64,000 nt of DNA from Microbacterium salitolerans. GTDB lineage: Bacteria; Actinomycetota; Actinomycetes; Actinomycetales; Microbacteriaceae. A program made the translations under genes and the position numbers. How positions within the stretch are numbered: the stretch's first letter is position 1; each line of letters begins with the position of its first letter. Positions 1 to 64,000 of this stretch are shown piece after piece. The notes beneath the pieces are model-generated. The model was not told the origin of the DNA. It searched no databases and saw only the letters and a program-made list of their open reading frames with translations. Where the stretch lies: the NCBI RefSeq assembly GCF_019720895.1, contig NZ_JAHKSH010000003.1, forward strand, positions 124,001-188,000, in the 5' to 3' direction.

Positions 1-24
1 GGCGCTGGAGCCCTCGAAGACCAT
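1..24 (-). CDS. N-terminal start of a gene after fhaB, possibly PP2C phosphatase (partial)
   Basis: Only the first eight codons are inside the window. They read MVFEGSSA on the reverse strand, with an ATG ten bases after the fhaB stop. In actinobacteria the gene after fhaA-fhaB is usually the serine/threonine phosphatase PstP, followed by cell-wall genes and PknA/PknB. The position fits that order, but eight residues cannot prove the family, so this is an inference from synteny. Confidence 0.35.
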
Positions 25-34
25 CTGGCGGAGA

Positions 35-586
35 CTACTTCCGCAGCTCGAAGGTCGTCTGGCCGACCTTGATCGGCGCGCCGACCTTCACGGCGACCGG
101 AGAGTTCGGAGACACGCGCTTGTCGTCGTGGAAGGTGCCGTTCGTCGAGTCGAGATCCTGGATCATCCACTGATCCGCGTAGCGCACGAGGCGCGCGTGA
201 TGGCTCGACGTGTAGTCGTCGCGGATCACGAGGCCCGACTCGCTCGACCGCCCGATCGTGAGCGGTTCGGAACCGAGCGAGATCTCGAGACCCGCCTTCG
301 GACCCGACGTGATCACGATGCGACTCGCGCTCGCCGCCGTCGCCGTGACGGGCGCTGCCAGGGGCGCGGGCGCCGGAGGGCGGGAGACGTCGTGTGCGAC
401 CGTCTGGGCCTGAGGATCCGCCCCCACGGGGGGAACGGGAGTCGCCGCGCGCGGCGCGGAATCGGGAAGCTTGCGCACGCGCGTGCCGAAGACGTCGGCA
501 CGCAGCGCGAAGATGAGCACGAAGACGAACACCCACAGCAGCAGCAGGAAGCCGTACTGCAGGAGGAACAGCGTCAGCGCGCTCAT
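35..586 (-). CDS. fhaB: FhaB-like membrane-anchored FHA-domain protein
   Basis: This 183-residue protein has one N-terminal membrane segment (about residues 4-26), a Pro/Ala-rich linker, and a C-terminal FHA domain (about residues 100-183) with the typical LTIGRSSES, SSHHARL and DLDSTNGTF blocks. FHA domains bind phosphothreonine, and FhaB-type proteins link Ser/Thr kinase signalling to cell division and peptidoglycan synthesis. The chosen ATG overlaps the fhaA stop by four bases (ATGA); the open frame runs further upstream but only as a shadow of fhaA. Length and order match the conserved fhaA-fhaB pair. Confidence 0.88.
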   Translation of the reverse strand: MSALTLFLLQYGFLLLLWVFVFVLIFALRADVFGTRVRKLPDSAPRAATPVPPVGADPQAQTVAHDVSRPPAPAPLAAPVTATAASASRIVITSGPKAGLEISLGSEPLTIGRSSESGLVIRDDYTSSHHARLVRYADQWMIQDLDSTNGTFHDDKRVSPNSPVAVKVGAPIKVGQTTFELRK

Positions 587-1323
587 CCGCGACCCCCGTG
601 GAAGGCGTCGATGATCTGCGTCGCATCCTGCTGCTGCGGCAGGCGCTCGGCACGCGGCGAGGCCGTCGCGACCACGTGGAAGACGATCTCGGTGCGGCCG
701 ATCGTGATCGCCTGACCGTCGGTGAGTCCCGCCTGCTTGACCTTCTGACCGTCGAGCTTGGATCCGTTCGTCGAGCCGAGATCGCGTACCATCGCGCGTT
801 CGCCGTCCCACAGGACCTCGACGTGCCGGCGGCTCGTGCCCGCGTCGGGAATCGTGATGTCGGAGTCGGATCCGCGGCCGATGACCGTGCGGGCCCGCGT
901 GATCGGGTGGCGTCTGCCGTTGATGTCGAGCACCGCCTGCCACGACACGCTGCCCTCGACCGACGAGCTCAGGACGTCGATCGTTCCGGTCGACACGCCC
1001 TCGGCGCGACGCACGTCGATCGTGAGCGGACCGGAGAAGCTGTAGCCCTGCGCCGACGCGTGCTTCTGCACGATCGTGCGGAGCTCGTCGTGCAGGGCGT
1101 GGCCCAGCGAGGCCATGCGCTCGGCATCCGCCGGGCTGAGTCGCACCTCGTAGCTGTTGGGTGCGAGGATCCGTTCGCGGCTCACGACGGCCGCCTTCGT
1201 ATCCATCTCGCGGCGCAGTGCCGAGGCGATCTCGACGGGCTGGATGCCGCTGCGGAAGGTCTTCGCGAACGCGCCGTTCACTGCGCGCTCGAGACCTTTC
1301 TCGAAGCTGTCAAGCAATCCCAC
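583..1323 (-). CDS. fhaA: FhaA-like DUF3662 and FHA-domain protein
   Basis: The protein has 246 residues. The N-terminal half (about 1-120, beginning MGLLDSFEKGLERAV) is the DUF3662 domain of FhaA. The C-terminal part (about 145-235) is an FHA domain with VIGRGSDSDI, SRRHVEV and DLGSTNGS motifs. FhaA binds phosphorylated partners of the actinobacterial Ser/Thr kinases and takes part in cell-wall control. The start is GTG, preceded by a GAGGAG ribosome site. It is co-transcribed with fhaB by overlap. The linker between the domains is short, so it is smaller than mycobacterial FhaA. Confidence 0.88.
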   Translation of the reverse strand: MGLLDSFEKGLERAVNGAFAKTFRSGIQPVEIASALRREMDTKAAVVSRERILAPNSYEVRLSPADAERMASLGHALHDELRTIVQKHASAQGYSFSGPLTIDVRRAEGVSTGTIDVLSSSVEGSVSWQAVLDINGRRHPITRARTVIGRGSDSDITIPDAGTSRRHVEVLWDGERAMVRDLGSTNGSKLDGQKVKQAGLTDGQAITIGRTEIVFHVVATASPRAERLPQQQDATQIIDAFHGGRG

Positions 1324-1417
1324 GGGTCTCCTCGGGGTCGGATGGTGTTCTGCGTCATGCTACTTGGGAGGTCTGACATCGCGAGTCGAACCCAGGGCGG
1401 ACATTCAGGGTGGGCGA

Positions 1418-1448
1418 TTGGCGACCCCCGTTGACCCCGTGGTATTCT
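1418..1448 (+). promoter_or_regulatory. Candidate promoter of tRNA-Leu
   Basis: A TTGGCG hexamer (1418-1423) and a TATTCT hexamer (1443-1448) are separated by 19 bases and lie just upstream of the tRNA. The spacing is slightly long. This is a visual match only. Confidence 0.3.
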
Positions 1449-1479
1449 CGGGAAGTTGAGTTCGCATCCGTGCGAACAC

Positions 1480-1566
1480 GCGCAAGTGGCGGAATCGGTA
1501 GACGCGCTGGCTTCAGGTGCCAGTGTCCTAACGGACGTGGGGGTTCAAGTCCCCCCTTGCGCACCA
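1480..1566 (+). tRNA. tRNA-Leu (anticodon CAG)
   Basis: The acceptor stem GCGCAAG pairs with CTTGCGC, followed by an encoded ACCA end. The anticodon stem CTGGC/GCCAG encloses the loop TTCAGGT, giving anticodon CAG, which reads CTG. The variable arm is long, as expected for a class II leucine tRNA, and the T arm GGGGG-TTCAAGT-CCCCC is intact. Confidence 0.96.
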
Positions 1567-1575
1567 GACACCCTG

Positions 1576-1615
1576 CATCCCCCTGGTCGTGGCTTCGCCG
1601 CCACCCAGGGGGATG
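1576..1615 (+). terminator. Hairpin terminator after tRNA-Leu
   Basis: An 11-bp perfect stem (CATCCCCCTGG / CCAGGGGGATG) begins ten bases after the tRNA. A short inner stem and a TTCG-containing loop extend it. There is no long T run, which is common for GC-rich actinobacterial terminators. Confidence 0.75.
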
Positions 1616-1718
1616 TCTCGTTGTATCGGTCCCGTGGGCGACCGCGCGGACGGCGATGCGCTTGCGATCGGGGCGGGTGGTGCCGCATCATCCGGGGCTT
1701 TTGCTCGCATCAGGAACA

Positions 1719-1741
1719 CTTATGTGTAGATCATGCATAAG
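1719..1741. promoter_or_regulatory. Inverted-repeat operator candidate, CTTATG-N11-CATAAG
   Basis: Perfect six-base arms flank an 11-base spacer, 47 bases upstream of the fused CarC-CarB start. The left part belongs to a longer block, GGAACACTTATGTG (1713-1726), which recurs nearly unchanged between the LysR gene and the ABC operon. Binding by that LysR protein is an inference. Confidence 0.5.
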
Positions 1742-1788
1742 CGCGATACCGTCATGCGACGAATCGTCTTGTCCCTGTGAGGAGCATC

Positions 1789-3255
1789 ATGCCCAACGGA
1801 CTCATCGCCGCCGACAGTCTCCGCCTCCACTCCGAGGGCGCGGCGCTGCGCCTGCAGATCCCCTGGTATCGCAGCCTCTGGCTGTCGTCGGTCACGACGA
1901 TCACCATCGCGATCGACGGATCCGAGGTGCCGCAGGGCGACCTCGTCCTGGAGCTGGCCGGTCGGCGCTACGCGCTCGACGAGCTGCCCGCGCAGAGCGA
2001 GACGCTCTGGCATCTGCAGGAGCACCCGCTGCTCGTCGCGCGCCTCGCGGCGCCCCTCGGGCTCGGGGAGGCGCATCACGTCGTCGTGCACGGCGAGCTC
2101 CGTCTCCCGTACATGCAGATCGCGGCGGGCGAGGATGGTGGCCCGGGCATGTATGTCCCCAACGTCGTGCACCAGGACGAGGAGCTCGTCGTGACGGACC
2201 GCGACGCTCCGGTCCCCGCGCTCGAGCGGATCACCGAGCCGCGGCCGCCGACCGAGGAGGACCCGTTTCCGCTCGGCCTCACCCTCTATTCCGCGAGCGC
2301 CGAGTACCGCGCCGGCTGGTTCGACTTCGACGGCCTGCTCGACCGCGTCGCCGACCTGGGCATCGGCCCCGGCATCGAGATCGTCGCCTCGCAGATGCTG
2401 CCGGAGTACCCGCTCGTCACCGACGCGTTCGAGAGGCGGTGGCGGGCGGCGTTCGACCGGCACGGATTCGTCGCGAGCTCGTTCGGCGCGAACCTGGACA
2501 TGGGGCGTCGCCGCGACCGCGACATGACCCCCGACGAAGAGTATGAGTTCACGCGCGTGCTCTTCGAGGGCGCCGGGCGCTTGGACTTCCCGCTCATCCG
2601 GATCCAGAGCGCGAAGCCCGAGCTGCTGCGCCGCCTGCTGCCGCTCGCGGAGAAGCTGGGCGTGAAGCTGGCGTATGAGATCCATGCCCCGATGGGCCCG
2701 AACTCGCCCGAGATCCTGCGGGTGCGCGAGGTCTACGAGGAGCTCGGTTCCCCTCTGCTCGGATTCGTGGCCGATTTCTCGTCGACGATGCGCCGGATGT
2801 CGCCCACGCTTCTGCGCGCTGTCGAGCGCGCGGGCCTCGACGCCGGGGCGCTCGATCGACTCCAGGGGATCTGGGCGACCGACGCGTCGATGCGCGAACG
2901 CCAGGAGGAGTTCATCGCGTATCTGCGGGCTCGCGATTTCGACCCGGGGCGACTCGGATCCTTCGCGCACCTCGCCTTCAACATGCACGGTCACGTCGAT
3001 CCGACGGAGTGGGCCGACATCATGCCGCAGATCATGCACGTGCACGCGAAGTTCTACGACATCGACGCGTCGGGCGAGGAGCCCGCGATCGACTACCCGA
3101 AGCTCGTGCGCGTCTTCGTCGAGGGCGGCTATCGCGGCTTCTGGTCGAGTGAGTGGGAGGGCCACGCATTCGCCGAGATCGGCGAGGTGGATCCGCTCGT
3201 GCTCGTGCGCCGCCAGCACGACCTCATCCGCCGGAGCGCTGGGGTGCTGCGGTAG
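1789..3255 (+). CDS. Fused C-glycoside deglycosidase: CarC-like beta domain plus CarB-like alpha domain
   Basis: This 488-residue protein joins two polypeptides that are normally separate. Residues 1 to about 140 match the small beta subunit (DUF6379), with the signature IPWYRSLWLS and a later LPYMQIA..DGGPG block. After a Pro/Glu-rich linker (about 140-163), residues 165-488 form a sugar-phosphate-isomerase-type TIM barrel like CarB. Expected metal ligands are E297 (YEIHAP), D329 (ADFSST), H417 or H419 (HVHAKFYD) and E455 (SSEWEGHAF). In characterised systems the alpha/beta complex cleaves the C-glycosidic bond of 3-keto-C-glycosides. The ATG at 1789 has GGAG four bases upstream; a GTG at 1777 is less likely because it lies before that site. 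The closest relatives in the window are the separate alpha and beta genes at 13.3 and 14.3 kb. A shared frame with no interruption argues against a sequencing artefact. Confidence 0.85.
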   Translation: MPNGLIAADSLRLHSEGAALRLQIPWYRSLWLSSVTTITIAIDGSEVPQGDLVLELAGRRYALDELPAQSETLWHLQEHPLLVARLAAPLGLGEAHHVVVHGELRLPYMQIAAGEDGGPGMYVPNVVHQDEELVVTDRDAPVPALERITEPRPPTEEDPFPLGLTLYSASAEYRAGWFDFDGLLDRVADLGIGPGIEIVASQMLPEYPLVTDAFERRWRAAFDRHGFVASSFGANLDMGRRRDRDMTPDEEYEFTRVLFEGAGRLDFPLIRIQSAKPELLRRLLPLAEKLGVKLAYEIHAPMGPNSPEILRVREVYEELGSPLLGFVADFSSTMRRMSPTLLRAVERAGLDAGALDRLQGIWATDASMRERQEEFIAYLRARDFDPGRLGSFAHLAFNMHGHVDPTEWADIMPQIMHVHAKFYDIDASGEEPAIDYPKLVRVFVEGGYRGFWSSEWEGHAFAEIGEVDPLVLVRRQHDLIRRSAGVLR

Positions 3256-3263
3256 GTGCCTGT

Positions 3264-3317
3264 CGAATGCCGCAGATCGTTCCAAAGTCACGGCTATGGG
3301 ACGATCTGCGGCATTCG
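3264..3317. repeat. 54-bp palindromic repeat, copy 1
   Basis: It starts CGAATGCCGCAGATCG and ends with the complementary CGATCTGCGGCATTCG, so most of the unit pairs with itself. It begins nine bases after the stop of the fused deglycosidase. It could act as a terminator, but the strict 54-base length shared with four other copies suggests a defined element. Confidence 0.85.
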
Positions 3318-3335
3318 GAGGGCACGTCCGCTCTT

Positions 3336-3389
3336 CACCTGCCGCAAACTGCTCCAGGATCGCCGTTTTGGCGCGATCTGCGGCATCTG
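3336..3389. repeat. 54-bp palindromic repeat, copy 2 (degenerate ends)
   Basis: This copy lies 18 bases after copy 1 and keeps the inner arms TGCCGCA and TGCGGCA and the 54-base length. Its outer four bases on each side have drifted. It ends just before the stop codon of the reverse-strand LysR gene, so the two copies lie between convergent genes. Confidence 0.65.
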
Positions 3390-3393
3390 AAGG

Positions 3394-4335
3394 TCAGGGG
3401 TCGCGCGCGGCGTCCTCGACGAGGCGGCCGGCCTCTTCGAACAGGTCGCGCATCCACGCGTGCTCGGGGTCGCGTTCGTGCGACGGGTGCCACCAGAGCG
3501 CGTTGACGAGGGGTGTCGCGTCGAATGGCAGGCCCATCACGCGCACGCCTTCGGTCTGCTCGACGATCGGGGCGAGCGCCGACTGCACGAGACCCATGCG
3601 GTTCGTGCCCGCGACGAAGTGGGGCAGGGCGAGGAAGCTCTCGACGACCGCCTCGGTGCGCGGTTCGATGCCGAGCTGCTGCAGCTGTCGCGCGGCCGAG
3701 GTGAAGGCGGAGCGCGACTGATACGTCATGACGAACGGGCGCGCCGCGAGGTCGTCCATCGTGAGGGCATCGGCGTCCGCAGGCGCGTGGGACTCCGACA
3801 CGACTGCGACCCAGTCGTCGTGCCACAGGTCGACGTAGGGCAGGTCGGAGAGCGGGCCGTGCGGGATGATCATGCCGTCGGCCGAGCGCAGGCGGTTCGC
3901 GGCGTCGTCGACGATCGTCGGGTTGTGCAGCATGAAGCGGAATCTCACGCCGGGTGCGCGCGCGGCCGCGAGGCGTGACGCGACCCGCCCGACGGTCACG
4001 AAGCCGTAGTCGGACCCGTAGATCGAGAACTCGCGCACCGACTCGGCGGGATCCCACGATGCCTGGCTCTCGAACACGCGCCGCACCGACTCGAGCGCGC
4101 CCGTCGTGTGCTCGGACAGGCGCACGGCGAACGGCGTCAGCTCGTAGGCGTTGCCGCGTCGCGCGAGGATCTGGTCGCCGAAGTGCGTGCGCAGTCGCGC
4201 AAGCGACGCGCTCAGGGCCGGCTGACTGAGGTGCAGGCGCTCGGCCGCGCGCGTGACGCTGCGCTCCGTCAGCAGCGCGTCGAGCGAGACGAGCAGGTTG
4301 AGATCGAGCCGCGACAGCAGCGCGTGTTCGGTCAC
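3394..4335 (-). CDS. LysR-family transcriptional regulator
   Basis: The 313-residue protein starts with a winged helix-turn-helix (about 8-65) carrying the LysR pattern RSVTRAAERLHLSQPALSASLARLR. A LysR substrate-binding domain follows (about 95-300). It is divergent from the ABC importer operon, with 230 bases between the two starts, which is the usual arrangement for a LysR activator of its neighbour. Two copies of CTTATGTG lie in that gap and a third lies upstream of the fused deglycosidase, so both units are probable targets. The inducer is unknown; a sugar or aglycone is plausible. Confidence 0.88.
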   Translation of the reverse strand: MTEHALLSRLDLNLLVSLDALLTERSVTRAAERLHLSQPALSASLARLRTHFGDQILARRGNAYELTPFAVRLSEHTTGALESVRRVFESQASWDPAESVREFSIYGSDYGFVTVGRVASRLAAARAPGVRFRFMLHNPTIVDDAANRLRSADGMIIPHGPLSDLPYVDLWHDDWVAVVSESHAPADADALTMDDLAARPFVMTYQSRSAFTSAARQLQQLGIEPRTEAVVESFLALPHFVAGTNRMGLVQSALAPIVEQTEGVRVMGLPFDATPLVNALWWHPSHERDPEHAWMRDLFEEAGRLVEDAARDP

Positions 4336-4432
4336 GTGAACCTCCCTGTTCGTGCCGCGAGTGTATCAATCCAGTCGATGCCCCAGTGGGCTCGCATCGA
4401 ACTGAGAGATCCGGCGGAAGCGCCACCGTGCG

Positions 4433-4464
4433 CACTTATGTGGTGCATTCGGAACGCTTATGTG
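4433..4464. promoter_or_regulatory. Tandem CTTATGTG sites between lysR and the ABC operon
   Basis: CACTTATGTG (4433-4442) and CGCTTATGTG (4455-4464) are direct repeats 22 bases apart, about two helical turns. The second lies in GGAACGCTTATGTG, which differs by one base from the site upstream of the fused deglycosidase. They probably bind the divergent LysR regulator. Confidence 0.55.
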
Positions 4465-4565
4465 CGTTTCCGGCAAAACCTTGTCAGAATCGCTTCATCC
4501 CATCGCGGCCCGTCACGAGACGGCCGGGAGCAGACCACACGACAAAGACGTCGAAAGGGCAGGAC

Positions 4566-5852
4566 ATGTCAACGAAGATCATCCGCCGCACACGCACCGG
4601 CGGTGCGATCGCGGTCGCCGCCATCGGCGCGCTCGCGCTCGCCAGCTGCTCGGGGTCGGACGAGACGGGAGGTGGCGGAAGCTCGTTCTCGCTCATGTAC
4701 TCCGCATCGAACACTCTCGAGAGCCCGTTCGAGACCCTGGTGAACGAGTACATGGAGACCCACGACGGCGTCACTATCGAGCTCGAGGCCGTGCCCAATG
4801 ACACGTACGGCGACACTCTGCGGACGCAGCTGCAGGCGGGCAACGCTCCCGATGTGTTCCAGACCGAGGGGGGGTCGGGTCAGACGCGAAGCGTGATCCC
4901 CCTCGCCGAAGCCGGGTTCCTCGAGCCGCTCGGCGAGGAGTCGGCCGCCCTCGTGCCGGAGAGCGCCGAGTCGTTCTTCACCATGGACGGCACGACGTAT
5001 GCCCAGCCGCTCGTCACGGCGTTCTCCGGGTACATCGTCAACGAGGTCGCGCTGGGCGACGCCGGCGCGACCGAGTTCCCGGCGGACTGGGACGGGTTCG
5101 TCGAGCTGTGCGAGGAGGCGAGCGACGCCGGTAAGTCGGCGCTCCTCGTGGCGGGGGCCGCGGGCCCGAACACCGGCATGTTCGCGATGAACATCGCCGC
5201 GACGCGCGTGTACGGCGAGACGCCGGACTGGAATGAGCAGCGCGCGGCCGGCGAGGTCACCTTCTCGGACTCCCCGGGCTGGGCCGACACCATGCAGGCG
5301 ATCCTCGACCTCGATGCGGCCGGATGCCTGCAGGAAGGCGCCGTCGGCGCCGGCTTCGACGCCCTGACGAACGGACTGGCGACCGGGCAGGGAATCGGAT
5401 TCTTCGCTCCCGGAGCGACCGCGACGGAGCTCGCACAGGCCGCTCCCGACGCGGACCTGCGGATCCACGCCTTCCCGCCGGAGACGACGGCCGACCCCGC
5501 GGTCGGAATCCTCAATCCGACCTACTCGCTGTCGATCAACGCGCAGTCGGACTCCGGGGAGGCCGTCGAGGACTTCTTCGCGTGGATCGCCGAGCCCGAG
5601 CAGGCCAACCGCTTCGCCGAGATCTCCGGCGGACTGCCCATCACGGGCCTGGACGAGTTCGACTTCGACGGGAGCACGTACGCCCCGGTCGCCGACCTCA
5701 TCCGCAATGACGAGGTGACGCCTCTGCCGAACGCCGGCTGGACCAGCCCCGCCGTCTACGAGGCCCTGGGCAGCGGAGTGCAGGGACTCCTGAGCGGCCA
5801 GGAGACGGTCGACTCGGTGCTCGCATCGCTCGACGCGGCCTGGGATCGCTGA
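4566..5852 (+). CDS. Sugar ABC transporter substrate-binding lipoprotein
   Basis: The 428-residue product has a basic N terminus, a hydrophobic segment and a lipobox ending LAS-C at about residue 23, so it should be an exported lipoprotein. The body has the features of CUT1 extracellular sugar-binding proteins: an early YGDTLRTQLQAGNAPDVF segment and a late pattern of hinge and helix residues. The ATG is preceded by GGGCAGGAC. Two CUT1 permease genes follow. The setting, next to deglycosidase genes and a LysR regulator, suggests uptake of a glycoside or its sugar, but the substrate cannot be read from the sequence. Confidence 0.88.
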   Translation: MSTKIIRRTRTGGAIAVAAIGALALASCSGSDETGGGGSSFSLMYSASNTLESPFETLVNEYMETHDGVTIELEAVPNDTYGDTLRTQLQAGNAPDVFQTEGGSGQTRSVIPLAEAGFLEPLGEESAALVPESAESFFTMDGTTYAQPLVTAFSGYIVNEVALGDAGATEFPADWDGFVELCEEASDAGKSALLVAGAAGPNTGMFAMNIAATRVYGETPDWNEQRAAGEVTFSDSPGWADTMQAILDLDAAGCLQEGAVGAGFDALTNGLATGQGIGFFAPGATATELAQAAPDADLRIHAFPPETTADPAVGILNPTYSLSINAQSDSGEAVEDFFAWIAEPEQANRFAEISGGLPITGLDEFDFDGSTYAPVADLIRNDEVTPLPNAGWTSPAVYEALGSGVQGLLSGQETVDSVLASLDAAWDR

Positions 5853-5873
5853 TCCGCGCACTGCACACCCCCT

Positions 5874-5907
5874 CCCGGCGGCCGCTCCTCGCGGCGCGGC
5901 CGCCGGG
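5874..5907 (+). terminator. Strong hairpin between the binding-protein and permease genes
   Basis: A perfect 12-bp GC stem (5874-5885 with 5896-5907) and a 10-base loop lie 21 bases after the binding-protein stop. Such hairpins in sugar ABC operons commonly reduce read-through or protect the upstream mRNA, so that the binding protein exceeds the permeases. Confidence 0.6.
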
Positions 5908-5929
5908 CGCGACTTCCGAGAGGCTGAGC

Positions 5930-6883
5930 ATGTCGGCATCACCTGGCACGTCCGAGACCGAGCTGGTCATCGTCCCCCGCACGAAGCGACGGCGGTGGGG
6001 CGACCTGCCTCAGCGCCGCGCGGGGCTCGTTCGGTTCGGGCACTGGTGGTGGGCGCTTCCGGGCGTCCTCCTCGTGCTCGGGATCCACTACGGGGCGACG
6101 TCGGTGGGTGGATTCTTCGCCTTCACCGACTGGTCGGGCATCGGATCCTTCAGCCTGATCGGCCTCGAGAACTTCCGCACGATCTTCACCGACTCGCAGT
6201 ATCTGCTCGCGCTCGGGAACACCCTGTTCCTGGCGTTCCTGTCGGTGGTGGGGTCGAACGTCGGCGGTCTCGCCCTCGCCATCGCCCTCAACCGCACGCT
6301 CAAGACGCGATACGCGCTGCGGGTGGTCTTCTTCATGCCGGTCGTCCTCTCCCCGCTGGCGACGGCATACATCTGGCGCTTCATCTTCGAGTACAACGGG
6401 CCGATCAACATCTTCCTCGAGTCCGTCGGGCTGGAGGGGTGGGTGCGTCCGTGGCTCGCCGACCCGGCGTTCGCGATCTGGACGGTCCTCCTCGTCGTGG
6501 TCTGGCAGACGACCGGATTCGCCATGGTGATCTACATGGCGGGGCTGGCCGGTGTCGCGCCCGAGATCGAGGAGGCGGCCGCGCTCGACGGCACCAGCCT
6601 CTGGCAGCGCTTCTGGCACGTGACGCTGCCGTCGATCCGTCCGGCCGTCGCCATTGCGACGACCCTCGGCCTCGTGCAGGGCCTGCGGGTGTTCGACCAG
6701 ATCCTCGCCCTCACGGGAGGCGGCCCCGCCGGTGCCACAGAGACGCTGGCGACCCAGGTCTACAAAGAGGCCTTCTCGCTCGGCAACTTCGGGTTCGGCG
6801 CAGCGCTCGCACTGGTGCTCACCGTGATCATCCTCTTCTTCGCCGTGATCCAGCAGCGCATCACCGCAGGCAAGGACAGCTGA
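5930..6883 (+). CDS. Sugar ABC transporter permease (MalF/UgpA type)
   Basis: This 317-residue inner-membrane protein has about six membrane segments after a charged cytoplasmic N terminus of roughly 35 residues. It carries the permease EAA loop (EIEEAAALDGTSLWQRFWHVTLPSIRP, about 218-244), which contacts the ATPase. It forms the channel with the next gene, one base downstream. No ATPase gene occurs in the operon, so a shared MsiK-type ATPase encoded elsewhere is the likely energy unit. Confidence 0.9.
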   Translation: MSASPGTSETELVIVPRTKRRRWGDLPQRRAGLVRFGHWWWALPGVLLVLGIHYGATSVGGFFAFTDWSGIGSFSLIGLENFRTIFTDSQYLLALGNTLFLAFLSVVGSNVGGLALAIALNRTLKTRYALRVVFFMPVVLSPLATAYIWRFIFEYNGPINIFLESVGLEGWVRPWLADPAFAIWTVLLVVVWQTTGFAMVIYMAGLAGVAPEIEEAAALDGTSLWQRFWHVTLPSIRPAVAIATTLGLVQGLRVFDQILALTGGGPAGATETLATQVYKEAFSLGNFGFGAALALVLTVIILFFAVIQQRITAGKDS

Positions 6884-6884
6884 C

Positions 6885-7721
6885 ATGTTCCGATACACGA
6901 AACTCACCCTGCTGCGCGAGATCGGCATCTGGATCCTGGCGCTGGTGTTCCTCGCACCGTTCTACTTCCTCATCATGATCGCGCTGAAGCCCGACAGCGA
7001 GCTCCTCACGACCTCGCCCCTCGCCCCTCCCGAATCACCCACCGTCGAGAACTTCGTCAACGTGATGACGGCGACCGGCAACTCGAACGTGATGCTCGGG
7101 CTTCTGAACAGCGCGATCATCACCGCGGGGAGCGTCGTCGCGCTCGTGATCCTCGGCGCGCTCACGGGCTACGTCATCGCGCGATCGACGACGCGATGGG
7201 GGCGCGCGGCCTTCATGCTGTTCCTCGTCGCCATCGTCCTCCCGACGCAGCTCGGGACCGTGCCGCTCTACATCGGCGCGCGCGCGATCGGCCTGACGGG
7301 TTCGCACTGGGGGATGATCATCCTCTACACGGGGATGATGCTGCCGATGGCGATCTTCCTCTACGCCAACTTCTTCCGCGGGATGGGCACCGACTTCGAG
7401 GAGGCGGCGATGATCGACGGGGCGAGCCGCACCCAGGTGTTCTTCCGCATCATGTTCCCGTTGGTCGGGCCCGCCACCGGAACCGTCGCCATCTTCGTCG
7501 GCCTCATCATCTGGAACGACTTCTTCACGTCGCTCGTCTTCCTCGGCGGATCCGAGACGCAGACGCTGCCGGTGTCGATGTACTTCTACATCGGATCGCT
7601 CGTCTCGCAGTGGAATCAGATCTTCGCGATCGTGATCGTCGCGATGATCCCGATTCTCGCCTTCTATCTGTTCGCGCAGAAGCGATTCATCCAGGGCTTC
7701 GCCGGCGGACTCAAGGGCTGA
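6885..7721 (+). CDS. Sugar ABC transporter permease (MalG/UgpE type)
   Basis: The protein has 278 residues, about six membrane segments, and an EAA loop reading FEEAAMIDGASRTQVFFRIMFPLVGP near residues 170-195. It is the second channel subunit of the importer. The start follows the previous stop directly, so the two subunits are probably made in equal amounts. The next gene, 62 bases later, encodes a sugar-metabolic enzyme, suggesting one transcript for uptake and catabolism. Confidence 0.9.
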   Translation: MFRYTKLTLLREIGIWILALVFLAPFYFLIMIALKPDSELLTTSPLAPPESPTVENFVNVMTATGNSNVMLGLLNSAIITAGSVVALVILGALTGYVIARSTTRWGRAAFMLFLVAIVLPTQLGTVPLYIGARAIGLTGSHWGMIILYTGMMLPMAIFLYANFFRGMGTDFEEAAMIDGASRTQVFFRIMFPLVGPATGTVAIFVGLIIWNDFFTSLVFLGGSETQTLPVSMYFYIGSLVSQWNQIFAIVIVAMIPILAFYLFAQKRFIQGFAGGLKG

Positions 7722-7783
7722 CGCCCGCAGCTTCCCTCGTCCGGGCGCGCCACCTCGCGTTCGGACCGACCTCAGGAGACCCC

Positions 7784-8578
7784 ATGTACCAGCTCGCACC
7801 CAACATCGAACTGCTCTTCACCGAGGCCGGCGACTACCACGACCGCGTGCGCGCGGCGGCGGCCGCGGGATTCGACGCCGTCGAGATGTGGGGGCCCACG
7901 GGCGTCGATGCGCCCGCGGCGCCCAAAGACCTCCCCGCGCTGAAGGCGGCGCTCGAGGAGACGGGAACCCAGCTCACGGCGCAGCTCGCGGAGCCGCGCA
8001 CGCAGTTCATGATCCCGCCCTGGGACCACTCGGAGTTCTTCCGCAAGCTCGACGAGGGCGTGGAGATCGCGCGGGACCTCGGATGTCCGCGCATCGTCGT
8101 CGGCAGCGGCACGGGCTTCGGCGGCTGGAAGCGCCAGGTTCAGCTCGACAAGCTCGTCGAGATCTACCAGAAGGCGATCGCGCAGATCGACGGATCCGGC
8201 ATCGCGCTCGCGCTCGAACCGGTCAACGTGCGCGTCGATCATCCTGGCGCGCTGCTCGACCGCACGGCCGAGGCCGTATACGTCGCGCGGGGCGTCGACT
8301 CGCCGTTCTTCGGCGTGCTCTACGACATCTACCACTCCGCCGTCGAGGGCGAGGACATGGCAGTCGAGCTCGCGAACGCCGGCGACCTCGTGACCTACGT
8401 GCAGCTCGCCGATGCGCCCGGCCGCGGTGAGCCGGGCGCCGGCGAGCTCGACTGGCCCGAACGCCTCCGCACCCTGCGCGCGTCGGGCTACGGCGGGCCC
8501 ATCGGGCTCGAGTACTACCCGCAGACCGAGTCCGCGGCGTCGATCGCGCGCATCTCCGACTGGGCGGCGGGCGCGTGA
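7784..8578 (+). CDS. Hydroxypyruvate-isomerase-like TIM-barrel sugar isomerase/epimerase
   Basis: The 264-residue sequence fits the AP-endonuclease-2/xylose-isomerase-like fold and resembles Hyi proteins, with ALEPVNVRVDHPG, VLYDIYHSAVEGED, VQLADAPGRGEPGAGELDW and IGLEYYP blocks that supply the usual Glu, Asp, His and Glu metal ligands. The ATG has CAGGAG upstream; the long frame ahead of it is a shadow of the permease. Hyi enzymes interconvert hydroxypyruvate and tartronate semialdehyde, but here a role in isomerising a keto sugar from glycoside breakdown is equally possible. Confidence 0.8.
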   Translation: MYQLAPNIELLFTEAGDYHDRVRAAAAAGFDAVEMWGPTGVDAPAAPKDLPALKAALEETGTQLTAQLAEPRTQFMIPPWDHSEFFRKLDEGVEIARDLGCPRIVVGSGTGFGGWKRQVQLDKLVEIYQKAIAQIDGSGIALALEPVNVRVDHPGALLDRTAEAVYVARGVDSPFFGVLYDIYHSAVEGEDMAVELANAGDLVTYVQLADAPGRGEPGAGELDWPERLRTLRASGYGGPIGLEYYPQTESAASIARISDWAAGA

Positions 8579-8946
8579 GCGGCCATCGTGCCGCGTTCGA
8601 GCACTTCTGCGAGCTGCTCTACACCCGCAGACGGGTGGCGGAGGCCTTCGCGTTCCTGGTCGCCGACGACTACCGCCAGCACAACCCGAACATCGCCGAC
8701 GGGCCGGCGGCGGCGGTCGAGGCGCTCACGCCGAAGTTCGACGGATCGCCCGAATCGCGGTTCGAGATCCAGCGGATCCTCGTCGACGGCGACCTGGCGA
8801 TGGTCCACGTCAGGGCCTCGACGCCCGATCGGCCCGTCGCCGCAGTCGCCGACATCTACCGATTCTCCGGCGGACGCATCGTCGAGCACTGGGACGTCCT
8901 GCAGCCCGTGCCCGACCGGGCCGTCCACGACCATTCGATGTTCTGA
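8575..8946 (+). CDS. SnoaL/NTF2-like small protein
   Basis: A 123-residue protein with the SnoaL-like pattern: an N-terminal helix region, YRQHNPNIADG, a central beta section ending VHVRAS, and ADIYRFSGGRIVEHWDVLQ near residues 90-110. The family is a cone-shaped fold used by cyclases, isomerases and many proteins of unknown role. The GTG start overlaps the previous stop (GTGA), so translation is coupled. In this operon it may process an unsaturated or keto-sugar intermediate; that is a guess from context. Confidence 0.75.
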   Translation: MSGHRAAFEHFCELLYTRRRVAEAFAFLVADDYRQHNPNIADGPAAAVEALTPKFDGSPESRFEIQRILVDGDLAMVHVRASTPDRPVAAVADIYRFSGGRIVEHWDVLQPVPDRAVHDHSMF

Positions 8947-8960
8947 CCCGAGGAGACACC

Positions 8961-9032
8961 GTGCACCAGATCGCGCCCGATATCGGGAGCCCGTACTCCA
9001 GCGGTCCTGTCGCTGAGGGGGTCGTCGCGTGA
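8961..9032 (+). CDS. 23-residue ORF resembling the start of the Hyi-like gene
   Basis: A GTG with a strong GAGGAG site six bases before it opens a 23-codon frame that ends in a GTGA overlap with the next gene. The peptide MHQIAPDIGS.. matches the beginning of the TIM-barrel gene 1.2 kb upstream (MYQLAPNIEL..), and the ribosome-site region matches too. It looks like the remnant of a duplicated or replaced isomerase gene. It may still be translated and couple expression of the following oxidoreductase. Confidence 0.45.
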   Translation: MHQIAPDIGSPYSSGPVAEGVVA

Positions 9033-10549
9033 GCGGCCGCTACCCCGACGACGTCGACGTCGTCATCGTCGGATCCGGCCCCGCGGGGTCCGCATACGCA
9101 CGGATCCTGTCGGAGCAGGCGCCCCTCGCGACGGTCGCGATGCTTGAGGTCGGGCCGACCGTGTCGGACCCGCCGGGTGCGCACGTCAAGAACATCGCTG
9201 ATCCCGACGCGCGGCGGGACGCGCAGAGGCGGTCCGAGGGGCCGGGCGCGGGTGGCGACACCGTCGGTTCACCCGGCGACGTGAAGGCGGGCGAACGCCG
9301 CCCGAGGCCCGGCACATTCCTCCTCGAGGACGGCTACACGCAGCCGGAGGAGGACGGCCTGCCGGTCGCGGCGTTCTCGAGCAACGTCGGCGGCATGGGG
9401 GCGCACTGGACGGCCGCGTGCCCGCGCCCGGGGGACAGCGAGCGGATCGGGTTCCTTGACGGCGAGGGCGTGCTCGACGAGCTGCTCGCCGAGGGCGACC
9501 GCCTGCTCGGCGTCACGGCCGACGCCTTCGACGCCGCGCCGTTCTCGGGCCTCGTGCGCGAGCGGCTCGCGGCCGTCGTCGACGACGGCCGTCCGTCCGA
9601 CCGCCGCGTGCAGCGGATGCCGCTCGCCGTGCACCGTCGGGACGACGGTCGGCTCGCCTGGTCGGGGTCCGATGTCGTCCTCGGCGACATCACACGGGCC
9701 AACCCGCGCTTCTCTCTCGTCGACGATTCGCTCGTGACGCGGATCCTGCTCGCGAACGGCGCCGCATCGGGCGTCGAGGTGCGCGACCGGCGCTCGGGCG
9801 AGACCCACGAGATCACGGCGCGGCACGTCGTCGTCGCGGCCGACGCGCTGCGCTCGCCGCAGGTGCTGTGGGCGTCGGGGATCCGGCCCGCGGCCCTCGG
9901 CCGCTACCTCAATGACCAGACGCAGATCGTGTTCGCGTCGCGGCTGCGCGACGTGGCGGGTGGCTCGGCACCTCGGGGCGATGGCGCGCTCAGCGAGACG
10001 AGCGGCGTCAGCTGGGTGCCGTTTACCGACGAGCTCCCCTTCCATGGGCAGATCATGCAGTGGGACACCTCGCCGATCCCGCTCGCGGACGATGATCCGA
10101 TCGTCCCCGGCTCGATCGTGGGCCTCGGCCTGTTCTGCGCCAAGGACCTCCAGGCATCCGATCGCGTCGCGTTCCACGAGACGGCGGTCGACGCATACGG
10201 CATGCCGGCCATGCGGATCCACTACACGCTCACCGACTGCGACCGTGCGGTCATCGCGCGCGCGAAGGACGAGATCGTGCGACTCGGCTGCGCCGTCGGC
10301 GAGCCGCTCGACGGGGATCCGTTCGTGCTGCCGCTCGGCTCGTCCCTGCACTATCAGGGCACGGTGCGCATGGGCACGTCCGACGACGGTGCGAGCGTCT
10401 GCGATCCGTTCAGCGAGGTCTGGGAGGCGCCGGGCGTCTTCGTCGCGGGCAACGGCGTGATCCCGACGTCGACCGCCTGCAATCCGACGCTCACGTCGGT
10501 GGCGCTCGCGGTGCGCGGCGCGCGCCGGATCGCGGAGCGGCTGGCCTGA
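9029..10549 (+). CDS. CarA-like GMC family FAD oxidoreductase (probable glycoside 3-oxidase)
   Basis: The protein has 506 residues. The FAD-binding motif is G15-S-G17-P-A-G20. NVGGMGAHWTAACPR near residue 120 is the GMC/pyranose-oxidase FAD segment, and the C-terminal catalytic pair is H441 (SLHYQGT) and N485 (ACNPTLT). Related FAD enzymes such as CarA of Microbacterium oxidise the C3 hydroxyl of the sugar in C-glycosides, the step before CarB/CarC cleavage. Location among four deglycosidase pairs supports that role. The GTG start overlaps the preceding 23-codon frame. A 54-bp palindrome follows the stop. Confidence 0.85.
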   Translation: MSGRYPDDVDVVIVGSGPAGSAYARILSEQAPLATVAMLEVGPTVSDPPGAHVKNIADPDARRDAQRRSEGPGAGGDTVGSPGDVKAGERRPRPGTFLLEDGYTQPEEDGLPVAAFSSNVGGMGAHWTAACPRPGDSERIGFLDGEGVLDELLAEGDRLLGVTADAFDAAPFSGLVRERLAAVVDDGRPSDRRVQRMPLAVHRRDDGRLAWSGSDVVLGDITRANPRFSLVDDSLVTRILLANGAASGVEVRDRRSGETHEITARHVVVAADALRSPQVLWASGIRPAALGRYLNDQTQIVFASRLRDVAGGSAPRGDGALSETSGVSWVPFTDELPFHGQIMQWDTSPIPLADDDPIVPGSIVGLGLFCAKDLQASDRVAFHETAVDAYGMPAMRIHYTLTDCDRAVIARAKDEIVRLGCAVGEPLDGDPFVLPLGSSLHYQGTVRMGTSDDGASVCDPFSEVWEAPGVFVAGNGVIPTSTACNPTLTSVALAVRGARRIAERLA

Positions 10550-10554
10550 TCCTT

Positions 10555-10608
10555 CGAATGCCGCAGATTGCTCATCACCGCCGATCTTGGTGCGATTCGC
10601 GGCATTCG
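10555..10608. repeat. 54-bp palindromic repeat, copy 3
   Basis: The arms are CGAATGCCGCAGATTG and the complementary CGATTCGCGGCATTCG with a few mismatches. It begins six bases after the GMC oxidoreductase stop and ends eight bases before the stop of the reverse-strand DUF559 gene. It could end transcription from both sides. Confidence 0.85.
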
Positions 10609-10615
10609 GAGAGCG

Positions 10616-11578
10616 TCACCCGCGCCAGCCGCGCGCGTGGAGCGCCTGCGCCACGCGGCGCACGAGGGCGGCGGGATCCGCGTGGAGCGCAGACGTGACC
10701 TGGATGATGATCCACCCCTCCGCTCGGAGCCGTTCGATCCGCTCGACGTCCTTCGCGTACGTGGCGTGGTGCTGTGCGCCCTGGTATTCGACCGCGACCT
10801 TCCACTGCGGGTAGACGAGGTCGACGCACCCGAGGTGTCCGCCGCGCGCATCGAAGAGGTCGATGTTGAGCTCCGGCTCGGGAAGGCCCGCGCGGATGAG
10901 GTGTACGCGGCACGCCGACTCGCGCGGCGACCAGGAGTCGAGGCGGACGAGCTCGAGCGCCTCCCGCAGCCTCGCCGCCCCGCGCCGTCGACCAGCATGA
11001 AGCGCGGCGGCGAGCTGCTCTCGTGTCGCCAGCGGCGGGCGACCGACGTCCGTTCGCCCGACGCCGGCGCGCCGTACTCGGCAGAGATGGTCGCCGAGCG
11101 CGACGAGATCGACGACGCTCCAGGAACCGAGCATCGCCCAGGTGGACGCGGGAGACGAGGCACGGAGTCCGTCGGCGTGGACGACGTGCACCATCGTCGC
11201 GGTGAGGCGCCGGCCGTGGACGCCCGAGCTGCGCGGAAGCGGAGCGCCGCCGAGGACCCCTACCTCGAGGGGGCGCACGTCGCCGCCGATTGCAGGGGGC
11301 AACGGGGCGCCGAGCAGGTGCACCGCCGTCTCGTAGGCGAAGAACTCGTCATCGCGCATCCGCGTCGCGTAGGCACGTGCCCGGCGCACGGTTTCGGCGC
11401 GGGCGCGCGCGAATGGATCCTCGAGCGCCGGCGCGTCTCGCACGCGGGCCCGCACGCCGTGGAACGGTCGCTCGAGATCCGCGCTGCGCAGGCGACCGGC
11501 GCGGATGCCGGCGGCCTTCGCTGTGGCGACGGCGAAGGCGTCGCCGAGCGTGTCGGGAAGCTCGACGCGTCGCGGCAT
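10616..11578 (-). CDS. DUF559-domain protein, PD-(D/E)XK-like nuclease fold
   Basis: The 320-residue product has a variable N-terminal part and a C-terminal DUF559 domain (about 220-310). The pattern D-LVYPQWKVAV-E-Y-Q-G, then QHH and IERLRAEGWIIIQVTS, fits the very-short-patch-repair/restriction-like fold. Many actinobacterial genomes carry several such proteins of unknown role, often with an AbiEi-like N-terminal region. The ATG at 11578 is chosen because an earlier start would lie inside the palindromic repeat. It is flanked on both sides by 54-bp palindromes and is the only gene here with no obvious link to sugar metabolism. Confidence 0.7.
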   Translation of the reverse strand: MPRRVELPDTLGDAFAVATAKAAGIRAGRLRSADLERPFHGVRARVRDAPALEDPFARARAETVRRARAYATRMRDDEFFAYETAVHLLGAPLPPAIGGDVRPLEVGVLGGAPLPRSSGVHGRRLTATMVHVVHADGLRASSPASTWAMLGSWSVVDLVALGDHLCRVRRAGVGRTDVGRPPLATREQLAAALHAGRRRGAARLREALELVRLDSWSPRESACRVHLIRAGLPEPELNIDLFDARGGHLGCVDLVYPQWKVAVEYQGAQHHATYAKDVERIERLRAEGWIIIQVTSALHADPAALVRRVAQALHARGWRG

Positions 11579-11634
11579 GCGGTCACGATGCCAGGATCCG
11601 CGGCGCGGCCTCGAAAGTTCTCCACAGGCCGCTT

Positions 11635-11688
11635 CGAATGCCGCAGGTGGCGCTTCCCGTCTGGTTTTGGCGCGGTTCACGGCATTCG
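11635..11688. repeat. 54-bp palindromic repeat, copy 4 (diverged centre)
   Basis: The outer arms CGAATGCCGCAG and TTCACGGCATTCG are kept while the centre has drifted. The length is again exactly 54. It lies upstream of the DUF559 gene and about 75 bases before a CarC-like gene, so it is not simply a terminator placed after a stop codon. Confidence 0.75.
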
Positions 11689-11764
11689 GGTGGGGCGCCG
11701 CATTGACTTCCGCATGAAAACGACATTAGAGTGTAGAAAACGCACAATGGACGAGGAGGTCCCG

Positions 11765-12160
11765 GTGATTCCCGACCGCATCATCGAGCAGGGCACGCTG
11801 CGCAGCGACGGCCCACGCACATCGATCGAGGTGCGCATCCCCTGGTATCGCGCGCTGCCCGCCTCCTGCATCGCGGGGGCGGCGCTCACGGTCGACGGGG
11901 TCGTGGCTCCGACCGATTCGCTTCGGTGGGAGATGAACGGACGCACGTTCGCCTTCGCCGACATGGTCGACGACACCGACGAGTGGTGGTTCCCCGTCGA
12001 CTCGGCCGTGCTGTCGGGGGATCTCGCGATCGATCCGGCAGTGGACCATGAGGTGGCCGTCGACCTCACCCTCTACATCCCGTACATCGTCATCGGCGAG
12101 GACGAGGTGCTCCACATCGAAGAGCACGACGCCAAGAACATGAAGGCGGTGACCGCATGA
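11765..12160 (+). CDS. CarC-like C-glycoside deglycosidase beta subunit (DUF6379)
   Basis: The 131-residue protein contains IPWYRALPAS near residues 25-34 and the LTLYIPYIVIG strand near the C terminus, both matching the beta subunit. It lacks the DGGPG tail present in the other copies, so it is more divergent. The GTG at 11765 is preferred because GAGGAGG ends five bases upstream; an ATG at 11747 would put that site inside the gene. It overlaps the next alpha-like gene by ATGA, so the two should form a 1:1 complex. Confidence 0.78.
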   Translation: MIPDRIIEQGTLRSDGPRTSIEVRIPWYRALPASCIAGAALTVDGVVAPTDSLRWEMNGRTFAFADMVDDTDEWWFPVDSAVLSGDLAIDPAVDHEVAVDLTLYIPYIVIGEDEVLHIEEHDAKNMKAVTA

Positions 12161-13266
12161 CCGCGCAGCTCGGCACGCCCGTCCAGGGCGTCACGCTCTA
12201 CAGCTTCACCCGCGCCTTCCATGGGCGTGAGTATGACCTCGAGGGCCTGATCCGGAAGGTCGCGGCCGACGGCTACGGCCCCGGGCTCGAGGTCATCGGG
12301 TTCTCGAGTCTGCGCGGCTTCCCCGACGTCGACGACCGCTTTGCGGGCTGGTTCCGCGACCTCGTCGACGAGGTCGACCTCGTGCCGACGTCGCTCGCCA
12401 TCAACGCCGACATCGGGATCCACCGCGATCGCCTGCTGAACCAGGATGAGCTGATCGAGTACATGCGGCGTCAGATCGAGGCCGCCGCACGCCTCGGATT
12501 CCCCGTCGCGCGCGTGCAGATCTCGCTCACGCCCGATTCGATGGAGCAGCTCGTGCCCATCGCCGAGCAGTACGGCGTCACGCTCGCGCTCGAGGTGCAC
12601 GCCGATCAGTACGCGTCGCACCCGCGGATCCTCGCCCTGCGCGACCGCTACGAGAAGGTCGGATCCCCGCTCCTCGGATTCACGATGGACTGGGGCGCGA
12701 CCGTGTCGGGCTTCGCACCGTCGCTCATCGAGGCCTACCGGCGCCGCGGTGCGGGCGAGGAGCTCCTGGCCGCCGTCGCGGACCTGTGGAACGAGTTCTA
12801 CGCCGCGGGGCCGCCGGCCGACCAGACCGAGCACGGCGAGCGGTTCGGCCGCTTCATCGGGCTCGCCGCCCAGCACGGGCGCCCCGAGCTCGGCATCGAC
12901 TTCGGGATCAACGGCACGGGCCTGTTCGGCCCGGCGCGAGTTGACGACTGGCTGGAGATCATGCCGTGGGTGCGCCACGTGCACGCGAAGTTCTTCGGCA
13001 TCGATGAGAACGGCGAGGAGCCGTCGGTCCCTGTGCGCGACCTCATCGCGCTGCTCGTCGAGAACGGGTACTCGGGTGCCGTGTCGAGCGAGTACGAGGG
13101 CTGGCACTGGAACCACTGGCAGAGCCCGTTCGACATCGTCCGCGGCGAGCAGGCGGTGCAGCGCTCGGCCGCCGAGGGCGTGGGATCGCGCATGGTCACG
13201 GACGCCGCCGAGGCGCGCGCCGTGCTCGCGACCCACCACGCCGCCGCGATGGAGGTGGCGCGATGA
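12157..13266 (+). CDS. CarB-like TIM-barrel alpha subunit (divergent paralogue)
   Basis: This 369-residue sugar-phosphate-isomerase/epimerase-type barrel keeps the ligands expected for a divalent metal: E146 (ALEVHAD), D178 (TMDWGAT), H274 or H276 (HVHAKFFG) and E312 (SSEYEG). It differs from the 13.3-kb copy around the active site: MDWGATVSG replaces ADFSSTM, and there is a GIHRD segment instead of DMGRRKDRD. That suggests another substrate or a different step, such as hydration of the released unsaturated keto sugar. The gene overlaps both neighbours by four bases. Confidence 0.8.
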   Translation: MTAQLGTPVQGVTLYSFTRAFHGREYDLEGLIRKVAADGYGPGLEVIGFSSLRGFPDVDDRFAGWFRDLVDEVDLVPTSLAINADIGIHRDRLLNQDELIEYMRRQIEAAARLGFPVARVQISLTPDSMEQLVPIAEQYGVTLALEVHADQYASHPRILALRDRYEKVGSPLLGFTMDWGATVSGFAPSLIEAYRRRGAGEELLAAVADLWNEFYAAGPPADQTEHGERFGRFIGLAAQHGRPELGIDFGINGTGLFGPARVDDWLEIMPWVRHVHAKFFGIDENGEEPSVPVRDLIALLVENGYSGAVSSEYEGWHWNHWQSPFDIVRGEQAVQRSAAEGVGSRMVTDAAEARAVLATHHAAAMEVAR

Positions 13267-14291
13267 ACGGGGGAATCGCGGGCACGGGGATCCGCCTCGG
13301 CACCACCGTGTACTCGATGACGAGTGAGTTCTCCGCCGGTCAGTACACGCAGGAGTCGCTGATCCGCGCCGTCGCCGAGAAGGGCATCGGACCGGGTGTG
13401 GAGTTCAACATCGCGCAGCTGCTGCGTACCTATCCCGACGTCGACTCCGACTTCGTCGACCTGTGGTTCCGCACACTCGAGGACTGCGGGCTCGAGCCGA
13501 GCGCTGTCGGCACGAACCTCGACATGGGTCGGCGCAAGGACCGCGACATGACGCCGGAGGAGGAGCACGACTTCTTCGCCCGGCAGCTGAAGACAGCGCA
13601 CACGCTCGGCTTCAAGAAGATCGTCATCCGATCGGCGGGGCGCGAGCTGCTGCGCAGCCTCCTGCCGCTCGCCGAGAAGTACGACCAGGTGCTCGGCTAC
13701 GAGATCCACGCGCCTGTCGGCCCCAACGATCCGAAGATCGTCGAGATCCGCGAGCTATACGACGATCTCGGATCGGACCGACTGGGGTTCACGGCTGACT
13801 TCTCGTCGACGATGCACAGCCTGTCGCCGACGCTCCTGCGCACGCTCGGGCAGATGGGGATGGACGAGCGCCACTTCCCCGTCATGGAGGAGATCTGGCA
13901 CGAGCCGACCCCCATGCACGTGCGCAATCAGAAGTTCGAGGACTATCTGGTCGGCGAGGGCGTGGATCCGCTGCGATTCGGGCCGTTCACGCGTCTGGCC
14001 TTCAACATGCACGGGCTCGTGGCGCCGGAGGAGTGGCTCGACATCATGCCGCAGATCTTCCACGTGCACGCGAAGTTCTATGACATCGGGCCCGACGGCG
14101 AGGAGCCCGCGATGGACATTCCGCGCATCGTGCGGCAGTTCGTCGTGGGCGGGTACGAGGGGTTCCTCTCGAGTGAGTGGGAGGGGCACGCGTTCTCGGA
14201 TCTCGGCGAGGCGGATCCCATCGACCTCGTGCAGAAGCAGCACGCGCTCATGCGTCGCGCGATCGAGGAGACCGCCGCCGAGGCGGCGTAG
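13263..14291 (+). CDS. carB: C-glycoside deglycosidase alpha subunit (CarB-like)
   Basis: The 342-residue TIM barrel has metal-site residues E147 (YEIHAPVG), D179 (TADFSST), H267 or H269 (HVHAKFYD) and E305 (SSEWEGHAF), plus NLDMGRRKDRDMTPEEE, nearly identical to the barrel of the fused gene. CarB-type subunits cleave the C-C bond between sugar and aglycone in 3-keto-C-glycosides with a small beta partner. That partner is probably the next gene, 11 bases downstream. The ATGA overlap ties it to the previous gene. It is the best conserved alpha copy in the window after the fused one. Confidence 0.85.
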   Translation: MNGGIAGTGIRLGTTVYSMTSEFSAGQYTQESLIRAVAEKGIGPGVEFNIAQLLRTYPDVDSDFVDLWFRTLEDCGLEPSAVGTNLDMGRRKDRDMTPEEEHDFFARQLKTAHTLGFKKIVIRSAGRELLRSLLPLAEKYDQVLGYEIHAPVGPNDPKIVEIRELYDDLGSDRLGFTADFSSTMHSLSPTLLRTLGQMGMDERHFPVMEEIWHEPTPMHVRNQKFEDYLVGEGVDPLRFGPFTRLAFNMHGLVAPEEWLDIMPQIFHVHAKFYDIGPDGEEPAMDIPRIVRQFVVGGYEGFLSSEWEGHAFSDLGEADPIDLVQKQHALMRRAIEETAAEAA

Positions 14292-14302
14292 GAGGAGACG
14301 AC

Positions 14303-14719
14303 ATGGCCACGCACAACTCCCTGTTCTCCGAGAAGAACGTCCGCCGCACGGACGACGGCATCGCCGTGTCGGTGCAGATCCCCTGGTATCGCAGCCTCTG
14401 GCTCAGCGCCGTCGACGACGTCGACGTGACGGTGAACGGCGAGGCGATCCCGAAGGAGTCGCTGCGCTTCGAGCTGCAGGGGCGCTCGTACCGCGTCGCG
14501 GAGCTGCCCGACCAGTGGGACACCCTCTGGTTCGTCGCGGATCGCCCAGACATCGTGATCCCTCTCGACCCGGTGCCTGCGCCGGGCGACCGACTGACGG
14601 TCGAGGTCGTGCTCACGATGCGCCTGCTCTACATGCAGATCGCTCCGGGCGTGGACGGCGGCCCGGGCCGCTACGTCACGAACCGCGTGCCCGTCGAGCG
14701 TGAGGTCACGCTCGCCTGA
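14303..14719 (+). CDS. carC: C-glycoside deglycosidase beta subunit (CarC-like, DUF6379)
   Basis: A 138-residue beta-sandwich-type protein with IPWYRSLWLS (residues 25-34) and a LLYMQIAPGVDGGPGRYVTN tail, close to the beta domain of the fused gene. The small subunit completes the active site of the alpha barrel in known CarB/CarC complexes. The ribosome site AGGAGGAG is strong. It ends the four-gene run beta-alpha-alpha-beta and is followed after 11 bases by a 54-bp palindrome. Confidence 0.85.
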   Translation: MATHNSLFSEKNVRRTDDGIAVSVQIPWYRSLWLSAVDDVDVTVNGEAIPKESLRFELQGRSYRVAELPDQWDTLWFVADRPDIVIPLDPVPAPGDRLTVEVVLTMRLLYMQIAPGVDGGPGRYVTNRVPVEREVTLA

Positions 14720-14730
14720 CGGCCGCCCGT

Positions 14731-14784
14731 CGAATGCCGCAGATCGCTCCAAGAACGGAACCTTGGAGCGATCTGCGGCATTCG
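14731..14784. repeat. 54-bp palindromic repeat, copy 5 (best palindrome)
   Basis: CGAATGCCGCAGATCGCTCCAAG pairs with the complementary CTTGGAGCGATCTGCGGCATTCG, leaving a loop of only about eight bases. This is the least damaged copy and defines the family consensus. It lies directly after the CarC-like stop. Confidence 0.88.
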
Positions 14785-15107
14785 TGCGCACTGGGGTGGG
14801 GTCAGGCCAGTGTGAGCGAGAGGGATAGGGCCTCTCAGGTGATCGTGAAGCGGTTGAATTCGACAGCTCCATTTCTCGGCACGGAGGGCCGCACCTCCAG
14901 TGAGGACTCGGCCCAGCCTTGGGAGGCAACGTCCCCCGGTCCTCCCAACTAATCGCTGTCACCTATCCAATCCACAGACCCGACGCAACGTCGGACCGCG
15001 TGCGGCGGGTAATACTGCATCGGCAGTATCGCCAGATCCCCCTGTCGCGGGACGCGCAGCATTTGCCGACGATGGATCCTGAGGTTTCGATGACGGAAGA
15101 AGGCAGA
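14785..15107. other. Intergenic region upstream of the sensor kinase
   Basis: No convincing gene is seen in these 323 bases. A second hairpin, TTGGGAGG (14919-14926) with CCTCCCAA (14941-14948), could be a further terminator. The right part holds the dyad described separately. The base composition is a little less GC-rich than in the flanking genes. Confidence 0.6.
15012..15029. promoter_or_regulatory. Perfect dyad ATACTGC-ATCG-GCAGTAT
   Basis: Seven-base arms are perfectly complementary around ATCG. Related sequences lie upstream of the efflux gene (17033-17050) and, less perfectly, the monooxygenase gene (18827-18844). It is probably the binding site of the response regulator of this block, or of another regulator. 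Confidence 0.55.
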
Positions 15108-16304
15108 ATGGCTGGCGTGGACGAGCTGGAGCAGATTCGGCGTCGACGGCAGCGGGTGGGTCACGCGGGCGCGACGTTGCTGGTCGTTCTCGCCGGGATG
15201 ATTCCGGATCACCCCACGGACCCCGTGGTGTGGTCGACGGGGCAGTTCGTCCTGAATCTGCTTGCCGCGGCGATCCTGCTGGCTCGCGTCCGACTGCCGT
15301 TCGTGGTGCTGCCGATCTTGACGGTGCTTGCCTGGGTCAGTGTGCCTCTGGGCCTCTTCAACCCGGGATTGGTCACCGCAGTGGCGATCGCGAGCTACGC
15401 CGTGACTCTCCGTGTCGATCGACGTCGTTCCCTGATCGGCACCGCCGTCCTCGCAGCGATCATGTTGGGAGCCGGCCTGGTTGCTGAGGCTGGGGTTCCG
15501 CAATCGGTGCTGGCCGTGCTCCTCGCTGGTGCTGTCGGCGACGCGATCCGGACCCAGCGTGAGCACATGGCCGCTATTACCGATCGGGCGGTGCGTGCTG
15601 AGAACACTCGGGAGGCGGTGGCTCGGCAGCGGGTCGCGGAGGATCGTCTTGCGATCGCGCGAGATCTTCACGACGTGGTTGCTCACCAGATCGCGGTGAT
15701 CAATCTGCACGCTGGGGTGGCCTCGTCGGCCTTGCGGGACCGCCCCGATGACGCCGAGCGGTCGCTTGTGACCATTCGCGATGCGTCCCGATCCGTCCTG
15801 GCCGAGATCGGTGACCTGCTGACCACGCTGCGAGATCCTGCCTCGCCTGACGTCGGTCCGCCCGGTCTCACGCAGCTCGACGACATGGTTCGTGAGTTCA
15901 GCACTCATGGCCTGCAGACCGAGGTGACCCGGCAGGGTGAGCCCTACGACCTGCCCGGGAAGGTCGACGTCGCGGCGATGCGGATTCTTCAGGAGGCGTT
16001 GACCAATGCTCATAAGCACGGCACCGGCCGCCGGGCGAGCATTGTCATCGAGTACCTGCCACGATCGCTGCGCGTCACTGTCGCCAACCCCGTGCCGGAA
16101 CCGGTCGCCGACGCGGTCGCCACGCGGGGGCCAGGTACGGGACACGGTCTCATCGGCATGGCTGAGCGCGTCGAGTCCGTCCGCGGGACGCTCGAGCACG
16201 GCCTTCGCGAGGACGGAACGTGGATGCTCACCACACGACTGCCGACCTCGACCGAGGACAGCACCCCACCGATCGAGACACCACGACGGAAGGCCCACGA
16301 ATGA
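15108..16304 (+). CDS. NarL-type two-component sensor histidine kinase
   Basis: The 398-residue protein begins with about four to five membrane segments (residues 20-150) and no large external domain. A coiled region and a HisKA_3 domain follow with the phospho-acceptor H188 in RDLHDVVAHQ. The ATPase part has an N box (LQEALTNAHKHG) and a glycine box (GTGHGLIGM). The ATG at 15108 has GAAGG upstream; ATG at 15090 is also possible. It overlaps the response regulator by ATGA. Kinases of this build, with a buried sensor, often respond to membrane-active compounds, and a pump gene follows. Confidence 0.86.
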   Translation: MAGVDELEQIRRRRQRVGHAGATLLVVLAGMIPDHPTDPVVWSTGQFVLNLLAAAILLARVRLPFVVLPILTVLAWVSVPLGLFNPGLVTAVAIASYAVTLRVDRRRSLIGTAVLAAIMLGAGLVAEAGVPQSVLAVLLAGAVGDAIRTQREHMAAITDRAVRAENTREAVARQRVAEDRLAIARDLHDVVAHQIAVINLHAGVASSALRDRPDDAERSLVTIRDASRSVLAEIGDLLTTLRDPASPDVGPPGLTQLDDMVREFSTHGLQTEVTRQGEPYDLPGKVDVAAMRILQEALTNAHKHGTGRRASIVIEYLPRSLRVTVANPVPEPVADAVATRGPGTGHGLIGMAERVESVRGTLEHGLREDGTWMLTTRLPTSTEDSTPPIETPRRKAHE

Positions 16305-16965
16305 CCAATGTGCTCGTCGTCGATGACCAGACGCTGATCCGCACGGCGATCATCGACCTCATCGCTCACGGCGACGGGCTGGACGTGGTCGGCGAGGCGG
16401 CAGATGGTGCCCGAGCGGTCGAGCTTGCTCGCCGGCTGAGGCCGAGCGTCGTACTGATGGACATCCGCATGCCCGTCATGGACGGCATCGAAGCGACGCG
16501 GGAGATCTGCACGGATCCGGACCTTCAGGGCGTGAGGGTGTTGATCCTGACCACCTTCGAGGAGGATCAGTACATCGTCGGTGCACTGCGTGCCGGGGCG
16601 AGCGGGTTCATCGGCAAGGGAGCCGAGCCGGAACACATCGTCGGTGCGGTCCGCGCGGTAGACCGGGGGATGCCTTGCTCTCACCCGCGGCGACGCGCAG
16701 TCTCATCAACCGGTACGTGAGTCCGGCGCCCCCCGGGAGGCGCATTCCCCCGGCACTGGAGCATCTGACCGAGCGTGAAGTCGAGGTCTTGACGTTGGTC
16801 GGCACAGGCCTGTCCAACGACGAGATCGCCACCGACCTGGTCATCTCTCCTCATACCGCGAAGACCCACGTCAACCGTGTGATGACCAAGCTGCATGCAC
16901 ATGACCGTGCTCAGCTCGTGATCGCTGCTTACGAGAACGGTCTCGTGCGTCCGCAGGACCATTGA
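16301..16965 (+). pseudogene. NarL/LuxR-type response regulator, broken by a one-base frameshift
   Basis: The receiver domain (residues 1-120) is intact with D8/D9, phospho-acceptor D54 (LMDIRMP), T87 and K106. The LuxR-type helix-turn-helix (LTEREVEVLTLVGTGLSNDEIA) lies in another frame from about 16671. The break is at a run of five G (16665-16669). One additional G would give VDRGDALLSPAATRSLI, the usual linker in this family. As read, translation stops at 16720 with no DNA-binding domain. It is a true loss of function, a phase-variable run, or a sequencing error; both halves are well conserved, which favours a recent or artefactual event. Confidence 0.85.
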
Positions 16966-16997
16966 CCGCGTTGCTGTCGGTCGCCGTCGAACCCTGA

Positions 16998-18770
<1,773 letters not shown>

Positions 18771-18826
18771 TCGGCACTTCTCACAGAGGACCCGCAGAGG
18801 CCAATGGGCGTGCCGGGCTCGGACCA

Positions 18827-18844
18827 GTACCGCAATCGTCAGAT
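18827..18844. promoter_or_regulatory. Imperfect copy of the dyad upstream of the FAD monooxygenase
   Basis: GTACCGCAATCGTCAGAT keeps the left arm GTACCGC exactly, but the right arm carries changes. It ends seven bases before the monooxygenase ATG. Weak alone, it gains support from the two better sites in the same block. Confidence 0.35.
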
Positions 18845-18850
18845 ACCAAT

Positions 18851-20083
18851 ATGGAGATCAATACCGTGGGAGACAGCACCGTACGCAAGGCCCTGGTCGT
18901 CGGGCTCGGAATCGCAGGCATGGCCACCGCGAAGCGCCTGACCGAGGTCGGGTGGGACGTCACCGTGATCGAACGTTCCGCCGAGCGTCGCACAGGCGGA
19001 TACTTCATCGCACTCTTCGGCACAGGCAAGGCATCCGCCGAACGAACCGGCATCCTTGACAGAGTCCCGACCCGCACCGGCCCCGAGGCCAAGACCTGGC
19101 AGGTCGCGCGCAACGGTCGGCGAACCCCAGGTATGGGGTTCGCCAACATCCCGGACGCCCCACGGGTGCTCCTGCGCGGCGACATCGAGGAGGCCCTGTA
19201 CGCAGTGCTCCCGGAGACCGTCGAGGTCCGGTACGGAACCGTTCCGGCCACGATTACCCAGGACCCTGACGGTGTGGATGTCACTCTGCGCTCCACCACC
19301 GACGGCACGGAGGCACAAGAGCGATTTGACCTCGTCATCGGGGCCGACGGGGTCCGGTCCAGCGTGCGACGCCTGGTCTTCGGTCCGGACGCGAACTTCG
19401 TCGACCAGACCGGGTTCATGATCGCCGCAACCCTGCTCGACCGGCCCGTCACCGGCTATGAAACAAACGAGGGCGCGGTCCTCGCGGAGCCCGGCCGCTC
19501 CGCGTGGGTATTCCCGTTCGACAACCGTCCTCCGAGTATTCTCTTCACATACCGCACCGACGACATCGATGCCGAGTTCACTCGTCCGGCGATCGACTCG
19601 ATTCGCGCGGCCTACCGTCCTGAGGCCCCTGGCCCGCTGCTGAACGAGCTCTTCGACAGGTTCGAAGCCGCCGAGGACTTTCTGTTCGACTCGGCCCAGC
19701 AGGTGCGAATGCGCCAGTGGCACCACGGCCGCGTCGCCCTCATCGGCGACTCCGCATGGTGCATGACGCTCTACTCCGGCCTCGGCGCCTCCTCTGGCAT
19801 CGCCGGGGGCGAGCTGCTCGGCACGATGCTCGAGCGACACGACCACGACATCCCAGCTGCCCTGGCCGCCTGGAACGAACGCCTGCACCCGTATGTGGAC
19901 TACCAGCATCGACACATCGCGAACAATCGGCAGATCTTCGTTCCCGCGGACAGGCGCGAGCATCTGCGCCGTTCCTCGATGATGCGGCTCAGCCGGTCCC
20001 GGCTGCTGCAGCCGGTCCTGGGCCGCCTTCAGGCGGGCAGCGAAGACTTCCGTATGAAAGCCATGGACATCGCCGCACCGTAG
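18851..20083 (+). CDS. FAD-dependent monooxygenase (PHBH-fold, TetX-like group)
   Basis: The 410-residue protein has the FAD dinucleotide motif VGLGIAGMATAKRL near residues 17-30, the DLVIGADGVRSSVRR segment near 158-172, and the GD motif (VALIGDSAWCMT) near residues 295-306. These mark class A flavoprotein hydroxylases acting on aromatic or polyketide compounds. The start is uncertain: ATG 18851 has no ribosome site, whereas GTG 18866 has GGAG nine bases upstream. Together with the pump it could inactivate and expel a toxic aromatic, perhaps an aglycone. Resistance to a given antibiotic cannot be claimed from sequence alone. Confidence 0.83.
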   Translation: MEINTVGDSTVRKALVVGLGIAGMATAKRLTEVGWDVTVIERSAERRTGGYFIALFGTGKASAERTGILDRVPTRTGPEAKTWQVARNGRRTPGMGFANIPDAPRVLLRGDIEEALYAVLPETVEVRYGTVPATITQDPDGVDVTLRSTTDGTEAQERFDLVIGADGVRSSVRRLVFGPDANFVDQTGFMIAATLLDRPVTGYETNEGAVLAEPGRSAWVFPFDNRPPSILFTYRTDDIDAEFTRPAIDSIRAAYRPEAPGPLLNELFDRFEAAEDFLFDSAQQVRMRQWHHGRVALIGDSAWCMTLYSGLGASSGIAGGELLGTMLERHDHDIPAALAAWNERLHPYVDYQHRHIANNRQIFVPADRREHLRRSSMMRLSRSRLLQPVLGRLQAGSEDFRMKAMDIAAP

Positions 20084-20130
20084 GAATCGGACCGCTCCGT
20101 ACGTCCGCGCTCGCCAGGGCTTCCGGTGCG

Positions 20131-20179
20131 CGTGGGCTGGTTTCGGGCAATGCGGATCGTTGCCCGAAACCCGCCCACG
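20131..20179. terminator. Long bidirectional hairpin between convergent genes
   Basis: The arms pair over 20 positions with a single mismatch: CGTGGGC-x-GGTTTCGGGCAA against TTGCCCGAAACC-x-GCCCACG, around a nine-base loop. It lies between the monooxygenase stop and the reverse-strand isomerase stop, so it can end transcription from both sides. It also marks the right edge of the two-component/efflux block. Confidence 0.85.
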
Positions 20180-20208
20180 GCCCACGCCAAGGGGCCGCGC
20201 GACGATGA

Positions 20209-21243
20209 TCACACCGAGGAGCTCTTGCCCGGGAGGCTGTGAACGCCTGAGGCCGGAGTCCTGCCACCGAGCGCCCGGCGCGCGAGGGCGAGGTGGGCCG
20301 TCGTCATCTCCGCCGGGGACTCGTCGAGCCAGGCGTGACCGCCCCACTCGCTGCAGAGCGTCCCGTCGAACGCCGTGCCGCGTAAGAGGCTCGCGACGTC
20401 GCGGATCGGCGCGCTGACGCGGCCGTCGGCGTCGTCGAGATCCCAGAACTTCAGGTGGAATGCGCCGACGAGCGGCAGCACGTCTCGCAGCTCGTCGGCC
20501 GACGAACGCCCGAAGCGCACGATCATGTCCATCGCCAGCGCCTGGGCGGATCCGGGGATCGCGCCGCCGCGCAGTGCCTCCCTGACGACACTCGGGGTCG
20601 CTGGATCCCGCCAGTCGTCGGCGAGGCGGCGCACGAGCGCCTCGTCGACGCCGGCCGCGGCCAGGGCTCGCACATAGCTCGTGGGGAGCGCCGGCATGAG
20701 CATGCTGATGTCGATGAGCAGACGGAGGTGCGGATCATTGAGGCGCGCGATCTCGCTGTACGCGGCGGCCTGCGCGGGCGCGCTGGGCGTCTGCGACCCC
20801 TGTGCCTCCTCGAACAGGATGAGGTCGAGGTCGTGCAGCACAGGCAGCAGTCGCGCGAGGAGGGCGGGGCCCGCCTGCCCGATCGGCAGGCGTACGCCTT
20901 CTGCGCCCAGGCGGCTGCTCGCGCGCAGCTGCGGGAGGAGGAACGCGAACCGCTCGTCCTCGTCGCGCGGCCGCCCGCTCTCGGTCCACTCGTCGATGCT
21001 CGCGCCGACGATGCTCACGCTGCCGCCCGCGTCCGCGAGCCGCTCGCGCAGGGCGTCGACCTCGTCGTCCGCTGGGACGGGGAAGCCTCGCCACACCTGA
21101 CCTGCCTCCACCTCGATGCGGTCGGCGACGCCGTCGGCCGCGATCGACGCGGCGATGTCGATCGCTCCGCGCTCGGCCCGCACGACCTGCGGTGTCCAGT
21201 TGAAGGCGCTCGCCGTGAGCTGCCACGCGGTGTCGTCGCTCAT
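20209..21243 (-). CDS. CarB-like TIM-barrel sugar isomerase/epimerase (divergent alpha paralogue)
   Basis: The 344-residue protein follows the alpha-subunit plan with the probable metal ligands in LFEEAQG (Glu), LLIDISM (Asp), GAFHLKFWDL (His) and LCSEWGGHAW (Glu). The N-terminal half is unlike the other copies, and the HVHAK motif has become FHLKF, so this is the most divergent alpha. The ATG overlaps the upstream beta-like gene by four bases, so the two should form a complex. The operon is headed by a ROK regulator on the same strand. It may act on a different glycoside or on a later keto-sugar intermediate. Confidence 0.75.
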   Translation of the reverse strand: MSDDTAWQLTASAFNWTPQVVRAERGAIDIAASIAADGVADRIEVEAGQVWRGFPVPADDEVDALRERLADAGGSVSIVGASIDEWTESGRPRDEDERFAFLLPQLRASSRLGAEGVRLPIGQAGPALLARLLPVLHDLDLILFEEAQGSQTPSAPAQAAAYSEIARLNDPHLRLLIDISMLMPALPTSYVRALAAAGVDEALVRRLADDWRDPATPSVVREALRGGAIPGSAQALAMDMIVRFGRSSADELRDVLPLVGAFHLKFWDLDDADGRVSAPIRDVASLLRGTAFDGTLCSEWGGHAWLDESPAEMTTAHLALARRALGGRTPASGVHSLPGKSSSV

Positions 21244-21635
21244 CGCACGTCCTCTCCCGCGAACGCGAGCTCGCGTCGGGCGTCGAGGGTCGCGATCTCC
21301 CGGTGGGGGATCTCGAGGGGAGAGCCGCCCATCGGCAGGTACGGGATGGCGAGCCGGAACGCGACCGCGACCTCGTGCGGGCCCTCGCCGAGGGGGACGT
21401 CCGCGACCACGACGAGCCGGTCCTGGAGGTGCCACCAGCCGCTCTCGTCGGTCGTGTCCGAGATCGTCCGGTCACCGAGACGGATCTGCGTCGCGCGCGC
21501 CGTGCCGTCGACCTCGACGACGAGGGCGGAGAAGCTCGACAGGGGAAGCGAGCGGATCCACGGCAGACTCAGCCGCAGAGCGAAGGTGTCGGCCGTGGTC
21601 GTCAGCGCGTCGTCGCGCAGCGCCGAGAGGGGCAT
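21240..21635 (-). CDS. CarC-like beta subunit (DUF6379), divergent
   Basis: The 131-residue protein retains LPWIRSLPLSS (about residues 24-34; IPWYRSLWLS in the other copies) and the strand FRLAIPYLPMG. It pairs by ATGA overlap with the alpha-like gene. It starts three bases after the ROK gene stop, so regulator, beta and alpha are one transcript. Similarity to the other beta copies is moderate, and the assignment leans on the pairing and the IPW-type motif. Confidence 0.7.
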   Translation of the reverse strand: MPLSALRDDALTTTADTFALRLSLPWIRSLPLSSFSALVVEVDGTARATQIRLGDRTISDTTDESGWWHLQDRLVVVADVPLGEGPHEVAVAFRLAIPYLPMGGSPLEIPHREIATLDARRELAFAGEDVR

Positions 21636-21638
21636 TCC

Positions 21639-22895
21639 TCATCCCTCCGGGAAGATCGCCTCGATGGTGGGGCGGCCGTCCGCGAACCAGCGGGCGAACG
21701 ACGCGTCGAACAGCCGCTCGCGCAGGAGCTCCGCGCCGCCGCGGATCGGCTCGCGCACGTCATTGAGCGACTGCTCGATCCGCAGGTCGCGCGTCGCGAG
21801 GGGGAGGGACCTCTCGTAGACGCGCTGGCGCACCTCGGCGAGATACGTCTCGCCCGCCACGCCGGCGACGGCGCCGCCGATGACGATGACCGACGGGTTG
21901 AACATGTTGACGAGCGTCGCGATCGCGTCTCCGACGACGCGGGCCGACGTCTGCGACAGCTTCCAGGCGAGGCCGTCGCCTCGCTCGGCCGCGAGGGAGA
22001 TCTGCTCGGGCGTGAGGGGATCGACCTCCGCCAGAGAGGTCTCCTCGCCGGCCGCGATCGCCGCGTTCACATCGCGCACGAGAGCCCATCCGCTCGCGAC
22101 GGCCTCGAGGCAGCCGACCTTGCCGCATCGGCAGCGCGTCTCGGCCCCGAGCACCGGCACGTGGCCGATGTCGCCGGCCGCGCCGTTCGCCCCGCGGTGC
22201 ACGCGCCCGCCCGAGAGCAGGCCCGCGCCGATGCCGGAGCCGACCTTGCAGTAGATGAGGTCGCCGTCGACCGCGTGCCGCCGGGCGCGCTCGCCATAGG
22301 TGAGCAGGTTGACGTCGTTGTCGACCCAGGTCGGTGCACCGAGGTGCGCGTGGATCCGCCCGCGCACATCGACGTTGTTCCATCCCGGCATGATCGGCGG
22401 CGCCACGGGACGTCCCGACGCGAAGTCGACCGGTCCGGGAAGTCCGACGCCGACGCCCCAGATGGGCGCGCCGGGATGCTCGGCGAGCAGCTCGTCGACC
22501 ATCGCGAGGGCGACGCCGATGGTCTCGTCGGGCCCGCGCGAGATATCCCAGTCGCGGTGGGCCTGGGCAGTGACGTCGCCGTCGAGCTCCGTGAGGCCGA
22601 CGTGAATGTGCAGCGCACCGATCGCGCAGATCACGAGGCGGCCTCGCTCCGCCTGGAAGCGGAGGGTGCGCGGTGCCCGCCCGCCCGAGCTGGGGCCGAA
22701 GTCGCTGTCGACGAGGTAGCCCAGCGCCGTCGCCCGCTCGATGCGCTGCGTCACGACGCCGCGCCCGAGACCCGTCGCGTCGCCGATCTCGGGCCTGGTG
22801 GTGGCCTCGCCCGTGCGCACGAGGTTGACGATGCGCAGGAGGCTCGTGACCTCGTCGGTCTGCGCGCTGAAGCGGAGGGTCGAGTCGGTGGCCAT
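21639..22895 (-). CDS. ROK-family transcriptional repressor
   Basis: The protein has 418 residues: an N-terminal winged helix (about 10-75, LLRIVNLVRTGEATTRPEIGDATGLGRGVVTQRI) and a ROK sugar-kinase-like domain (about 90-400). It carries GVGLPGPVDF, the GSGIGAGLLSGGRVHRGANGAAGDIGHVPV block and the zinc-binding CRCGKVGCLEA motif. ROK repressors sense sugars or sugar phosphates. The ATG at 22895 is chosen because the earlier frame is low-complexity and lacks a ribosome site. It is divergent from a Gfo/Idh gene, and GACATAT elements in the gap are likely operators. Confidence 0.88.
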   Translation of the reverse strand: MATDSTLRFSAQTDEVTSLLRIVNLVRTGEATTRPEIGDATGLGRGVVTQRIERATALGYLVDSDFGPSSGGRAPRTLRFQAERGRLVICAIGALHIHVGLTELDGDVTAQAHRDWDISRGPDETIGVALAMVDELLAEHPGAPIWGVGVGLPGPVDFASGRPVAPPIMPGWNNVDVRGRIHAHLGAPTWVDNDVNLLTYGERARRHAVDGDLIYCKVGSGIGAGLLSGGRVHRGANGAAGDIGHVPVLGAETRCRCGKVGCLEAVASGWALVRDVNAAIAAGEETSLAEVDPLTPEQISLAAERGDGLAWKLSQTSARVVGDAIATLVNMFNPSVIVIGGAVAGVAGETYLAEVRQRVYERSLPLATRDLRIEQSLNDVREPIRGGAELLRERLFDASFARWFADGRPTIEAIFPEG

Positions 22896-22904
22896 GCCTG
22901 ATTC

Positions 22905-22917
22905 TGACATATCTGAC
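22905..22917. promoter_or_regulatory. Candidate ROK operator, TGACATATCTGAC
   Basis: The site lies ten bases upstream of the ROK start and shares GACATAT with the palindromic site 70 bases further on (in inverse orientation). Autoregulation of the repressor is likely. Confidence 0.4.
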
Positions 22918-22982
22918 GACGGAATCGACGGAAGCGCGGGCAGGGCTCGCGCGGGATCAGAGGCGTGCATGAGCGGGATCAT

Positions 22983-22996
22983 CGATACATATGTCG
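22983..22996. promoter_or_regulatory. Candidate ROK operator, CGATACATATGTCG
   Basis: The core ACATATGT is a perfect eight-base palindrome with near-symmetrical flanks. It lies 52 bases upstream of the Gfo/Idh start, in the divergent promoter region, in an AT-rich patch that stands out from the GC-rich surroundings. Confidence 0.45.
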
Positions 22997-23047
22997 AAAA
23001 ACAGCGTTGGCGACGCAGAATGGAGCGAAAGCGAAGGGGGCGACGCC

Positions 23048-24082
23048 ATGACGTACGGAGTGGGGATCCTCGGGGCCGGCCCGGGAGCCGCGGCGCTGCA
23101 TGTGCCGACGCTGGCGCGCCTCGATGACAGGTTCTCGGTCGTCCACGTCGCGGACGCTTCGGGCGCGCGGGCGCCGGCCCTGGCGGCGCAGGTCGGCGCC
23201 CGCACCTCGATCGGCGCCGACGAACTGCTCGGCGACGAGGCGGTCGACGTCGTCGTCGTGTGCGCCCCTCCCGCCGCGCATTCGGAGCTCGTGCGCGCCG
23301 CGATCCGCGCCGGCAAGCACGTGCTCTGTGAGAAGCCCCTCGCCGTCGATGCCGTCGACGTGCGCGCGATCGTCGACGAGGCGCGGCAGGCGGGCCTCGC
23401 CCTCGTCGTCGGCACGAACCATCTGCACGACGCCGCCTGGCACCGGGCGCTCCGAGCGATGCTCGTCGAGGACGGCCCCGTGACGGGCATCGGCCTCACC
23501 CTCTCGCTCCCGCCCAACGACCGGTACCACGCGCTGGTGAGCGAGCCGGATCCGAGGCCTCCGCGCCGGGGAGGGCCGGACCTCGAGGATCCGCAGGTCG
23601 CGGCGGAGATCGTCCGCCAGCTGGTGACGGGGCTCGTCATGCACGACCTGCCGGCCGTGCGCGATCTTGCCCCTGATTTCGAGGGCGTGGACGACGCACG
23701 GGTGCTCGCGCCGATCGGCTGCGTGCTCGGCTTCCGCGCGTCGGGGATCCCCGTGCGCGTGACGGCCGCGATGCTCCCCGGTGGCGCGGACGCGCTCTGG
23801 CGTATGACGATCAACATGCCCCGTGACCGCCTGACGATCGACCACCCGCCCGCGTTCGCGCATGCCGGGAGCGCCGTGCCCTCCGTGGCGCGGTCGGAGG
23901 GGCGCGTCACGACCTTCGCGCGAGGCGCCGAAGACGGCTACGTCGGCGAGTGGCGCGCGTTCGCCGCGATCCTCGACGGGTGGGAGGAGCCGCAGTACGA
24001 CGAGATGGCGGCCGACGCCCTCTACGCGATCGCGCTCGCCGAGGCGGCCGCGGGCGTGGTGCGAAGGGGAGGTGTCGCGTGA
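23048..24082 (+). CDS. Gfo/Idh/MocA-family oxidoreductase
   Basis: The 344-residue protein begins with a Rossmann NAD(P) motif (GVGILGAGPGAAALH). CEKPLA at about residues 95-100 contains the conserved lysine. A C-terminal Gfo/Idh-type domain follows. Members oxidise or reduce sugar hydroxyls, including C3; the gut enzyme DgpA that starts C-glycoside breakdown belongs to this family. The ATG has AAGGGGG upstream. It may oxidise another sugar substrate or recycle a keto sugar. It overlaps the next gene by GTGA and is probably controlled by the divergent ROK repressor. Confidence 0.83.
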   Translation: MTYGVGILGAGPGAAALHVPTLARLDDRFSVVHVADASGARAPALAAQVGARTSIGADELLGDEAVDVVVVCAPPAAHSELVRAAIRAGKHVLCEKPLAVDAVDVRAIVDEARQAGLALVVGTNHLHDAAWHRALRAMLVEDGPVTGIGLTLSLPPNDRYHALVSEPDPRPPRRGGPDLEDPQVAAEIVRQLVTGLVMHDLPAVRDLAPDFEGVDDARVLAPIGCVLGFRASGIPVRVTAAMLPGGADALWRMTINMPRDRLTIDHPPAFAHAGSAVPSVARSEGRVTTFARGAEDGYVGEWRAFAAILDGWEEPQYDEMAADALYAIALAEAAAGVVRRGGVA

Positions 24083-24837
24083 GCCCTACGGGTGTCACGG
24101 CGGAGACCCGTGCTCATCGCGTCGCGATCGCCGAGCTACCCGTGAGTGCGCATCGGGCCGCTGCGCCGGACGGCGCCGTGGCGATGATCGACGGGCGGGG
24201 CGAGTGGTGGATCCGCGCCGCCCACGCGCGCGACGGGGGTGCCGCCGCGCTCGTCGTGAGCGAGCCGGCCACGGCGCCGGCGCAGGAGATCTGGGCCCTC
24301 GCAGACGCGACGACGATCCCCGTCGTGGTGCAGCGGTCGCGGCTGCGCCCGTCATCGATCGACGCGCTTCGCGCTCGGCTCGACGGCGCCCCGACTGCGC
24401 TCGTCGCCGAGGCGATCGCGACTGCGCGCGACGCCGATGTCGTCCTGCGCGACGCGGCGGGCTGGATGCGCGAGCTCGGGGGAGGACCCGTCGGATTCGT
24501 CGCGATCGCTCGCGGGGGGAGCGCACTCAGCGCCGCCGGGACCGCGGGTGCGTCGACGGCGTCGATCCTGCTCACCGAGTCCGGCTCACGGGCGCCACTC
24601 CTCGACATCGTCGGCATCGCGCCCCTGCGCTCCGAGGTGCGGCTCGACGAGGCGACGGGTGCCCCGCGCCTCGCAGTCGCGGGCGCCGACGGAACGTGGA
24701 TCGCACCGGTGGCCCTCGAGTCGGTCGATCGGGAGGCCCTTCGCGCGGCGATCGACGCCGTCGGGGCGCAGCCCAGGCGGAACGACCTGCGCGCGCTCGC
24801 CGAGGATGCCGACGCGATCGCTCCTCTTTTGTTGTAA
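24079..24837 (+). CDS. Unrecognised protein coupled to the Gfo/Idh gene
   Basis: I do not recognise this 252-residue protein. It starts with GTG overlapping the previous stop. It is rich in Ala and Arg, has no membrane segment or signal peptide, and reads as alternating strands and helices. The first half resembles the nucleotide-binding half of a Gfo/Idh protein in rhythm (LVVSEPATAPAQEIWALADATTIPVVVQ) but lacks the glycine motif, so it could be a degenerate partner subunit. Overlap with the oxidoreductase argues for a joint role. Confidence 0.6.
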   Translation: MSPTGVTAETRAHRVAIAELPVSAHRAAAPDGAVAMIDGRGEWWIRAAHARDGGAAALVVSEPATAPAQEIWALADATTIPVVVQRSRLRPSSIDALRARLDGAPTALVAEAIATARDADVVLRDAAGWMRELGGGPVGFVAIARGGSALSAAGTAGASTASILLTESGSRAPLLDIVGIAPLRSEVRLDEATGAPRLAVAGADGTWIAPVALESVDREALRAAIDAVGAQPRRNDLRALAEDADAIAPLLL

Positions 24838-24860
24838 TAAGACAGAAGAAGGCGTAGAAT
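24826..24860 (+). promoter_or_regulatory. Promoter with overlapping operator before the MFS gene
   Basis: TTGTAA (24832-24837) and TAGAAT (24855-24860) are 17 bases apart, a good sigma-70-type match. An inverted repeat CTTTTGT-N9-ACAGAAG (24826-24848) covers the -35 box and is a likely repressor site. Transcription would begin near 24867, almost on an ATG at 24866 that opens a frame of about 70 codons not in frame with the MFS gene. Confidence 0.55.
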
Positions 24861-24962
24861 CGACCATGACGTCGGGGCCCTCGGGCCCGTCGCCCGCCGC
24901 GCAGTCGGGGTGGGCGCACACACCGTCGCGTCGATGGCCCGGTCGCACGGGCGAGATTCGCC

Positions 24963-26456
24963 ATGTCGCTGACCACCTCCCGCCTCCGCATCCTCGTCGC
25001 ATCGCTGCTGGTCGTGTCGTTCCTCGGCGCCCTCGACCACACGGTGGTCTCGACCTCCCTCGCGACGATCGCGGGTGAGCTCGGCGCCCTCGAGGCGATG
25101 AGCTGGGTCGTCGTGGGCTACACGCTCGCGGCGACGGTGCTGCTGTCGATCCTCGGCGTGCTCGGCGACGCGCTGGGCCCGCGACGCGTCTTCCTCGTGT
25201 GCCTCGTCCTGTTCATCGTCTCGTCGCTCGCGTGCGGGTTCGCCCAGGGCATGGCCCAGCTCGTCGGGGCGCGCGTCGTGCAGGGCATGAGCTCGGCGGG
25301 GCTCCAGCTCATGTCGCAGACGATCATCGCCCACATCGCCTCACCGCGGGATCGACCGCGTCACCTCGCGGTCGTCGGCGCCGCGTTCCCCGTCGCGATC
25401 CTCATCGGCCCGGTCCTCGGCGGCGCGATCACCGAGTACTGGGGATGGCCGTGGGTGTTCTGGATCAACGTCCCGGTGGGGCTCGCGGCGCTCGGCTTCG
25501 CGGCGTTCGCCATTCCGCACATCGACCCCGTCGCTCGGCGCGGCTTCGACATCCCCGGATCCGCGACGTTCACGGCGGCGATGATCGCGCTCATCCTCGC
25601 GGTGACGTGGTTCGCGGATCCGGACCTCGCGGTGGCGGCCTGGACGCTGCTCGGCCTCGCGATCGTCTGCTTCGCGGCGTTCGCGCTCATCGAGCTGCGC
25701 ACGGCGGCGCCGATCATCCCGCTGCGGATCTTCCGTGTCCGCGCGGTGTCCTCGAGCGTTGCGCTGGCGGGCGTCATCGGCATCGGCCTCTTCTCGGTCG
25801 TCGCCTACCTGCCGACGTACTTCCAGATGGCCTACCGGACCAGTGTGACGCTCTCGGGCCTCGTGCCCATCGCCACCGTGTTCGGCATGCTCGTCAGCAA
25901 CCTGGCGACCGGGTGGCTCGTCGGGCGAACGGGCCGATACCGCGTCTATCCGGTCGTCGGCACCGCGCTGGGCGCGGCAGGGCTCGTCGTCATGGCGCTG
26001 CTGCCCGCCGGCCTCCCGCTCGGGGTGCCCGCGATCGCCATGGCCGTGGTCGGCGTCGGGACGGGCGCCTTCATGAACCTCGTCGTGGCCGTCGCGCAGA
26101 GCGGCGTCGCGCGCGAACAGGTCGGAGCCGTCACGGCGCTCGTGAACCTGACCCGCCAGGTCGGCGCCACGTCGGGAACGGCGGTCGTCGGCGCCGTGAT
26201 CGCGGCGGGCGTCGCAGCCGGGCTCAGCGGATCGCTCGACGTGTCGACGCTGACGCCGCAGGTCGTGCATGCGGCGCCCGGTGCCGTGCAGGCCGAGATC
26301 GCCGAGGTCTACCAGTCCGTCTTCCGGCCCGTCTTCATGGTGCTCGCGTGCGTGTACGCCGCAGGCATCGCCGCGGCGCTGTTCCTGCCGGCCACCCGCC
26401 TGGGCGGCGACGTCCCCGCCCCGCTCGACGCGGACGACGCTCAGGTCGCCGCATGA
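24963..26456 (+). CDS. MFS transporter, DHA2-like (14 membrane segments)
   Basis: The 497-residue protein is nearly all membrane segments, with LGDALGPRRVFLV (motif A) near residues 65-77 and GPVLGGAITEYWGWPWVFWINVPVG near 143-167. It is related to, but distinct from, the efflux protein at 17.1 kb. The next gene, 19 bases downstream, is a GMC glycoside oxidase, so the protein may import a glycoside or export the aglycone after cleavage. The ribosome site before 24963 is weak (GGGCGAG). No other start in this frame looks better. Confidence 0.83.
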   Translation: MSLTTSRLRILVASLLVVSFLGALDHTVVSTSLATIAGELGALEAMSWVVVGYTLAATVLLSILGVLGDALGPRRVFLVCLVLFIVSSLACGFAQGMAQLVGARVVQGMSSAGLQLMSQTIIAHIASPRDRPRHLAVVGAAFPVAILIGPVLGGAITEYWGWPWVFWINVPVGLAALGFAAFAIPHIDPVARRGFDIPGSATFTAAMIALILAVTWFADPDLAVAAWTLLGLAIVCFAAFALIELRTAAPIIPLRIFRVRAVSSSVALAGVIGIGLFSVVAYLPTYFQMAYRTSVTLSGLVPIATVFGMLVSNLATGWLVGRTGRYRVYPVVGTALGAAGLVVMALLPAGLPLGVPAIAMAVVGVGTGAFMNLVVAVAQSGVAREQVGAVTALVNLTRQVGATSGTAVVGAVIAAGVAAGLSGSLDVSTLTPQVVHAAPGAVQAEIAEVYQSVFRPVFMVLACVYAAGIAAALFLPATRLGGDVPAPLDADDAQVAA

Positions 26457-26475
26457 TCCCTCTCAAGGAGACGAC

Positions 26476-28035
26476 ATGACAGTCACACCTCACATCGCGA
26501 TCGTCGGAAGCGGGCCGATCGGATCCGCGTACGCGCGGATCCTGCTCGAGAGCCTCCCCGGGGCGCGCGTGACCATGTTCGAGGCCGGCCCCCGGCTGAC
26601 CGACGTGCCGGGCGAGAGCGTGCGCAACATCGTCGATCCCGACGAGAAGGCGCTCGCGCGCGAGCGCTCGCAGGGGCCGCAGGCGGGCGCGCACCGTGCG
26701 GATCTGGGGATCCCTTCCGATGCCGTCGTCGAGGGGATGTTCACGGCGCGCGAGGGCACGCACCTGCTCGACTTCGGCGGTGCGGGATCCGCGCACGCCG
26801 CGTCGTTCCCTGCTGCGGCGGCCTCGACCAACGTCGGTGGGATGGGAGCGCACTGGACGTGCGCGATCCCCCGTCCGGCATTCAGCGAGAAGGTGCCGTT
26901 CATCGAGGACGGCGAGTGGGACGCGCTGATCGGCGAGGCCGAGCGTCTGCTGCACGCCCAGAGCGCGGCCTTCGCCGACTCATCCGTCGGCGAGGCGATC
27001 CGCCTGCTCCTCGAGGAGGAGTACGCGGGGGAGCTTCCGGACGGGTACGGCGTCGGGACGCTTCCGGTCGCGGGTGACCCCCAGCCCGACGGAACGATGC
27101 GCTGGGCGGGCGCGGACGCCGTGCTCGGACCCGTCGCGGACGACGCGCGCTTCGCGCTGCGCGATCTGCACCTCGTGCGTCGGATCGTCCGGGACGGCGC
27201 CCGCGCCACGGGCGTGGTCGTGGAAGAGCTGCGCACGGGCGAGACATCGACGGTCGACGCCGACCTGGTGGTCGTGGCGGCGGACGCGTTCCGCTCGCCG
27301 CAGCTGCTGTGGGCGTCGGGTGTGCGCCCGCGCGCCCTGGGGCACTACCTCACGGAGCATCCCGTCGTCATCTCGACTGTGGCCCTCGACGAGGAGCGCA
27401 TGCGCCGCTTCGCCAGCGACGCCGATCTCGCGGCCGAGCTCGCGCGACGCGCGGAGAACGCCGCGGATCCCGTCGCCGCCGTCAACCGGATCCCGTTCTC
27501 GGAGCCGGGGCACCCGTTCTCGCTGCAGGTGATGTACGCCGAGAAGCCACCGTTCCCGCTCGACGCCGCGCACCCGCGCGCCGACAACCCGTGGGGCTAC
27601 GTCAACATGGGCTACGGCATGCGCAAGCGCCCGCGCTATGAGGATGCCGTCACCTTCGACGATGCCGAGCCCGACTACCGCGGCCTGCCCAACATGACGA
27701 TCGACTACGAGCTGACGGAGAAGGAACGCGCGGAGATCGATCGCGGAACCGCGATGCTGCGCCGGGCGGGGGAAGCACTCGGGGAGTTCATCGCCGAGCC
27801 GCGGCTGCTGCCGAACGGGTCGAGCCTGCACTATCAGGGCACGATGCGCATGGGCGACGCGGACGACGGCACATCCGTCGCGGACCCGTTCTCGCGCGTG
27901 TGGGGCGTGGAGAACCTCGTCGTGGGGGGCAACGGACTCATCCCGACCGCGACGACGATGAACCCGACGCTCATGAGCATGGCGATCGCCGTGCGCGGAG
28001 CCCGGGCCGCGGCGCACCGCCTCGCGGGGGCGTAA
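26476..28035 (+). CDS. CarA-like GMC family FAD oxidoreductase, second copy
   Basis: The 519-residue protein is collinear with the 9.0-kb oxidoreductase. It has G11-S-G13-P-I-G16 for FAD, NVGGMGAHWTCAIPRP in the middle, and the catalytic pair H452 (SLHYQGT) and N496 (TMNPTLM). A 30- to 40-residue section between the two differs (RKRPRYEDAVTFDDAEPDYRG), pointing to another substrate. Probable role: C3 oxidation of glycosides before deglycosylation. The start has AAGGAG upstream and the gene is probably co-transcribed with the MFS transporter. It ends three bases from the convergent MMPL gene. Confidence 0.86.
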   Translation: MTVTPHIAIVGSGPIGSAYARILLESLPGARVTMFEAGPRLTDVPGESVRNIVDPDEKALARERSQGPQAGAHRADLGIPSDAVVEGMFTAREGTHLLDFGGAGSAHAASFPAAAASTNVGGMGAHWTCAIPRPAFSEKVPFIEDGEWDALIGEAERLLHAQSAAFADSSVGEAIRLLLEEEYAGELPDGYGVGTLPVAGDPQPDGTMRWAGADAVLGPVADDARFALRDLHLVRRIVRDGARATGVVVEELRTGETSTVDADLVVVAADAFRSPQLLWASGVRPRALGHYLTEHPVVISTVALDEERMRRFASDADLAAELARRAENAADPVAAVNRIPFSEPGHPFSLQVMYAEKPPFPLDAAHPRADNPWGYVNMGYGMRKRPRYEDAVTFDDAEPDYRGLPNMTIDYELTEKERAEIDRGTAMLRRAGEALGEFIAEPRLLPNGSSLHYQGTMRMGDADDGTSVADPFSRVWGVENLVVGGNGLIPTATTMNPTLMSMAIAVRGARAAAHRLAGA

Positions 28036-28038
28036 GGA

Positions 28039-30210
28039 TCAGCGCGCTCGGCGCGCGAGCTGCGAGGGCCACCAGATCGCCCGGCCGATGTCCGTGGCGA
28101 GCGCGGGCACGAGGAGCGTGCGCACGACGAACGTGTCCAGCAGGACGCCGAACGCGACGATGAACGCGATCTGGACGAGGAACAGGATCGGGATCACCGA
28201 GAGCGCGGCGAACGTCGCGGCGAGCACGATCCCCGCCGAGGTGATGACGCCGCCCGTGACGGTGAGGCCGCGCCGGATGCCCTCGTGCGTGCCGTGGACG
28301 AGGGTCTCTTCGCGGACGCGCGTCATGAGGAAGATGTTGTAGTCGATCCCGAGCGCCACCAGGAAGACGAAGCCGAAGAGCGGGACGGCCGGGTCGGCGC
28401 CCGGGAAGCCCAGCACGTGCGTGAACAGGACGCCGGCGACGCCCATCGCGGTGCCGAACGAGAGCACGGTCGTCGCCATGAGGATGAGCGGTGCGACGAC
28501 GGCGCGCAGCAGCAGCATGAGGATCACGAGGATCACGACGAGGACGACCGGGATGATCAGATTCCTGTCGTGGATCGACGCGTCGTTCGTGTCGATCGCG
28601 GTCGCCGTGACGCCGCCGACGAGCGCGCTGTCGGGCATCTCGTCGCGCAGGCTCCGCACAGTGTCGGCCGCGGCGGACGAGTCGGCGGCGTCCGTCAGCG
28701 TCGCCTGCAGCAGTACGCGGCCGTCTACGACGGTGGGCTCGGGCGCGGGGGTGCCGGGTGGGCCCATCGCCTGCACGCCGTCCGCCGTGACCGTCGCGGA
28801 TCCGCTCGGTGCATCCGCAGCGGAGATCGTGACGCTGTCGACGCCCTCGGAGTCGAGGAGCACGTCGGCGGCGTCCTCCCACGTGTCCTCCTCGGCCAGC
28901 ACGGTGGCGGGGCTTCCCGAGCCCGCTGGGAAGTGCTCTCCCAGCTCCTCCTGGCCGTCGCGGGCCTCGGAGGCTCCGAGCACGAGGTCGGACTGGGGGA
29001 CGCCCTCGGCCTGCAGCTGTGTGACGCCGAGGCATCCGATGGCGAGGACGACGGCCGTGCCGATCCACACCCGCCGCGGCCGCGCCTGGACGGCTCGCGC
29101 CACGCGCGCCCACCCGCCGGTTCTCTCCTCGTCGCCCGACGCATCCGGGGCGAAGCGCGGCGTGCGCGGCCAGAACGAGACGCGTCCGAAGACGAGGAGC
29201 AGGGCGGGCAGGAAGGTGAGGGCAGCCAGCATCGCGAACACGATGCCGATGGATGCGACGGGACCGAGCGTGCTGTTCGACTTCAGATCGCTCAGCAGCA
29301 GGCAGAGCAGGCCCGCGATCACCGTGCCGCCCGACGCGATGATCGGCTCGAAGGATCCCTTCACCGCGCGGAATACGGCGGCGCCGCGGTCCTTCTCGAC
29401 TCGCAGCTCCTCGCGGAACCGGGCGACGAGGAGAAGCGAGTAGTCGGTGGCCGCGCCGATCACCAGGATGAAGAGGATCCCCTGCGTCTGCCCGCTCAGC
29501 AGCAGCACCTCGGCCTTGGCGAGCCACCACACCGTCAGCAGCGCCACACACAGCGCGAACAGGCTCGTCGAAAGCACGATGATCGGCAGGAGCGCCGATC
29601 GGTAGACCAGAACGAGGATGACGAGCACCGCGCCGAGAGCGACGCCGAGCAGCAGGCCGTCGATCCCGGCGAAACCCGCCGCGAGATCGGCGGTGAACCC
29701 GGCCGGTCCGGTCACGAGCACCTCGACCCCGTCCGGTGCGCCGGCCTGCAGCTCGTCTCCGATCTCGGAGACCGCGTCTCCCAGATCGGCGTCGGGATCG
29801 AGGGGGACGAAGGCCTGCGCCGCCAGGCCGTCGTCGGAGGCGATTGCCGGCGACACGTCTCCCGCGACGACGGCGAGATCGGCGACGTCCTCGAGACCGG
29901 CGCTGATCTCGGAGATGTCGTCGTCCGTCAGCTCGTCTTCGGAGGAGAAGACGACGACGGCCGGGATCGCGTCAGAGGAGGCGAAGTCCGACTGCGCTTC
30001 CTGCACGACGGTCGCGTCGGAGGATTCGGGGAGGTACGTGGTCTGGTCGTTCGACGAGACCTCGCTCACCTTCCCGAACAGGGGGCCGCCGAAGGAGGCG
30101 CCCACCAGCCACACGAGGATGAGGAGTGCGGGGAGGAGGACGCGCGGCCATCGGGCGCGGCGCTCTCTCTCGCGCGTGCGGGTCGCGGAGGCATCGCCTG
30201 TCTTCGTCAC
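28039..30210 (-). CDS. MMPL-family (RND) transporter
   Basis: The 723-residue membrane protein is built as two repeats, each one segment, a large external loop (about 50-180 and 400-520) and five further segments, the MMPL/RND plan. Characteristic stretches are GAATDYSLLLVARFREEL and FLVALGIDYNIFLMTRVREE, with the paired Asp-Tyr of proton relay. MMPL proteins export lipids or drugs. The GTG start has no ribosome site, so the mRNA may be leaderless; a longer start is possible but upstream residues are unlike a membrane protein. No link to the sugar genes is evident. Confidence 0.85.
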   Translation of the reverse strand: MTKTGDASATRTRERERRARWPRVLLPALLILVWLVGASFGGPLFGKVSEVSSNDQTTYLPESSDATVVQEAQSDFASSDAIPAVVVFSSEDELTDDDISEISAGLEDVADLAVVAGDVSPAIASDDGLAAQAFVPLDPDADLGDAVSEIGDELQAGAPDGVEVLVTGPAGFTADLAAGFAGIDGLLLGVALGAVLVILVLVYRSALLPIIVLSTSLFALCVALLTVWWLAKAEVLLLSGQTQGILFILVIGAATDYSLLLVARFREELRVEKDRGAAVFRAVKGSFEPIIASGGTVIAGLLCLLLSDLKSNSTLGPVASIGIVFAMLAALTFLPALLLVFGRVSFWPRTPRFAPDASGDEERTGGWARVARAVQARPRRVWIGTAVVLAIGCLGVTQLQAEGVPQSDLVLGASEARDGQEELGEHFPAGSGSPATVLAEEDTWEDAADVLLDSEGVDSVTISAADAPSGSATVTADGVQAMGPPGTPAPEPTVVDGRVLLQATLTDAADSSAAADTVRSLRDEMPDSALVGGVTATAIDTNDASIHDRNLIIPVVLVVILVILMLLLRAVVAPLILMATTVLSFGTAMGVAGVLFTHVLGFPGADPAVPLFGFVFLVALGIDYNIFLMTRVREETLVHGTHEGIRRGLTVTGGVITSAGIVLAATFAALSVIPILFLVQIAFIVAFGVLLDTFVVRTLLVPALATDIGRAIWWPSQLARRAR

Positions 30211-30367
30211 AGTGTGAAGACTATGCGCGCGAGAACGCGCGTGCGTAACCGGATGCGACCCGGTCACCCCCGCCTGCAGAATTTCACCCGCGGACCTCGA
30301 GACGATCCGCGCGGGGCGCCCGAAAATCGTTGTACGCTGTTTCAAGACGTCCTCTCTCGGTCGTCCG

Positions 30368-30404
30368 GCCCTCACTGTTCCCCCCCGACGGTGAGGGCTG
30401 TTTT
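30368..30404 (+). terminator. Intrinsic terminator upstream of the cold-shock gene
   Basis: GCCCTCAC (30368-30375) pairs with GTGAGGGC (30391-30398), followed by TGTTTTCT. No forward gene ends here, so it would stop an unannotated short transcript or act as an attenuator. Confidence 0.5.
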
Positions 30405-30506
30405 CTGCCTCCGGGAGGCTCGCGAGCGGTCCCTCAGGGCCTCGCCGGTTCCTGGCCGCGAGCCGTGGATCCGTCCTGTGCGGCATGTTTCTGCGTCATA
30501 CCCCTG

Positions 30507-30534
30507 TTGCGCAGACATGTTCGTGGGTTAGGTT
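30507..30534 (+). promoter_or_regulatory. Candidate promoter of the cold-shock gene
   Basis: TTGCGC (30507-30512) and TAGGTT (30529-30534) are separated by 16 bases. The predicted leader would be about 45 bases. Confidence 0.35.
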
Positions 30535-30587
30535 GTGACCGTCGGCGTGAAACTATGCCGACATCCGCCCCGAAAGAATGGCAGTAC

Positions 30588-30794
30588 ATGAGCACGCAGG
30601 GCACCGTCAAGTGGTTTAACGCGGAGAAGGGCTTCGGCTTCATCTCCCCCGACGAGGGCGGCCAGGACGTCTTCGCGCACTACAGTGCGATCGAGAGCAA
30701 GGGCTACCGCTCGCTGGAAGAGAACCAGCGCGTGGAGTTCGAGGTCACGCAGGGCCCCAAGGGTCTCCAGGCCGACAACATCGTTCCGCTGTAA
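30588..30794 (+). CDS. Cold-shock protein (CspA family)
   Basis: The 68-residue single cold-shock domain has both nucleic-acid-binding motifs, KGFGFI (RNP1) and VFAHYSAI (RNP2), and the usual opening [14 protein letters not shown]. It binds single-stranded RNA and DNA and helps melt mRNA structure. The ATG is set by family length; the longer open frame ahead is not protein-like. The gene stands alone, with its own promoter and terminator. Confidence 0.95.
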
Positions 30795-30807
30795 GCAGCG
30801 CGAACTC

Positions 30808-30843
30808 GAAGCCCCGCACCTCCTTCTGGAGCTGCGGGGCTTC
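30808..30843 (+). terminator. Terminator of the cold-shock gene
   Basis: A perfect 11-bp stem (GAAGCCCCGCA with TGCGGGGCTTC) and a 14-base loop begin 14 bases after the stop. Confidence 0.8.
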
Positions 30844-30878
30844 ATCGTGTGCGGGGGCATCGGGGGCGTGAAGCCCCG

Positions 30879-31859
30879 TCACTGCTTCGGCAGCGGCTCC
30901 GGACGCCCGTCGCGATACCGGATCGTGCTGCGCTTGGCGATCGAGATCACGGGCGAGATGGTGAGGCGCGTCACGCCGGGCACCGCCCCGAGAGCGCGCA
31001 CGCCGCGATGCAGGTCCGCACGATCGGCATGTGCGAGCTGAGCGACGACCCGCGTTCCATCGTTCATCGCCCAGCGGGTGCTCGGGATCCGCGCCAGCGT
31101 GTCGCCGACCGCGTCGAGCTCGACCGGCGTCGCGTCGACCGACACCACGCTCTCCACCGGGAACCCGAGGAGAGCCGGATCCACGACGGCGCGGATGAGC
31201 ACATGGCTGCTCGTGACGGCCGCCTCGATTCGTCGGCTGACCGTCGATCCCGATACCTCGAGTTCGCGCGCGATGTCGTCGGTGCGCGCACGCCCGTTGC
31301 GGCGCAGGCACTCGATCAGGCGGCGCGTGAGGTCGTCCGGACGCGATCGGTCGTCGCGCGCCGCCAGCGCGGCGTCCTCGCTCGGGCCGAGCTGGTCGAG
31401 CTGATGCTCCTCGAGGATGCCCGGCGCCCAGCCGGAGACCGTGCGGTGCAGGCGCAGCTCCGGCCGCGCATCGATCTCGAGGCTCCCCGCGAGCGCGAGG
31501 CCGTCGACGATTCCGGCGAGCTCTCCGTGACGATGCGCGAACTCGCCCACGACCTCCGTCGGGCCCGCCAGCACGCTGACCCACAGGGTGCGCGGATCGT
31601 CGGCCATCGTCTCCGCGATGGCGCGCTGCGACCCCGGCGCGCACCGCACGCGCACGAAGGTCGTCTCGCCGCCCTCGTCGTTGGTCGGGCTCGGCAGGGC
31701 GCAGATGCGCACGGCACCCGACGCGAGCAGCCGCGTGCCCTGCCGGGCGATCGTGCGCTCCGGTTCGTCGAGGGCCACCGCGATGCGGCGCCACGAGGCG
31801 CGTCCGTCTCGGAGGAGAGCGGCGACGATGCGCCGATCCAGGTCGTCGAGACGCGTCAC
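30879..31859 (-). CDS. Lrp/AsnC-family regulator, tandem-domain form
   Basis: The 326-residue protein is about twice the usual Lrp length and contains two related units: a helix-turn-helix near residues 4-50 (DDLDRRIVAALLRDGRASWRRIAVAL) with a ligand-binding section to about 150, and a second helix-turn-helix near 180-225 (LTRRLIECLRRNGRARTDDIARELEVSGSTVSRRI) with another ligand-binding section. The GTG start overlaps the amidase stop (GTGA). As the last gene of a membrane-protein, peptidase and amidase operon, it probably senses an amino-acid-like product and controls the operon. Confidence 0.82.
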   Translation of the reverse strand: MTRLDDLDRRIVAALLRDGRASWRRIAVALDEPERTIARQGTRLLASGAVRICALPSPTNDEGGETTFVRVRCAPGSQRAIAETMADDPRTLWVSVLAGPTEVVGEFAHRHGELAGIVDGLALAGSLEIDARPELRLHRTVSGWAPGILEEHQLDQLGPSEDAALAARDDRSRPDDLTRRLIECLRRNGRARTDDIARELEVSGSTVSRRIEAAVTSSHVLIRAVVDPALLGFPVESVVSVDATPVELDAVGDTLARIPSTRWAMNDGTRVVAQLAHADRADLHRGVRALGAVPGVTRLTISPVISIAKRSTIRYRDGRPEPLPKQ

Positions 31860-33313
31860 GATGCTCCCGCGGTGAGGTCGAGGGCGGCGGGTCGCGCGCG
31901 CCAGGCCGGGTTTTGCTCTTCGAGGACGGCCGCGACCCGCAGCAGGAAGGCATCGGCGCGCGGGGGCGCCACGAGCTGCAGGCCCACGGGGAGGCCATCC
32001 TCGGCGAAGGCGCAGGGCAGGCTCATCGACGCTCCGCCGAGCGGCGTGAAGCGCCACGCCGCGCGCATCCAGTCGAGGTAGTCGGCCTGGCGCTCGCCCG
32101 CGACCTCGCGCACCCATCGATCCTCGACGGGGAACGGCGGCACGGTCGCGGCCGGCGCCGCGATGAGGTCGACGTCGTCGAACAGCCGGGTCATGCGCGC
32201 GAACGCCTGCCCCCGCAGGGCGTCCGCGCGCGCGAGGTCGGCCGCGGTGAGGTCGAGCCCCCATCGGGTGTTCGCCACGAGCTCGGGCGAGAGTCCGTCC
32301 GGATCCGCCTGGACGACATCGCCGAAGGCCGTCGCGTAGCGGTGGGCGCGCAGGACGCGGAAGGCCGCGTCGATGCCGGCGAGCTCCCACTCCAGGTCGC
32401 GCTCGACCACCGTGGCGCCGGCGGCCTCGAGCGCCGGAAGGGCGCTGCCCTCGAGCGTGCGGCGGACGCGCGGGTCGATGGGCAGCCCGCCGACGGTGGG
32501 ACTCCATGCGACGCGCAGCCCGTCGACCGCGCGCGGATCGGGGGCCTCGGCGGCGATCTCCGCGAACTCCGACCCGTCGCCCGCGTGCGAGATCGGGCTG
32601 CGCGGGCTGGCCCCCGCCATCACCGACAGGAGGAGCGCGGCGTCCCGGACGGTACGCGCCATCGGGCCCTTGACGGGGAGCGTGTTCCAGAGGTCGTCCC
32701 CGGGCGAGTTCGGCACGATGCCCGGCGTCGGACGGAAGCCGACCACGTTGCAGAACGACGCGGGGTTGCGCAGCGACCCGCCGAAGTCGGATCCGTCGGC
32801 GACCGCCACCATTCCGGCCGCGAGGGCGGCTGCGGCGCCGCCCGAGGATCCGCCCGCGGAGCGCGACGCGTCGTAGGGATTCGTCGTGATTCCGTAGACG
32901 TCGTTGAGCGTGTGGGATCCCGTGCCGAACTCCGGGGTATTGGTCTTTCCGACCGGCACGGCGCCGGCGGCTCGGATCCGGCCGACGACATCTGAGTCCG
33001 TCGTCGAGACATGGTCCGCGAAGCGGCGTGCGCCCCACGTCGTGCGGAAGCCGGTGGCCTCCTCGAGATCCTTGAACGCCGTGGGGAGACCGTCGAGGGC
33101 GCCCACCGCATCGCCGGAGGCGCGGCGTCGGTCGGAGGCGAGCGCAGCCGCGCGCGCGATGTCCCGGTCCTCCCCGACGATCGCGTTGACCGTCGGATTC
33201 GCCGCGTCGATGCGCGCGAGGTGGACATCGAGCAGCTCGGTCGCGCTGAGTTCCCGCGCGTCGAGCATGCGGAGCAGCTCGCGCGCGGGAAGCCGGCAGA
33301 TGTCGTCAGTCAT
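31856..33313 (-). CDS. Amidase (amidase-signature family)
   Basis: The 485-residue enzyme has the Ser-cisSer-Lys triad: K81 in AFKDL, S156 in GGSSGG and S180 in GSDFGGSLRNPA. The family hydrolyses amide or ester bonds, from indoleacetamide to aryl amides. Length and motif spacing are normal. It starts two bases after the M20 peptidase stop, and its stop overlaps the Lrp-like gene. Together with the M20 enzyme it may release an amino acid and an acyl or aryl group from an N-acyl or amide compound taken up by the two membrane proteins. Confidence 0.88.
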   Translation of the reverse strand: MTDDICRLPARELLRMLDARELSATELLDVHLARIDAANPTVNAIVGEDRDIARAAALASDRRRASGDAVGALDGLPTAFKDLEEATGFRTTWGARRFADHVSTTDSDVVGRIRAAGAVPVGKTNTPEFGTGSHTLNDVYGITTNPYDASRSAGGSSGGAAAALAAGMVAVADGSDFGGSLRNPASFCNVVGFRPTPGIVPNSPGDDLWNTLPVKGPMARTVRDAALLLSVMAGASPRSPISHAGDGSEFAEIAAEAPDPRAVDGLRVAWSPTVGGLPIDPRVRRTLEGSALPALEAAGATVVERDLEWELAGIDAAFRVLRAHRYATAFGDVVQADPDGLSPELVANTRWGLDLTAADLARADALRGQAFARMTRLFDDVDLIAAPAATVPPFPVEDRWVREVAGERQADYLDWMRAAWRFTPLGGASMSLPCAFAEDGLPVGLQLVAPPRADAFLLRVAAVLEEQNPAWRARPAALDLTAGAS

Positions 33314-34550
33314 GCGCCTCGGCGGTGCCGTCGAGCGCCGCCAGGATCGCCGTGAGCGCCGCGGAGACGCCCGTCCGCATCGCGTGCGTCGGGTCGGGCG
33401 CGAACTCCGGCGAGTGGTTGCCGGCCGGCATCGCGCCGTCGGCGAAGAGCGCGTCGTCGAACGCCCCGAACCCCCAGAAGACGGTGGGGACGCCGATCGA
33501 GTCGCCGAGCCAGCCGGCGTCCTCCGAGCCCATGCCGAGCGGCGCCGACTCGACGCGCTCGGATCCGAACGCGCGGGTGAACGCCGCGCTGATCTGCTCT
33601 GTGCGGGCTGTGTCGTTCACGAGGCGGGGGAACGCGTTGATCTCCTCGATCGTCGGCTCCGGGGCCGCCGAGGCGGCGGTCTCCGCCGAGACGATGCGCC
33701 GGATCGCGCCGAGCACCTGATCGCGCGTCTCCTCGTCCGGGGTGCGCACGTTCACGCTGATCTCCGCCGAGTCGGGGATGATGTTCTCCTTCAGCCCGGC
33801 GTGGAACGTGCCGACCGTGACGACGGCGGGCGTGCGCGGGCCGAGCTCGCGGGACACGATCGTCTGCAGGCGCAGCACGATCGACGCCCCGAGCACGATC
33901 GGGTCGATGGAGTTCTCGGGCTGCGACCCGTGCGCCTGACGACCGCGCAGGGTGATCCGCCACGAGTCGGCCAGGGCGGCCATCGGCCCGGGGCGGAGCG
34001 AGAGGTGGCCCGCGGGGAGCGGCATGACGTGCTGCGCGAGGACGACGTCGGGGTGCGGCGCACGATCCCACAGCCCGTCCGAGACCATCTCCTTCGCGCC
34101 CCAGGCCGTCTCCTCGCCCGGCTGGAAGATCAGGACGACCGTTCCCGACCAGGTGTCGGGGGACGCCGCGAGGATCCGTGCCGTCGTGAGAAGCGCGGCG
34201 ACGTGCGTGTCGTGCCCGCATCCGTGCATGACGGGAGCCGTGTCGCCGTTCGGAAGGGTGCCGGTGGTCGTGCTCGCATAGGGAAGGCCCGTGTTCTCGG
34301 CGATCGGCAGGCCGTCGGTGTCCGCGCGGAACGCGACCGTGGGTCCGCTGCCCGAACGCAGGATGCCGACGACCCCCGTGCCGCCGCAGCGGAAGTGCTC
34401 GATGCCGATGGCGTCGAGTTCGCCCTCGATGAAGGCCGCCGTCTCGTGCTCGTGCGACGAGAGCTCCGGGTGGGTGTGCAGGTGCGTGTAGACCTCGACG
34501 GCGCGTGCAAGGGCATCGTCGGTGCGGTCCAGGAGATCGTGGCTGGTCAT
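33306..34550 (-). CDS. M20 family amidohydrolase/metallopeptidase
   Basis: The 414-residue protein matches the amidohydrolase branch of M20 (hippurate hydrolase and N-acyl-amino-acid hydrolase relatives). It has FRADTDGLPI near residue 75, MHGCGHDTHVA near 110 (metal ligands), FQPGEETAWGAKEM near 142 (catalytic Glu and metal ligand), and a lid domain beginning about 190. The ATG overlaps the upstream membrane-protein stop (ATGA). Substrates are likely N-acylated or N-aroyl amino acids. Confidence 0.88.
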   Translation of the reverse strand: MTSHDLLDRTDDALARAVEVYTHLHTHPELSSHEHETAAFIEGELDAIGIEHFRCGGTGVVGILRSGSGPTVAFRADTDGLPIAENTGLPYASTTTGTLPNGDTAPVMHGCGHDTHVAALLTTARILAASPDTWSGTVVLIFQPGEETAWGAKEMVSDGLWDRAPHPDVVLAQHVMPLPAGHLSLRPGPMAALADSWRITLRGRQAHGSQPENSIDPIVLGASIVLRLQTIVSRELGPRTPAVVTVGTFHAGLKENIIPDSAEISVNVRTPDEETRDQVLGAIRRIVSAETAASAAPEPTIEEINAFPRLVNDTARTEQISAAFTRAFGSERVESAPLGMGSEDAGWLGDSIGVPTVFWGFGAFDDALFADGAMPAGNHSPEFAPDPTHAMRTGVSAALTAILAALDGTAEAHD

Positions 34551-35278
34551 CGGGCGTCGCCTTCCGGTTCGGTGGGTGTGGTCGAGGGGTCGGTGCGCCG
34601 GCGGAGGACCCAGGCGAGGATCACCGTCGAGATCACGGCGATCGCGGTCGAGGCGTACCCGAGCGGCGGGATGAGCGGCACCAGCACGAAGTTCATCACG
34701 GCGGCGACGGCGAGCGCGATGACGGTGATGCGCGCCGAGCGGGCCGAGACGATGACCTGAAGCAGGACGGCGCCGAGCACGGCGGGCAGGATGTAGGTCT
34801 GCGTGACGGCGATCACGCCCGCGGGGAGCTGGGAGACGAGCCAGGTGCCGAGGAGGCCGACGAACAGCACGAGCGAGGTCAGGTGGACGAGCACGGCGCC
34901 CACGATCGCCGAACCCGCGACGAGCTCGGCCCGACGCGTGCCCGGCCGGGCATCCAGCCGGGCCTGCGCGATGACGGCCGCCGGCAGCAGCTTGTTGCTG
35001 ATGTTGCCGATCATGAACGCCTGGTACATCGCGGATCGGCCGAGGGTCGGGAAGTAGGCGATCGGCTCGACGAGCGCGATGATCGCGAACGTTCCGAGCA
35101 CGGCGCCGGCGGCGATGGCGACGTCGGACACGGTGATGCCGAGTCCCGTGCCGAACAGGAGATAGGCCGCGGCCGCGAGCGAGATGAGCGCCGCGGCACC
35201 CATTGTGGCGGGCCCCCAGAAGGCCGTGGTGCGATCGAAGCGGGCGAGCTGTGCGACGTGCGATTCCGTGGTCGTCAT
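34547..35278 (-). CDS. Integral membrane protein, probable transporter subunit
   Basis: The 243-residue protein has about seven membrane segments and a short charged C-terminal tail. I do not recognise its family firmly. The segment ALVEPIAYFPTLGRSAMYQAFMIGNISNKLLPAA resembles transporter re-entrant or helix-break regions. It lies between a DUF5058-like protein and the M20 enzyme and is translationally coupled to the latter, so a two-part carrier for the peptidase substrate is a reasonable guess. Confidence 0.7.
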   Translation of the reverse strand: MTTTESHVAQLARFDRTTAFWGPATMGAAALISLAAAAYLLFGTGLGITVSDVAIAAGAVLGTFAIIALVEPIAYFPTLGRSAMYQAFMIGNISNKLLPAAVIAQARLDARPGTRRAELVAGSAIVGAVLVHLTSLVLFVGLLGTWLVSQLPAGVIAVTQTYILPAVLGAVLLQVIVSARSARITVIALAVAAVMNFVLVPLIPPLGYASTAIAVISTVILAWVLRRRTDPSTTPTEPEGDAR

Positions 35279-35299
35279 GACGAATCCTCCGCGGCGGTG

Positions 35300-36049
35300 T
35301 CAGGCCAGCGCGCCGGTGGCGCGTGCGACGGTGTAGGTGACGGCGAGGGCGACGAGGATGGCGAGGCCGAGGCCCCATTCGCGCAGCCACGGCCTCTTCA
35401 GGCGGCGTGCGAGCAGGAGGCACGCGCCCATGACCGCGGTCGAGGTCACGACCGTGAGCAGGTGCAGGGGCGACTTCAGCGGCTCCTGCATCGCGAGCGT
35501 GGTGAAGGCACCCAGCAGTGCGGCCGTCGGCACGATCGTCATCAGCGCGGGGTTCACGCGACGCAGGGCCGCGTCTCCGCGGGACATGATCGGCGTGAGG
35601 ATGAGGGCGCTGAGCATCCAGACCAGCCCGCCGATCGTCATCGCGATCAGGCAGATGGCGAAGATGCGCTGCGTGTACGTGGGCCCGCCGAGCTCGGATC
35701 CCTGGCTGCCCGCGGCGAGGCCGGCCGCCGCGACCTCGTACCCGGCCGAGCCGATGAGGCCGATGCGGGTGAGCACGCCCGGCGTCCCGAACAGCGGGAT
35801 GAGCGAGATGCCGACGAGGACGACGGCGAGTGAGGGCCCCAGCGCGGCGACGGCGCCCGTCTTCATCGACTGGGTGATCTGCGACGACGAGAGCCCGGCG
35901 GCCGAGGCCGTGCGACGGATCGCGCGCAGATAGATGACCGATTGGGCGACGATGACGAGGAAGATCGCCGCGGCGCAGGCCCACAGCACGGGGGATTGGG
36001 CGATGGCCGCGATATCTGTCGAATCGGGCGAGAAGAGGGGTCGGATCAC
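35300..36049 (-). CDS. DUF5058-like integral membrane protein
   Basis: The 249-residue protein has about six membrane segments and the conserved-looking stretch TGAVAALGPSLAVVLVGISLIPLFGTPGVLTRIGLIGSA. It resembles DUF5058 proteins, which tend to occur beside amidohydrolase genes. The GTG start has GGAG six bases upstream; the frame continues further up without a ribosome site. It is the first gene of the operon. Transport of an amide or peptide-like compound with the next gene is inferred from context. Confidence 0.65.
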   Translation of the reverse strand: MIRPLFSPDSTDIAAIAQSPVLWACAAAIFLVIVAQSVIYLRAIRRTASAAGLSSSQITQSMKTGAVAALGPSLAVVLVGISLIPLFGTPGVLTRIGLIGSAGYEVAAAGLAAGSQGSELGGPTYTQRIFAICLIAMTIGGLVWMLSALILTPIMSRGDAALRRVNPALMTIVPTAALLGAFTTLAMQEPLKSPLHLLTVVTSTAVMGACLLLARRLKRPWLREWGLGLAILVALAVTYTVARATGALA

Positions 36050-36149
36050 GGGGGTCTCCAGACGGGTGTGACAACGCTGTCGCGGCCCATCATGGCCGAT
36101 CAATGCGATTGAGGTCCACTCATCGTCTGTTTTTTTCGCACGCAGGGGG

Positions 36150-36165
36150 TTTCATGGACATGAAA
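36150..36165. promoter_or_regulatory. Perfect inverted repeat TTTCATG-GA-CATGAAA upstream of the membrane-protein/amidase operon
   Basis: Seven-base arms with a two-base centre lie about 100 bases upstream of the first gene, in an AT-rich patch with a run of seven T next to it. It is a candidate site for the Lrp-like regulator at the end of the operon. Confidence 0.45.
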
Positions 36166-36184
36166 TTCCACGAACGACCGTGTG

Positions 36185-37465
36185 TCAGCGACGCCGCTTG
36201 CGGAATCGCGCGAGCACGGCTGCGTCCTCGGCATCGCGGATCGCGCGTCGCGCGGCGTCGAGCGCCTCGATCGGATCGTGCGACTGGCGCGCGAACGCGA
36301 GCTCGCGACGGGCGCTGTCGAGGCGTACGCGTGCGTCGACCTCGGCATCGAGCACGACGGCCTCCGCGCGCGAGAGGGCGCTGCGGGCCGCATTGAGCGA
36401 CCCGGGGAGGGCGCTGCGGGCACCGCGCAGGCGCTGCTGCTCTGTACGCGCATCGGCGAGCGCAAGGTCGAGGCGATCGCGGAGGCGCGCGATGCGCTCG
36501 TTCGCCGTGACGGGCCGGCGGTCCGCGATCTTCTCCGCCGCCTCGAGGGCCGCGTTCGCGACGCGGATCGCCTCCGCGAGGCGCGGTGCGTGCTTCGCAT
36601 CGAGCGTCGCCTGGGTGCCGATCGCGGCGCGAATGGCCGATGCGGCCGCCTTCCGTTCATCGTCGACCGCGAGGTAGGCGTTCGTGACGAGCCGGTGCGT
36701 CTCCTCGAGCATCTGCGACGCCTGCTCGGCCCGCGCGAGCGCCTTCTCGCACGCCTCGAGCGATGCGCGCGCCGACTGCGACGGATCCTGTGCCTGCTCG
36801 GCGGCCGCCGCCCAGTGCGTCTCGGCCTCGTCGACCGCGGCACGGGCGTCGGCGTCGGCGTGCGCGGCGTCCTCCCACTCGCTCTCGTCGGCGATCCGCT
36901 CGAGCTCGGCGCGCAGCGCGGCGGGGTCGCCCATGCGGGTGACGAGGTCGTCGATGCGCTGGCGCGCGACCTGCACCTGCTCGTCGGCGGACGCATGCTC
37001 GGCGATCCACTCGGCGTTGTCGGCGCGGGCGCGCCCGATCACGTCCATGGCCTGGTCGATCGCCGACGTCAGGCGCTTCGCCTCGCGCCGCTGCTCGGCG
37101 GGCAGAACGCCGTCGGCCGTCGCGTCGCGGTAGGCGGCGAAGGCGTCGTTGCGCGTGTGCTGCGCCGTGAGGCGGGCGCGACGGAGGGAGGCCGGAGGCC
37201 GTCCGTCATAGAGCGCGCTCGACATGCCGATCTCGAGCTCCAGCTCGGCGGCCGCGTCGTCGAGGGCGACCAGCCGGGATCCGAGCTGCTCGAGCGCGTG
37301 CACCGCCTTCGCCTGCGCGCGCCTGCCGCGGCGCGCGACGCGCACGACGACGACGATCCCGATGACCACGACGGCGGCGGCGCCGAAGACGATGGCGGCG
37401 GGGATCAGCCACGCCAGCAGCAGGTCGACGGGGACGCCGTCGAGGATCTCTTCCAGGTCGAACAT
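36185..37465 (-). CDS. Membrane-anchored coiled-coil protein of unknown function
   Basis: The 426-residue protein has one membrane segment (about residues 15-42). The rest is almost entirely helical with long Ala/Glu/Arg heptads (about 50-420), which should form coiled coils inside the cell. It resembles the C-terminal half of actinobacterial TPM-domain proteins but lacks the TPM domain itself. A structural or scaffolding role at the membrane is plausible. No catalytic motif is visible. Confidence 0.75.
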   Translation of the reverse strand: MFDLEEILDGVPVDLLLAWLIPAAIVFGAAAVVVIGIVVVVRVARRGRRAQAKAVHALEQLGSRLVALDDAAAELELEIGMSSALYDGRPPASLRRARLTAQHTRNDAFAAYRDATADGVLPAEQRREAKRLTSAIDQAMDVIGRARADNAEWIAEHASADEQVQVARQRIDDLVTRMGDPAALRAELERIADESEWEDAAHADADARAAVDEAETHWAAAAEQAQDPSQSARASLEACEKALARAEQASQMLEETHRLVTNAYLAVDDERKAAASAIRAAIGTQATLDAKHAPRLAEAIRVANAALEAAEKIADRRPVTANERIARLRDRLDLALADARTEQQRLRGARSALPGSLNAARSALSRAEAVVLDAEVDARVRLDSARRELAFARQSHDPIEALDAARRAIRDAEDAAVLARFRKRRR

Positions 37466-37482
37466 GGGGTGGAGCGGGCCGA

Positions 37483-38151
37483 TCAGTCGGCGAGCAGGAG
37501 CATGCGCAGCTGCTGGGGGTCGTCGGCGACGGCGACGGCACCGTCCTCCTCATCCGGCTGCCCGAATCCCCAGCGCACGTAGATGACCGGCACGCCGTGC
37601 TCGGCGGCGCCGTCGATATCGTGATGGCGATCGCCGATCAGGACCGGATTCGACACGTCGACGCCCGTGGCGCGCAGGTCGTCGAGCGCGCGACCCAGCA
37701 CGTCCGACTTCGTGTCCAGCACGTCGGCGTCGGGGATCGCCCCATGAATCGACGCGAACAGCGGCGACAGCTCGTAGTGGTCGAGGATCGCGCGCACCTG
37801 GTTGCCCGGCTTCGTGCTCGCAGTCGACTGCGGCACGCCGGCATCGTGGAGCTGCGCGATGAGCTCCGGCACGCCCTCATACAGCCGCACGGACGCGGCA
37901 TAGCCCTCCTGCGCGGCGAGGCCGCGGTAGCGCGCGACGGCGGCCTTCGCCTCCTCGAGGGGCAGCCCCGCGAGCTTCTGAAAGGACTCGAGCATGGGCG
38001 GGCCGATCCACAGTTCGACCTGATCTTCGGGCATCGGAGGGCGACCGATGTCGTCGAGCACGCGCGCGATGCGCGGGAGGATCCCGGCTGACGCGTCAGC
38101 GATCGTTCCGTCGACATCCCAGAGCACGCACGTCCACGGAGAGTTCACCAT
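37483..38151 (-). CDS. HAD-superfamily phosphatase (phosphoglycolate-phosphatase-like)
   Basis: The 222-residue protein has HAD motif I D12-V-D14-G-T, the cap domain of about 80 residues, a TASTKPG segment bearing the motif II/III residues, and motif IV GDRHHDIDGA. These enzymes remove phosphate from small metabolites by an aspartyl-phosphate intermediate. Two ATG codons are possible; the second is used because GGTGGAG lies just before it. The substrate is unknown. The gene lies between the coiled-coil gene and nucS without clear operon links. Confidence 0.85.
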   Translation of the reverse strand: MVNSPWTCVLWDVDGTIADASAGILPRIARVLDDIGRPPMPEDQVELWIGPPMLESFQKLAGLPLEEAKAAVARYRGLAAQEGYAASVRLYEGVPELIAQLHDAGVPQSTASTKPGNQVRAILDHYELSPLFASIHGAIPDADVLDTKSDVLGRALDDLRATGVDVSNPVLIGDRHHDIDGAAEHGVPVIYVRWGFGQPDEEDGAVAVADDPQQLRMLLLAD

Positions 38152-38237
38152 GGGCTCCACCATATTCGGGCGCCGCGCGCACGGCGAAGCCACGCGGGGC
38201 GGGGCGCAACACGGCGCCGCACGTGCGACGCCGTACG

Positions 38238-38933
38238 TCAGAAGAGCGTCGGAACGCCCGAGTCGATGCCCTTCATCGCCTCGTAGTCGAGGGTGACGCA
38301 GCGGATCCCGCGATCTGCGGCGAGGGTGCGCGCCTGCGGCTTGATCTCCTGCGCGGCGAACACGCCCTGGATCCCCGTGAGCAGCGGATCCCTGCCCAGC
38401 AGATCGAGGTAGCGCGTGAGCTGCTCGACGCCGTCGATGTCGCCGCGGCGCTTCACCTCGACGGCGATCGCGATGCCCTCGGCATCGCGCACGAGCAGGT
38501 CGACCGGGCCGATCGCGGTCGGATATTCGCGGCGCACGAGGGTCGCACCGTCCGCGATGAGGTCGACCTGCTCGGCCAGCAGTCGCTGGAGGTCCGATTC
38601 GACGCCGTCCTTGATGAGACCGGGATCCACGCCGAGATCGTGCGTCGTGTCGGCGACGACCTCGTGGATCCGCACCGTGAGCGCGTCGCCCGACTTCTGG
38701 TGCGTGACCTTCCACATCTCGACGACGCCGGCCTCCGCGAGCTCTTCATCGATCTCGAGCTGGTCGAGTCGGCACGGAGGGCTCATCCAGTTGAGCGGCT
38801 TGTACGACCCGCCGTCGGAGTGGATGAGCAGGCTGCCGTCGCCCTTGTGCATGAGCACGCGGGTGGCGAGCGGCAGATGGGCGTTGAGGCGGCCCGTGTA
38901 ATCCACGGAGCAGCGGGCGATGACGAGACGCAC
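38238..38933 (-). CDS. nucS: NucS/EndoMS mismatch-specific endonuclease
   Basis: The 231-residue protein begins [16 protein letters not shown] and has the Phe/Trp-rich N-terminal DNA-binding half. The C-terminal PD-(D/E)XK nuclease has D in GPVDLLVRD, then [18 protein letters not shown]. NucS carries out mismatch repair in actinobacteria that lack MutS/MutL and contacts the sliding clamp with its C-terminal tail, here ending GVPTLF. Length and motifs are typical. Confidence 0.95.
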
Positions 38934-39016
38934 CGTGCGAGCCTAACCGGTCCCGATCCGCGGCGCCGGGGTGCGATCGTCTCCTGTCGTTCACCTTCGC
39001 GGGGGATCCTCTGCGG

Positions 39017-39604
39017 GTGATCGAGGTCCTGCTGGGCGACGTCGCGGAGAATCCGTGGGCGCTCGCCGTGCTCGCGGGGCTCGTGTTCGTCGACGGCCTC
39101 GTCGTGATCGTCCCCGGAGAGATCGCCGTGACGGTGCTCGGATCCCTCGCCGTCTCGCACGGGGTTCCGCCCCTGTGGGGCGTCGTGCTCGTGGCCGGAG
39201 CGGCCGCGTTCGCCGCCGACGTCGCCGGCTATGCCATCGGGCGGCTTCTGCATCCGCAACGGTGGCGGATCGCGAAGCGGCCGAGATTCCAGCGGGCGTA
39301 CGGGTGGGCGAGGCGGCGCCTGCGCACGCACCTCGCGATCACGCTCTTCACGGCGCGCTTCATCCCCTTCGCGCGGGTGGTCGTGAATCTGACAGCGGGA
39401 GCGACGCGGATCCGCCCCTCGCGCTACCTGCCCCTCGCGGGTGGCTCGGCGCTGCTGTGGGCCGGCTATCAGGCGTTCATCGGGGCGGCCGTCGCGACGA
39501 TCGTGCCGGGTGGGCCGCTGGTCGGCGTGCTCGTGGCGATCGCCGGCGCCCTCGCCATCGGCTGGATCCTCGACCGGATCCTCGCCCGCTTCGGGCCGCG
39601 GTAG
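39017..39604 (+). CDS. DedA-family membrane protein
   Basis: The 195-residue protein has four to five membrane segments and the DedA hallmark FTARFIPFARVVVNLTAGATR near residues 111-131, plus VPGEIAV near 32-38. DedA proteins are thought to be lipid carriers or flippases needed for membrane potential and drug tolerance. The start is GTG. It is shorter than E. coli DedA but within the actinobacterial range. Confidence 0.85.
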   Translation: MIEVLLGDVAENPWALAVLAGLVFVDGLVVIVPGEIAVTVLGSLAVSHGVPPLWGVVLVAGAAAFAADVAGYAIGRLLHPQRWRIAKRPRFQRAYGWARRRLRTHLAITLFTARFIPFARVVVNLTAGATRIRPSRYLPLAGGSALLWAGYQAFIGAAVATIVPGGPLVGVLVAIAGALAIGWILDRILARFGPR

Positions 39605-39644
39605 GGGCTTCCCCGCGGAGCCGGGGTCGGGTAAGCCGGGGCGT

Positions 39645-40346
39645 ATGGATGAGAACCTGCCCCTGCCGCGCATCGTCGACCGCACGGAATGGAGCGATCA
39701 CCGCGCCGTGCTCCTGCAGCAGGAGAAGGCGCTGACCCGCATGAAGGACGCCGTCTCCGCGCTGCGCCGGCGCATGCCGGTCGTCGAGATCGCGCCTGAC
39801 TACCGATTCACGGGGCCCGACGGATCCGTGTCGCTGCTCGACCTCTTCGAGGGCCGCCCGCAGCTCATCGTGCAGCACTTCATGTTCCACCCGAGCTGGG
39901 ATGCGGGATGCGACGGATGCTCGATGATGGCCGAGCACGTCGGACCGCTGTCGCACCTGCATGCGCGGAACACGTCGTTCGCGCTCGTCTCGCGGGCGCC
40001 GCTCGACAAGCTGCTCGCCTACCGCGACCGGATGGCGTGGCGGCTGCCGTGGGTATCGTCGGCCGGGTCGACCTTCAACGAGGACTTCGGCGCGACCGTC
40101 GACGACGAGGAGCGCCACGCCGTGAGCGTGTTCGTGCGCCGGGGTGACAGGATCTTCCACTCGTGGAGCACGTTCGCCCGCGGGGAAGAGCCGTTCATGC
40201 AGGTGTTCGACCTGCTCGACCTCACGCCGTACGGGCGACAGGAGGCGTGGGAGAACTCCCCGGAGGGATGGCCGCAGACGCCGCCGTACGAGTGGATGCG
40301 GAGGGCCGACGAGTACGGGGATGGGCCGGTGCACGCCTGCCACTGA
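39645..40346 (+). CDS. DUF899-family thioredoxin-like protein
   Basis: The 233-residue protein shows the DUF899 pattern: an early helical segment, then YRFTGPDGSVSLLDLFEGRPQLIVQHFMFHPSWDAGCDGCS, where C-D-G-C is a thioredoxin-like pair, then ARNTSFALVSRAPLDKL. Cellular role and substrate are unknown; redox activity is suggested by the cysteine pair. It follows dedA by 40 bases but need not share its function. Confidence 0.85.
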   Translation: MDENLPLPRIVDRTEWSDHRAVLLQQEKALTRMKDAVSALRRRMPVVEIAPDYRFTGPDGSVSLLDLFEGRPQLIVQHFMFHPSWDAGCDGCSMMAEHVGPLSHLHARNTSFALVSRAPLDKLLAYRDRMAWRLPWVSSAGSTFNEDFGATVDDEERHAVSVFVRRGDRIFHSWSTFARGEEPFMQVFDLLDLTPYGRQEAWENSPEGWPQTPPYEWMRRADEYGDGPVHACH

Positions 40347-40372
40347 GGCGGGTGACGTCCGGCTCATACGGT

Positions 40373-40936
40373 TCACGCGACGGATCGCGGGAGCATCGAT
40401 CGCATCAGGGCGGCGAGCTGGGTCGGATCCATGCTCGTCATCGCCGGGACGCGCAGGACGTACCGGGTGAAGACGACCCCGACGACTACGACCGCCGTGC
40501 GCCGCGCCCCCTCGAGGCCGAGCGCCGCCGAGAGCTGGTCGAAGACCGAGCTCTGCAGGTAGGCGACGATCGCCTCGGCGCGCGGTGTTCCCGCCGTCGC
40601 CGCGCGGGCCAGCGTCTCGAGCGAGGGGCGGCGGGCCGGATCCTCCCAGAGACGCACGAACAGGGTCGCCAGCATGTCGAGGTCGAGGCGCCCGCCCGAC
40701 GACGCGGCCGCGATGACGTGGTGCGGCGCGATCCGCACGGCGATCGCTGCCGCGATCAGGCCGTCGCGCCCGTCGAAGTGGTAATTGACCAGCGTGTGGC
40801 TGACGCCCGACTCGGCAGCGATCGCACGGGAGCTCGTCGTGGTGAGATCCCCCTCGTCGAGATGTCTCTGCGTCGCCACGATCAATCTCAGGCGCGCGTC
40901 GGATCCGCCCGCCGGGCGTCCGCGCTTATTGACCAT
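40373..40936 (-). CDS. TetR-family transcriptional regulator
   Basis: The 187-residue protein has an N-terminal TetR helix-turn-helix (about 15-60, with TTSSRAIAAESGVSHTLVNYHFDGRDGLI) and a helical ligand-binding C-terminal part (about 80-185). It is divergent from a flavin monooxygenase, 37 bases between starts, so it probably represses that gene and itself in response to an aromatic compound. Confidence 0.88.
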   Translation of the reverse strand: MVNKRGRPAGGSDARLRLIVATQRHLDEGDLTTTSSRAIAAESGVSHTLVNYHFDGRDGLIAAAIAVRIAPHHVIAAASSGGRLDLDMLATLFVRLWEDPARRPSLETLARAATAGTPRAEAIVAYLQSSVFDQLSAALGLEGARRTAVVVVGVVFTRYVLRVPAMTSMDPTQLAALMRSMLPRSVA

Positions 40937-40973
40937 GCTCGCATCCTGTCACCCGCGCGACGAGAGTAGGCGC

Positions 40974-42179
40974 ATGGACGAGAACCGCATCGAGACCGCT
41001 GACTGCGTCGTGATCGGAGGAGGACCCGCCGGCCTCATGCTCGGGCTGCTGCTGGCGCGAGCCGGCGTCGACACGATCGTGCTCGAGAAGCACGCCGACT
41101 TCCTGCGCGACTTCCGCGGGGACACGATCCATCCGTCGACGCAGGAGGCGCTCGCGGACATCGGACTCCTCGACGAGTTCCTCGCCCTGCCGCACACCGA
41201 CATGCCGCGCGTGAGCCTCCGGTACGGCGACCGGGACATGGTGCTCGCCGACTTCACGAAGCTGCCGACGACCCGCAAGGCGATCACCTTCATGCCCCAG
41301 TGGGACTTCCTCGACCTGCTCGCGGGCGCCGGATCCCGAGAGCCGACGTTCCGGCTCCTCCGCCGCACGCGCGGAAAGGAACCGATCGTGGAGGACGGCC
41401 GCGTCGTCGGCGTCCGCGCCGACGGACCCGACGGGCCGCTCGACGTGCGCGCCCGCCTGGTGGTCGCCGCAGACGGACGCGACTCCGCGATCCGCGCCGC
41501 CGCCGACATGGTGCCGCGCCGGCTCGCGAGCGCGATGGACGTCCTCTGGTTCCGCGTGCCGAAGGAGAGGAGCGACACCCACCCCTTCGTGCTGGCCGGA
41601 GACGGCACCATCATCACGATCGACCGCGGCGACTTCTTCCAGGTCGCCCACGTCATCCCGGCGGGATCCTGGTCGGCTGACGCCGACGGCGTCGCCGCCA
41701 TGCGCGCCCGGATCTCGCGCCTCTCCCTGTCCCTGGGAGAGCGGATCGGCGCGCTCGCCGCAGACGACGTCAAGCTGCTCACGGTGCGGCTCGAGCGCCT
41801 GCGCCGCTGGCACACCGACGGGCTGCTCGTGATCGGCGACGCCGCCCACGCCATGTCGCCTGCGGGCGGCGTGGGCGTCAACCTCGCGATCCAGGACGCG
41901 ATCGCGGCGGCGAACATGCTCGCGCCGATCCTCCGGGAGCGTCGACCGACGGAACGCGACCTGGCGCGCGTCCAGCGGCGCCGCGCCCTGCCCGCCGCCT
42001 TCATCCAGCGCGTGCAGCGTGTTCTGCAGGAACCGCTGCTCGCCCCCGCGCGATCGTCGCGGATCCCGCTTCCGCTGCGCGCGCTCCAGCGCGTGCCCTT
42101 CCTGCGGCACGTCACGGGAAGGATCATCGGGGTGGGGATCCGCCCGGAGCGTGTGCGATTCCGCGTGAGTCAGGAGTGA
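40974..42179 (+). CDS. FAD-dependent aromatic monooxygenase (PHBH family)
   Basis: The 401-residue protein has the FAD motif GGGPAGLMLGLLLARAG near residues 16-32, the second FAD segment VVAADGRDSAIR near 164-175, and the GDAAHAMSPAGGVGVNLAIQDA motif near 291-312. The family hydroxylates aromatic rings using NAD(P)H and oxygen. The ATG has AGTAGG upstream. It lies head-to-head with a TetR regulator, a common inducible pair. A role in breaking down a phenolic, perhaps an aglycone released by the deglycosidases, is possible but unproven. Confidence 0.88.
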   Translation: MDENRIETADCVVIGGGPAGLMLGLLLARAGVDTIVLEKHADFLRDFRGDTIHPSTQEALADIGLLDEFLALPHTDMPRVSLRYGDRDMVLADFTKLPTTRKAITFMPQWDFLDLLAGAGSREPTFRLLRRTRGKEPIVEDGRVVGVRADGPDGPLDVRARLVVAADGRDSAIRAAADMVPRRLASAMDVLWFRVPKERSDTHPFVLAGDGTIITIDRGDFFQVAHVIPAGSWSADADGVAAMRARISRLSLSLGERIGALAADDVKLLTVRLERLRRWHTDGLLVIGDAAHAMSPAGGVGVNLAIQDAIAAANMLAPILRERRPTERDLARVQRRRALPAAFIQRVQRVLQEPLLAPARSSRIPLPLRALQRVPFLRHVTGRIIGVGIRPERVRFRVSQE

Positions 42180-42309
42180 GCGACCGCTCCCCGTCGGGGT
42201 GAACGTCGCCGGAAGCGGGCCCCGCATGCCCCTTTCGTAATAGACTGGGACCCCGAGGAACACCCGCCGCCTGTGCGCCCGCTGCCCGGCCCGACGACGA
42301 GGAGACGCC

Positions 42310-45240
42310 ATGCTCGCGATCCTCGCCGCCTTCGTCGCCCTGGCGATCGCCCTCGTCCCGCTCGCGAAGCCGCTCGGTCCTCGTGTCTTCTACGTCGGCG
42401 CCCTCGTGCCGCTCGCCGGATTCGTCCACGCCGCGGCGATGTCGGGAGACGTCCTCGCCGGCGACATTCCGTTCGAAGAATACGAGTGGATCCGCCCCCT
42501 CGGCATCGACATCTCGATGCGGATGGACACGCTCAGCTGGCTGATGACGCTCATCGTCACGGGCGTCGGTGCGCTCGTGATGATCTACTGCCGCAACTAC
42601 TTCCGCGACAAACACGACGGAATCGGCCGGTTCGCCGGCGTGCTCGCAGCCTTCGCGGGGGCCATGTACGGGCTCGTGCTGACCGACGACCTCATCATGC
42701 TCGTGATGTTCTGGGAGATGACGAGCGTGCTCTCGTACCTCCTCATCGGGCACTCGTTCACGCGCGCCGCGTCGCGTCGCGCCGCCCTGCAGGCGCTGCT
42801 CACGACGACGCTCGGCGGGCTTGTCATGTTCGTCGGCGCGGTGATCCTCACGACTTCCAGCGGCACGACCAGCATCGCCGAGATCCTCGCGTCGCCGCCC
42901 TCGGGCGCGCTCATCGACGCTGCGCTCGTGATGCTGCTCGTCGGCGCCCTCAGCAAGTCGGCGATCTTCCCGTTCCACTTCTGGCTGCCGGGTGCGATGG
43001 CCGCGCCGACGCCCGTCAGCGCCTACCTGCACGCGGCCGCGATGGTGAAGGCGGGCATCTATCTGCTCGCGCGCTTCGCGCCGACGTTCGCCGACGAGAC
43101 GCCGTGGCGGCCGATCCTCGTCACGCTCGGCATCTTCACGATGCTGCTCGGGGGATTCCAGGCGCTGCGCGAGAGCGACCTCAAGCGGATCCTCGCGTAC
43201 GGCACCGTCAGCCAGCTCGGCTTCATCGCGGTCGTCGTGGGGTTCGGCACCCGCGACACGGCGCTCGCGGGCGTCGCGCTGATCCTCGCCCATGCGCTGT
43301 TCAAGGCCGCGCTGTTCCTCGTCGTCGGCGTCATCGACCGCCAGCTCTCGACGCGCGACATCGATCAGCTCAGCGGGCTCGGTCGGCAGGCCCCGACGAT
43401 GGCGATCATCGCGACCGTCGCGGCCGCGTCGATGGCGGGCGTCCCACCGCTCCTGGGCTTCGTCGCCAAGGAGGCCGCGCTCACGTCGCTCCTCGACGCC
43501 GCGCTCGCCGGCAGCGTGTGGGGCTGGATCGCGATCGTGGGCGTGGTCGTCGGATCCATGCTGACAACCGCATATGCGATCCGCTTCGTGTGGGGTGCGT
43601 TCGCCCGCAAGCGCGACGCCCGCGGCCAGCGGCGGCCGGAGACCGTCTGGCCCGACCCTCCGATCGGCTTCCTCTCGACGCCCCTCGTGCTCGCCGCGCT
43701 CACGCTCGCGGGCGGCCTCGTGTCGCCGATGCTCGATCGCGTGCTCGCCCCGTACGCCGACACGGCGGGCGAGGGGCACGTGCACCTGAAGCTCTGGCAC
43801 GGGCTCGAGCCGGCGCTCGGACTGTCCGCTCTGGCGCTCGGCGTCGGCGCACTGATCTTCTGGGCGTCGATCTCGACCGGCTGGGACCGCACAGGCCGCA
43901 TCCTCCGGTTCCAGGCCGCCGACGTCTACTACCTCATCACCCGGGGCGTCGACCGCCTCTCGGTCGCCGTCACGCGCACGACGCAGCGCGGCTCCCTCCC
44001 CGTCTACGTCGGCACCGTGTTCGTCGTGCTCGTCGCAGCGGAGTCCGTCGTGCTGCTCACGGGAGACGGCTTCGAGGCGCACGTCGATGCCTGGCAGCAC
44101 CCGGTCCAGCCCATCGCGGCGCTGCTCATGATCGTCGCTGGCATCATCGCGGTGCGCGCCCGCAAGCGCTTCACGGGCGTCGCCCTCGTGTCGGCGACCG
44201 GGTTCGGCATGATCGTCCTGTTCGCGATCTCCGGCGCTCCGGATCTCGCGGGCACGCAGGTTCTCATCGAGACGGTCACGCTCATCGCGTTCTCGCTCGT
44301 GCTGCGGCGGATCCCCTCGCGCCTCGGCAGCCACAACGGATCCGCTGGCACCGTCGTCCGCGCCATCATCGGCATCGCGGTGGGCGCGACGATGGCCGTC
44401 GTCGCGATCGTCGCCTCGAGCGCGCGGATCGCCGAGCCGGTCTCGACCGCGTGGCCCGAGCTCGCCTACGAGATCGGGCACGGCAAGAACGTCGTCAACG
44501 TCGCCCTCGTCGATCTCCGAGGCTGGGACACCATGGGCGAGCTCAGCGTCCTCGTCCTCGCCGCAACCGGCGTCGCCTCGCTGGTGTTCGTCACGGCGCG
44601 CGGCGACCGAATCGCGGCGGTGCGCGACAAGGCCCGGGAGAGCGTGCCGGCGAGCGCCCGCCGCGCCGCCCGCCGCACCCCGCTCGTCGAGACGACGGAG
44701 GGCGTGCGCGTGCAGACGGCGGAGAACCGCGACCACCCGCGCGCCTGGCTGGTCGGCGGCCAGCGCATGAGCGCCGAGTCGCGCTCCCTCATCCTCGAGG
44801 TCGTCGTGCGGATCCTCTTCCACACGATCATCGTCATCTCGCTCTACCTGCTGTTCGCGGGCCACAATCTCCCCGGCGGCGGCTTCGTCGGCGGGCTCGT
44901 CGCCGGCCTCGCGCTCGTCATGCGGTACGTCGCGGGCGGTCGGTACGAACTCGGCCTCGCGGCCCCGACCGACGCGGGCTACATGCTCGGCTCCGGTCTG
45001 CTCATCGCGGTCGCCACCGCTGTCACGCCGATGTTCTTCGGCGAGGACCCGCTGACGCGCGCGATATGGGAGGCCGACCTGCCGATCGTCGGTCATATCG
45101 AGTTCGTCTCGTCGACGTTCTTCGACATCGGCGTATACCTCGTCGTCGTGGGCCTCGTCCTCGACGTGCTGCGCTCGCTCGGTGCGGAGGTCGACCGCCA
45201 GATCCACGAGACCCCTCCCCGAGAGGTGGTGCGCACATGA
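42310..45240 (+). CDS. mnhA: Na+/H+ antiporter subunit A with fused subunit B domain
   Basis: The 976-residue protein is the large Mrp subunit. Residues 1 to about 760 give some 20 membrane segments related to complex I NuoL, with the conserved Lys and His of the proton path (for example LLVGALSKSAIFPFHFWLPGAM). Residues about 820-960 match MnhB (FHTIIVISLYLLFAGHNLPGGGFVGGL). No separate mnhB follows. It is the first gene of the operon and has GAGGAG before the ATG. The complex exports sodium and controls pH at the cell membrane. Confidence 0.92.
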   Translation: MLAILAAFVALAIALVPLAKPLGPRVFYVGALVPLAGFVHAAAMSGDVLAGDIPFEEYEWIRPLGIDISMRMDTLSWLMTLIVTGVGALVMIYCRNYFRDKHDGIGRFAGVLAAFAGAMYGLVLTDDLIMLVMFWEMTSVLSYLLIGHSFTRAASRRAALQALLTTTLGGLVMFVGAVILTTSSGTTSIAEILASPPSGALIDAALVMLLVGALSKSAIFPFHFWLPGAMAAPTPVSAYLHAAAMVKAGIYLLARFAPTFADETPWRPILVTLGIFTMLLGGFQALRESDLKRILAYGTVSQLGFIAVVVGFGTRDTALAGVALILAHALFKAALFLVVGVIDRQLSTRDIDQLSGLGRQAPTMAIIATVAAASMAGVPPLLGFVAKEAALTSLLDAALAGSVWGWIAIVGVVVGSMLTTAYAIRFVWGAFARKRDARGQRRPETVWPDPPIGFLSTPLVLAALTLAGGLVSPMLDRVLAPYADTAGEGHVHLKLWHGLEPALGLSALALGVGALIFWASISTGWDRTGRILRFQAADVYYLITRGVDRLSVAVTRTTQRGSLPVYVGTVFVVLVAAESVVLLTGDGFEAHVDAWQHPVQPIAALLMIVAGIIAVRARKRFTGVALVSATGFGMIVLFAISGAPDLAGTQVLIETVTLIAFSLVLRRIPSRLGSHNGSAGTVVRAIIGIAVGATMAVVAIVASSARIAEPVSTAWPELAYEIGHGKNVVNVALVDLRGWDTMGELSVLVLAATGVASLVFVTARGDRIAAVRDKARESVPASARRAARRTPLVETTEGVRVQTAENRDHPRAWLVGGQRMSAESRSLILEVVVRILFHTIIVISLYLLFAGHNLPGGGFVGGLVAGLALVMRYVAGGRYELGLAAPTDAGYMLGSGLLIAVATAVTPMFFGEDPLTRAIWEADLPIVGHIEFVSSTFFDIGVYLVVVGLVLDVLRSLGAEVDRQIHETPPREVVRT

Positions 45241-45725
45241 GCGTCTCACTGTCTCTCGTCATCGTCATGGCCGTGCTGTACGCCCTCGGCGTCTACGCGA
45301 TGCTCGAGCGCAGCCTCACGCGGGTGCTCATCGGGTTCCTCCTGCTCGGCAACGCGACGAATCTCCTGCTCCTCATCGCGATGGGCTTCCCCGGCGTCTC
45401 GCCGTTCTACGGCGCCGAGGGAGTGAGCGATCCGCTGCCGCAGGCGCTCATGCTGACGGCGATCGTGATCACCTTCGCGGTCAGCGCCTTCCTCCTCGCC
45501 CTCATCTATCGCTCCTGGCAGCTGGGCGAGGCCGACACCGTGATCGACGATGTCGAGGACCTCGCGCTGCGGGAGCGCGCGGAGGAGACGGAGGACGTGC
45601 TCGAGGACGAGGAGGAGGACGCGGAAGAAGAGGACGAGGCGACCACCGAGTTCATCGATGGCGAGCCTGCCCCGATCACGTCCATGACCGACGAGGTCAA
45701 GAAGGAGACGGGGGGCGAATCGTGA
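45237..45725 (+). CDS. mnhC: Na+/H+ antiporter subunit C
   Basis: The 162-residue protein has three membrane segments in its first 100 residues (NuoK-like, with LLGNATNLLLLIAMG). A strongly acidic tail of about 60 residues follows (runs of Glu and Asp near 110-145). The membrane part is the normal length for MnhC and the acidic tail is an extension. It overlaps mnhA and mnhD by four bases each. Confidence 0.9.
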   Translation: MSVSLSLVIVMAVLYALGVYAMLERSLTRVLIGFLLLGNATNLLLLIAMGFPGVSPFYGAEGVSDPLPQALMLTAIVITFAVSAFLLALIYRSWQLGEADTVIDDVEDLALRERAEETEDVLEDEEEDAEEEDEATTEFIDGEPAPITSMTDEVKKETGGES

Positions 45726-47278
45726 GTCTGCTCGTGCCGCTCTTCGTCGTGCTGCCTCTCCTGGGCGCCGCGCTCACGCTCCTGCTGGGCCGTCGCAGCC
45801 GCATGCAGGTCGCCGTCTCGGTCCTCACCCTCACGGCTACGTTCGTCCTCGCGGTCGTCATGCTCATCGCGGTCGACCTGGGCACGCCCCTCGCCGTGTC
45901 GGTCGGCGGCTGGCCTCTTCCCTTCGGCATCGTGCTCTACGTCGATCGCCTCGCCGCCCTGCTCGTGGCGGTCTCGAGCATCGTGCTGCTCGCCGTCCTC
46001 CTCTTCTCCGTCGCCCAGGGCGCGGCCGACGGCGACTCCGAGACGCCGATCTCGATCTTCCACCCGTCGTATCTGATCCTCGCGGCGGGCATCTTCAACG
46101 CGTTCATCGCGGGCGACCTGTTCAACCTCTACGTCGGCTTCGAGATCCTGCTCGTCGCCTCATACGTGCTGATCACGCTCGGATCCACGGAGTCGCGCAT
46201 CCGCACCGGCACGGTGTACGTCGTCGTCTCGCTCGTGTCGAGCATCATCTTCCTGTCGGCGATCGCCGTCATCTACGGCGCGCTCGGCACCGTGAACATG
46301 GCGCAGATCGCCGAGCGCATGACCGAGATCCCGCCCGATGTGCAGATGGTGCTGCACATCCTGCTGCTGCTCGGATTCGCGATCAAGGCGGCGATCTTCC
46401 CGCTGTCGTTCTGGCTGCCCGACTCGTATCCGACGGCGCCCGCACCCGTCACCGCTGTGTTCGCGGGACTCCTGACGAAGGTTGGCGTCTACGCGATCAT
46501 CCGCACCGAGACGCAGCTCTTCCATGACAGCGACCTCAACCTCGTCCTCGCGATCCTCGCGATCGCGACGATGATCGTGGGGATCCTCGGCGCCGTCGCG
46601 CAGGCCGAGCTGAAGCGGATCCTCTCGTTCACGCTCGTGAGCCACGTCGGCTACATGGTGTTCGGCATCTCGATCGCGACCGAGGCCGCGGTGGGCGCGA
46701 CGGTCTACTACATGGTCCACCACATCGTGGTGCAGACGACGCTGTTCCTCGCGGTCGGGCTCATCGAGCGGTTCGCGGGGTCCACCTCGATCCTGCGAGT
46801 CAAGGGCCTCGTCGTGGCGGCGCCGTTCATCTCCGCGCTCTATCTGGTTCCCGCGCTGAACCTGGGCGGCATCCCGCCGTTCTCGGGCTTCATCGGAAAG
46901 TTCGCGCTGTTCGACGCCGCCGCGCAGGTGGGAACGCCCATCATGTGGGTCGCGATCGGCGCCGGGGTCCTGACGTCGCTGCTCACGCTCTATGCGCTCA
47001 TGCGCGCGTGGAATCTCGCGTTCTGGCGCGAGAAGGACGACTCGACGGAGACCGAGGCGCGGATCGACTATCTGTCGCGGGCACCCGCCGCCGACGAGCA
47101 GAACACGAAGCGCGAGATCCCCCGCATCATGTCGGGTGCCGCCGTCGGCATGGTCGCGATCACGCTGGGGCTCACGGTCTTCGCGGGTCCGATCTACGAC
47201 ATCTGCGAGCGCGTCGGCGAGTCCCTGCTGCAGCCCATCTCCCTCGTCGAGCTCGAGGGGGTGGAGCAGGACTCATGA
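45722..47278 (+). CDS. mnhD: Na+/H+ antiporter subunit D
   Basis: The 518-residue protein resembles NuoN/NuoM, with about 14 membrane segments and the conserved AIKAAIFPLSFWLPDSYPTAPAPVTAVFAGLLTKVGVY core near residues 220-257. It forms a proton half-channel of the Mrp complex. The GTG start overlaps the mnhC stop. The C-terminal region past the last channel helix is charged. Confidence 0.92.
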   Translation: MSLLVPLFVVLPLLGAALTLLLGRRSRMQVAVSVLTLTATFVLAVVMLIAVDLGTPLAVSVGGWPLPFGIVLYVDRLAALLVAVSSIVLLAVLLFSVAQGAADGDSETPISIFHPSYLILAAGIFNAFIAGDLFNLYVGFEILLVASYVLITLGSTESRIRTGTVYVVVSLVSSIIFLSAIAVIYGALGTVNMAQIAERMTEIPPDVQMVLHILLLLGFAIKAAIFPLSFWLPDSYPTAPAPVTAVFAGLLTKVGVYAIIRTETQLFHDSDLNLVLAILAIATMIVGILGAVAQAELKRILSFTLVSHVGYMVFGISIATEAAVGATVYYMVHHIVVQTTLFLAVGLIERFAGSTSILRVKGLVVAAPFISALYLVPALNLGGIPPFSGFIGKFALFDAAAQVGTPIMWVAIGAGVLTSLLTLYALMRAWNLAFWREKDDSTETEARIDYLSRAPAADEQNTKREIPRIMSGAAVGMVAITLGLTVFAGPIYDICERVGESLLQPISLVELEGVEQDS

Positions 47279-47844
47279 GCCTTCGGTCGTGGATCCGTCA
47301 CGCGTGGACGCAGCTGCCGTTCTTCGGGTGGCTCGTGCTGCTCTGGATGATGCTCTGGGGCCAATTCACCTGGCTCGCGCTGATCACGGGCATTGCGGTC
47401 GCGATCGTCGTGACGACCGTGTTCCGCCTGCCGGCCGCCGAGCTGACGGGCCGCATCAACCCGTGGTGGATGATCGTGGATCTCGGCTGGTTCGTCATCG
47501 AGCTCGTCTCCGGCGCGCTGCAGGTGGCGTGGCAGACCGTCCAGCCCCACCCGCCCTCGGCCGCGATCGTGCGTGCGCCGCTCCGCGTCGATGACGACCT
47601 CATCATGACGCACGTCTCCGTCGCCCTGTCGCTCGTGCCCGGCACGACGGTGCTCGAGGCCGATCGCACGAATCGCGTGCTCTACCTGCACGCGATCGGT
47701 CCGACGACACCTGATCAGATCGAGGATGTGCGACGCAGCGCCCTTGAGTGGGAGGCGCGGATCGTCCGTGCCGTCGGATCCCGGGCCGAGCTCGCGCTCG
47801 TGCGCGAGAAGGTGCGTCCGTTCGTCGAGAGGAGCGCATCATGA
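47275..47844 (+). CDS. mnhE: Na+/H+ antiporter subunit E
   Basis: The 189-residue protein has two to three N-terminal membrane segments and a soluble C-terminal half with the typical MnhE pattern (HVSVALSLVPGTTVLEADRTNRVLYLHAIG). It overlaps mnhD and mnhF by four bases each. It is needed for assembly and activity of the Mrp complex. Confidence 0.9.
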   Translation: MSLRSWIRHAWTQLPFFGWLVLLWMMLWGQFTWLALITGIAVAIVVTTVFRLPAAELTGRINPWWMIVDLGWFVIELVSGALQVAWQTVQPHPPSAAIVRAPLRVDDDLIMTHVSVALSLVPGTTVLEADRTNRVLYLHAIGPTTPDQIEDVRRSALEWEARIVRAVGSRAELALVREKVRPFVERSAS

Positions 47845-48128
47845 CCATCCAGGGCGTGCTCGTCGCGGCGATCGTCGTCGTGTTCGCGGTGGCGGCGATC
47901 CTCGCGATCATCCGCATGACGATCGGCCCATCGATCCTCGACCGCGCGGTCGCGAGCGATGTGCTGCTCACCGAGGTGCTGTGCGTCATGGGCGCAGAGG
48001 CGGTCATCCATCAGCGCACCGACACGCTGCCGGTGATGCTCATGATCGCCGCGACGGGGATCCTCGGCACCATCGCCGTCGCCCGCTTCGTCGCGCGTCG
48101 CGACCGCGGGGCAGGGGGTGAGGGCTGA
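47841..48128 (+). CDS. mnhF: Na+/H+ antiporter subunit F
   Basis: The 95-residue protein has three membrane segments and the GPSILDRAVASDVLL block typical of MnhF. It overlaps the neighbouring genes (ATGA at the start, a shared A in TGATG at the end). Confidence 0.9.
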   Translation: MTIQGVLVAAIVVVFAVAAILAIIRMTIGPSILDRAVASDVLLTEVLCVMGAEAVIHQRTDTLPVMLMIAATGILGTIAVARFVARRDRGAGGEG

Positions 48129-48475
48129 TGCTCCTCGAGATCGCCTCGCTCGTCCTCGTGCTGTGCGGGGCGCTGCTGTGCCTGACGGCTGCGATCGGCC
48201 TGCTGCGATTCCGGGACGTGCCCTCGCGCCTGCACGCCGCGACGAAGCCGCAGGTGCTCGGACTCCTGCTCATCGCGATCGGCATCGCCCTGTCGCTGCA
48301 GTCGTGGGCGGTCGTCGCCTTCGTGGTGCCGGTGGTCCTCATCCAGATGGCGACCGCGCCCCTCGCCGCCCACATGGTCGGGCGGCAGGCGTATCGCAAC
48401 GGCTCGATCGACCGTACGAACCTGGTGATCGACGAGCTGGCGGACGACGCCGACGCGCAGGACGAGCGCGGATAG
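48128..48475 (+). CDS. mnhG: Na+/H+ antiporter subunit G
   Basis: The 115-residue protein has three membrane segments and the RFRDVPSRLHAATKPQVLGLLLI motif that defines MnhG. It is the last gene of the six-gene operon and is followed closely by a convergent gene. Confidence 0.9.
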   Translation: MLLEIASLVLVLCGALLCLTAAIGLLRFRDVPSRLHAATKPQVLGLLLIAIGIALSLQSWAVVAFVVPVVLIQMATAPLAAHMVGRQAYRNGSIDRTNLVIDELADDADAQDERG

Positions 48476-48504
48476 CCGTCGACGCGGGACCGGCTCGAGA
48501 CGGC

Positions 48505-49209
48505 TCAGGTCTTCGTGAAGCGGGTCGTCACGTCGGCGATCAGAGGGCGCGCGACGATCACGAGGAATGAGATCCACACGACCTGGAACAGCCACAGGAC
48601 GGCTTCCGTGGTGAAGAACACGGTGGCGACCGCCACGGTGAGGAGCGCGAGTTCTCCGAGGGTCACGGACCACCTCCGTCCGATGTAGAAGGCGGCGAGT
48701 CGTGCGGTGTCGCGCCAGCGGAACGAGAAGAACGTCGCGATCAGGAGTGCGTTGACGCCCCACAGCAGGAACAGGACGCCGAGGGTGAGGAGGATGCCCG
48801 CGTAGGCGGCCGGGATGCCCGCATCATCGAGCGAAACCATCCCACCCGAGATCAGGGAGAGCGCGGCCATCGCAGGCGTCCACACTCGCAGCGCATCGGA
48901 CCAGCCCAGTCTCAGACCGCGGAGGAACCTCCGCGCGGGCGCGAGTTCGTCACCTGGCTCTCGCTCGTGCAATGCGAACAGCGCGGCCGACAGCGCAGGT
49001 GCCGAGAGCACGAAGCACAGCGGAACGAGAGGCACATTCGACGCACTGCGCTCGAGCAGGAGAAGGAGTGCGACGGTCGGCGACGACCCCGCGCACAGCA
49101 GCACCCCGATGACGAGGTGTGTGTACACGAGGGCCGCCGCCCGAGAGAGCACGCCGGATCCGAAACCGTCCGCCTGCGCGGCCTTCCGCGCGTTCGATCC
49201 TGTGCTCAC
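48505..49209 (-). CDS. YesL-like (DUF624) membrane protein
   Basis: The 234-residue protein has about five membrane segments and the YesL-type pattern, including SPALSAALFALHEREPG and WGVNALLIATFFSFRWRDTARL. YesL genes accompany sugar ABC importers of the LplABC/YesOPQ type; their role is unknown, perhaps assembly of the importer. Here it follows the binding-protein gene by 14 bases. The GTG start is preferred over the upstream frame because AAAGGGG lies before it. Confidence 0.78.
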   Translation of the reverse strand: MSTGSNARKAAQADGFGSGVLSRAAALVYTHLVIGVLLCAGSSPTVALLLLLERSASNVPLVPLCFVLSAPALSAALFALHEREPGDELAPARRFLRGLRLGWSDALRVWTPAMAALSLISGGMVSLDDAGIPAAYAGILLTLGVLFLLWGVNALLIATFFSFRWRDTARLAAFYIGRRWSVTLGELALLTVAVATVFFTTEAVLWLFQVVWISFLVIVARPLIADVTTRFTKT

Positions 49210-49223
49210 CGTCGTCGCCCCTT

Positions 49224-50888
49224 TCAGGAACCCGTGCCGGCGGCTTCGTTGACGGTCGCGACGAACTCGTCCATGCCCGTCGCGCGAAGCTCCTCGATGT
49301 AGGCGTCCCACTCATCGAGCGGCCGGTCCCCCTTGATGAACTGCGCGGTCGCCGTCATGGCGATGTCCTGCAGGTTCGTCTGCGTGATCGAGATCTCTTC
49401 GCGCTGCAGGTCGGAGAGCGGCATCGCCGGTCCGGCATCCGCGATCTCCTTCTCGGCGTTCATCGTGTTCTGGAAGTCGGCTACTTCGTCCGTCAGCATC
49501 GACAGGAGGAGGTCTGTCGTGGATCCGTGCGAGAGCGACCACACGCCGTTGTAGTAGCCGAAGTCGGTGTTGAGCTGCTTCGGGTCATCACCGGCCTGCG
49601 GGTTGACGCCGTTCCAGTCGATGCCGGCCTCGAGCGTGCGCGCGTCGCCGTCGCGGGTGAAGGTCTCGCCCTCGACGCCCCACTTGGCGAACTCGAGCCC
49701 TTCGTCGCCGAAGTACTGCCAGTCGATGTACTGCAGGAGCGCTTCGAAGTACGGCTTGTCGGCGGCCGCCGACGAGATCGCGATTCCGGACTCGAACCGT
49801 CCGCCGGTCGTCGCGTCCATCATGTTGCCCGCGGGGCCGCCCGGCACGATGATGTTCCGCAGCTCAGCCTCGTCGTTGCCCGTCTCCTCGAGGCCCTGTC
49901 GGTAGACGTTGATCTCCTGCGAGTTGGACCCGAGGGCCGCGACCTTGCCCGTGGTCAGCTTCGCGCGTGCCGCGTCGTCGTCCTGCGTCAGCCCGGCTGG
50001 GTCGAGCAGTCCGTCCTCCACGAGGCCGTGGAAGTAGGTGACGAGATCTTTGTATCCGTCCTGGGCGCCCGTGTACTCGAACTCGGAGCCGTTCCAGGTC
50101 ACGCCGTCGCCGAATCCCCAGCCGGCTTCCGTGCCGAAGTTGCCGGCGGCCGCCTGCAGCGTCGCCTCCATCGGGCCGTTGATGCTCCAGCGCTCCGTGT
50201 ACGGGTAGTCGAGGTCGGGGTTCTCCTGTTGGATGATCGCGAGCTGCTCGGCGAACTCCTCCCACGTCTCGGGATCCTCGAGCCCGGCCTCTTCCCACAG
50301 ATCAGATCGGATCGCGATGGTGTAGTCGGGCTTCGCCTGTTCGAGCAGCCCGGGGAGGACGAAGAAGTCTCCGTCGGCGTTGCGGGTGCGGTCGAGATCC
50401 TCTTCGAGGCCCCACTTCTCGATCTTGTCCTGGAAGTTCGGCATGTAGTCGAGATAGTCCGATACCGGGAGCAGCGCGCCTCCCGCGGTCAGGGCCTGGA
50501 CGTCGGCGACGTATGTGGAGGGGATGATGTCGGCGGCGTCGCCCGAGCTGATCAGCAGGGCGCGCTTCTGCTCCCAGTCGGACAGCGGGATCGTCTGCAT
50601 GTCGAAGGTGACACCGTGGTCCTCGTCGAGGTGCGTGAGGATCGACCAGTCGTCCTGCACGGGGTAGTTCGGGTGGTCGCGATACATGAGCCCGAACGTG
50701 ACGGGTTCGGTCGCCTCGAAGGTGTCGCCGACCCCGAAGTCCTCCATCGCGCCGACCGACTGGTCATCGCCGATGGTGGCATCGCCGTCGGATCCGTCTG
50801 GATCTCCCGTGCTGCCTGAGCAGGCGCTCAGGCCGAGAGCGAGAATGGCGGTACCGCTGATCGCGAGCGCCGTGTGTCGGGTTCTCAT
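49224..50888 (-). CDS. Oligosaccharide ABC transporter substrate-binding lipoprotein (LplA/YtcQ type)
   Basis: The 554-residue precursor has a lipobox LSA-C near residue 23. Its length and segments such as YPYTERWSINGPMEATLQAAAGNFGT and KWGVEGETFTRDGDARTLEAG are typical of the large binding proteins that deliver oligosaccharides to LplB/LplC-type permeases. GGAGG precedes the ATG. The substrate is unknown; pairing with a GH35-like enzyme hints at a galactoside or related plant glycan. Confidence 0.87.
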   Translation of the reverse strand: MRTRHTALAISGTAILALGLSACSGSTGDPDGSDGDATIGDDQSVGAMEDFGVGDTFEATEPVTFGLMYRDHPNYPVQDDWSILTHLDEDHGVTFDMQTIPLSDWEQKRALLISSGDAADIIPSTYVADVQALTAGGALLPVSDYLDYMPNFQDKIEKWGLEEDLDRTRNADGDFFVLPGLLEQAKPDYTIAIRSDLWEEAGLEDPETWEEFAEQLAIIQQENPDLDYPYTERWSINGPMEATLQAAAGNFGTEAGWGFGDGVTWNGSEFEYTGAQDGYKDLVTYFHGLVEDGLLDPAGLTQDDDAARAKLTTGKVAALGSNSQEINVYRQGLEETGNDEAELRNIIVPGGPAGNMMDATTGGRFESGIAISSAAADKPYFEALLQYIDWQYFGDEGLEFAKWGVEGETFTRDGDARTLEAGIDWNGVNPQAGDDPKQLNTDFGYYNGVWSLSHGSTTDLLLSMLTDEVADFQNTMNAEKEIADAGPAMPLSDLQREEISITQTNLQDIAMTATAQFIKGDRPLDEWDAYIEELRATGMDEFVATVNEAAGTGS

Positions 50889-50966
50889 CTTTCCTCCGGT
50901 GCTGTGTGCGTCGCACGCATCGTCGCCTGCGACTGCTCTGTGGTGGTCACGGATCCGGCGCACGGC

Positions 50967-51896
50967 TCAGCCCTTGACGGAGCCGAGCATCACGCCGGAC
51001 ACGAAGTACTTCTGGATGAAGGGGTAGAGGCAGACGATCGGCAGGACCGTCAGGATCGTCGTGACGGCTTTGACGTTCGCGCCGATCTGAACGGCGTTGT
51101 CGCTCAGGCCCTCGCCGGTACCCGTCGCACCCGCGATGATGTTCCTGAGGAAGACGGTGACGGGATAGAGGCTCGGATCGTCCATGTAGAGGAAGGCCTG
51201 GAACCACGAGTTCCAGAACGCGACGGCATAGAACAGCACCATCGTCGCGATCACCGCCTTGCTGAGGGGGAGCACGACCCGGAAGAAGATGCCGTAGGTG
51301 GACAGCCCGTCGATCGCCGCGGCCTCCTCGAGCTCGGTCGGGAAGGCCTCGAAGAACGCCTTCATCACGAGCAGGTTGAACACGTTGATCGCCTGCGGGA
51401 GCACGATCGCCCAGAGTGTGTTCTTGAAGCCGAGCTCCGAGATGAGGATGTAGTTCGGGATCAGGCCGCCGGTGAAGAACATCGTGAAGAGCGCGAGCCC
51501 GATGAGGAACGTGCGTCCCTTGAGATGATGCTTGGAGAGCACATAGGCGAAGGTCGTCGTGAGGGCCATCGCGATGATCGTCGCGACGATCGTGTACAGG
51601 ATCGTGTTGCGGTAGTTGACCCAGAACAGCTCCTGGGACACGACGCTCTCGAGCGTCGTGAGGTTGAATCCGATCGGCCAGAGAAAGACTTCGCCGGCGT
51701 TGATCGCGGCCTCCGAGCTGAAGGCTCGCGCGGCGAGGTTGACGAAGGGGTAGAGGGTGACGAGGCCGATGAGCACCAGCACGACCGCGTTCACGACGGT
51801 GAAGATGCGGTAGCCGCGAGTTGGCCTGATCTGCCGGGTCGACGCCCGAACTCCGGCGATGTCCGGCGGTGCGGATGAGGTCTCGGGTGTGGTCAC
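50967..51896 (-). CDS. Sugar ABC transporter permease (LplC type)
   Basis: The 309-residue protein has six membrane segments and an EAA loop reading LEEAAAIDGLSTYGIFFRVVLPLSKA near residues 205-230. The GTG start overlaps the previous permease stop (GTGA); the adjoining GTG one codon earlier is also possible. The GLIPNYILISELGFKNTLWAI section is typical of the LplC group. No ATPase gene is present in the operon. Confidence 0.9.
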   Translation of the reverse strand: MTTPETSSAPPDIAGVRASTRQIRPTRGYRIFTVVNAVVLVLIGLVTLYPFVNLAARAFSSEAAINAGEVFLWPIGFNLTTLESVVSQELFWVNYRNTILYTIVATIIAMALTTTFAYVLSKHHLKGRTFLIGLALFTMFFTGGLIPNYILISELGFKNTLWAIVLPQAINVFNLLVMKAFFEAFPTELEEAAAIDGLSTYGIFFRVVLPLSKAVIATMVLFYAVAFWNSWFQAFLYMDDPSLYPVTVFLRNIIAGATGTGEGLSDNAVQIGANVKAVTTILTVLPIVCLYPFIQKYFVSGVMLGSVKG

Positions 51897-52870
51897 CACA
51901 GTGAGCTCCCAGTCAGTCGGCGCGAGGCGAAGTTGGCGGTCAGGACGAGAACGAGGCCGACGAGCGCCTCGAACAGGCCGATGGCAGTGGCGTAGCTGGG
52001 CTGCCCGGAGGTCAACCCGATGCGGTACACGTACGTCGAGAGCACATCGGCCGTCGGATACGTGAGCGGGTTGTAGAGGAGGAAGATCTTCTCGAACCCG
52101 ACGGCCATGAACTGGCCGATGTTGAGGATCAGGAGCACCATCATGGTGTGCTGGATTCCCGGCAGTGTGACGTGCCACGTCTGCTGCCAGCGGTTGGCGC
52201 CGTCGATGCGGGCCGCCTCGTACAGCTGGTCGTCGATCGTCGTGAGCGCCGCGAGGTAGAGGATCGTTCCCCAGCCGACGGTCTGCCACGCCTCCGAGAC
52301 GACGTAGACGGTGCGGAACCAGTCCGCCTCCTGCATGAACGCGATGGGATCCCCGCCCATCGCCCGAATCATCGCATTGATGCTGCCGTCGAGCGACGTG
52401 AGCTCGAACACGAAGCTCGCGACGATCACGATCGACATGAAGTGCGGCAGGTAGCTGACCGTCTGGACGAGCTTCTTGAACCACCTCACCCGCACCTCGT
52501 TGAGGAGGAGCGCGAGGATGATCGGCAGCGGAAACACGATGATCAGGGCAAGTGAGCCGATGATGACCGTGTTCGACAGCGTCTCCCAGAACTTCGCGTC
52601 GGAGAGCAGCCGTTCGAAGTACGCAAAGCCCACCCACTGCTCGCCGAAGATGGATCCGCCCGGGATGTAGCGGCGGAACGCGATCACGTTGCCGAGCATC
52701 GGCACGTACTTGAACAGGAGCAGGAATGCGATCGGGAGGATCGCGAGCGAGTACAGACGCCAGTCGCGACGGAACGAGCGGCGCCAGCTCGTGCGTTGGC
52801 GCCGCACACGACGCGCGCGGTGCTCGACCGTTCGCATCGTCTCGGTCGCGGTGGCCGTCCTGAGGGACAT
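51893..52870 (-). CDS. Sugar ABC transporter permease (LplB type)
   Basis: The 325-residue protein has a basic N terminus of about 40 residues, six membrane segments, and an EAA loop YEAARIDGANRWQQTWHVTLPGIQ near residues 215-240. The ATG has AGGAGG upstream. It is the first gene of the reverse operon that continues with the second permease, binding protein and YesL-like gene. Its promoter overlaps that of the divergent glycosidase gene, and a LacI-type operator lies just downstream of the start of transcription. Confidence 0.9.
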   Translation of the reverse strand: MSLRTATATETMRTVEHRARRVRRQRTSWRRSFRRDWRLYSLAILPIAFLLLFKYVPMLGNVIAFRRYIPGGSIFGEQWVGFAYFERLLSDAKFWETLSNTVIIGSLALIIVFPLPIILALLLNEVRVRWFKKLVQTVSYLPHFMSIVIVASFVFELTSLDGSINAMIRAMGGDPIAFMQEADWFRTVYVVSEAWQTVGWGTILYLAALTTIDDQLYEAARIDGANRWQQTWHVTLPGIQHTMMVLLILNIGQFMAVGFEKIFLLYNPLTYPTADVLSTYVYRIGLTSGQPSYATAIGLFEALVGLVLVLTANFASRRLTGSSLW

Positions 52871-52921
52871 CGAACCTCCTGGTGATCGCACGTCATCGTG
52901 CGAACGTCAACGGGAAACCGG

Positions 52922-52934
52922 TCGAAACTTTCGA
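52922..52934. promoter_or_regulatory. LacI-type operator, TCGAAA-C-TTTCGA
   Basis: Six-base arms are perfectly symmetrical around one C. It lies about 20 bases downstream of the predicted reverse-strand transcription start, a position suited to repression of the ABC operon. A similar site overlaps the start of the DUF6807 gene. Confidence 0.65.
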
Positions 52935-52956
52935 CATCGATATCGAGCGGCAGTGC

Positions 52957-52991
52957 CTTGACAGTAGGGGGGAAGTGGCGCGATAGTCAAG
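52957..52991. promoter_or_regulatory. Overlapping face-to-face promoters for the glycosidase and ABC operons
   Basis: Forward: TTGACA (52958-52963), 18 bases, GATAGT (52982-52987). Reverse: TTGACT (52990-52985), 18 bases, TACTGT (52966-52961). The same 35 bases therefore hold promoters on both strands, so RNA polymerase can presumably occupy only one at a time. Confidence 0.6.
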
Positions 52992-53080
52992 CAATTCCGG
53001 AAGCCATATTGCGCAAGAATTACGAAAGTCTATTTCGGGCATGCGGTCGATGTGCCGGCCCGAGCGAGAGTGGAGCACAC

Positions 53081-54637
53081 ATGACGACCCGCGACACCGC
53101 TGACGTGCCGCTGCCGCGATGGGAGCGGGTCGGATCCGCCGCCCGAGTTCTCGTGGATGGCGAGCCGTTCCTCATCCGGGGCGGCGAGCTCGGAAACTCA
53201 GCCGCCCACCGCGAATACCTCGCGGGGCGGTGGGACGAGCTCGTGCGTCTCGGCCTCAACACGGTCGTCGCTCCCGCGTACTGGGAGCTGATCGAGCCGC
53301 GGGAGGGCGAGTTCGACTGGACGAGCGTGGACGAGCTCCTCGAGGATGCCCGATCGCACGGGATGCGCGTCGTGCTCCTGTGGTTCGGGAGCTGGAAGAA
53401 CAGCGTCTCCTGCTACGTGCCGGAATGGGTGAAGACGGATTCCGAGCGATTCCCGCGATGTCGTGACAGCCTTGGGCGCGCGCTCGACATCCTCACGCCG
53501 TTCAGTGACGAGAACCGCGACGCCGATGCGCGCGCGTTCGCGCAGCTCATGGCGCACCTGCGCGTGCACGATGTGGACCGCACCGTGATCATGGTGCAGG
53601 TCGAGAACGAGATCGGCATGATCCCGGAGGCACGTGATCATGGCGATCTCGCGGAGCAGGCATTCCGGTCGGAGATCCCGCCGGAGCTGGCACGCGCGCG
53701 GGGTGCGAGCGGCACCTGGGCGGAAGGATCCCTGGAGGGCCCTCTCGGCGCCGAGGTCTTCATGGCGTGGGCCTTCGCGAGGTATGTCGAGCACGTGACG
53801 GCTGCGGGTCGGAGCGAGCTGGATCTGCCGATGTACACGAACGCCGCTCTGATCCGGCCGGGCGCAGAGCCCGGGCAGTACCCGAGTGCGGGCCCGCTTC
53901 CGCATCTGGCCGACGTCTGGCGGCTCGGTGCGCCGTCGCTCGACTTCCTCGCGCCCGACATCTACTTTCCCGAGTTCGCGGAATGGGCGGGGCGGTACGC
54001 CGACAGCGGCAACCCGCTGTTCGTCCCGGAGGCGCTGCGCAGCGTCGAGGCATCCGTCAATGCGCTCTACGCGTTCGGGGCGCACGGCGCCATCGGGTTC
54101 TCCGTATTCGGGGTCGAGCAGATCACCGGGCTCGCGGAGCAGCTGCTCCGCGAGAGCTACGACGTGATCCGCCAGCTCTCTCCGCTCATCTCCGCGCACG
54201 TCGGAGGCGACACGATGCGCGGGCTGCTGCCGCCGACCGGAGGCCACCGCCCGCCGCATCGCGTGCGGCTGGGCGGGCTCGTTCTGAGCGCGGTCTACGA
54301 GCACGCGGTCTCGCCCGGTCTCGCCGACGGCGTCATCAACGAGGCCGACGACCGGCCGAGCGACCAGACGCACCTGCCCGCCGGCGCCATCGTCATCCAG
54401 ACGGGCGACGACGAGCTCGTCGTCGCGGGGATGGGCGTCACCCTGACCTTCGCCGCGGCCGAAGCGTCGGTCGAGACGATCGGCATCCTGCGGTGCGATG
54501 AGGGCGGGATCGATGAGCGAGGCTCGTGGCGCTCGATTCGCCGGCTGAACGGAGACGAGACGCATCAGGGTCGGCACGTGCGGCTGCCGCCGGGATCCTT
54601 CTCGATCCAGCGTGTCGCGCTGCATCGCTATCGCTGA
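53081..54637 (+). CDS. GH35-like beta-galactosidase/glycosidase with C-terminal DUF5597-like region
   Basis: The 518-residue protein has a TIM barrel (about 30-370) with the GH-A catalytic pair: probable acid/base E177 in VENEIG and nucleophile E317 in FVPEAL. The region after 375 resembles the DUF5597 beta domain of this branch. The start APAYWELIEPREGEFDW near 64-80 is typical. No signal peptide is seen, so it should act inside the cell on imported oligosaccharide. The ATG has a weak GAGAG upstream. It overlaps the convergent LacI gene by ten bases. Confidence 0.84.
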   Translation: MTTRDTADVPLPRWERVGSAARVLVDGEPFLIRGGELGNSAAHREYLAGRWDELVRLGLNTVVAPAYWELIEPREGEFDWTSVDELLEDARSHGMRVVLLWFGSWKNSVSCYVPEWVKTDSERFPRCRDSLGRALDILTPFSDENRDADARAFAQLMAHLRVHDVDRTVIMVQVENEIGMIPEARDHGDLAEQAFRSEIPPELARARGASGTWAEGSLEGPLGAEVFMAWAFARYVEHVTAAGRSELDLPMYTNAALIRPGAEPGQYPSAGPLPHLADVWRLGAPSLDFLAPDIYFPEFAEWAGRYADSGNPLFVPEALRSVEASVNALYAFGAHGAIGFSVFGVEQITGLAEQLLRESYDVIRQLSPLISAHVGGDTMRGLLPPTGGHRPPHRVRLGGLVLSAVYEHAVSPGLADGVINEADDRPSDQTHLPAGAIVIQTGDDELVVAGMGVTLTFAAAEASVETIGILRCDEGGIDERGSWRSIRRLNGDETHQGRHVRLPPGSFSIQRVALHRYR

Positions 54638-55641
54638 GCGGGCACCCCCGTGCTGCTGCGCTCCACGAGCACGGTCGACAGCTCGATGCGCGAGTGTGCG
54701 GGCGGACCATCATGGATGTGATCCATGAGCAGGCGCACCGTCTGCTCCGCCATCTGCGCGAGCGGCTGACGCACTGTCGTGAGCGGCGGGGACAGGTATT
54801 CGCACAGGAGCGTGTCGTCGAAGCCGACGACGGAGAGGTCGTCGGGGATGCGGAGCCCACGGGCCTGCGCGACGTGGTAGACGCCCATCGCCTCGAGGTC
54901 GCTTGCCGCGGCGATCGCGGTCGGCGGATCCTCCAGGTCGAGCAGCGCCTGTGCGCCGGCTTCGCCGCCCGCCACCATGAAGTCGCCGTCGAACGTGAGT
55001 GCGGGATCGACCGGGATCCCCGCTCGGCGCAGTGCCGCGCTGTACCCCTCGAAGCGGTCGTGGGCCACGGGTGTGCCGGGCTTGCCTCCGATCAGCCCGA
55101 TGCGCGTATGGCCGAGGTCGAGCAGGTGCTGGGTCGCGCTGCGCATGCCGGCCCAGTTGGTCGCGCCGACCTGTGCCTCGCCTGTGCCGGCGACGCCCAG
55201 CGAGTCGAGGCGGACGATGGGGATGCCGGCGGCGACGAGCCGGGCGAATCCGTCAGACGCCTGCGTTGTGGCGATGATCGCGCCCGCAGCCTTGTGGGAG
55301 AGCGTCGCATCGATCCAGTCGTCGATCGAGAACCCCTCGCGGTTCGCATTCGTGAGGACGAGCGACTTGCCGTAGCGCGCGGCCGCGTCTTCGGCGCCGC
55401 GCACGATCTCGATCGCCCACAGCGATCCGATGCCGCCGATCAGCAGCTCGATGACTCCGTGGCGGTCGCCTCCGCCCCACGTCGGCCGAGCGAGGTAGCC
55501 GAGATCGTGCATGGCCTCGAGGACGCGCTGTCGCGTCTTCTGGGCGACGTCGGATCGCCCGGCGATGGCCTTCGAGACAGTGGGGACCGAGACGCCGGCG
55601 GCCTCGGCGATGTCGGCGAGGGTGGGGCGCGAGCCGGCCAT
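54628..55641 (-). CDS. LacI-family transcriptional regulator
   Basis: The 337-residue protein has the LacI helix-turn-helix (TLADIAEAAGVSVPTVSKAIAGRSDVAQKTRQRV, residues 7-40) and a periplasmic-binding-like effector domain (about 62-330). The ATG at 55641 has GAGGAG upstream. Operators of type CGAAA-N-TTTCG occur before the ABC operon and at the start of the divergent DUF6807 gene, which fits local control by this protein. The inducer is probably the sugar released by the glycosidase. Confidence 0.9.
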   Translation of the reverse strand: MAGSRPTLADIAEAAGVSVPTVSKAIAGRSDVAQKTRQRVLEAMHDLGYLARPTWGGGDRHGVIELLIGGIGSLWAIEIVRGAEDAAARYGKSLVLTNANREGFSIDDWIDATLSHKAAGAIIATTQASDGFARLVAAGIPIVRLDSLGVAGTGEAQVGATNWAGMRSATQHLLDLGHTRIGLIGGKPGTPVAHDRFEGYSAALRRAGIPVDPALTFDGDFMVAGGEAGAQALLDLEDPPTAIAAASDLEAMGVYHVAQARGLRIPDDLSVVGFDDTLLCEYLSPPLTTVRQPLAQMAEQTVRLLMDHIHDGPPAHSRIELSTVLVERSSTGVPAQR

Positions 55642-55673
55642 GACTTCTCCTCGGGTTCTTCTGACCGTGGGTA

Positions 55674-55703
55674 TTGACGCGAGAACGTCACGGCCTCTAC
55701 GCT
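55674..55703 (+). promoter_or_regulatory. Promoter of the DUF6807-Gfo/Idh-cupin operon
   Basis: TTGACG (55674-55679) and TACGCT (55698-55703) are 18 bases apart. Transcription would start near 55710, only a few bases before the ATG, so the mRNA is nearly leaderless. Confidence 0.5.
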
Positions 55704-55713
55704 CGAGCGTGCC

Positions 55714-56619
55714 ATGATCGAAACATTTTCGCAAACTCTGATCGAAGAGCAGGACGACGTCGTCCGCATTCTCGCCGACGACGTCGAACTCGCCCACTAC
55801 GAGCTCCGGCCAGACACCGTGCAGTACGAGTCGCCGAAGCCGTACGTGCACCCGCTACGCACCCGTTCCGGCCGGCTTGTGAGTCTCTTCCGCCCGCACG
55901 ATCACGTGTGGCACAAGGGCATCTCTCTCGCGCTGCCGAACGTGGGGCCGCACAACTTCTGGGGAGGGCCGACCTACACGCGACGGGCGGGCTGGTACGA
56001 GCAGCTCCCCAACAACGGTGCGCAGGAGCACGCCTCGCGTCTCCCCGCGACTGACGGAGTCTATGCCCACGCCCTCGATTGGCGCGCGGAGAACGGATCC
56101 CTCGTCTTCTCGGAGGAGCGCCGCCTCACGGTCTCGCTCCTCGACGACGACGCGTGGTCCCTGCGCTGGGAGACGGCGCTGCGCAACGTGTCGGGAGAGG
56201 CGATCCGCATGGGGTCTCCGACGACCGAGGGGCGTGAGAACGCGGGCTACGGGGGTGTGTTCTGGCGTGGGCCGCGGTCGTTCAGCGGCGGCGACGTCCT
56301 CACGGCGGACGGCGCGGGCGATGCCGAGGACCTGCGCGGGACACGGCACGCGTGGATGGGCTTCGTCGGGCAGCATGACGGCGACGGAGCGACGTCGACC
56401 GTCATCATGGCCGATCTCGACCAGACGCCGAAGTGGTTCGTGCGATCGAACATCTTCGCCTGTCTCGGGCCCGCACCGTTCTTCGACGAAGAGGTTCCTG
56501 TCGGCGTCGGCGAGACGTACGCCATGCGGTACGACGTCGTGATCGCCGACGGTGCGAGCGACGCCGACCGGGCGGCCGCGCTCGTGGCGTCCGCGCGTAC
56601 GGCGGGGGACCTCCGATGA
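55714..56619 (+). CDS. DUF6807 (PmoA-like) family protein
   Basis: The 301-residue protein matches the all-beta DUF6807 family, with YVHPLRTRSGRLVSLFRPHDHVWHKGISLALPNVG near residues 45-78 and GRENAGYGGVFWRGPRSF near 173-190. The family is common in sugar clusters beside Gfo/Idh genes; the enzymatic role is not established. The start is nearly at the predicted transcription start and is covered by a LacI-type operator. It overlaps the next gene by ATGA. Confidence 0.82.
   Translation: MIETFSQTLIEEQDDVVRILADDVELAHYELRPDTVQYESPKPYVHPLRTRSGRLVSLFRPHDHVWHKGISLALPNVGPHNFWGGPTYTRRAGWYEQLPNNGAQEHASRLPATDGVYAHALDWRAENGSLVFSEERRLTVSLLDDDAWSLRWETALRNVSGEAIRMGSPTTEGRENAGYGGVFWRGPRSFSGGDVLTADGAGDAEDLRGTRHAWMGFVGQHDGDGATSTVIMADLDQTPKWFVRSNIFACLGPAPFFDEEVPVGVGETYAMRYDVVIADGASDADRAAALVASARTAGDLR
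55719..55731. promoter_or_regulatory. LacI-type operator CGAAA-CAT-TTTCG at the DUF6807 start
   Basis: Five-base arms around CAT lie inside the first codons of the gene, just after the predicted transcription start. It resembles the 52.9-kb site, with three rather than one central bases. Confidence 0.5.
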
Positions 56620-57710
56620 CGACGCGCGTGGGGATCATCGGAACGGGCGGCATCGCGAACGTGCATGCCGAGAGCCTGTCGCGCCTCAATGGGGCAGCGG
56701 AGATCGCGGCGGTCGCCGACATCGACGAGGCGCGTTCGCGCGACTTCGCGGCGAAATGGGGCGGGCGCGTCGACGCGTCGCTCGACGAGATGCTGGAGCG
56801 GGGCGGCATCGACATCGTGCACCTGTGCTCGCCGCCAGGGCTCCACGTCGCGCAGGGCGAAGCCGCTCTCGCTGCGGGCGTCTCGGTCCTGAGCGAGAAG
56901 CCGCCCGCGCTGTCGCTGGCAGAGCTCGACAGGATCCGCGCCGCCGAGCGTCGCACCGGGGCGAGCTTCGCCACGGTGTCGCAGCACCGCTTCGGTGGTC
57001 GCGCGCGATGGCTCGCCGAGCGCACGCGCGACGGCGGGCTCGGGGAGGCGATGACGGCCGTGTGCCACACGCTGTGGTACCGCCCCGACAGCTACTTCGA
57101 CCTGCCGTGGCGAGGCACGTGGGACAGCGAGGGGGGAGGGCCGACCATGGGGCACGGCATCCACCAGATCGACACGATGCTGTCGATCCTCGGGCCGTGG
57201 CGCGAGGTCACGGCGGTCGCCGCCCGTCGGGCACGTCCTGTCGAGACGGAGGACCTGTCGGCGGCGCTCGTGACACTCGAGTCGGGCGCGGTGGTGAGCG
57301 TCGTCAACAGCCTGCTCTCTCCGCGCGAGACGAGCTACCTGCGGTTCGACTACACGCATGCCACGGTCGAGCTCGAGCACCTCTACGGCTACGGGGACGA
57401 TTCGTGGCGGCTCACACCCGCGCCCGACGCCGCCGAGTCTCTCGCCGCCGACTGGGAAGCCAGCGAGATGGGGATCAGCTCCGGCCACGGAGCACAGTTC
57501 GCCGAGGTGTATCGCGCGCTCGACGAAGGGCGGCCGCTCCCCGTGACGTCCGCCGACGCTCGCGACACGCTCGAGCTCTTGGCGGCCATCTACGCGTCTG
57601 CGTTCGAGCACCGCCCCGTCACCCGCGGCGAGATCGGTGAGGACTCGCCGTTCTACGGTTCGATGCGAGGCTCCGGCGCGCCCTGGGCGTCGCCCGCCCG
57701 CACCGCCTGA
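56616..57710 (+). CDS. Gfo/Idh/MocA-family oxidoreductase
   Basis: The 364-residue protein has the NAD(P)-binding start VGIIGTGGIANVHAESL, the conserved SEKPPALS lysine block near residue 94, and a C-terminal sheet domain with GGGPTMGHGIHQIDTMLSILGP near 171-192, which holds a likely catalytic His/Asp pair (H183, D186). It probably oxidises or reduces a hexose or glycoside. Coupled by overlap to DUF6807 and followed by a cupin gene. Confidence 0.88.
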   Translation: MTTRVGIIGTGGIANVHAESLSRLNGAAEIAAVADIDEARSRDFAAKWGGRVDASLDEMLERGGIDIVHLCSPPGLHVAQGEAALAAGVSVLSEKPPALSLAELDRIRAAERRTGASFATVSQHRFGGRARWLAERTRDGGLGEAMTAVCHTLWYRPDSYFDLPWRGTWDSEGGGPTMGHGIHQIDTMLSILGPWREVTAVAARRARPVETEDLSAALVTLESGAVVSVVNSLLSPRETSYLRFDYTHATVELEHLYGYGDDSWRLTPAPDAAESLAADWEASEMGISSGHGAQFAEVYRALDEGRPLPVTSADARDTLELLAAIYASAFEHRPVTRGEIGEDSPFYGSMRGSGAPWASPARTA

Positions 57711-57721
57711 GGAGGATGCCC

Positions 57722-58447
57722 ATGACATCGAACGTCGAACTGCCCGGTGGCGTGTCGTCGTCGATCCTGCGCGTGTACGACTGGGAGGCCGCCGACTCCG
57801 AGCATGGCGGAAGCCCGCACTTCCACACGCTGTCCCGCGAGGGGTACGTCGTCGTCGGCGGGACCGGTCGCGTGCAGACGCTCACGGCGGGCGGCTTCGT
57901 CGAGACGCCGCTGGCGCGCGGCGCGGCGGTCGCATTCGACCCGGGGACGGTGCACCGTCTCGTCAACGATGGCGGGCTCGAGATCGTGACGATCATGCAG
58001 AACGCGGGGCTCCCCGAGTCGGGCGACGCGGTCATGACGTTCCCGCTCGACGCCCTCGCCAGCGCCGAGACGTACCGTGCTGCAGCCGCCCTCCCCGAGG
58101 AGCCCGCCGCACGAGCGGACGCCGCCCGAGCGCGCCGCGATCGCGCGTTCGAGGGGTTCGACGCCTTGCGTCGCGAGGTCGATGCGCGCGGCGGCGAGGC
58201 CGCGCTGCGCCCGTACTACGAGCGCGCCGCAGTGCTTGTCGCCGACCGTCTCGAGCGGTGGCGCGCCGTGTGGTCGGACGGGCCGCGTGCGCAGGCCGAT
58301 CGCACGGGCGCGCAGCTCGACGCCCTCGCCTGCGGCGACGTGTCGCACCTGTTCGAGGCGACCCTCGGATCCGCGACGGCTGCGCCCGAAGAGGCATGGG
58401 GGATGTGCGGGAGGCTGACGGTCTGGCCAGACCTGGTCCCGGAGTAG
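57722..58447 (+). CDS. Cupin-domain protein
   Basis: The 241-residue protein has an N-terminal cupin barrel (about 10-105) with HFHTLSREGYVVVGGTG (H-x-H and Glu metal motif) and PGTVHRLVN (second motif). A helical C-terminal part (about 115-240) is not recognised. The second of two ATG codons is chosen, with GGAGG six bases upstream; the first directly abuts that site. A sugar-binding or isomerase role in the LacI regulon is possible. Confidence 0.78.
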   Translation: MTSNVELPGGVSSSILRVYDWEAADSEHGGSPHFHTLSREGYVVVGGTGRVQTLTAGGFVETPLARGAAVAFDPGTVHRLVNDGGLEIVTIMQNAGLPESGDAVMTFPLDALASAETYRAAAALPEEPAARADAARARRDRAFEGFDALRREVDARGGEAALRPYYERAAVLVADRLERWRAVWSDGPRAQADRTGAQLDALACGDVSHLFEATLGSATAAPEEAWGMCGRLTVWPDLVPE

Positions 58448-58477
58448 TTCCCGCGAGCTCTTCCCTAGGCTGGGTGC

Positions 58478-60238
58478 ATGAGGAACACCGGGGGATGGAT
58501 CAGGCGCGCGCTCATCGCGCTCGCCGCAGGCGTGCTGGTTCTGCTCGGAGCGGCGCCCGCCAGCGCCGACGTCGACGACTTCGACTTCGCGAGTCTCGAC
58601 GTCGTCTACGAGCTGTCGCGCGACGACGAGGGCGCCGGGGTCGTGACGGTGACCGAGACATTCGTCGCCGAGTTCCCCTCCGCCGACCAGAACCGCGGCA
58701 TGCGGCGCGCGATCCCCGACGCGTACCTCGGCGCTCCGCTCCACCCCACGCTCATCCGCGTGACGGACGAGAACGGGGATCCGCGGCCGGTCGAGACCGA
58801 GACCGAGGACGGGTACTACTACGTCACGTCGCGCGCGGATGACTACCTGCACGGCCGGCAGACGTTCGTCTTCACCTACACGCTCGAGAACGTCGGGCGC
58901 ACGATGGACAACGGCGTCGACGAGTTCTACTGGGATGTCAACGGCGAGGAGTGGCCGCAGTCGTTCGGCACGGTGACGGCCGAGGTCCACGTGGATCCCG
59001 AGCTTGCCGCCGAGATGACCGGCGACGCCGCGTGCTACTCCGGATCCACGGGGTCCGACGCACAGTGCGACGCCCGGGTGAACGGGGCGGACGTCGGTGC
59101 CGGACCCGTCTCGCTCGGCCCCTACCAGGTGATGACGGTCGCGGTCGGCTTCGAGCCCGGCACCTTCGCCGAGTTCGATTCCTCGCCGTTCGCGTCCGGA
59201 TGGGCGATCGCGCAGATCGGCACGGCCCTGCTCGCCCTCGGAGCCGTCGTCTGGTCGATCGCGGTGCGCGTCCGCCACCTGCGCGATGCGCCGGGGCGGC
59301 CGACGATCATCCCTGAGTACGCCCCGCCTGCCGGCATGGACGCGATGCGCGCGAGCGTGCTGCTGAAGAGGTCGACGAAGGCGGTGCCCGCCGAGATCCT
59401 CGAGCAGGCGGTCGGGGGATCCCTGCGGATCCTCGAGAACGAGAAGGGGCTCTTCGGCTCGAAGAAGATGGAGGCCCAGCTGCTCGATCCGCGCCTCGCC
59501 GACGCGAACGGGAGGGAGATCCTCGAGGGGCTGTTCCCCGGGCTCGTGGCGGGTGACGTGTTCACATTCGGGAAGTCGAACTCGCAGTTCGCGAAGCGGG
59601 CACAGGCCGCGATCAGCCTTGCGAAGAAGAACACGAAGCACCTGCGGCGAAAGGTGTCTCCGGCGTTGATCGCGCCGCCCGTCGTGGCAGCGGTCGTCTT
59701 CGGGGGCGCGACCTTCCTCTTCGGCGTCATCGCCGGCGTCAACTACGTCTCTCCGGCGCTGCCGGTTGCGCTCTGCTTCGTCGGCGTCGTGGCGTTCTTC
59801 GCTTCCCTCTTCCTCGTCTCGCGTGACCCGCTGACCGAGGCGGGCGCCGAGGCGCGCGACCACCTGCGCGGGCTCGAGATGTTCATGGCGTGGGCGGAAG
59901 CCGACCGGATCCGCATGCTCCAGTCGCCCGAGGGCGCCGAGCGCAGCGCGATCGATGCGAACGACCCGGCGCAGGTGCTGCACCTCTACGAGCGTCTCCT
60001 CCCGTACGCCGTCATCTTCGGCATGGAGAAGAAGTGGTCGGAGGAGCTCGCCGTGCGGTACGGCGACGGCTCGCCCGGCTGGTACGCGGGATCCGGCGCC
60101 TTCAGCGCCGCGGCCTTCTCGTCGGGGATGTCCTCGCTGTCGTCGAGCGCCTCGAGCAGCAGCTCGACCTCCGGTGGATCCAGCGGCGGCGGGTCGGCCG
60201 GCGGCGGCGGTGGCGGAGGCGGCGGAGGCGGGGTGTGA
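58478..60238 (+). CDS. DUF2207 membrane protein with Gly/Ser-rich tail
   Basis: The 586-residue protein has a signal-like N terminus (cleavage expected after ASA near residue 30) and an external DUF2207 domain (about 35-230, with NRGMRRAIP and EFYWDVNGEEWPQSF). Membrane segments lie near 245, 405 and 435. An internal region with EILEQAVGGSLRILE follows, then a tail of Ser and Gly repeats ending in eleven Gly. Such proteins are common in actinobacteria and of unknown function. The glycine tail suggests flexibility or surface exposure. Confidence 0.85.
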   Translation: MRNTGGWIRRALIALAAGVLVLLGAAPASADVDDFDFASLDVVYELSRDDEGAGVVTVTETFVAEFPSADQNRGMRRAIPDAYLGAPLHPTLIRVTDENGDPRPVETETEDGYYYVTSRADDYLHGRQTFVFTYTLENVGRTMDNGVDEFYWDVNGEEWPQSFGTVTAEVHVDPELAAEMTGDAACYSGSTGSDAQCDARVNGADVGAGPVSLGPYQVMTVAVGFEPGTFAEFDSSPFASGWAIAQIGTALLALGAVVWSIAVRVRHLRDAPGRPTIIPEYAPPAGMDAMRASVLLKRSTKAVPAEILEQAVGGSLRILENEKGLFGSKKMEAQLLDPRLADANGREILEGLFPGLVAGDVFTFGKSNSQFAKRAQAAISLAKKNTKHLRRKVSPALIAPPVVAAVVFGGATFLFGVIAGVNYVSPALPVALCFVGVVAFFASLFLVSRDPLTEAGAEARDHLRGLEMFMAWAEADRIRMLQSPEGAERSAIDANDPAQVLHLYERLLPYAVIFGMEKKWSEELAVRYGDGSPGWYAGSGAFSAAAFSSGMSSLSSSASSSSSTSGGSSGGGSAGGGGGGGGGGGV

Positions 60239-60268
60239 TCCCACTGGCTCCGGGAGCGCCGCCGTCGC

Positions 60269-61387
60269 TCAGCCGACCAGGTCGATGAAGTCCTCGAGCG
60301 GCAGGCCGTAGTCGATCGCGATGCGGGGCAGGGTGAGCTTGTCGGATCCGGCGTGCACCCGGCCCGTCTCGGTCGTGAGCCCCAGCTCGAAGCCTGCCGC
60401 GCGGACCGCCTGCAACGCCGCGTCGTCGTAGTGCCCGAACGGGTAGGCGACGACCTCCTTCGCGTGGAGGAGGTCGGTCGAGGTCTCGAGATCCGAGATG
60501 ATCTGCTCCGACGACCAGCTGAGCATGCGCCCCCGGCCATCGTCGGCGCGCGTGTGCATGTCGTGCGTGTGCGAGCGCTGCAGCACGAGCTGTGACGGCG
60601 TCTGCTCGCGGCCGGACCCCGTGATCACGAAGCTCGTCGCGAGGATCCCGTGCCTCTCCAGCACCGGGATCGCGAGGTCCGACCAGCTGGGATGCACGTC
60701 GTCGTCCGTGACGACGACGGATCGCTCCGGCAGCTGAAGATCGCCGTCGATGAATGCCGACAGCTCGCGCCAGCTGGGGTGGTAGAAGCCGCGGTCGGCC
60801 AGATGGCCCATCTGTGCGTCGAAGTCGTCGATGTCGGTCGCGAGGCGCTGCAGCGGACCCTCGATCCCCTCGGGGCGCTCCGTGAACAGGTGGTACATCA
60901 GCACGGGCACGCCGACATCGGCGCGCGCGACCTCCGCGGGGGTGCGCCAGGCGCCGTGCAGCGGTCGCCGTCGCTCGTCGCATCGCGCGGCGTCGGCGAT
61001 GTTGACGCGCTCGCGCGTCGCGAGCGTCCCGGCCGCCTCCGCCGACGTGTACCAGCCCGCGAACACCCGGCCATCGCGCACCGGGATGGGCAGCTCGGGG
61101 TACGGCTCGTCGGCGGAGACGAGCATCGGACGCTCTTCGACGGCCTCTCCCGCGAACGTCACGGCGCACGCCTGCGGATCCTCGGAAGCGGCGAGCAGCT
61201 GCGCGGCCGTGTCCGGTTCCTCGGACTGCTCGGCCGGCGGCGGTGCCGCGGACGGCTCCGGAGGAGCGGTGCCGCGCGTCAGCGCCAGGGCGAGGATCAG
61301 TCCGGTGACGACGAGGACGACCGCGGCGAGCACGACGACGGGGCGCGCGGGCATCGCGCGCCGTCCGGGCTCCAGGGGGCGGGGCAT
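60269..61387 (-). CDS. Membrane-anchored polysaccharide deacetylase (NodB-like)
   Basis: The 372-residue protein has one N-terminal membrane segment (about residues 15-37), an external linker, and a NodB-type domain (about 160-365). Motif 1 reads VVVTDDDVHPSW, where the last residue of the usual T-F-D-D-G is Asp. Motif 2 is the HTHDMH stretch. A later LGLTTETG segment follows. It may deacetylate a cell-wall glycan or an exopolysaccharide. The ATG at 61387 is used; a GTG nine bases earlier is possible. Confidence 0.8.
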   Translation of the reverse strand: MPRPLEPGRRAMPARPVVVLAAVVLVVTGLILALALTRGTAPPEPSAAPPPAEQSEEPDTAAQLLAASEDPQACAVTFAGEAVEERPMLVSADEPYPELPIPVRDGRVFAGWYTSAEAAGTLATRERVNIADAARCDERRRPLHGAWRTPAEVARADVGVPVLMYHLFTERPEGIEGPLQRLATDIDDFDAQMGHLADRGFYHPSWRELSAFIDGDLQLPERSVVVTDDDVHPSWSDLAIPVLERHGILATSFVITGSGREQTPSQLVLQRSHTHDMHTRADDGRGRMLSWSSEQIISDLETSTDLLHAKEVVAYPFGHYDDAALQAVRAAGFELGLTTETGRVHAGSDKLTLPRIAIDYGLPLEDFIDLVG

Positions 61388-61440
61388 CGCGTCCACGGTA
61401 GGTCGGCACGCGAGCGTGCGCGAGAGGTTCGGCTGAGAGC

Positions 61441-61502
61441 GAGGACATCATCTCCGAGAAAGGACATCGAACTCGGTGTCCGACGTCGAAGATGATGTCC
61501 TC
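61441..61502. terminator. 62-bp palindrome after ald
   Basis: Perfect 12-base arms GAGGACATCATC and GATGATGTCCTC lie at the ends, with further pairing inside (CCGAG/CTCGG). It begins 10 bases past the ald stop on the reverse strand and could terminate that gene. Its size is close to the 54-bp family at 3-15 kb but the sequence is unrelated. Confidence 0.65.
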
Positions 61503-61512
61503 GCACCGGGGT

Positions 61513-62610
61513 TCAGCTGGCGAGGGCGTAGCCGAAGGCGCTCGCGACCCCCGCGTTCATGATCTTGCCGCCGCGCACGTTCAGGCCCTTCGCGAGGGCG
61601 GGATCCGCGGCGGCCGCCGCGTCCCAGCCGAGGTTCGCCACCTTCTGCACGTAGGGGAGCGTCGCGTTCGTGAGGGCGTGCGTCGACGTGGCGGGCACGG
61701 CGCCCGGCATGTTCGCGACGCAGTAGAACACGCTGTCGTGCACGTCGAAGGTCGGGGCGTCGTGCGTCGTCGGGTGCGACCCCTCGAAGCAGCCGCCCTG
61801 GTCGATCGCGATGTCGACGAGAACGGATCCGGCCCGCATTCCCGCGACCATGTCGTCGGTCACGAGCTTCGGCGCGGCGGCGCCGGGGATGAGGACGGAC
61901 CCCACGACGAGGTCGGCATCCGCCAGCGCCTCGGCGATCGCGTAGCGCGTCGAGTGGCGTGTGACGAGGCCGTTGCCGTAGCGCGCCTCGAGCTCGCGCA
62001 GACGCGGCAGGTCGACGTCGAGCACCGTGACCCGCGCGCCGAGCCCGAGTGCGTTGGCGATCGCGTGCTCGCCGGCGACGCCGCCGCCGATGACGACGAC
62101 GTTCGCCCGCGGAACGCCCGCGACGCCGCCGAGGAGGGCGCCGCGCCCGCCGTGCGCCCGCATCAGGTGGTAGGCGCCGACGGTGATCGAGAGGCGACCG
62201 GCGACCTCGCTCATCGGCGTGAGGAGGGGCAGCGAGCGGTCGTCGAGCTGCACGGTCTCGTACGCGACGGCCGTGGTGCCGGCGCGCACGAGCGCGTCCG
62301 TCAGGGGCTGGTTCGCCGCGAGGTGCAGGTATGTGAACAGGGTGAGATCGTCTCGCAGGAAGCCGTACTCGCGTTCGATCGGCTCCTTCACCTTGAGCAC
62401 GAGATCGGCGGCGCCCCACGTCGCGGCGGCGTCGGGCAGGATCGTCGCACCTGCCGTCTCGTAGTCGTGGTCGGAGATGCGGGAGCCGTCGCCGGCGCCC
62501 GCCTGCACGAACACCTCGTGACCGCCGTGCACGAGCGCATCGACGCCCGCGGGCGTCACGGCGACGCGATCTTCGCTGTTCTTCACCTCGGTCGGGATCG
62601 AGATCCTCAT
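61513..62610 (-). CDS. ald: Alanine dehydrogenase
   Basis: The 365-residue enzyme has K75 (KVKEP) and H96 (YLHLAA), the substrate-site residues of Ald, and an NAD-binding motif VIGGGVAGEHA near residue 170. It converts L-alanine, NAD and water to pyruvate, ammonia and NADH and works in reverse under low oxygen. The ATG has GAGGAG upstream. It is divergent from an AldR-like regulator, the usual arrangement in actinobacteria. Confidence 0.93.
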   Translation of the reverse strand: MRISIPTEVKNSEDRVAVTPAGVDALVHGGHEVFVQAGAGDGSRISDHDYETAGATILPDAAATWGAADLVLKVKEPIEREYGFLRDDLTLFTYLHLAANQPLTDALVRAGTTAVAYETVQLDDRSLPLLTPMSEVAGRLSITVGAYHLMRAHGGRGALLGGVAGVPRANVVVIGGGVAGEHAIANALGLGARVTVLDVDLPRLRELEARYGNGLVTRHSTRYAIAEALADADLVVGSVLIPGAAAPKLVTDDMVAGMRAGSVLVDIAIDQGGCFEGSHPTTHDAPTFDVHDSVFYCVANMPGAVPATSTHALTNATLPYVQKVANLGWDAAAAADPALAKGLNVRGGKIMNAGVASAFGYALAS

Positions 62611-62725
62611 GGCTGCTCCTCGCGTTGTGGCGGACGACACAAGGAGGTTCGCAGAAGATTCGTGAGGTTTCACCACCAGCGGCAGATCCTTCTGTACGAG
62701 GCGCGATTCGCCTACGATTCACGGT

Positions 62726-63235
62726 ATGAAGAGTGCCGGATCCGACCTTCCCGCGAAGAATCTTCAGCCCGTCGAACTCGACGATCTCGATCGCCGAATC
62801 GTGCGGATCCTCAGTCGCGACGGCCGCACGACGAACGCCGATCTCGCCGCGGCTCTCGACATCGCGCCGTCGACCGCGCATGCCCGCACCCGGTCGCTCG
62901 TCGACCGGGGCGTGATTCGCGGATTCCACGCGAGCATCGACCACCAGCGCCTCGGGCGGGGGCTGCAGGCGATGATCGGCGTGACTCTGCGCGGCGGCAC
63001 GCGCCACGACAGCATCATCACGTTCATCGACGAGGTGAAGCAGCTCCCGCAGGTGCTGCAGCTGTTTTTCCTCGGCGGTCCCGACGACTTCATGGTGCAC
63101 ATCGCTGTGGCCGACTCGAGCGAGGTGCGGCAGTTCGTCGTCGAGAACCTCTCGACGGAGCCGTTCGTGGCCTCCACGCGCACGAGCATCATCTTCGAGT
63201 ACCACCGCCGCGGCGTGGCGGCGGGGTTCCGGTAG
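62726..63235 (+). CDS. Lrp/AsnC-family regulator of ald (AldR-like)
   Basis: The 169-residue protein has the Lrp helix-turn-helix (DDLDRRIVRILSRDGRTTNADLAAALDIAPSTAHARTRSL, about 18-60) and a RAM ligand-binding domain (about 75-160). It lies head-to-head with ald, 115 bases between starts, and matches AldR, which switches ald in response to alanine. GATTCG and AGAAGATTC elements in the gap are candidate sites but no clear consensus is visible. Confidence 0.88.
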   Translation: MKSAGSDLPAKNLQPVELDDLDRRIVRILSRDGRTTNADLAAALDIAPSTAHARTRSLVDRGVIRGFHASIDHQRLGRGLQAMIGVTLRGGTRHDSIITFIDEVKQLPQVLQLFFLGGPDDFMVHIAVADSSEVRQFVVENLSTEPFVASTRTSIIFEYHRRGVAAGFR

Positions 63236-63242
63236 GGGCCGC

Positions 63243-63854
63243 CTACGGCACCGTGATCTCGATGTCGTCGCCGTACGCGAACAGGGAGCCGCCGCCGGTC
63301 TGGCCGTCCTCGAACACGTACTCGAACTCGAGCATCTTCCCGTCGTCGTCGATCCACCACGTCTCGGTGCGGTCGTCAGAGGTCAGTTCGTAACCGCGCG
63401 CCATGACGCCGTCGATCTCGCGCGCGTCGACCTTCTCGACGTCGGTCGCCGCGTCGGCGAAGTCCTCCTGAACCTGCGCCCAATCCCAGATCATCGCGAA
63501 CTCTGCGGGGTCGATGCTGTCGCTCTGTGCGGGGCCGGTCGGAGGCTGCTCGAGCCAGTACTCGCCATCGATGACCCACTCCTCCTTCTCCTCACCCGTC
63601 GTCGTCGTCGCGACGTGGATCGCTGCGACATCGCCCTCTTCGTAGACGGCGGCGCCCTCGAAGGACTCGTCGGGCGTCGTCATGCGGAACTGCACGGATC
63701 CGGCGTCGCGGATCGCGTCGGCCGTGGTCTCGCCGATCGTCTCGAGTGTTGTGTCGTCGGCACTGCACCCGGCGACCGCTGTCAGGGCACCCGTCAGGGC
63801 GAGTGCGCCGAGGAGTCGTCGGCCGCCGGTGGTCCTCGTTCCTCTCGCGCTCAT
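63243..63854 (-). CDS. Lipoprotein with LppX/LprG-like fold
   Basis: The 203-residue precursor has an Arg-rich N terminus, a hydrophobic segment and a lipobox VAG-C near residue 30. The mature part reads as a half-barrel of beta strands (TADAIRDAGSVQFRMTT, EEWVIDGEYWLEQ, RTETWWIDDDGKMLEFEYVF), similar to the LppX/LprAFG/LolA-like group that binds lipids or small hydrophobic molecules. Family assignment is by appearance only. It ends seven bases from the convergent AldR-like gene. Confidence 0.7.
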   Translation of the reverse strand: MSARGTRTTGGRRLLGALALTGALTAVAGCSADDTTLETIGETTADAIRDAGSVQFRMTTPDESFEGAAVYEEGDVAAIHVATTTTGEEKEEWVIDGEYWLEQPPTGPAQSDSIDPAEFAMIWDWAQVQEDFADAATDVEKVDAREIDGVMARGYELTSDDRTETWWIDDDGKMLEFEYVFEDGQTGGGSLFAYGDDIEITVP

Positions 63855-63894
63855 GCCGACATCGTATGAGGGTGCACCGGTCTACGCTGACGTC

Positions 63895-64000
63895 ATGTCG
63901 GGTGGGAAGAAGGGCAAGACGAAGCCCAAGAAGAAGTGCTGCAAGTCGACGCCTCGCTGCAAGCGCTGCCCGATCCGCATGCTCGCGGAAGGTCGACTCG
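63895..64000 (+). CDS. Small Lys/Cys-rich protein (partial at window end)
   Basis: The frame begins MSGGKKGKTKPKKKCCKS and continues with CKRCPIRMLAEGRL to the window edge. The Lys-rich start followed by a CC..C..C cluster is found in a widespread small actinobacterial protein of unknown function. The cysteines could bind zinc and the basic tail nucleic acid. Only 35 residues are visible. Confidence 0.6.
   Translation, partial: MSGGKKGKTKPKKKCCKSTPRCKRCPIRMLAEGRL

Follow-up and report, generated by a model that had tools for sequence, protein, structure and literature searches.

The closest described relatives of the gene reported here are C-glycoside deglycosidases (CGDs) built from separate alpha and beta chains, enzymes that break the highly stable C-C bond in C-glycosides of plants. 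For one of them, AgCGD2, the available part of PMC8563793 gives Glu147, Asp179, His269, Lys271 and Glu305 as metal ligands, His149 as catalytic base and Glu307 as its helper, and links the preference for C8-glycosides to an unshortened Pro241-Phe242 loop and to Met249. According to the same text, EuCGD is a lid-less C6 enzyme, and the EuCGD and AgCGD2 heterodimers are 2.2 and 3.5 Å apart from PuCGD, respectively. Beside the oxidase of Pseudarthrobacter siccitolerans 4J27, only separate CGD genes are described in the available part of PMC10646112.

A one-piece CGD is also on record. PDB entries 8qrz (X-ray) and 8un2 (cryo-EM), released 2025-04-23 as "Microbacterium testaceum C-glucosyl deglycosidase (CGD), wild type", each contain one natural chain of 435 and 433 residues, respectively, with beta preceding alpha. 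The preliminary description of our gene had taken all known family members to be encoded by separate genes, which these entries contradict. It had also suggested a new architecture; this is rejected, since a natural beta-alpha chain has already been solved and fusions of the kind described here are common in their group. As to its proviso that many fusions might already be described, two solved entries of one protein exist, and no publication on that protein or on our fusion was found in the searched literature (most subscription journals and bioRxiv lay outside its scope, and one may exist). A 2024 paper (J. Mol. Biol. 436, 168547) reportedly deals with a CGD of Deinococcus aerius. In the following, the gene reported here is called type 1 and the solved protein type 2.

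We analysed a window of 64,000 nucleotides from Microbacterium salitolerans (contig NZ_JAHKSH010000003.1, positions 124,001 to 188,000). Judging from sequence and structural model, its type-1 gene probably encodes a single-chain, lid-containing CGD of AgCGD2 type, which would cleave 3-oxo-C-glycosides in a cleft of its own and would derive from a joined beta-alpha gene pair. The relevant features are the following.

1720..1740, no strand: putative operator of LysR type, a perfect dyad TTATG-N11-CATAA whose first base lies 69 bp 5' of the fusion ATG
1789..3255, plus strand: predicted single-chain CGD, beta then alpha, type-1 fusion, 488 aa (one frame; Pfam; 7dnm_A/7dnm_B)
1789..2190, plus strand: beta-sandwich (CGDB) domain, residues 1-134 (Pfam CGDB; model strands to 134; 7dnn_B)
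2191..2271, plus strand: Pro/Glu-rich linker, residues 135-161 (nearly without secondary structure in the model)
2272..3252, plus strand: alpha domain, a TIM barrel with lid, residues 162-488 (carries the metal ligands, base H299 and helper E457)
3394..4335, minus strand: LysR-family regulator (HTH_1 and LysR_substrate)
4566..5852, plus strand: sugar-binding protein of an ABC importer (SBP_bac_1; ATG 4566 chosen, longest frame from 4386)
5930-6883 and 6885-7721, plus strand: two ABC-importer permeases (BPD_transp_1 in both)
7784..8578, plus strand: hydroxypyruvate-isomerase-like TIM barrel (AP_endonuc_2, E 4e-38 on 7766-8578; ATG 7784 chosen; TIGR03234 below cut-off)
9029..10549, plus strand: GMC flavo-oxidase related to pyranose oxidase (GMC_oxred_N/C; pyranose_ox TIGR02462, E 6.5e-62, below cut-off)
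11768..13266, plus strand: separate CGD pair 1, with beta of uncertain start up to 12160 and alpha following at 12157-13266 (CGDB, AP_endonuc_2)
13263..14719, plus strand: separate CGD pair 2, AgCGD2-like, alpha (13263-14291) then beta (14303-14719) (AP_endonuc_2, CGDB)

The type-1 frame runs uninterrupted for 488 codons from ATG 1789 to a stop ending at 3255. AGGAG is located at 1780-1784, four bases 5' of the ATG, and the N terminus MPNGL shows no variation across a 23-row alignment. Pfam CGDB (PF19906) matches residues 16-108 (E 1.5e-12, 47.8 bits against a cut-off of 27.6) and AP_endonuc_2 matches residues 278-468 (E 1.6e-9, over its cut-off). The proposed single frame with beta domain followed by alpha domain is confirmed; it lies in a C-glycoside locus. 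Among solved chains, the fusion matches best the two subunits of AgCGD2: alpha (7dnm_A, E 1.6e-123, residues 161-483, 323 residues without gap) and beta (7dnm_B, E 2.7e-21, residues 3-114). Both domains also match the separate genes downstream, as had been noted: the alpha domain is 53% identical to 13263-14291 and 36-38% to 12157-13266, and identities of the beta domain are 42% with 14303-14719 and 30% with the gene that ends at 12160. Of the two pairs, the AgCGD2-like one (13263-14719) is therefore the nearer to the fusion. A linker of about 25 residues had been proposed; its Pro-rich character holds, and its length is about 27 in the model, as counted between residue 134, where the final strand of the beta domain stops, and residue 162, where the alpha domain has the start of its first strand. 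The linker has nearly no secondary structure in the model, with ten-residue pLDDT means of 79-96.

For comparison, 76 loci were collected from public species genomes (best 80 of 100 confirmed matches): 66 are fused in one frame, nine encode beta and alpha separately and one is frame-broken. Because search patterns were built from the window protein and only the best 80 matches were kept, this set is biased to close relatives. Individual loci and genomes are referred to by L and G numbers, respectively.

A structural model of the fusion, built from 75 rows that comprised fused and type-2 proteins as well as separate subunits, each taken from the window or the L loci, reached pLDDT 92.9 and pTM 0.91; an earlier model from 23 close rows (pLDDT 72, pTM 0.69) was too weak for domain placement. 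The alpha domain superimposes on 7dnm_A with rmsd 2.1 Å over 335 of 336 residues, at 56% structural-alignment identity, and the beta domain on 7dnn_B with 1.5 Å (TM by target 0.91). The lid region is included, given the ungapped 323-residue alignment and the near-complete coverage of 7dnm_A.

The two domains of the type-1 chain may be arranged differently from those of the solved one-piece chain. Comparison with 8un2_A, in which one side is a prediction, gives 16.3 Å over 391 residues of both domains, whereas the alpha part of 8qrz fits with 2.4 Å over 291 residues. To judge from the model, the beta domain of the solved chain likely caps the alpha domain of its neighbour. By analogy, activity of the type-1 chain might require a domain-swapped oligomer, or mixed complexes might form between its beta domain and separate alpha subunits of the cell; genes for homologous separate subunits are present in the cluster. 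We regard this as rather unlikely: the monomer model places both domains with its pTM of 0.91, a linker of about 27 residues is available, and CGDs of soil bacteria with separate subunits are alpha-beta heterodimers in the available part of PMC8563793. The self-contained AgCGD2-type chain is thus retained as the preferred reading.

We examined conservation of the active site by mapping AgCGD2 residues through the ungapped alpha alignment (offset 150). The preliminary description had counted four expected metal ligands; they are present, but AgCGD2 has five, and all five are found in the fusion as E297, D329, H419, K421 and E455. These are conserved in 66/66 fused loci (best 80 of 100 matches), as are base H299, helper E457, residues Y167, S274, N398 and M399, and Q110 of the beta domain. 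Two positions deviate from AgCGD2. Its aglycone-contacting Arg123 is replaced by Gln (Q273) in all 66 fused loci, and Thr3 of its beta subunit maps, by alignment offset, to the start Met of the fusion; specificity may therefore differ. Pro241 is replaced by Ser in 50 and by Ala in 16 of the 66 loci, and F392 is kept in all. N398, M399 and the unshortened 390-392 loop, shared with AgCGD2, weakly suggest a preference for C8-glycosides.

As the catalytic residues are present, the fusion would follow the AgCGD2 mechanism, with the chemistry taken from the available part of PMC8563793. C-glycosides would enter through the neighbouring ABC importer, and a CarA-like oxidase would oxidise the sugar at C3; from its sequence, the GMC oxidase at 9029..10549 is likely a C-glycoside 3-oxidase of CarA/G3Ox type that supplies the substrate. 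The 3-oxo-C-glycoside would then bind in a cleft formed by the beta domain and the alpha barrel of one and the same chain, where the metal held by E297, D329, H419, K421 and E455 would activate an aglycone hydroxyl. H299, aided by E457, would abstract the proton from C2, and the C-C bond between aryl group and sugar would break in a step resembling beta-elimination.

The same fold and site might instead serve another reaction, as 3-keto-O-glycoside beta-eliminase or 3-keto-glycal hydratase acting on glycosides other than C-glycosides. Structural matches of the model include the related TIM barrels of a 3-keto-glucoside lyase (8tcd) and an epimerase (6wn6), and the related barrels LgdB1 and LgdB2 are a beta-eliminase and a hydratase in the available part of PMC10066097. 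The invariant replacement of Arg123 by Gln and the presence of three other CGD-like pairs in the genome point in the same direction. Nevertheless, we consider such an activity improbable, given the close structural match to AgCGD2 alpha, the lid, the complete set of AgCGD2 catalytic residues, a beta domain with invariant Q110 and a CarA-like oxidase in the same locus. Cleavage of 3-oxo-C-glycosides is accordingly kept as the favoured function. Because of the three additional pairs, the fusion may be redundant or may act on another aglycone. A strongly diverged alpha/beta CGD-like pair, the fourth, occupies 20212-21638 on the minus strand of the window; its beta frame lies below the CGDB cut-off, and Pfam gives nothing at E 0.01 for its alpha frame.

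Distribution of the fusion was determined at several taxonomic levels; many G genomes and L loci represent the same species, so that genus and locus counts are not independent. In the genus, 81/367 Microbacterium genomes (own included) match the fusion at E 1e-20 or better. One uninterrupted match from query residue 1 to at least 479 is present in 71 of the 367, three of 74 carriers have a broken copy, and seven of the 81 contain only other CGD genes. The full fusion occurs in 14/299 genomes of the family (even sample, own genome included), while among 396 genomes of the phylum it was detected at E 1e-60 in its own genome only. Carriers among the matches listed belong to Microbacterium, Agromyces, Leifsonia, Subtercola, Naasia, Arthrobacter and Pseudarthrobacter, and include Arthrobacter globiformis NBRC 12137 (L089) and P. 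siccitolerans 4J27 (L085). Between two landmarks the linker measures 37 residues in 61/67 sequences, 36 in five and 38 in one, and its sequence is variable. Compared with G045, which among the relatives has the highest identity, codons of the linker differ by 14, 17 and 46% at first, second and third positions; divergence is thus mostly at third positions, a coding pattern.

The preliminary description had considered that a sequencing error might hide a stop between the domains. That the fusion is an artefact of sequencing or assembly, or a decaying gene, is hardly credible: the broken copies in three of 74 genus carriers (G282, G003 and G070; sequencing errors or loss) and in one of the 76 loci (L110, best 80 of 100 matches) face 71/367 genomes and 66/76 loci in one frame, and these counts together with the coding pattern of its linker refute such a reading for the window gene. 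L110 and G070 are the same record, and the break in G282 falls at the linker, which could reflect a re-split gene or a sequencing error. The type-1 fusion is thus real, common to many relatives, and a variant beside the already solved one-piece CGD.

Relationship of the two one-piece types was then considered. The 433 residues of the solved chain are 100% identical to the product of L066:6691-7989 in M. testaceum NS220, a type-2 gene that sits just upstream of a type-1 orthologue. The same arrangement is widespread: a fused full-length type-2 gene lies upstream on the same strand in 55/66 type-1 loci (best 80 of 100 matches), in 54 of them within 80 bases and in one 1204 bases away. Five of the remaining loci have an unfused type-2-like alpha gene, one is cut by a contig end, and in five no type-2 gene was found at 40% identity or more (L039 and L052 have a diverged CGD-like pair instead). 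In the genome of the window, a type-2 query finds only other CGD genes (28-37% identity) and no type-2 gene. The locus is bordered by a tRNA-Leu (CAG) gene at 1480-1566, immediately 5' of the fusion; unlike the window genome, G045 has a type-2 gene before its fusion. The tRNA border and the absent type-2 gene suggest the edge of an island with a local deletion.

Among two-chain CGDs, type 2 matches EuCGD alpha best (7bvs_A, E 1.4e-63). At the metal-ligand His (position 269 of AgCGD2), Gln is found in 66/66 type-2 genes (60 full-length fusions, one cut by a contig end and five unfused), whereas all 66 type-1 fusions have His. Metal chemistry of type 2 may differ from the published mechanism; EuCGD itself has His at this position. 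The linkers also differ, with about eight residues in type 2 by sequence against about 27 in type 1. We tentatively raise the possibility, which we hold with some doubt, that CGDs were joined at least twice, that type 2 is domain-swapped across its short linker while type 1 is a self-contained monomer, and that many Microbacteriaceae and Micrococcaceae carry both. If true, one operon would encode two single-chain CGDs with different metal chemistry and aglycone preference, one EuCGD-like (C6) and one AgCGD2-like (C8).

To estimate evolutionary relationships, phylogenetic trees were constructed on subsets, first of 84 alpha rows, then of 57 alpha and 60 beta rows; all are unrooted and carry long-branch warnings. 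In the 84-row tree, type-1 fused alpha domains form one clade (25/25 rows, 100/100) among separate-gene relatives. Its neighbours are the unfused pairs of L101-L108 and L112 together with the AgCGD2-like pair, and type-2 fusions are found elsewhere in the tree. When the 29 fused alpha domains of the 57-row set were forced into one clade against the 28 separate ones, lnL dropped by 209 (p-AU 2.0e-6), so that one common fusion for all one-piece CGDs is rejected. Placing fused and separate states on the alpha tree needs three changes, two of them forced by starred branches. The beta tree agrees in outline, with the exception that the fused beta domain of G715 is placed among separate domains (95/81), in conflict with the alpha tree.

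Separate origins are further supported by a double dissociation of fused and separate states: in five loci of Geodermatophilaceae (L102-L106), type 2 is fused and type 1 consists of separate genes, and the reverse is true of Leifsonia and relatives (L053, L068, L097, L109) and of L038. By this sequence evidence, types 1 and 2 result from separate fusion (or splitting) events; as the trees are unrooted, a single ancient fusion that was later split several times is conceivable. An unfused beta-alpha pair in the same order occurs in 9/76 loci (L101-L108 and L112; best 80 of 100 matches). These orthologues, in Geodermatophilaceae, Streptosporangiaceae and Sinomonas, are 62-69% identical over the best segment, the alpha domain, and have beta and alpha as separate adjacent or overlapping genes. 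Matches in these taxa spanned both domains and were considered as fusions until the frames proved to be separate genes. The type-1 fusion probably arose by joining such a neighbouring beta-alpha pair, an arrangement that its closest unfused relatives keep.

Two distant genomes, G825 and G1050, gave CGDB-like matches in frames longer than 500 aa and were rejected as CGD fusions, for their partner is URO-D and their N-terminal domain fits HMG-CoA_red_N better. L121:1332-2861 and L122:626-2149, in two other genomes of the phylum, combine an N-terminal domain matching HMG-CoA_red_N, and weakly CGDB, with a URO-D barrel; the beta domain of CGDs may be one of a wider set of domains found beside TIM barrels.

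Gene order around the fusion was counted over the 66 fused loci (best 80 of 100 matches), with the window proteins as queries and flanks of up to 8 kb, so that all counts are lower bounds. A LysR gene on the minus strand 3' of the fusion is present in at least 47/66 (matches 70-79% identical), and no orthologue was found downstream within the flank in the other 19. The binding protein follows in at least 55/66 (44 of those on the plus strand), the two permeases in at least 48/66 and 43/66, the isomerase-like barrel in at least 37/66 and the GMC oxidase in at least 35/66. The order LysR, binding protein, permease, permease is kept in at least 37/66 loci and extends to isomerase and GMC oxidase in at least 25/66; P. 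siccitolerans 4J27 (L085) has the full gene order.

Binding sites of LysR regulators take the form T-N11-A. With up to one mismatch, the dyad TTATG-N11-CATAA occurs twice in the window (1720-1740, and 4458-4478 before the importer with one mismatch), against 0.02 expected. In 33/65 loci it stands no more than 150 bp before the operon's first CGD gene, compared with 0.18 expected from its density elsewhere; L042 was left out because its contig ends before the operon, and no dyad was found at this place in the other 32/65. The majority form is TTATGTCTGAATCAGGCATAA (loci L037-L112), and a TTATG-N11-CATTA form precedes 9/38 downstream separate beta genes. From this distribution, the dyad is a probable shared operator of the C-glycoside locus, and its position and T-N11-A form suggest that the adjacent LysR protein probably controls expression through it. 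With no LysR orthologue found downstream within the flank in 19/66 loci and no dyad found in 32/65, this context is common rather than universal.

Two separate fusions that lie next to each other in an operon represent a natural experiment in turning a heteromeric enzyme into one chain, and unfused orthologues still exist for comparison. The picture of the soil C-glycoside locus is extended as well: where gene order is kept, the LysR gene and the importer separate the fusions from the block of oxidase and CGD genes. Both A. globiformis NBRC 12137 and P. siccitolerans 4J27, strains used for studies of C-glycoside loci, carry the fusion, and that of the former is not mentioned in the available part of the 2021 AgCGD2 paper (PMC8563793). 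One gene with a complete canonical CGD site would spare co-expression of two subunits in deglycosylation of C-glycosides such as puerarin, orientin, mangiferin and carminic acid.

Among known systems, AgCGD2 of Arthrobacter globiformis (7dnm/7dnn) shares with the fusion both domains, the lid, the five metal ligands, His149, Glu307, Asn248 and Met249; it differs in being a heterodimer of two chains from two genes, with Arg123 where the fusion has Gln and beta Thr3 in place of the start Met. EuCGD (DfgA-DfgB) and PuCGD (DgpB-DgpC) have the fold and the metal site in common with it. In the available part of PMC8563793, these gut enzymes are alpha4-beta4 heterooctamers of separate chains and EuCGD is without lid. 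The protein of 8qrz and 8un2 is, like the type-1 fusion, a natural single chain with beta before alpha, although the two are only 25% identical, with gaps in the lid region. In all CGDs of the available part of PMC8563793, alpha and beta are distinct chains that make up a hetero-oligomer, whereas the fusion is one chain, which is an architectural and not a functional trait; 8qrz, named CGD by its depositors, likewise does without separate alpha and beta chains.
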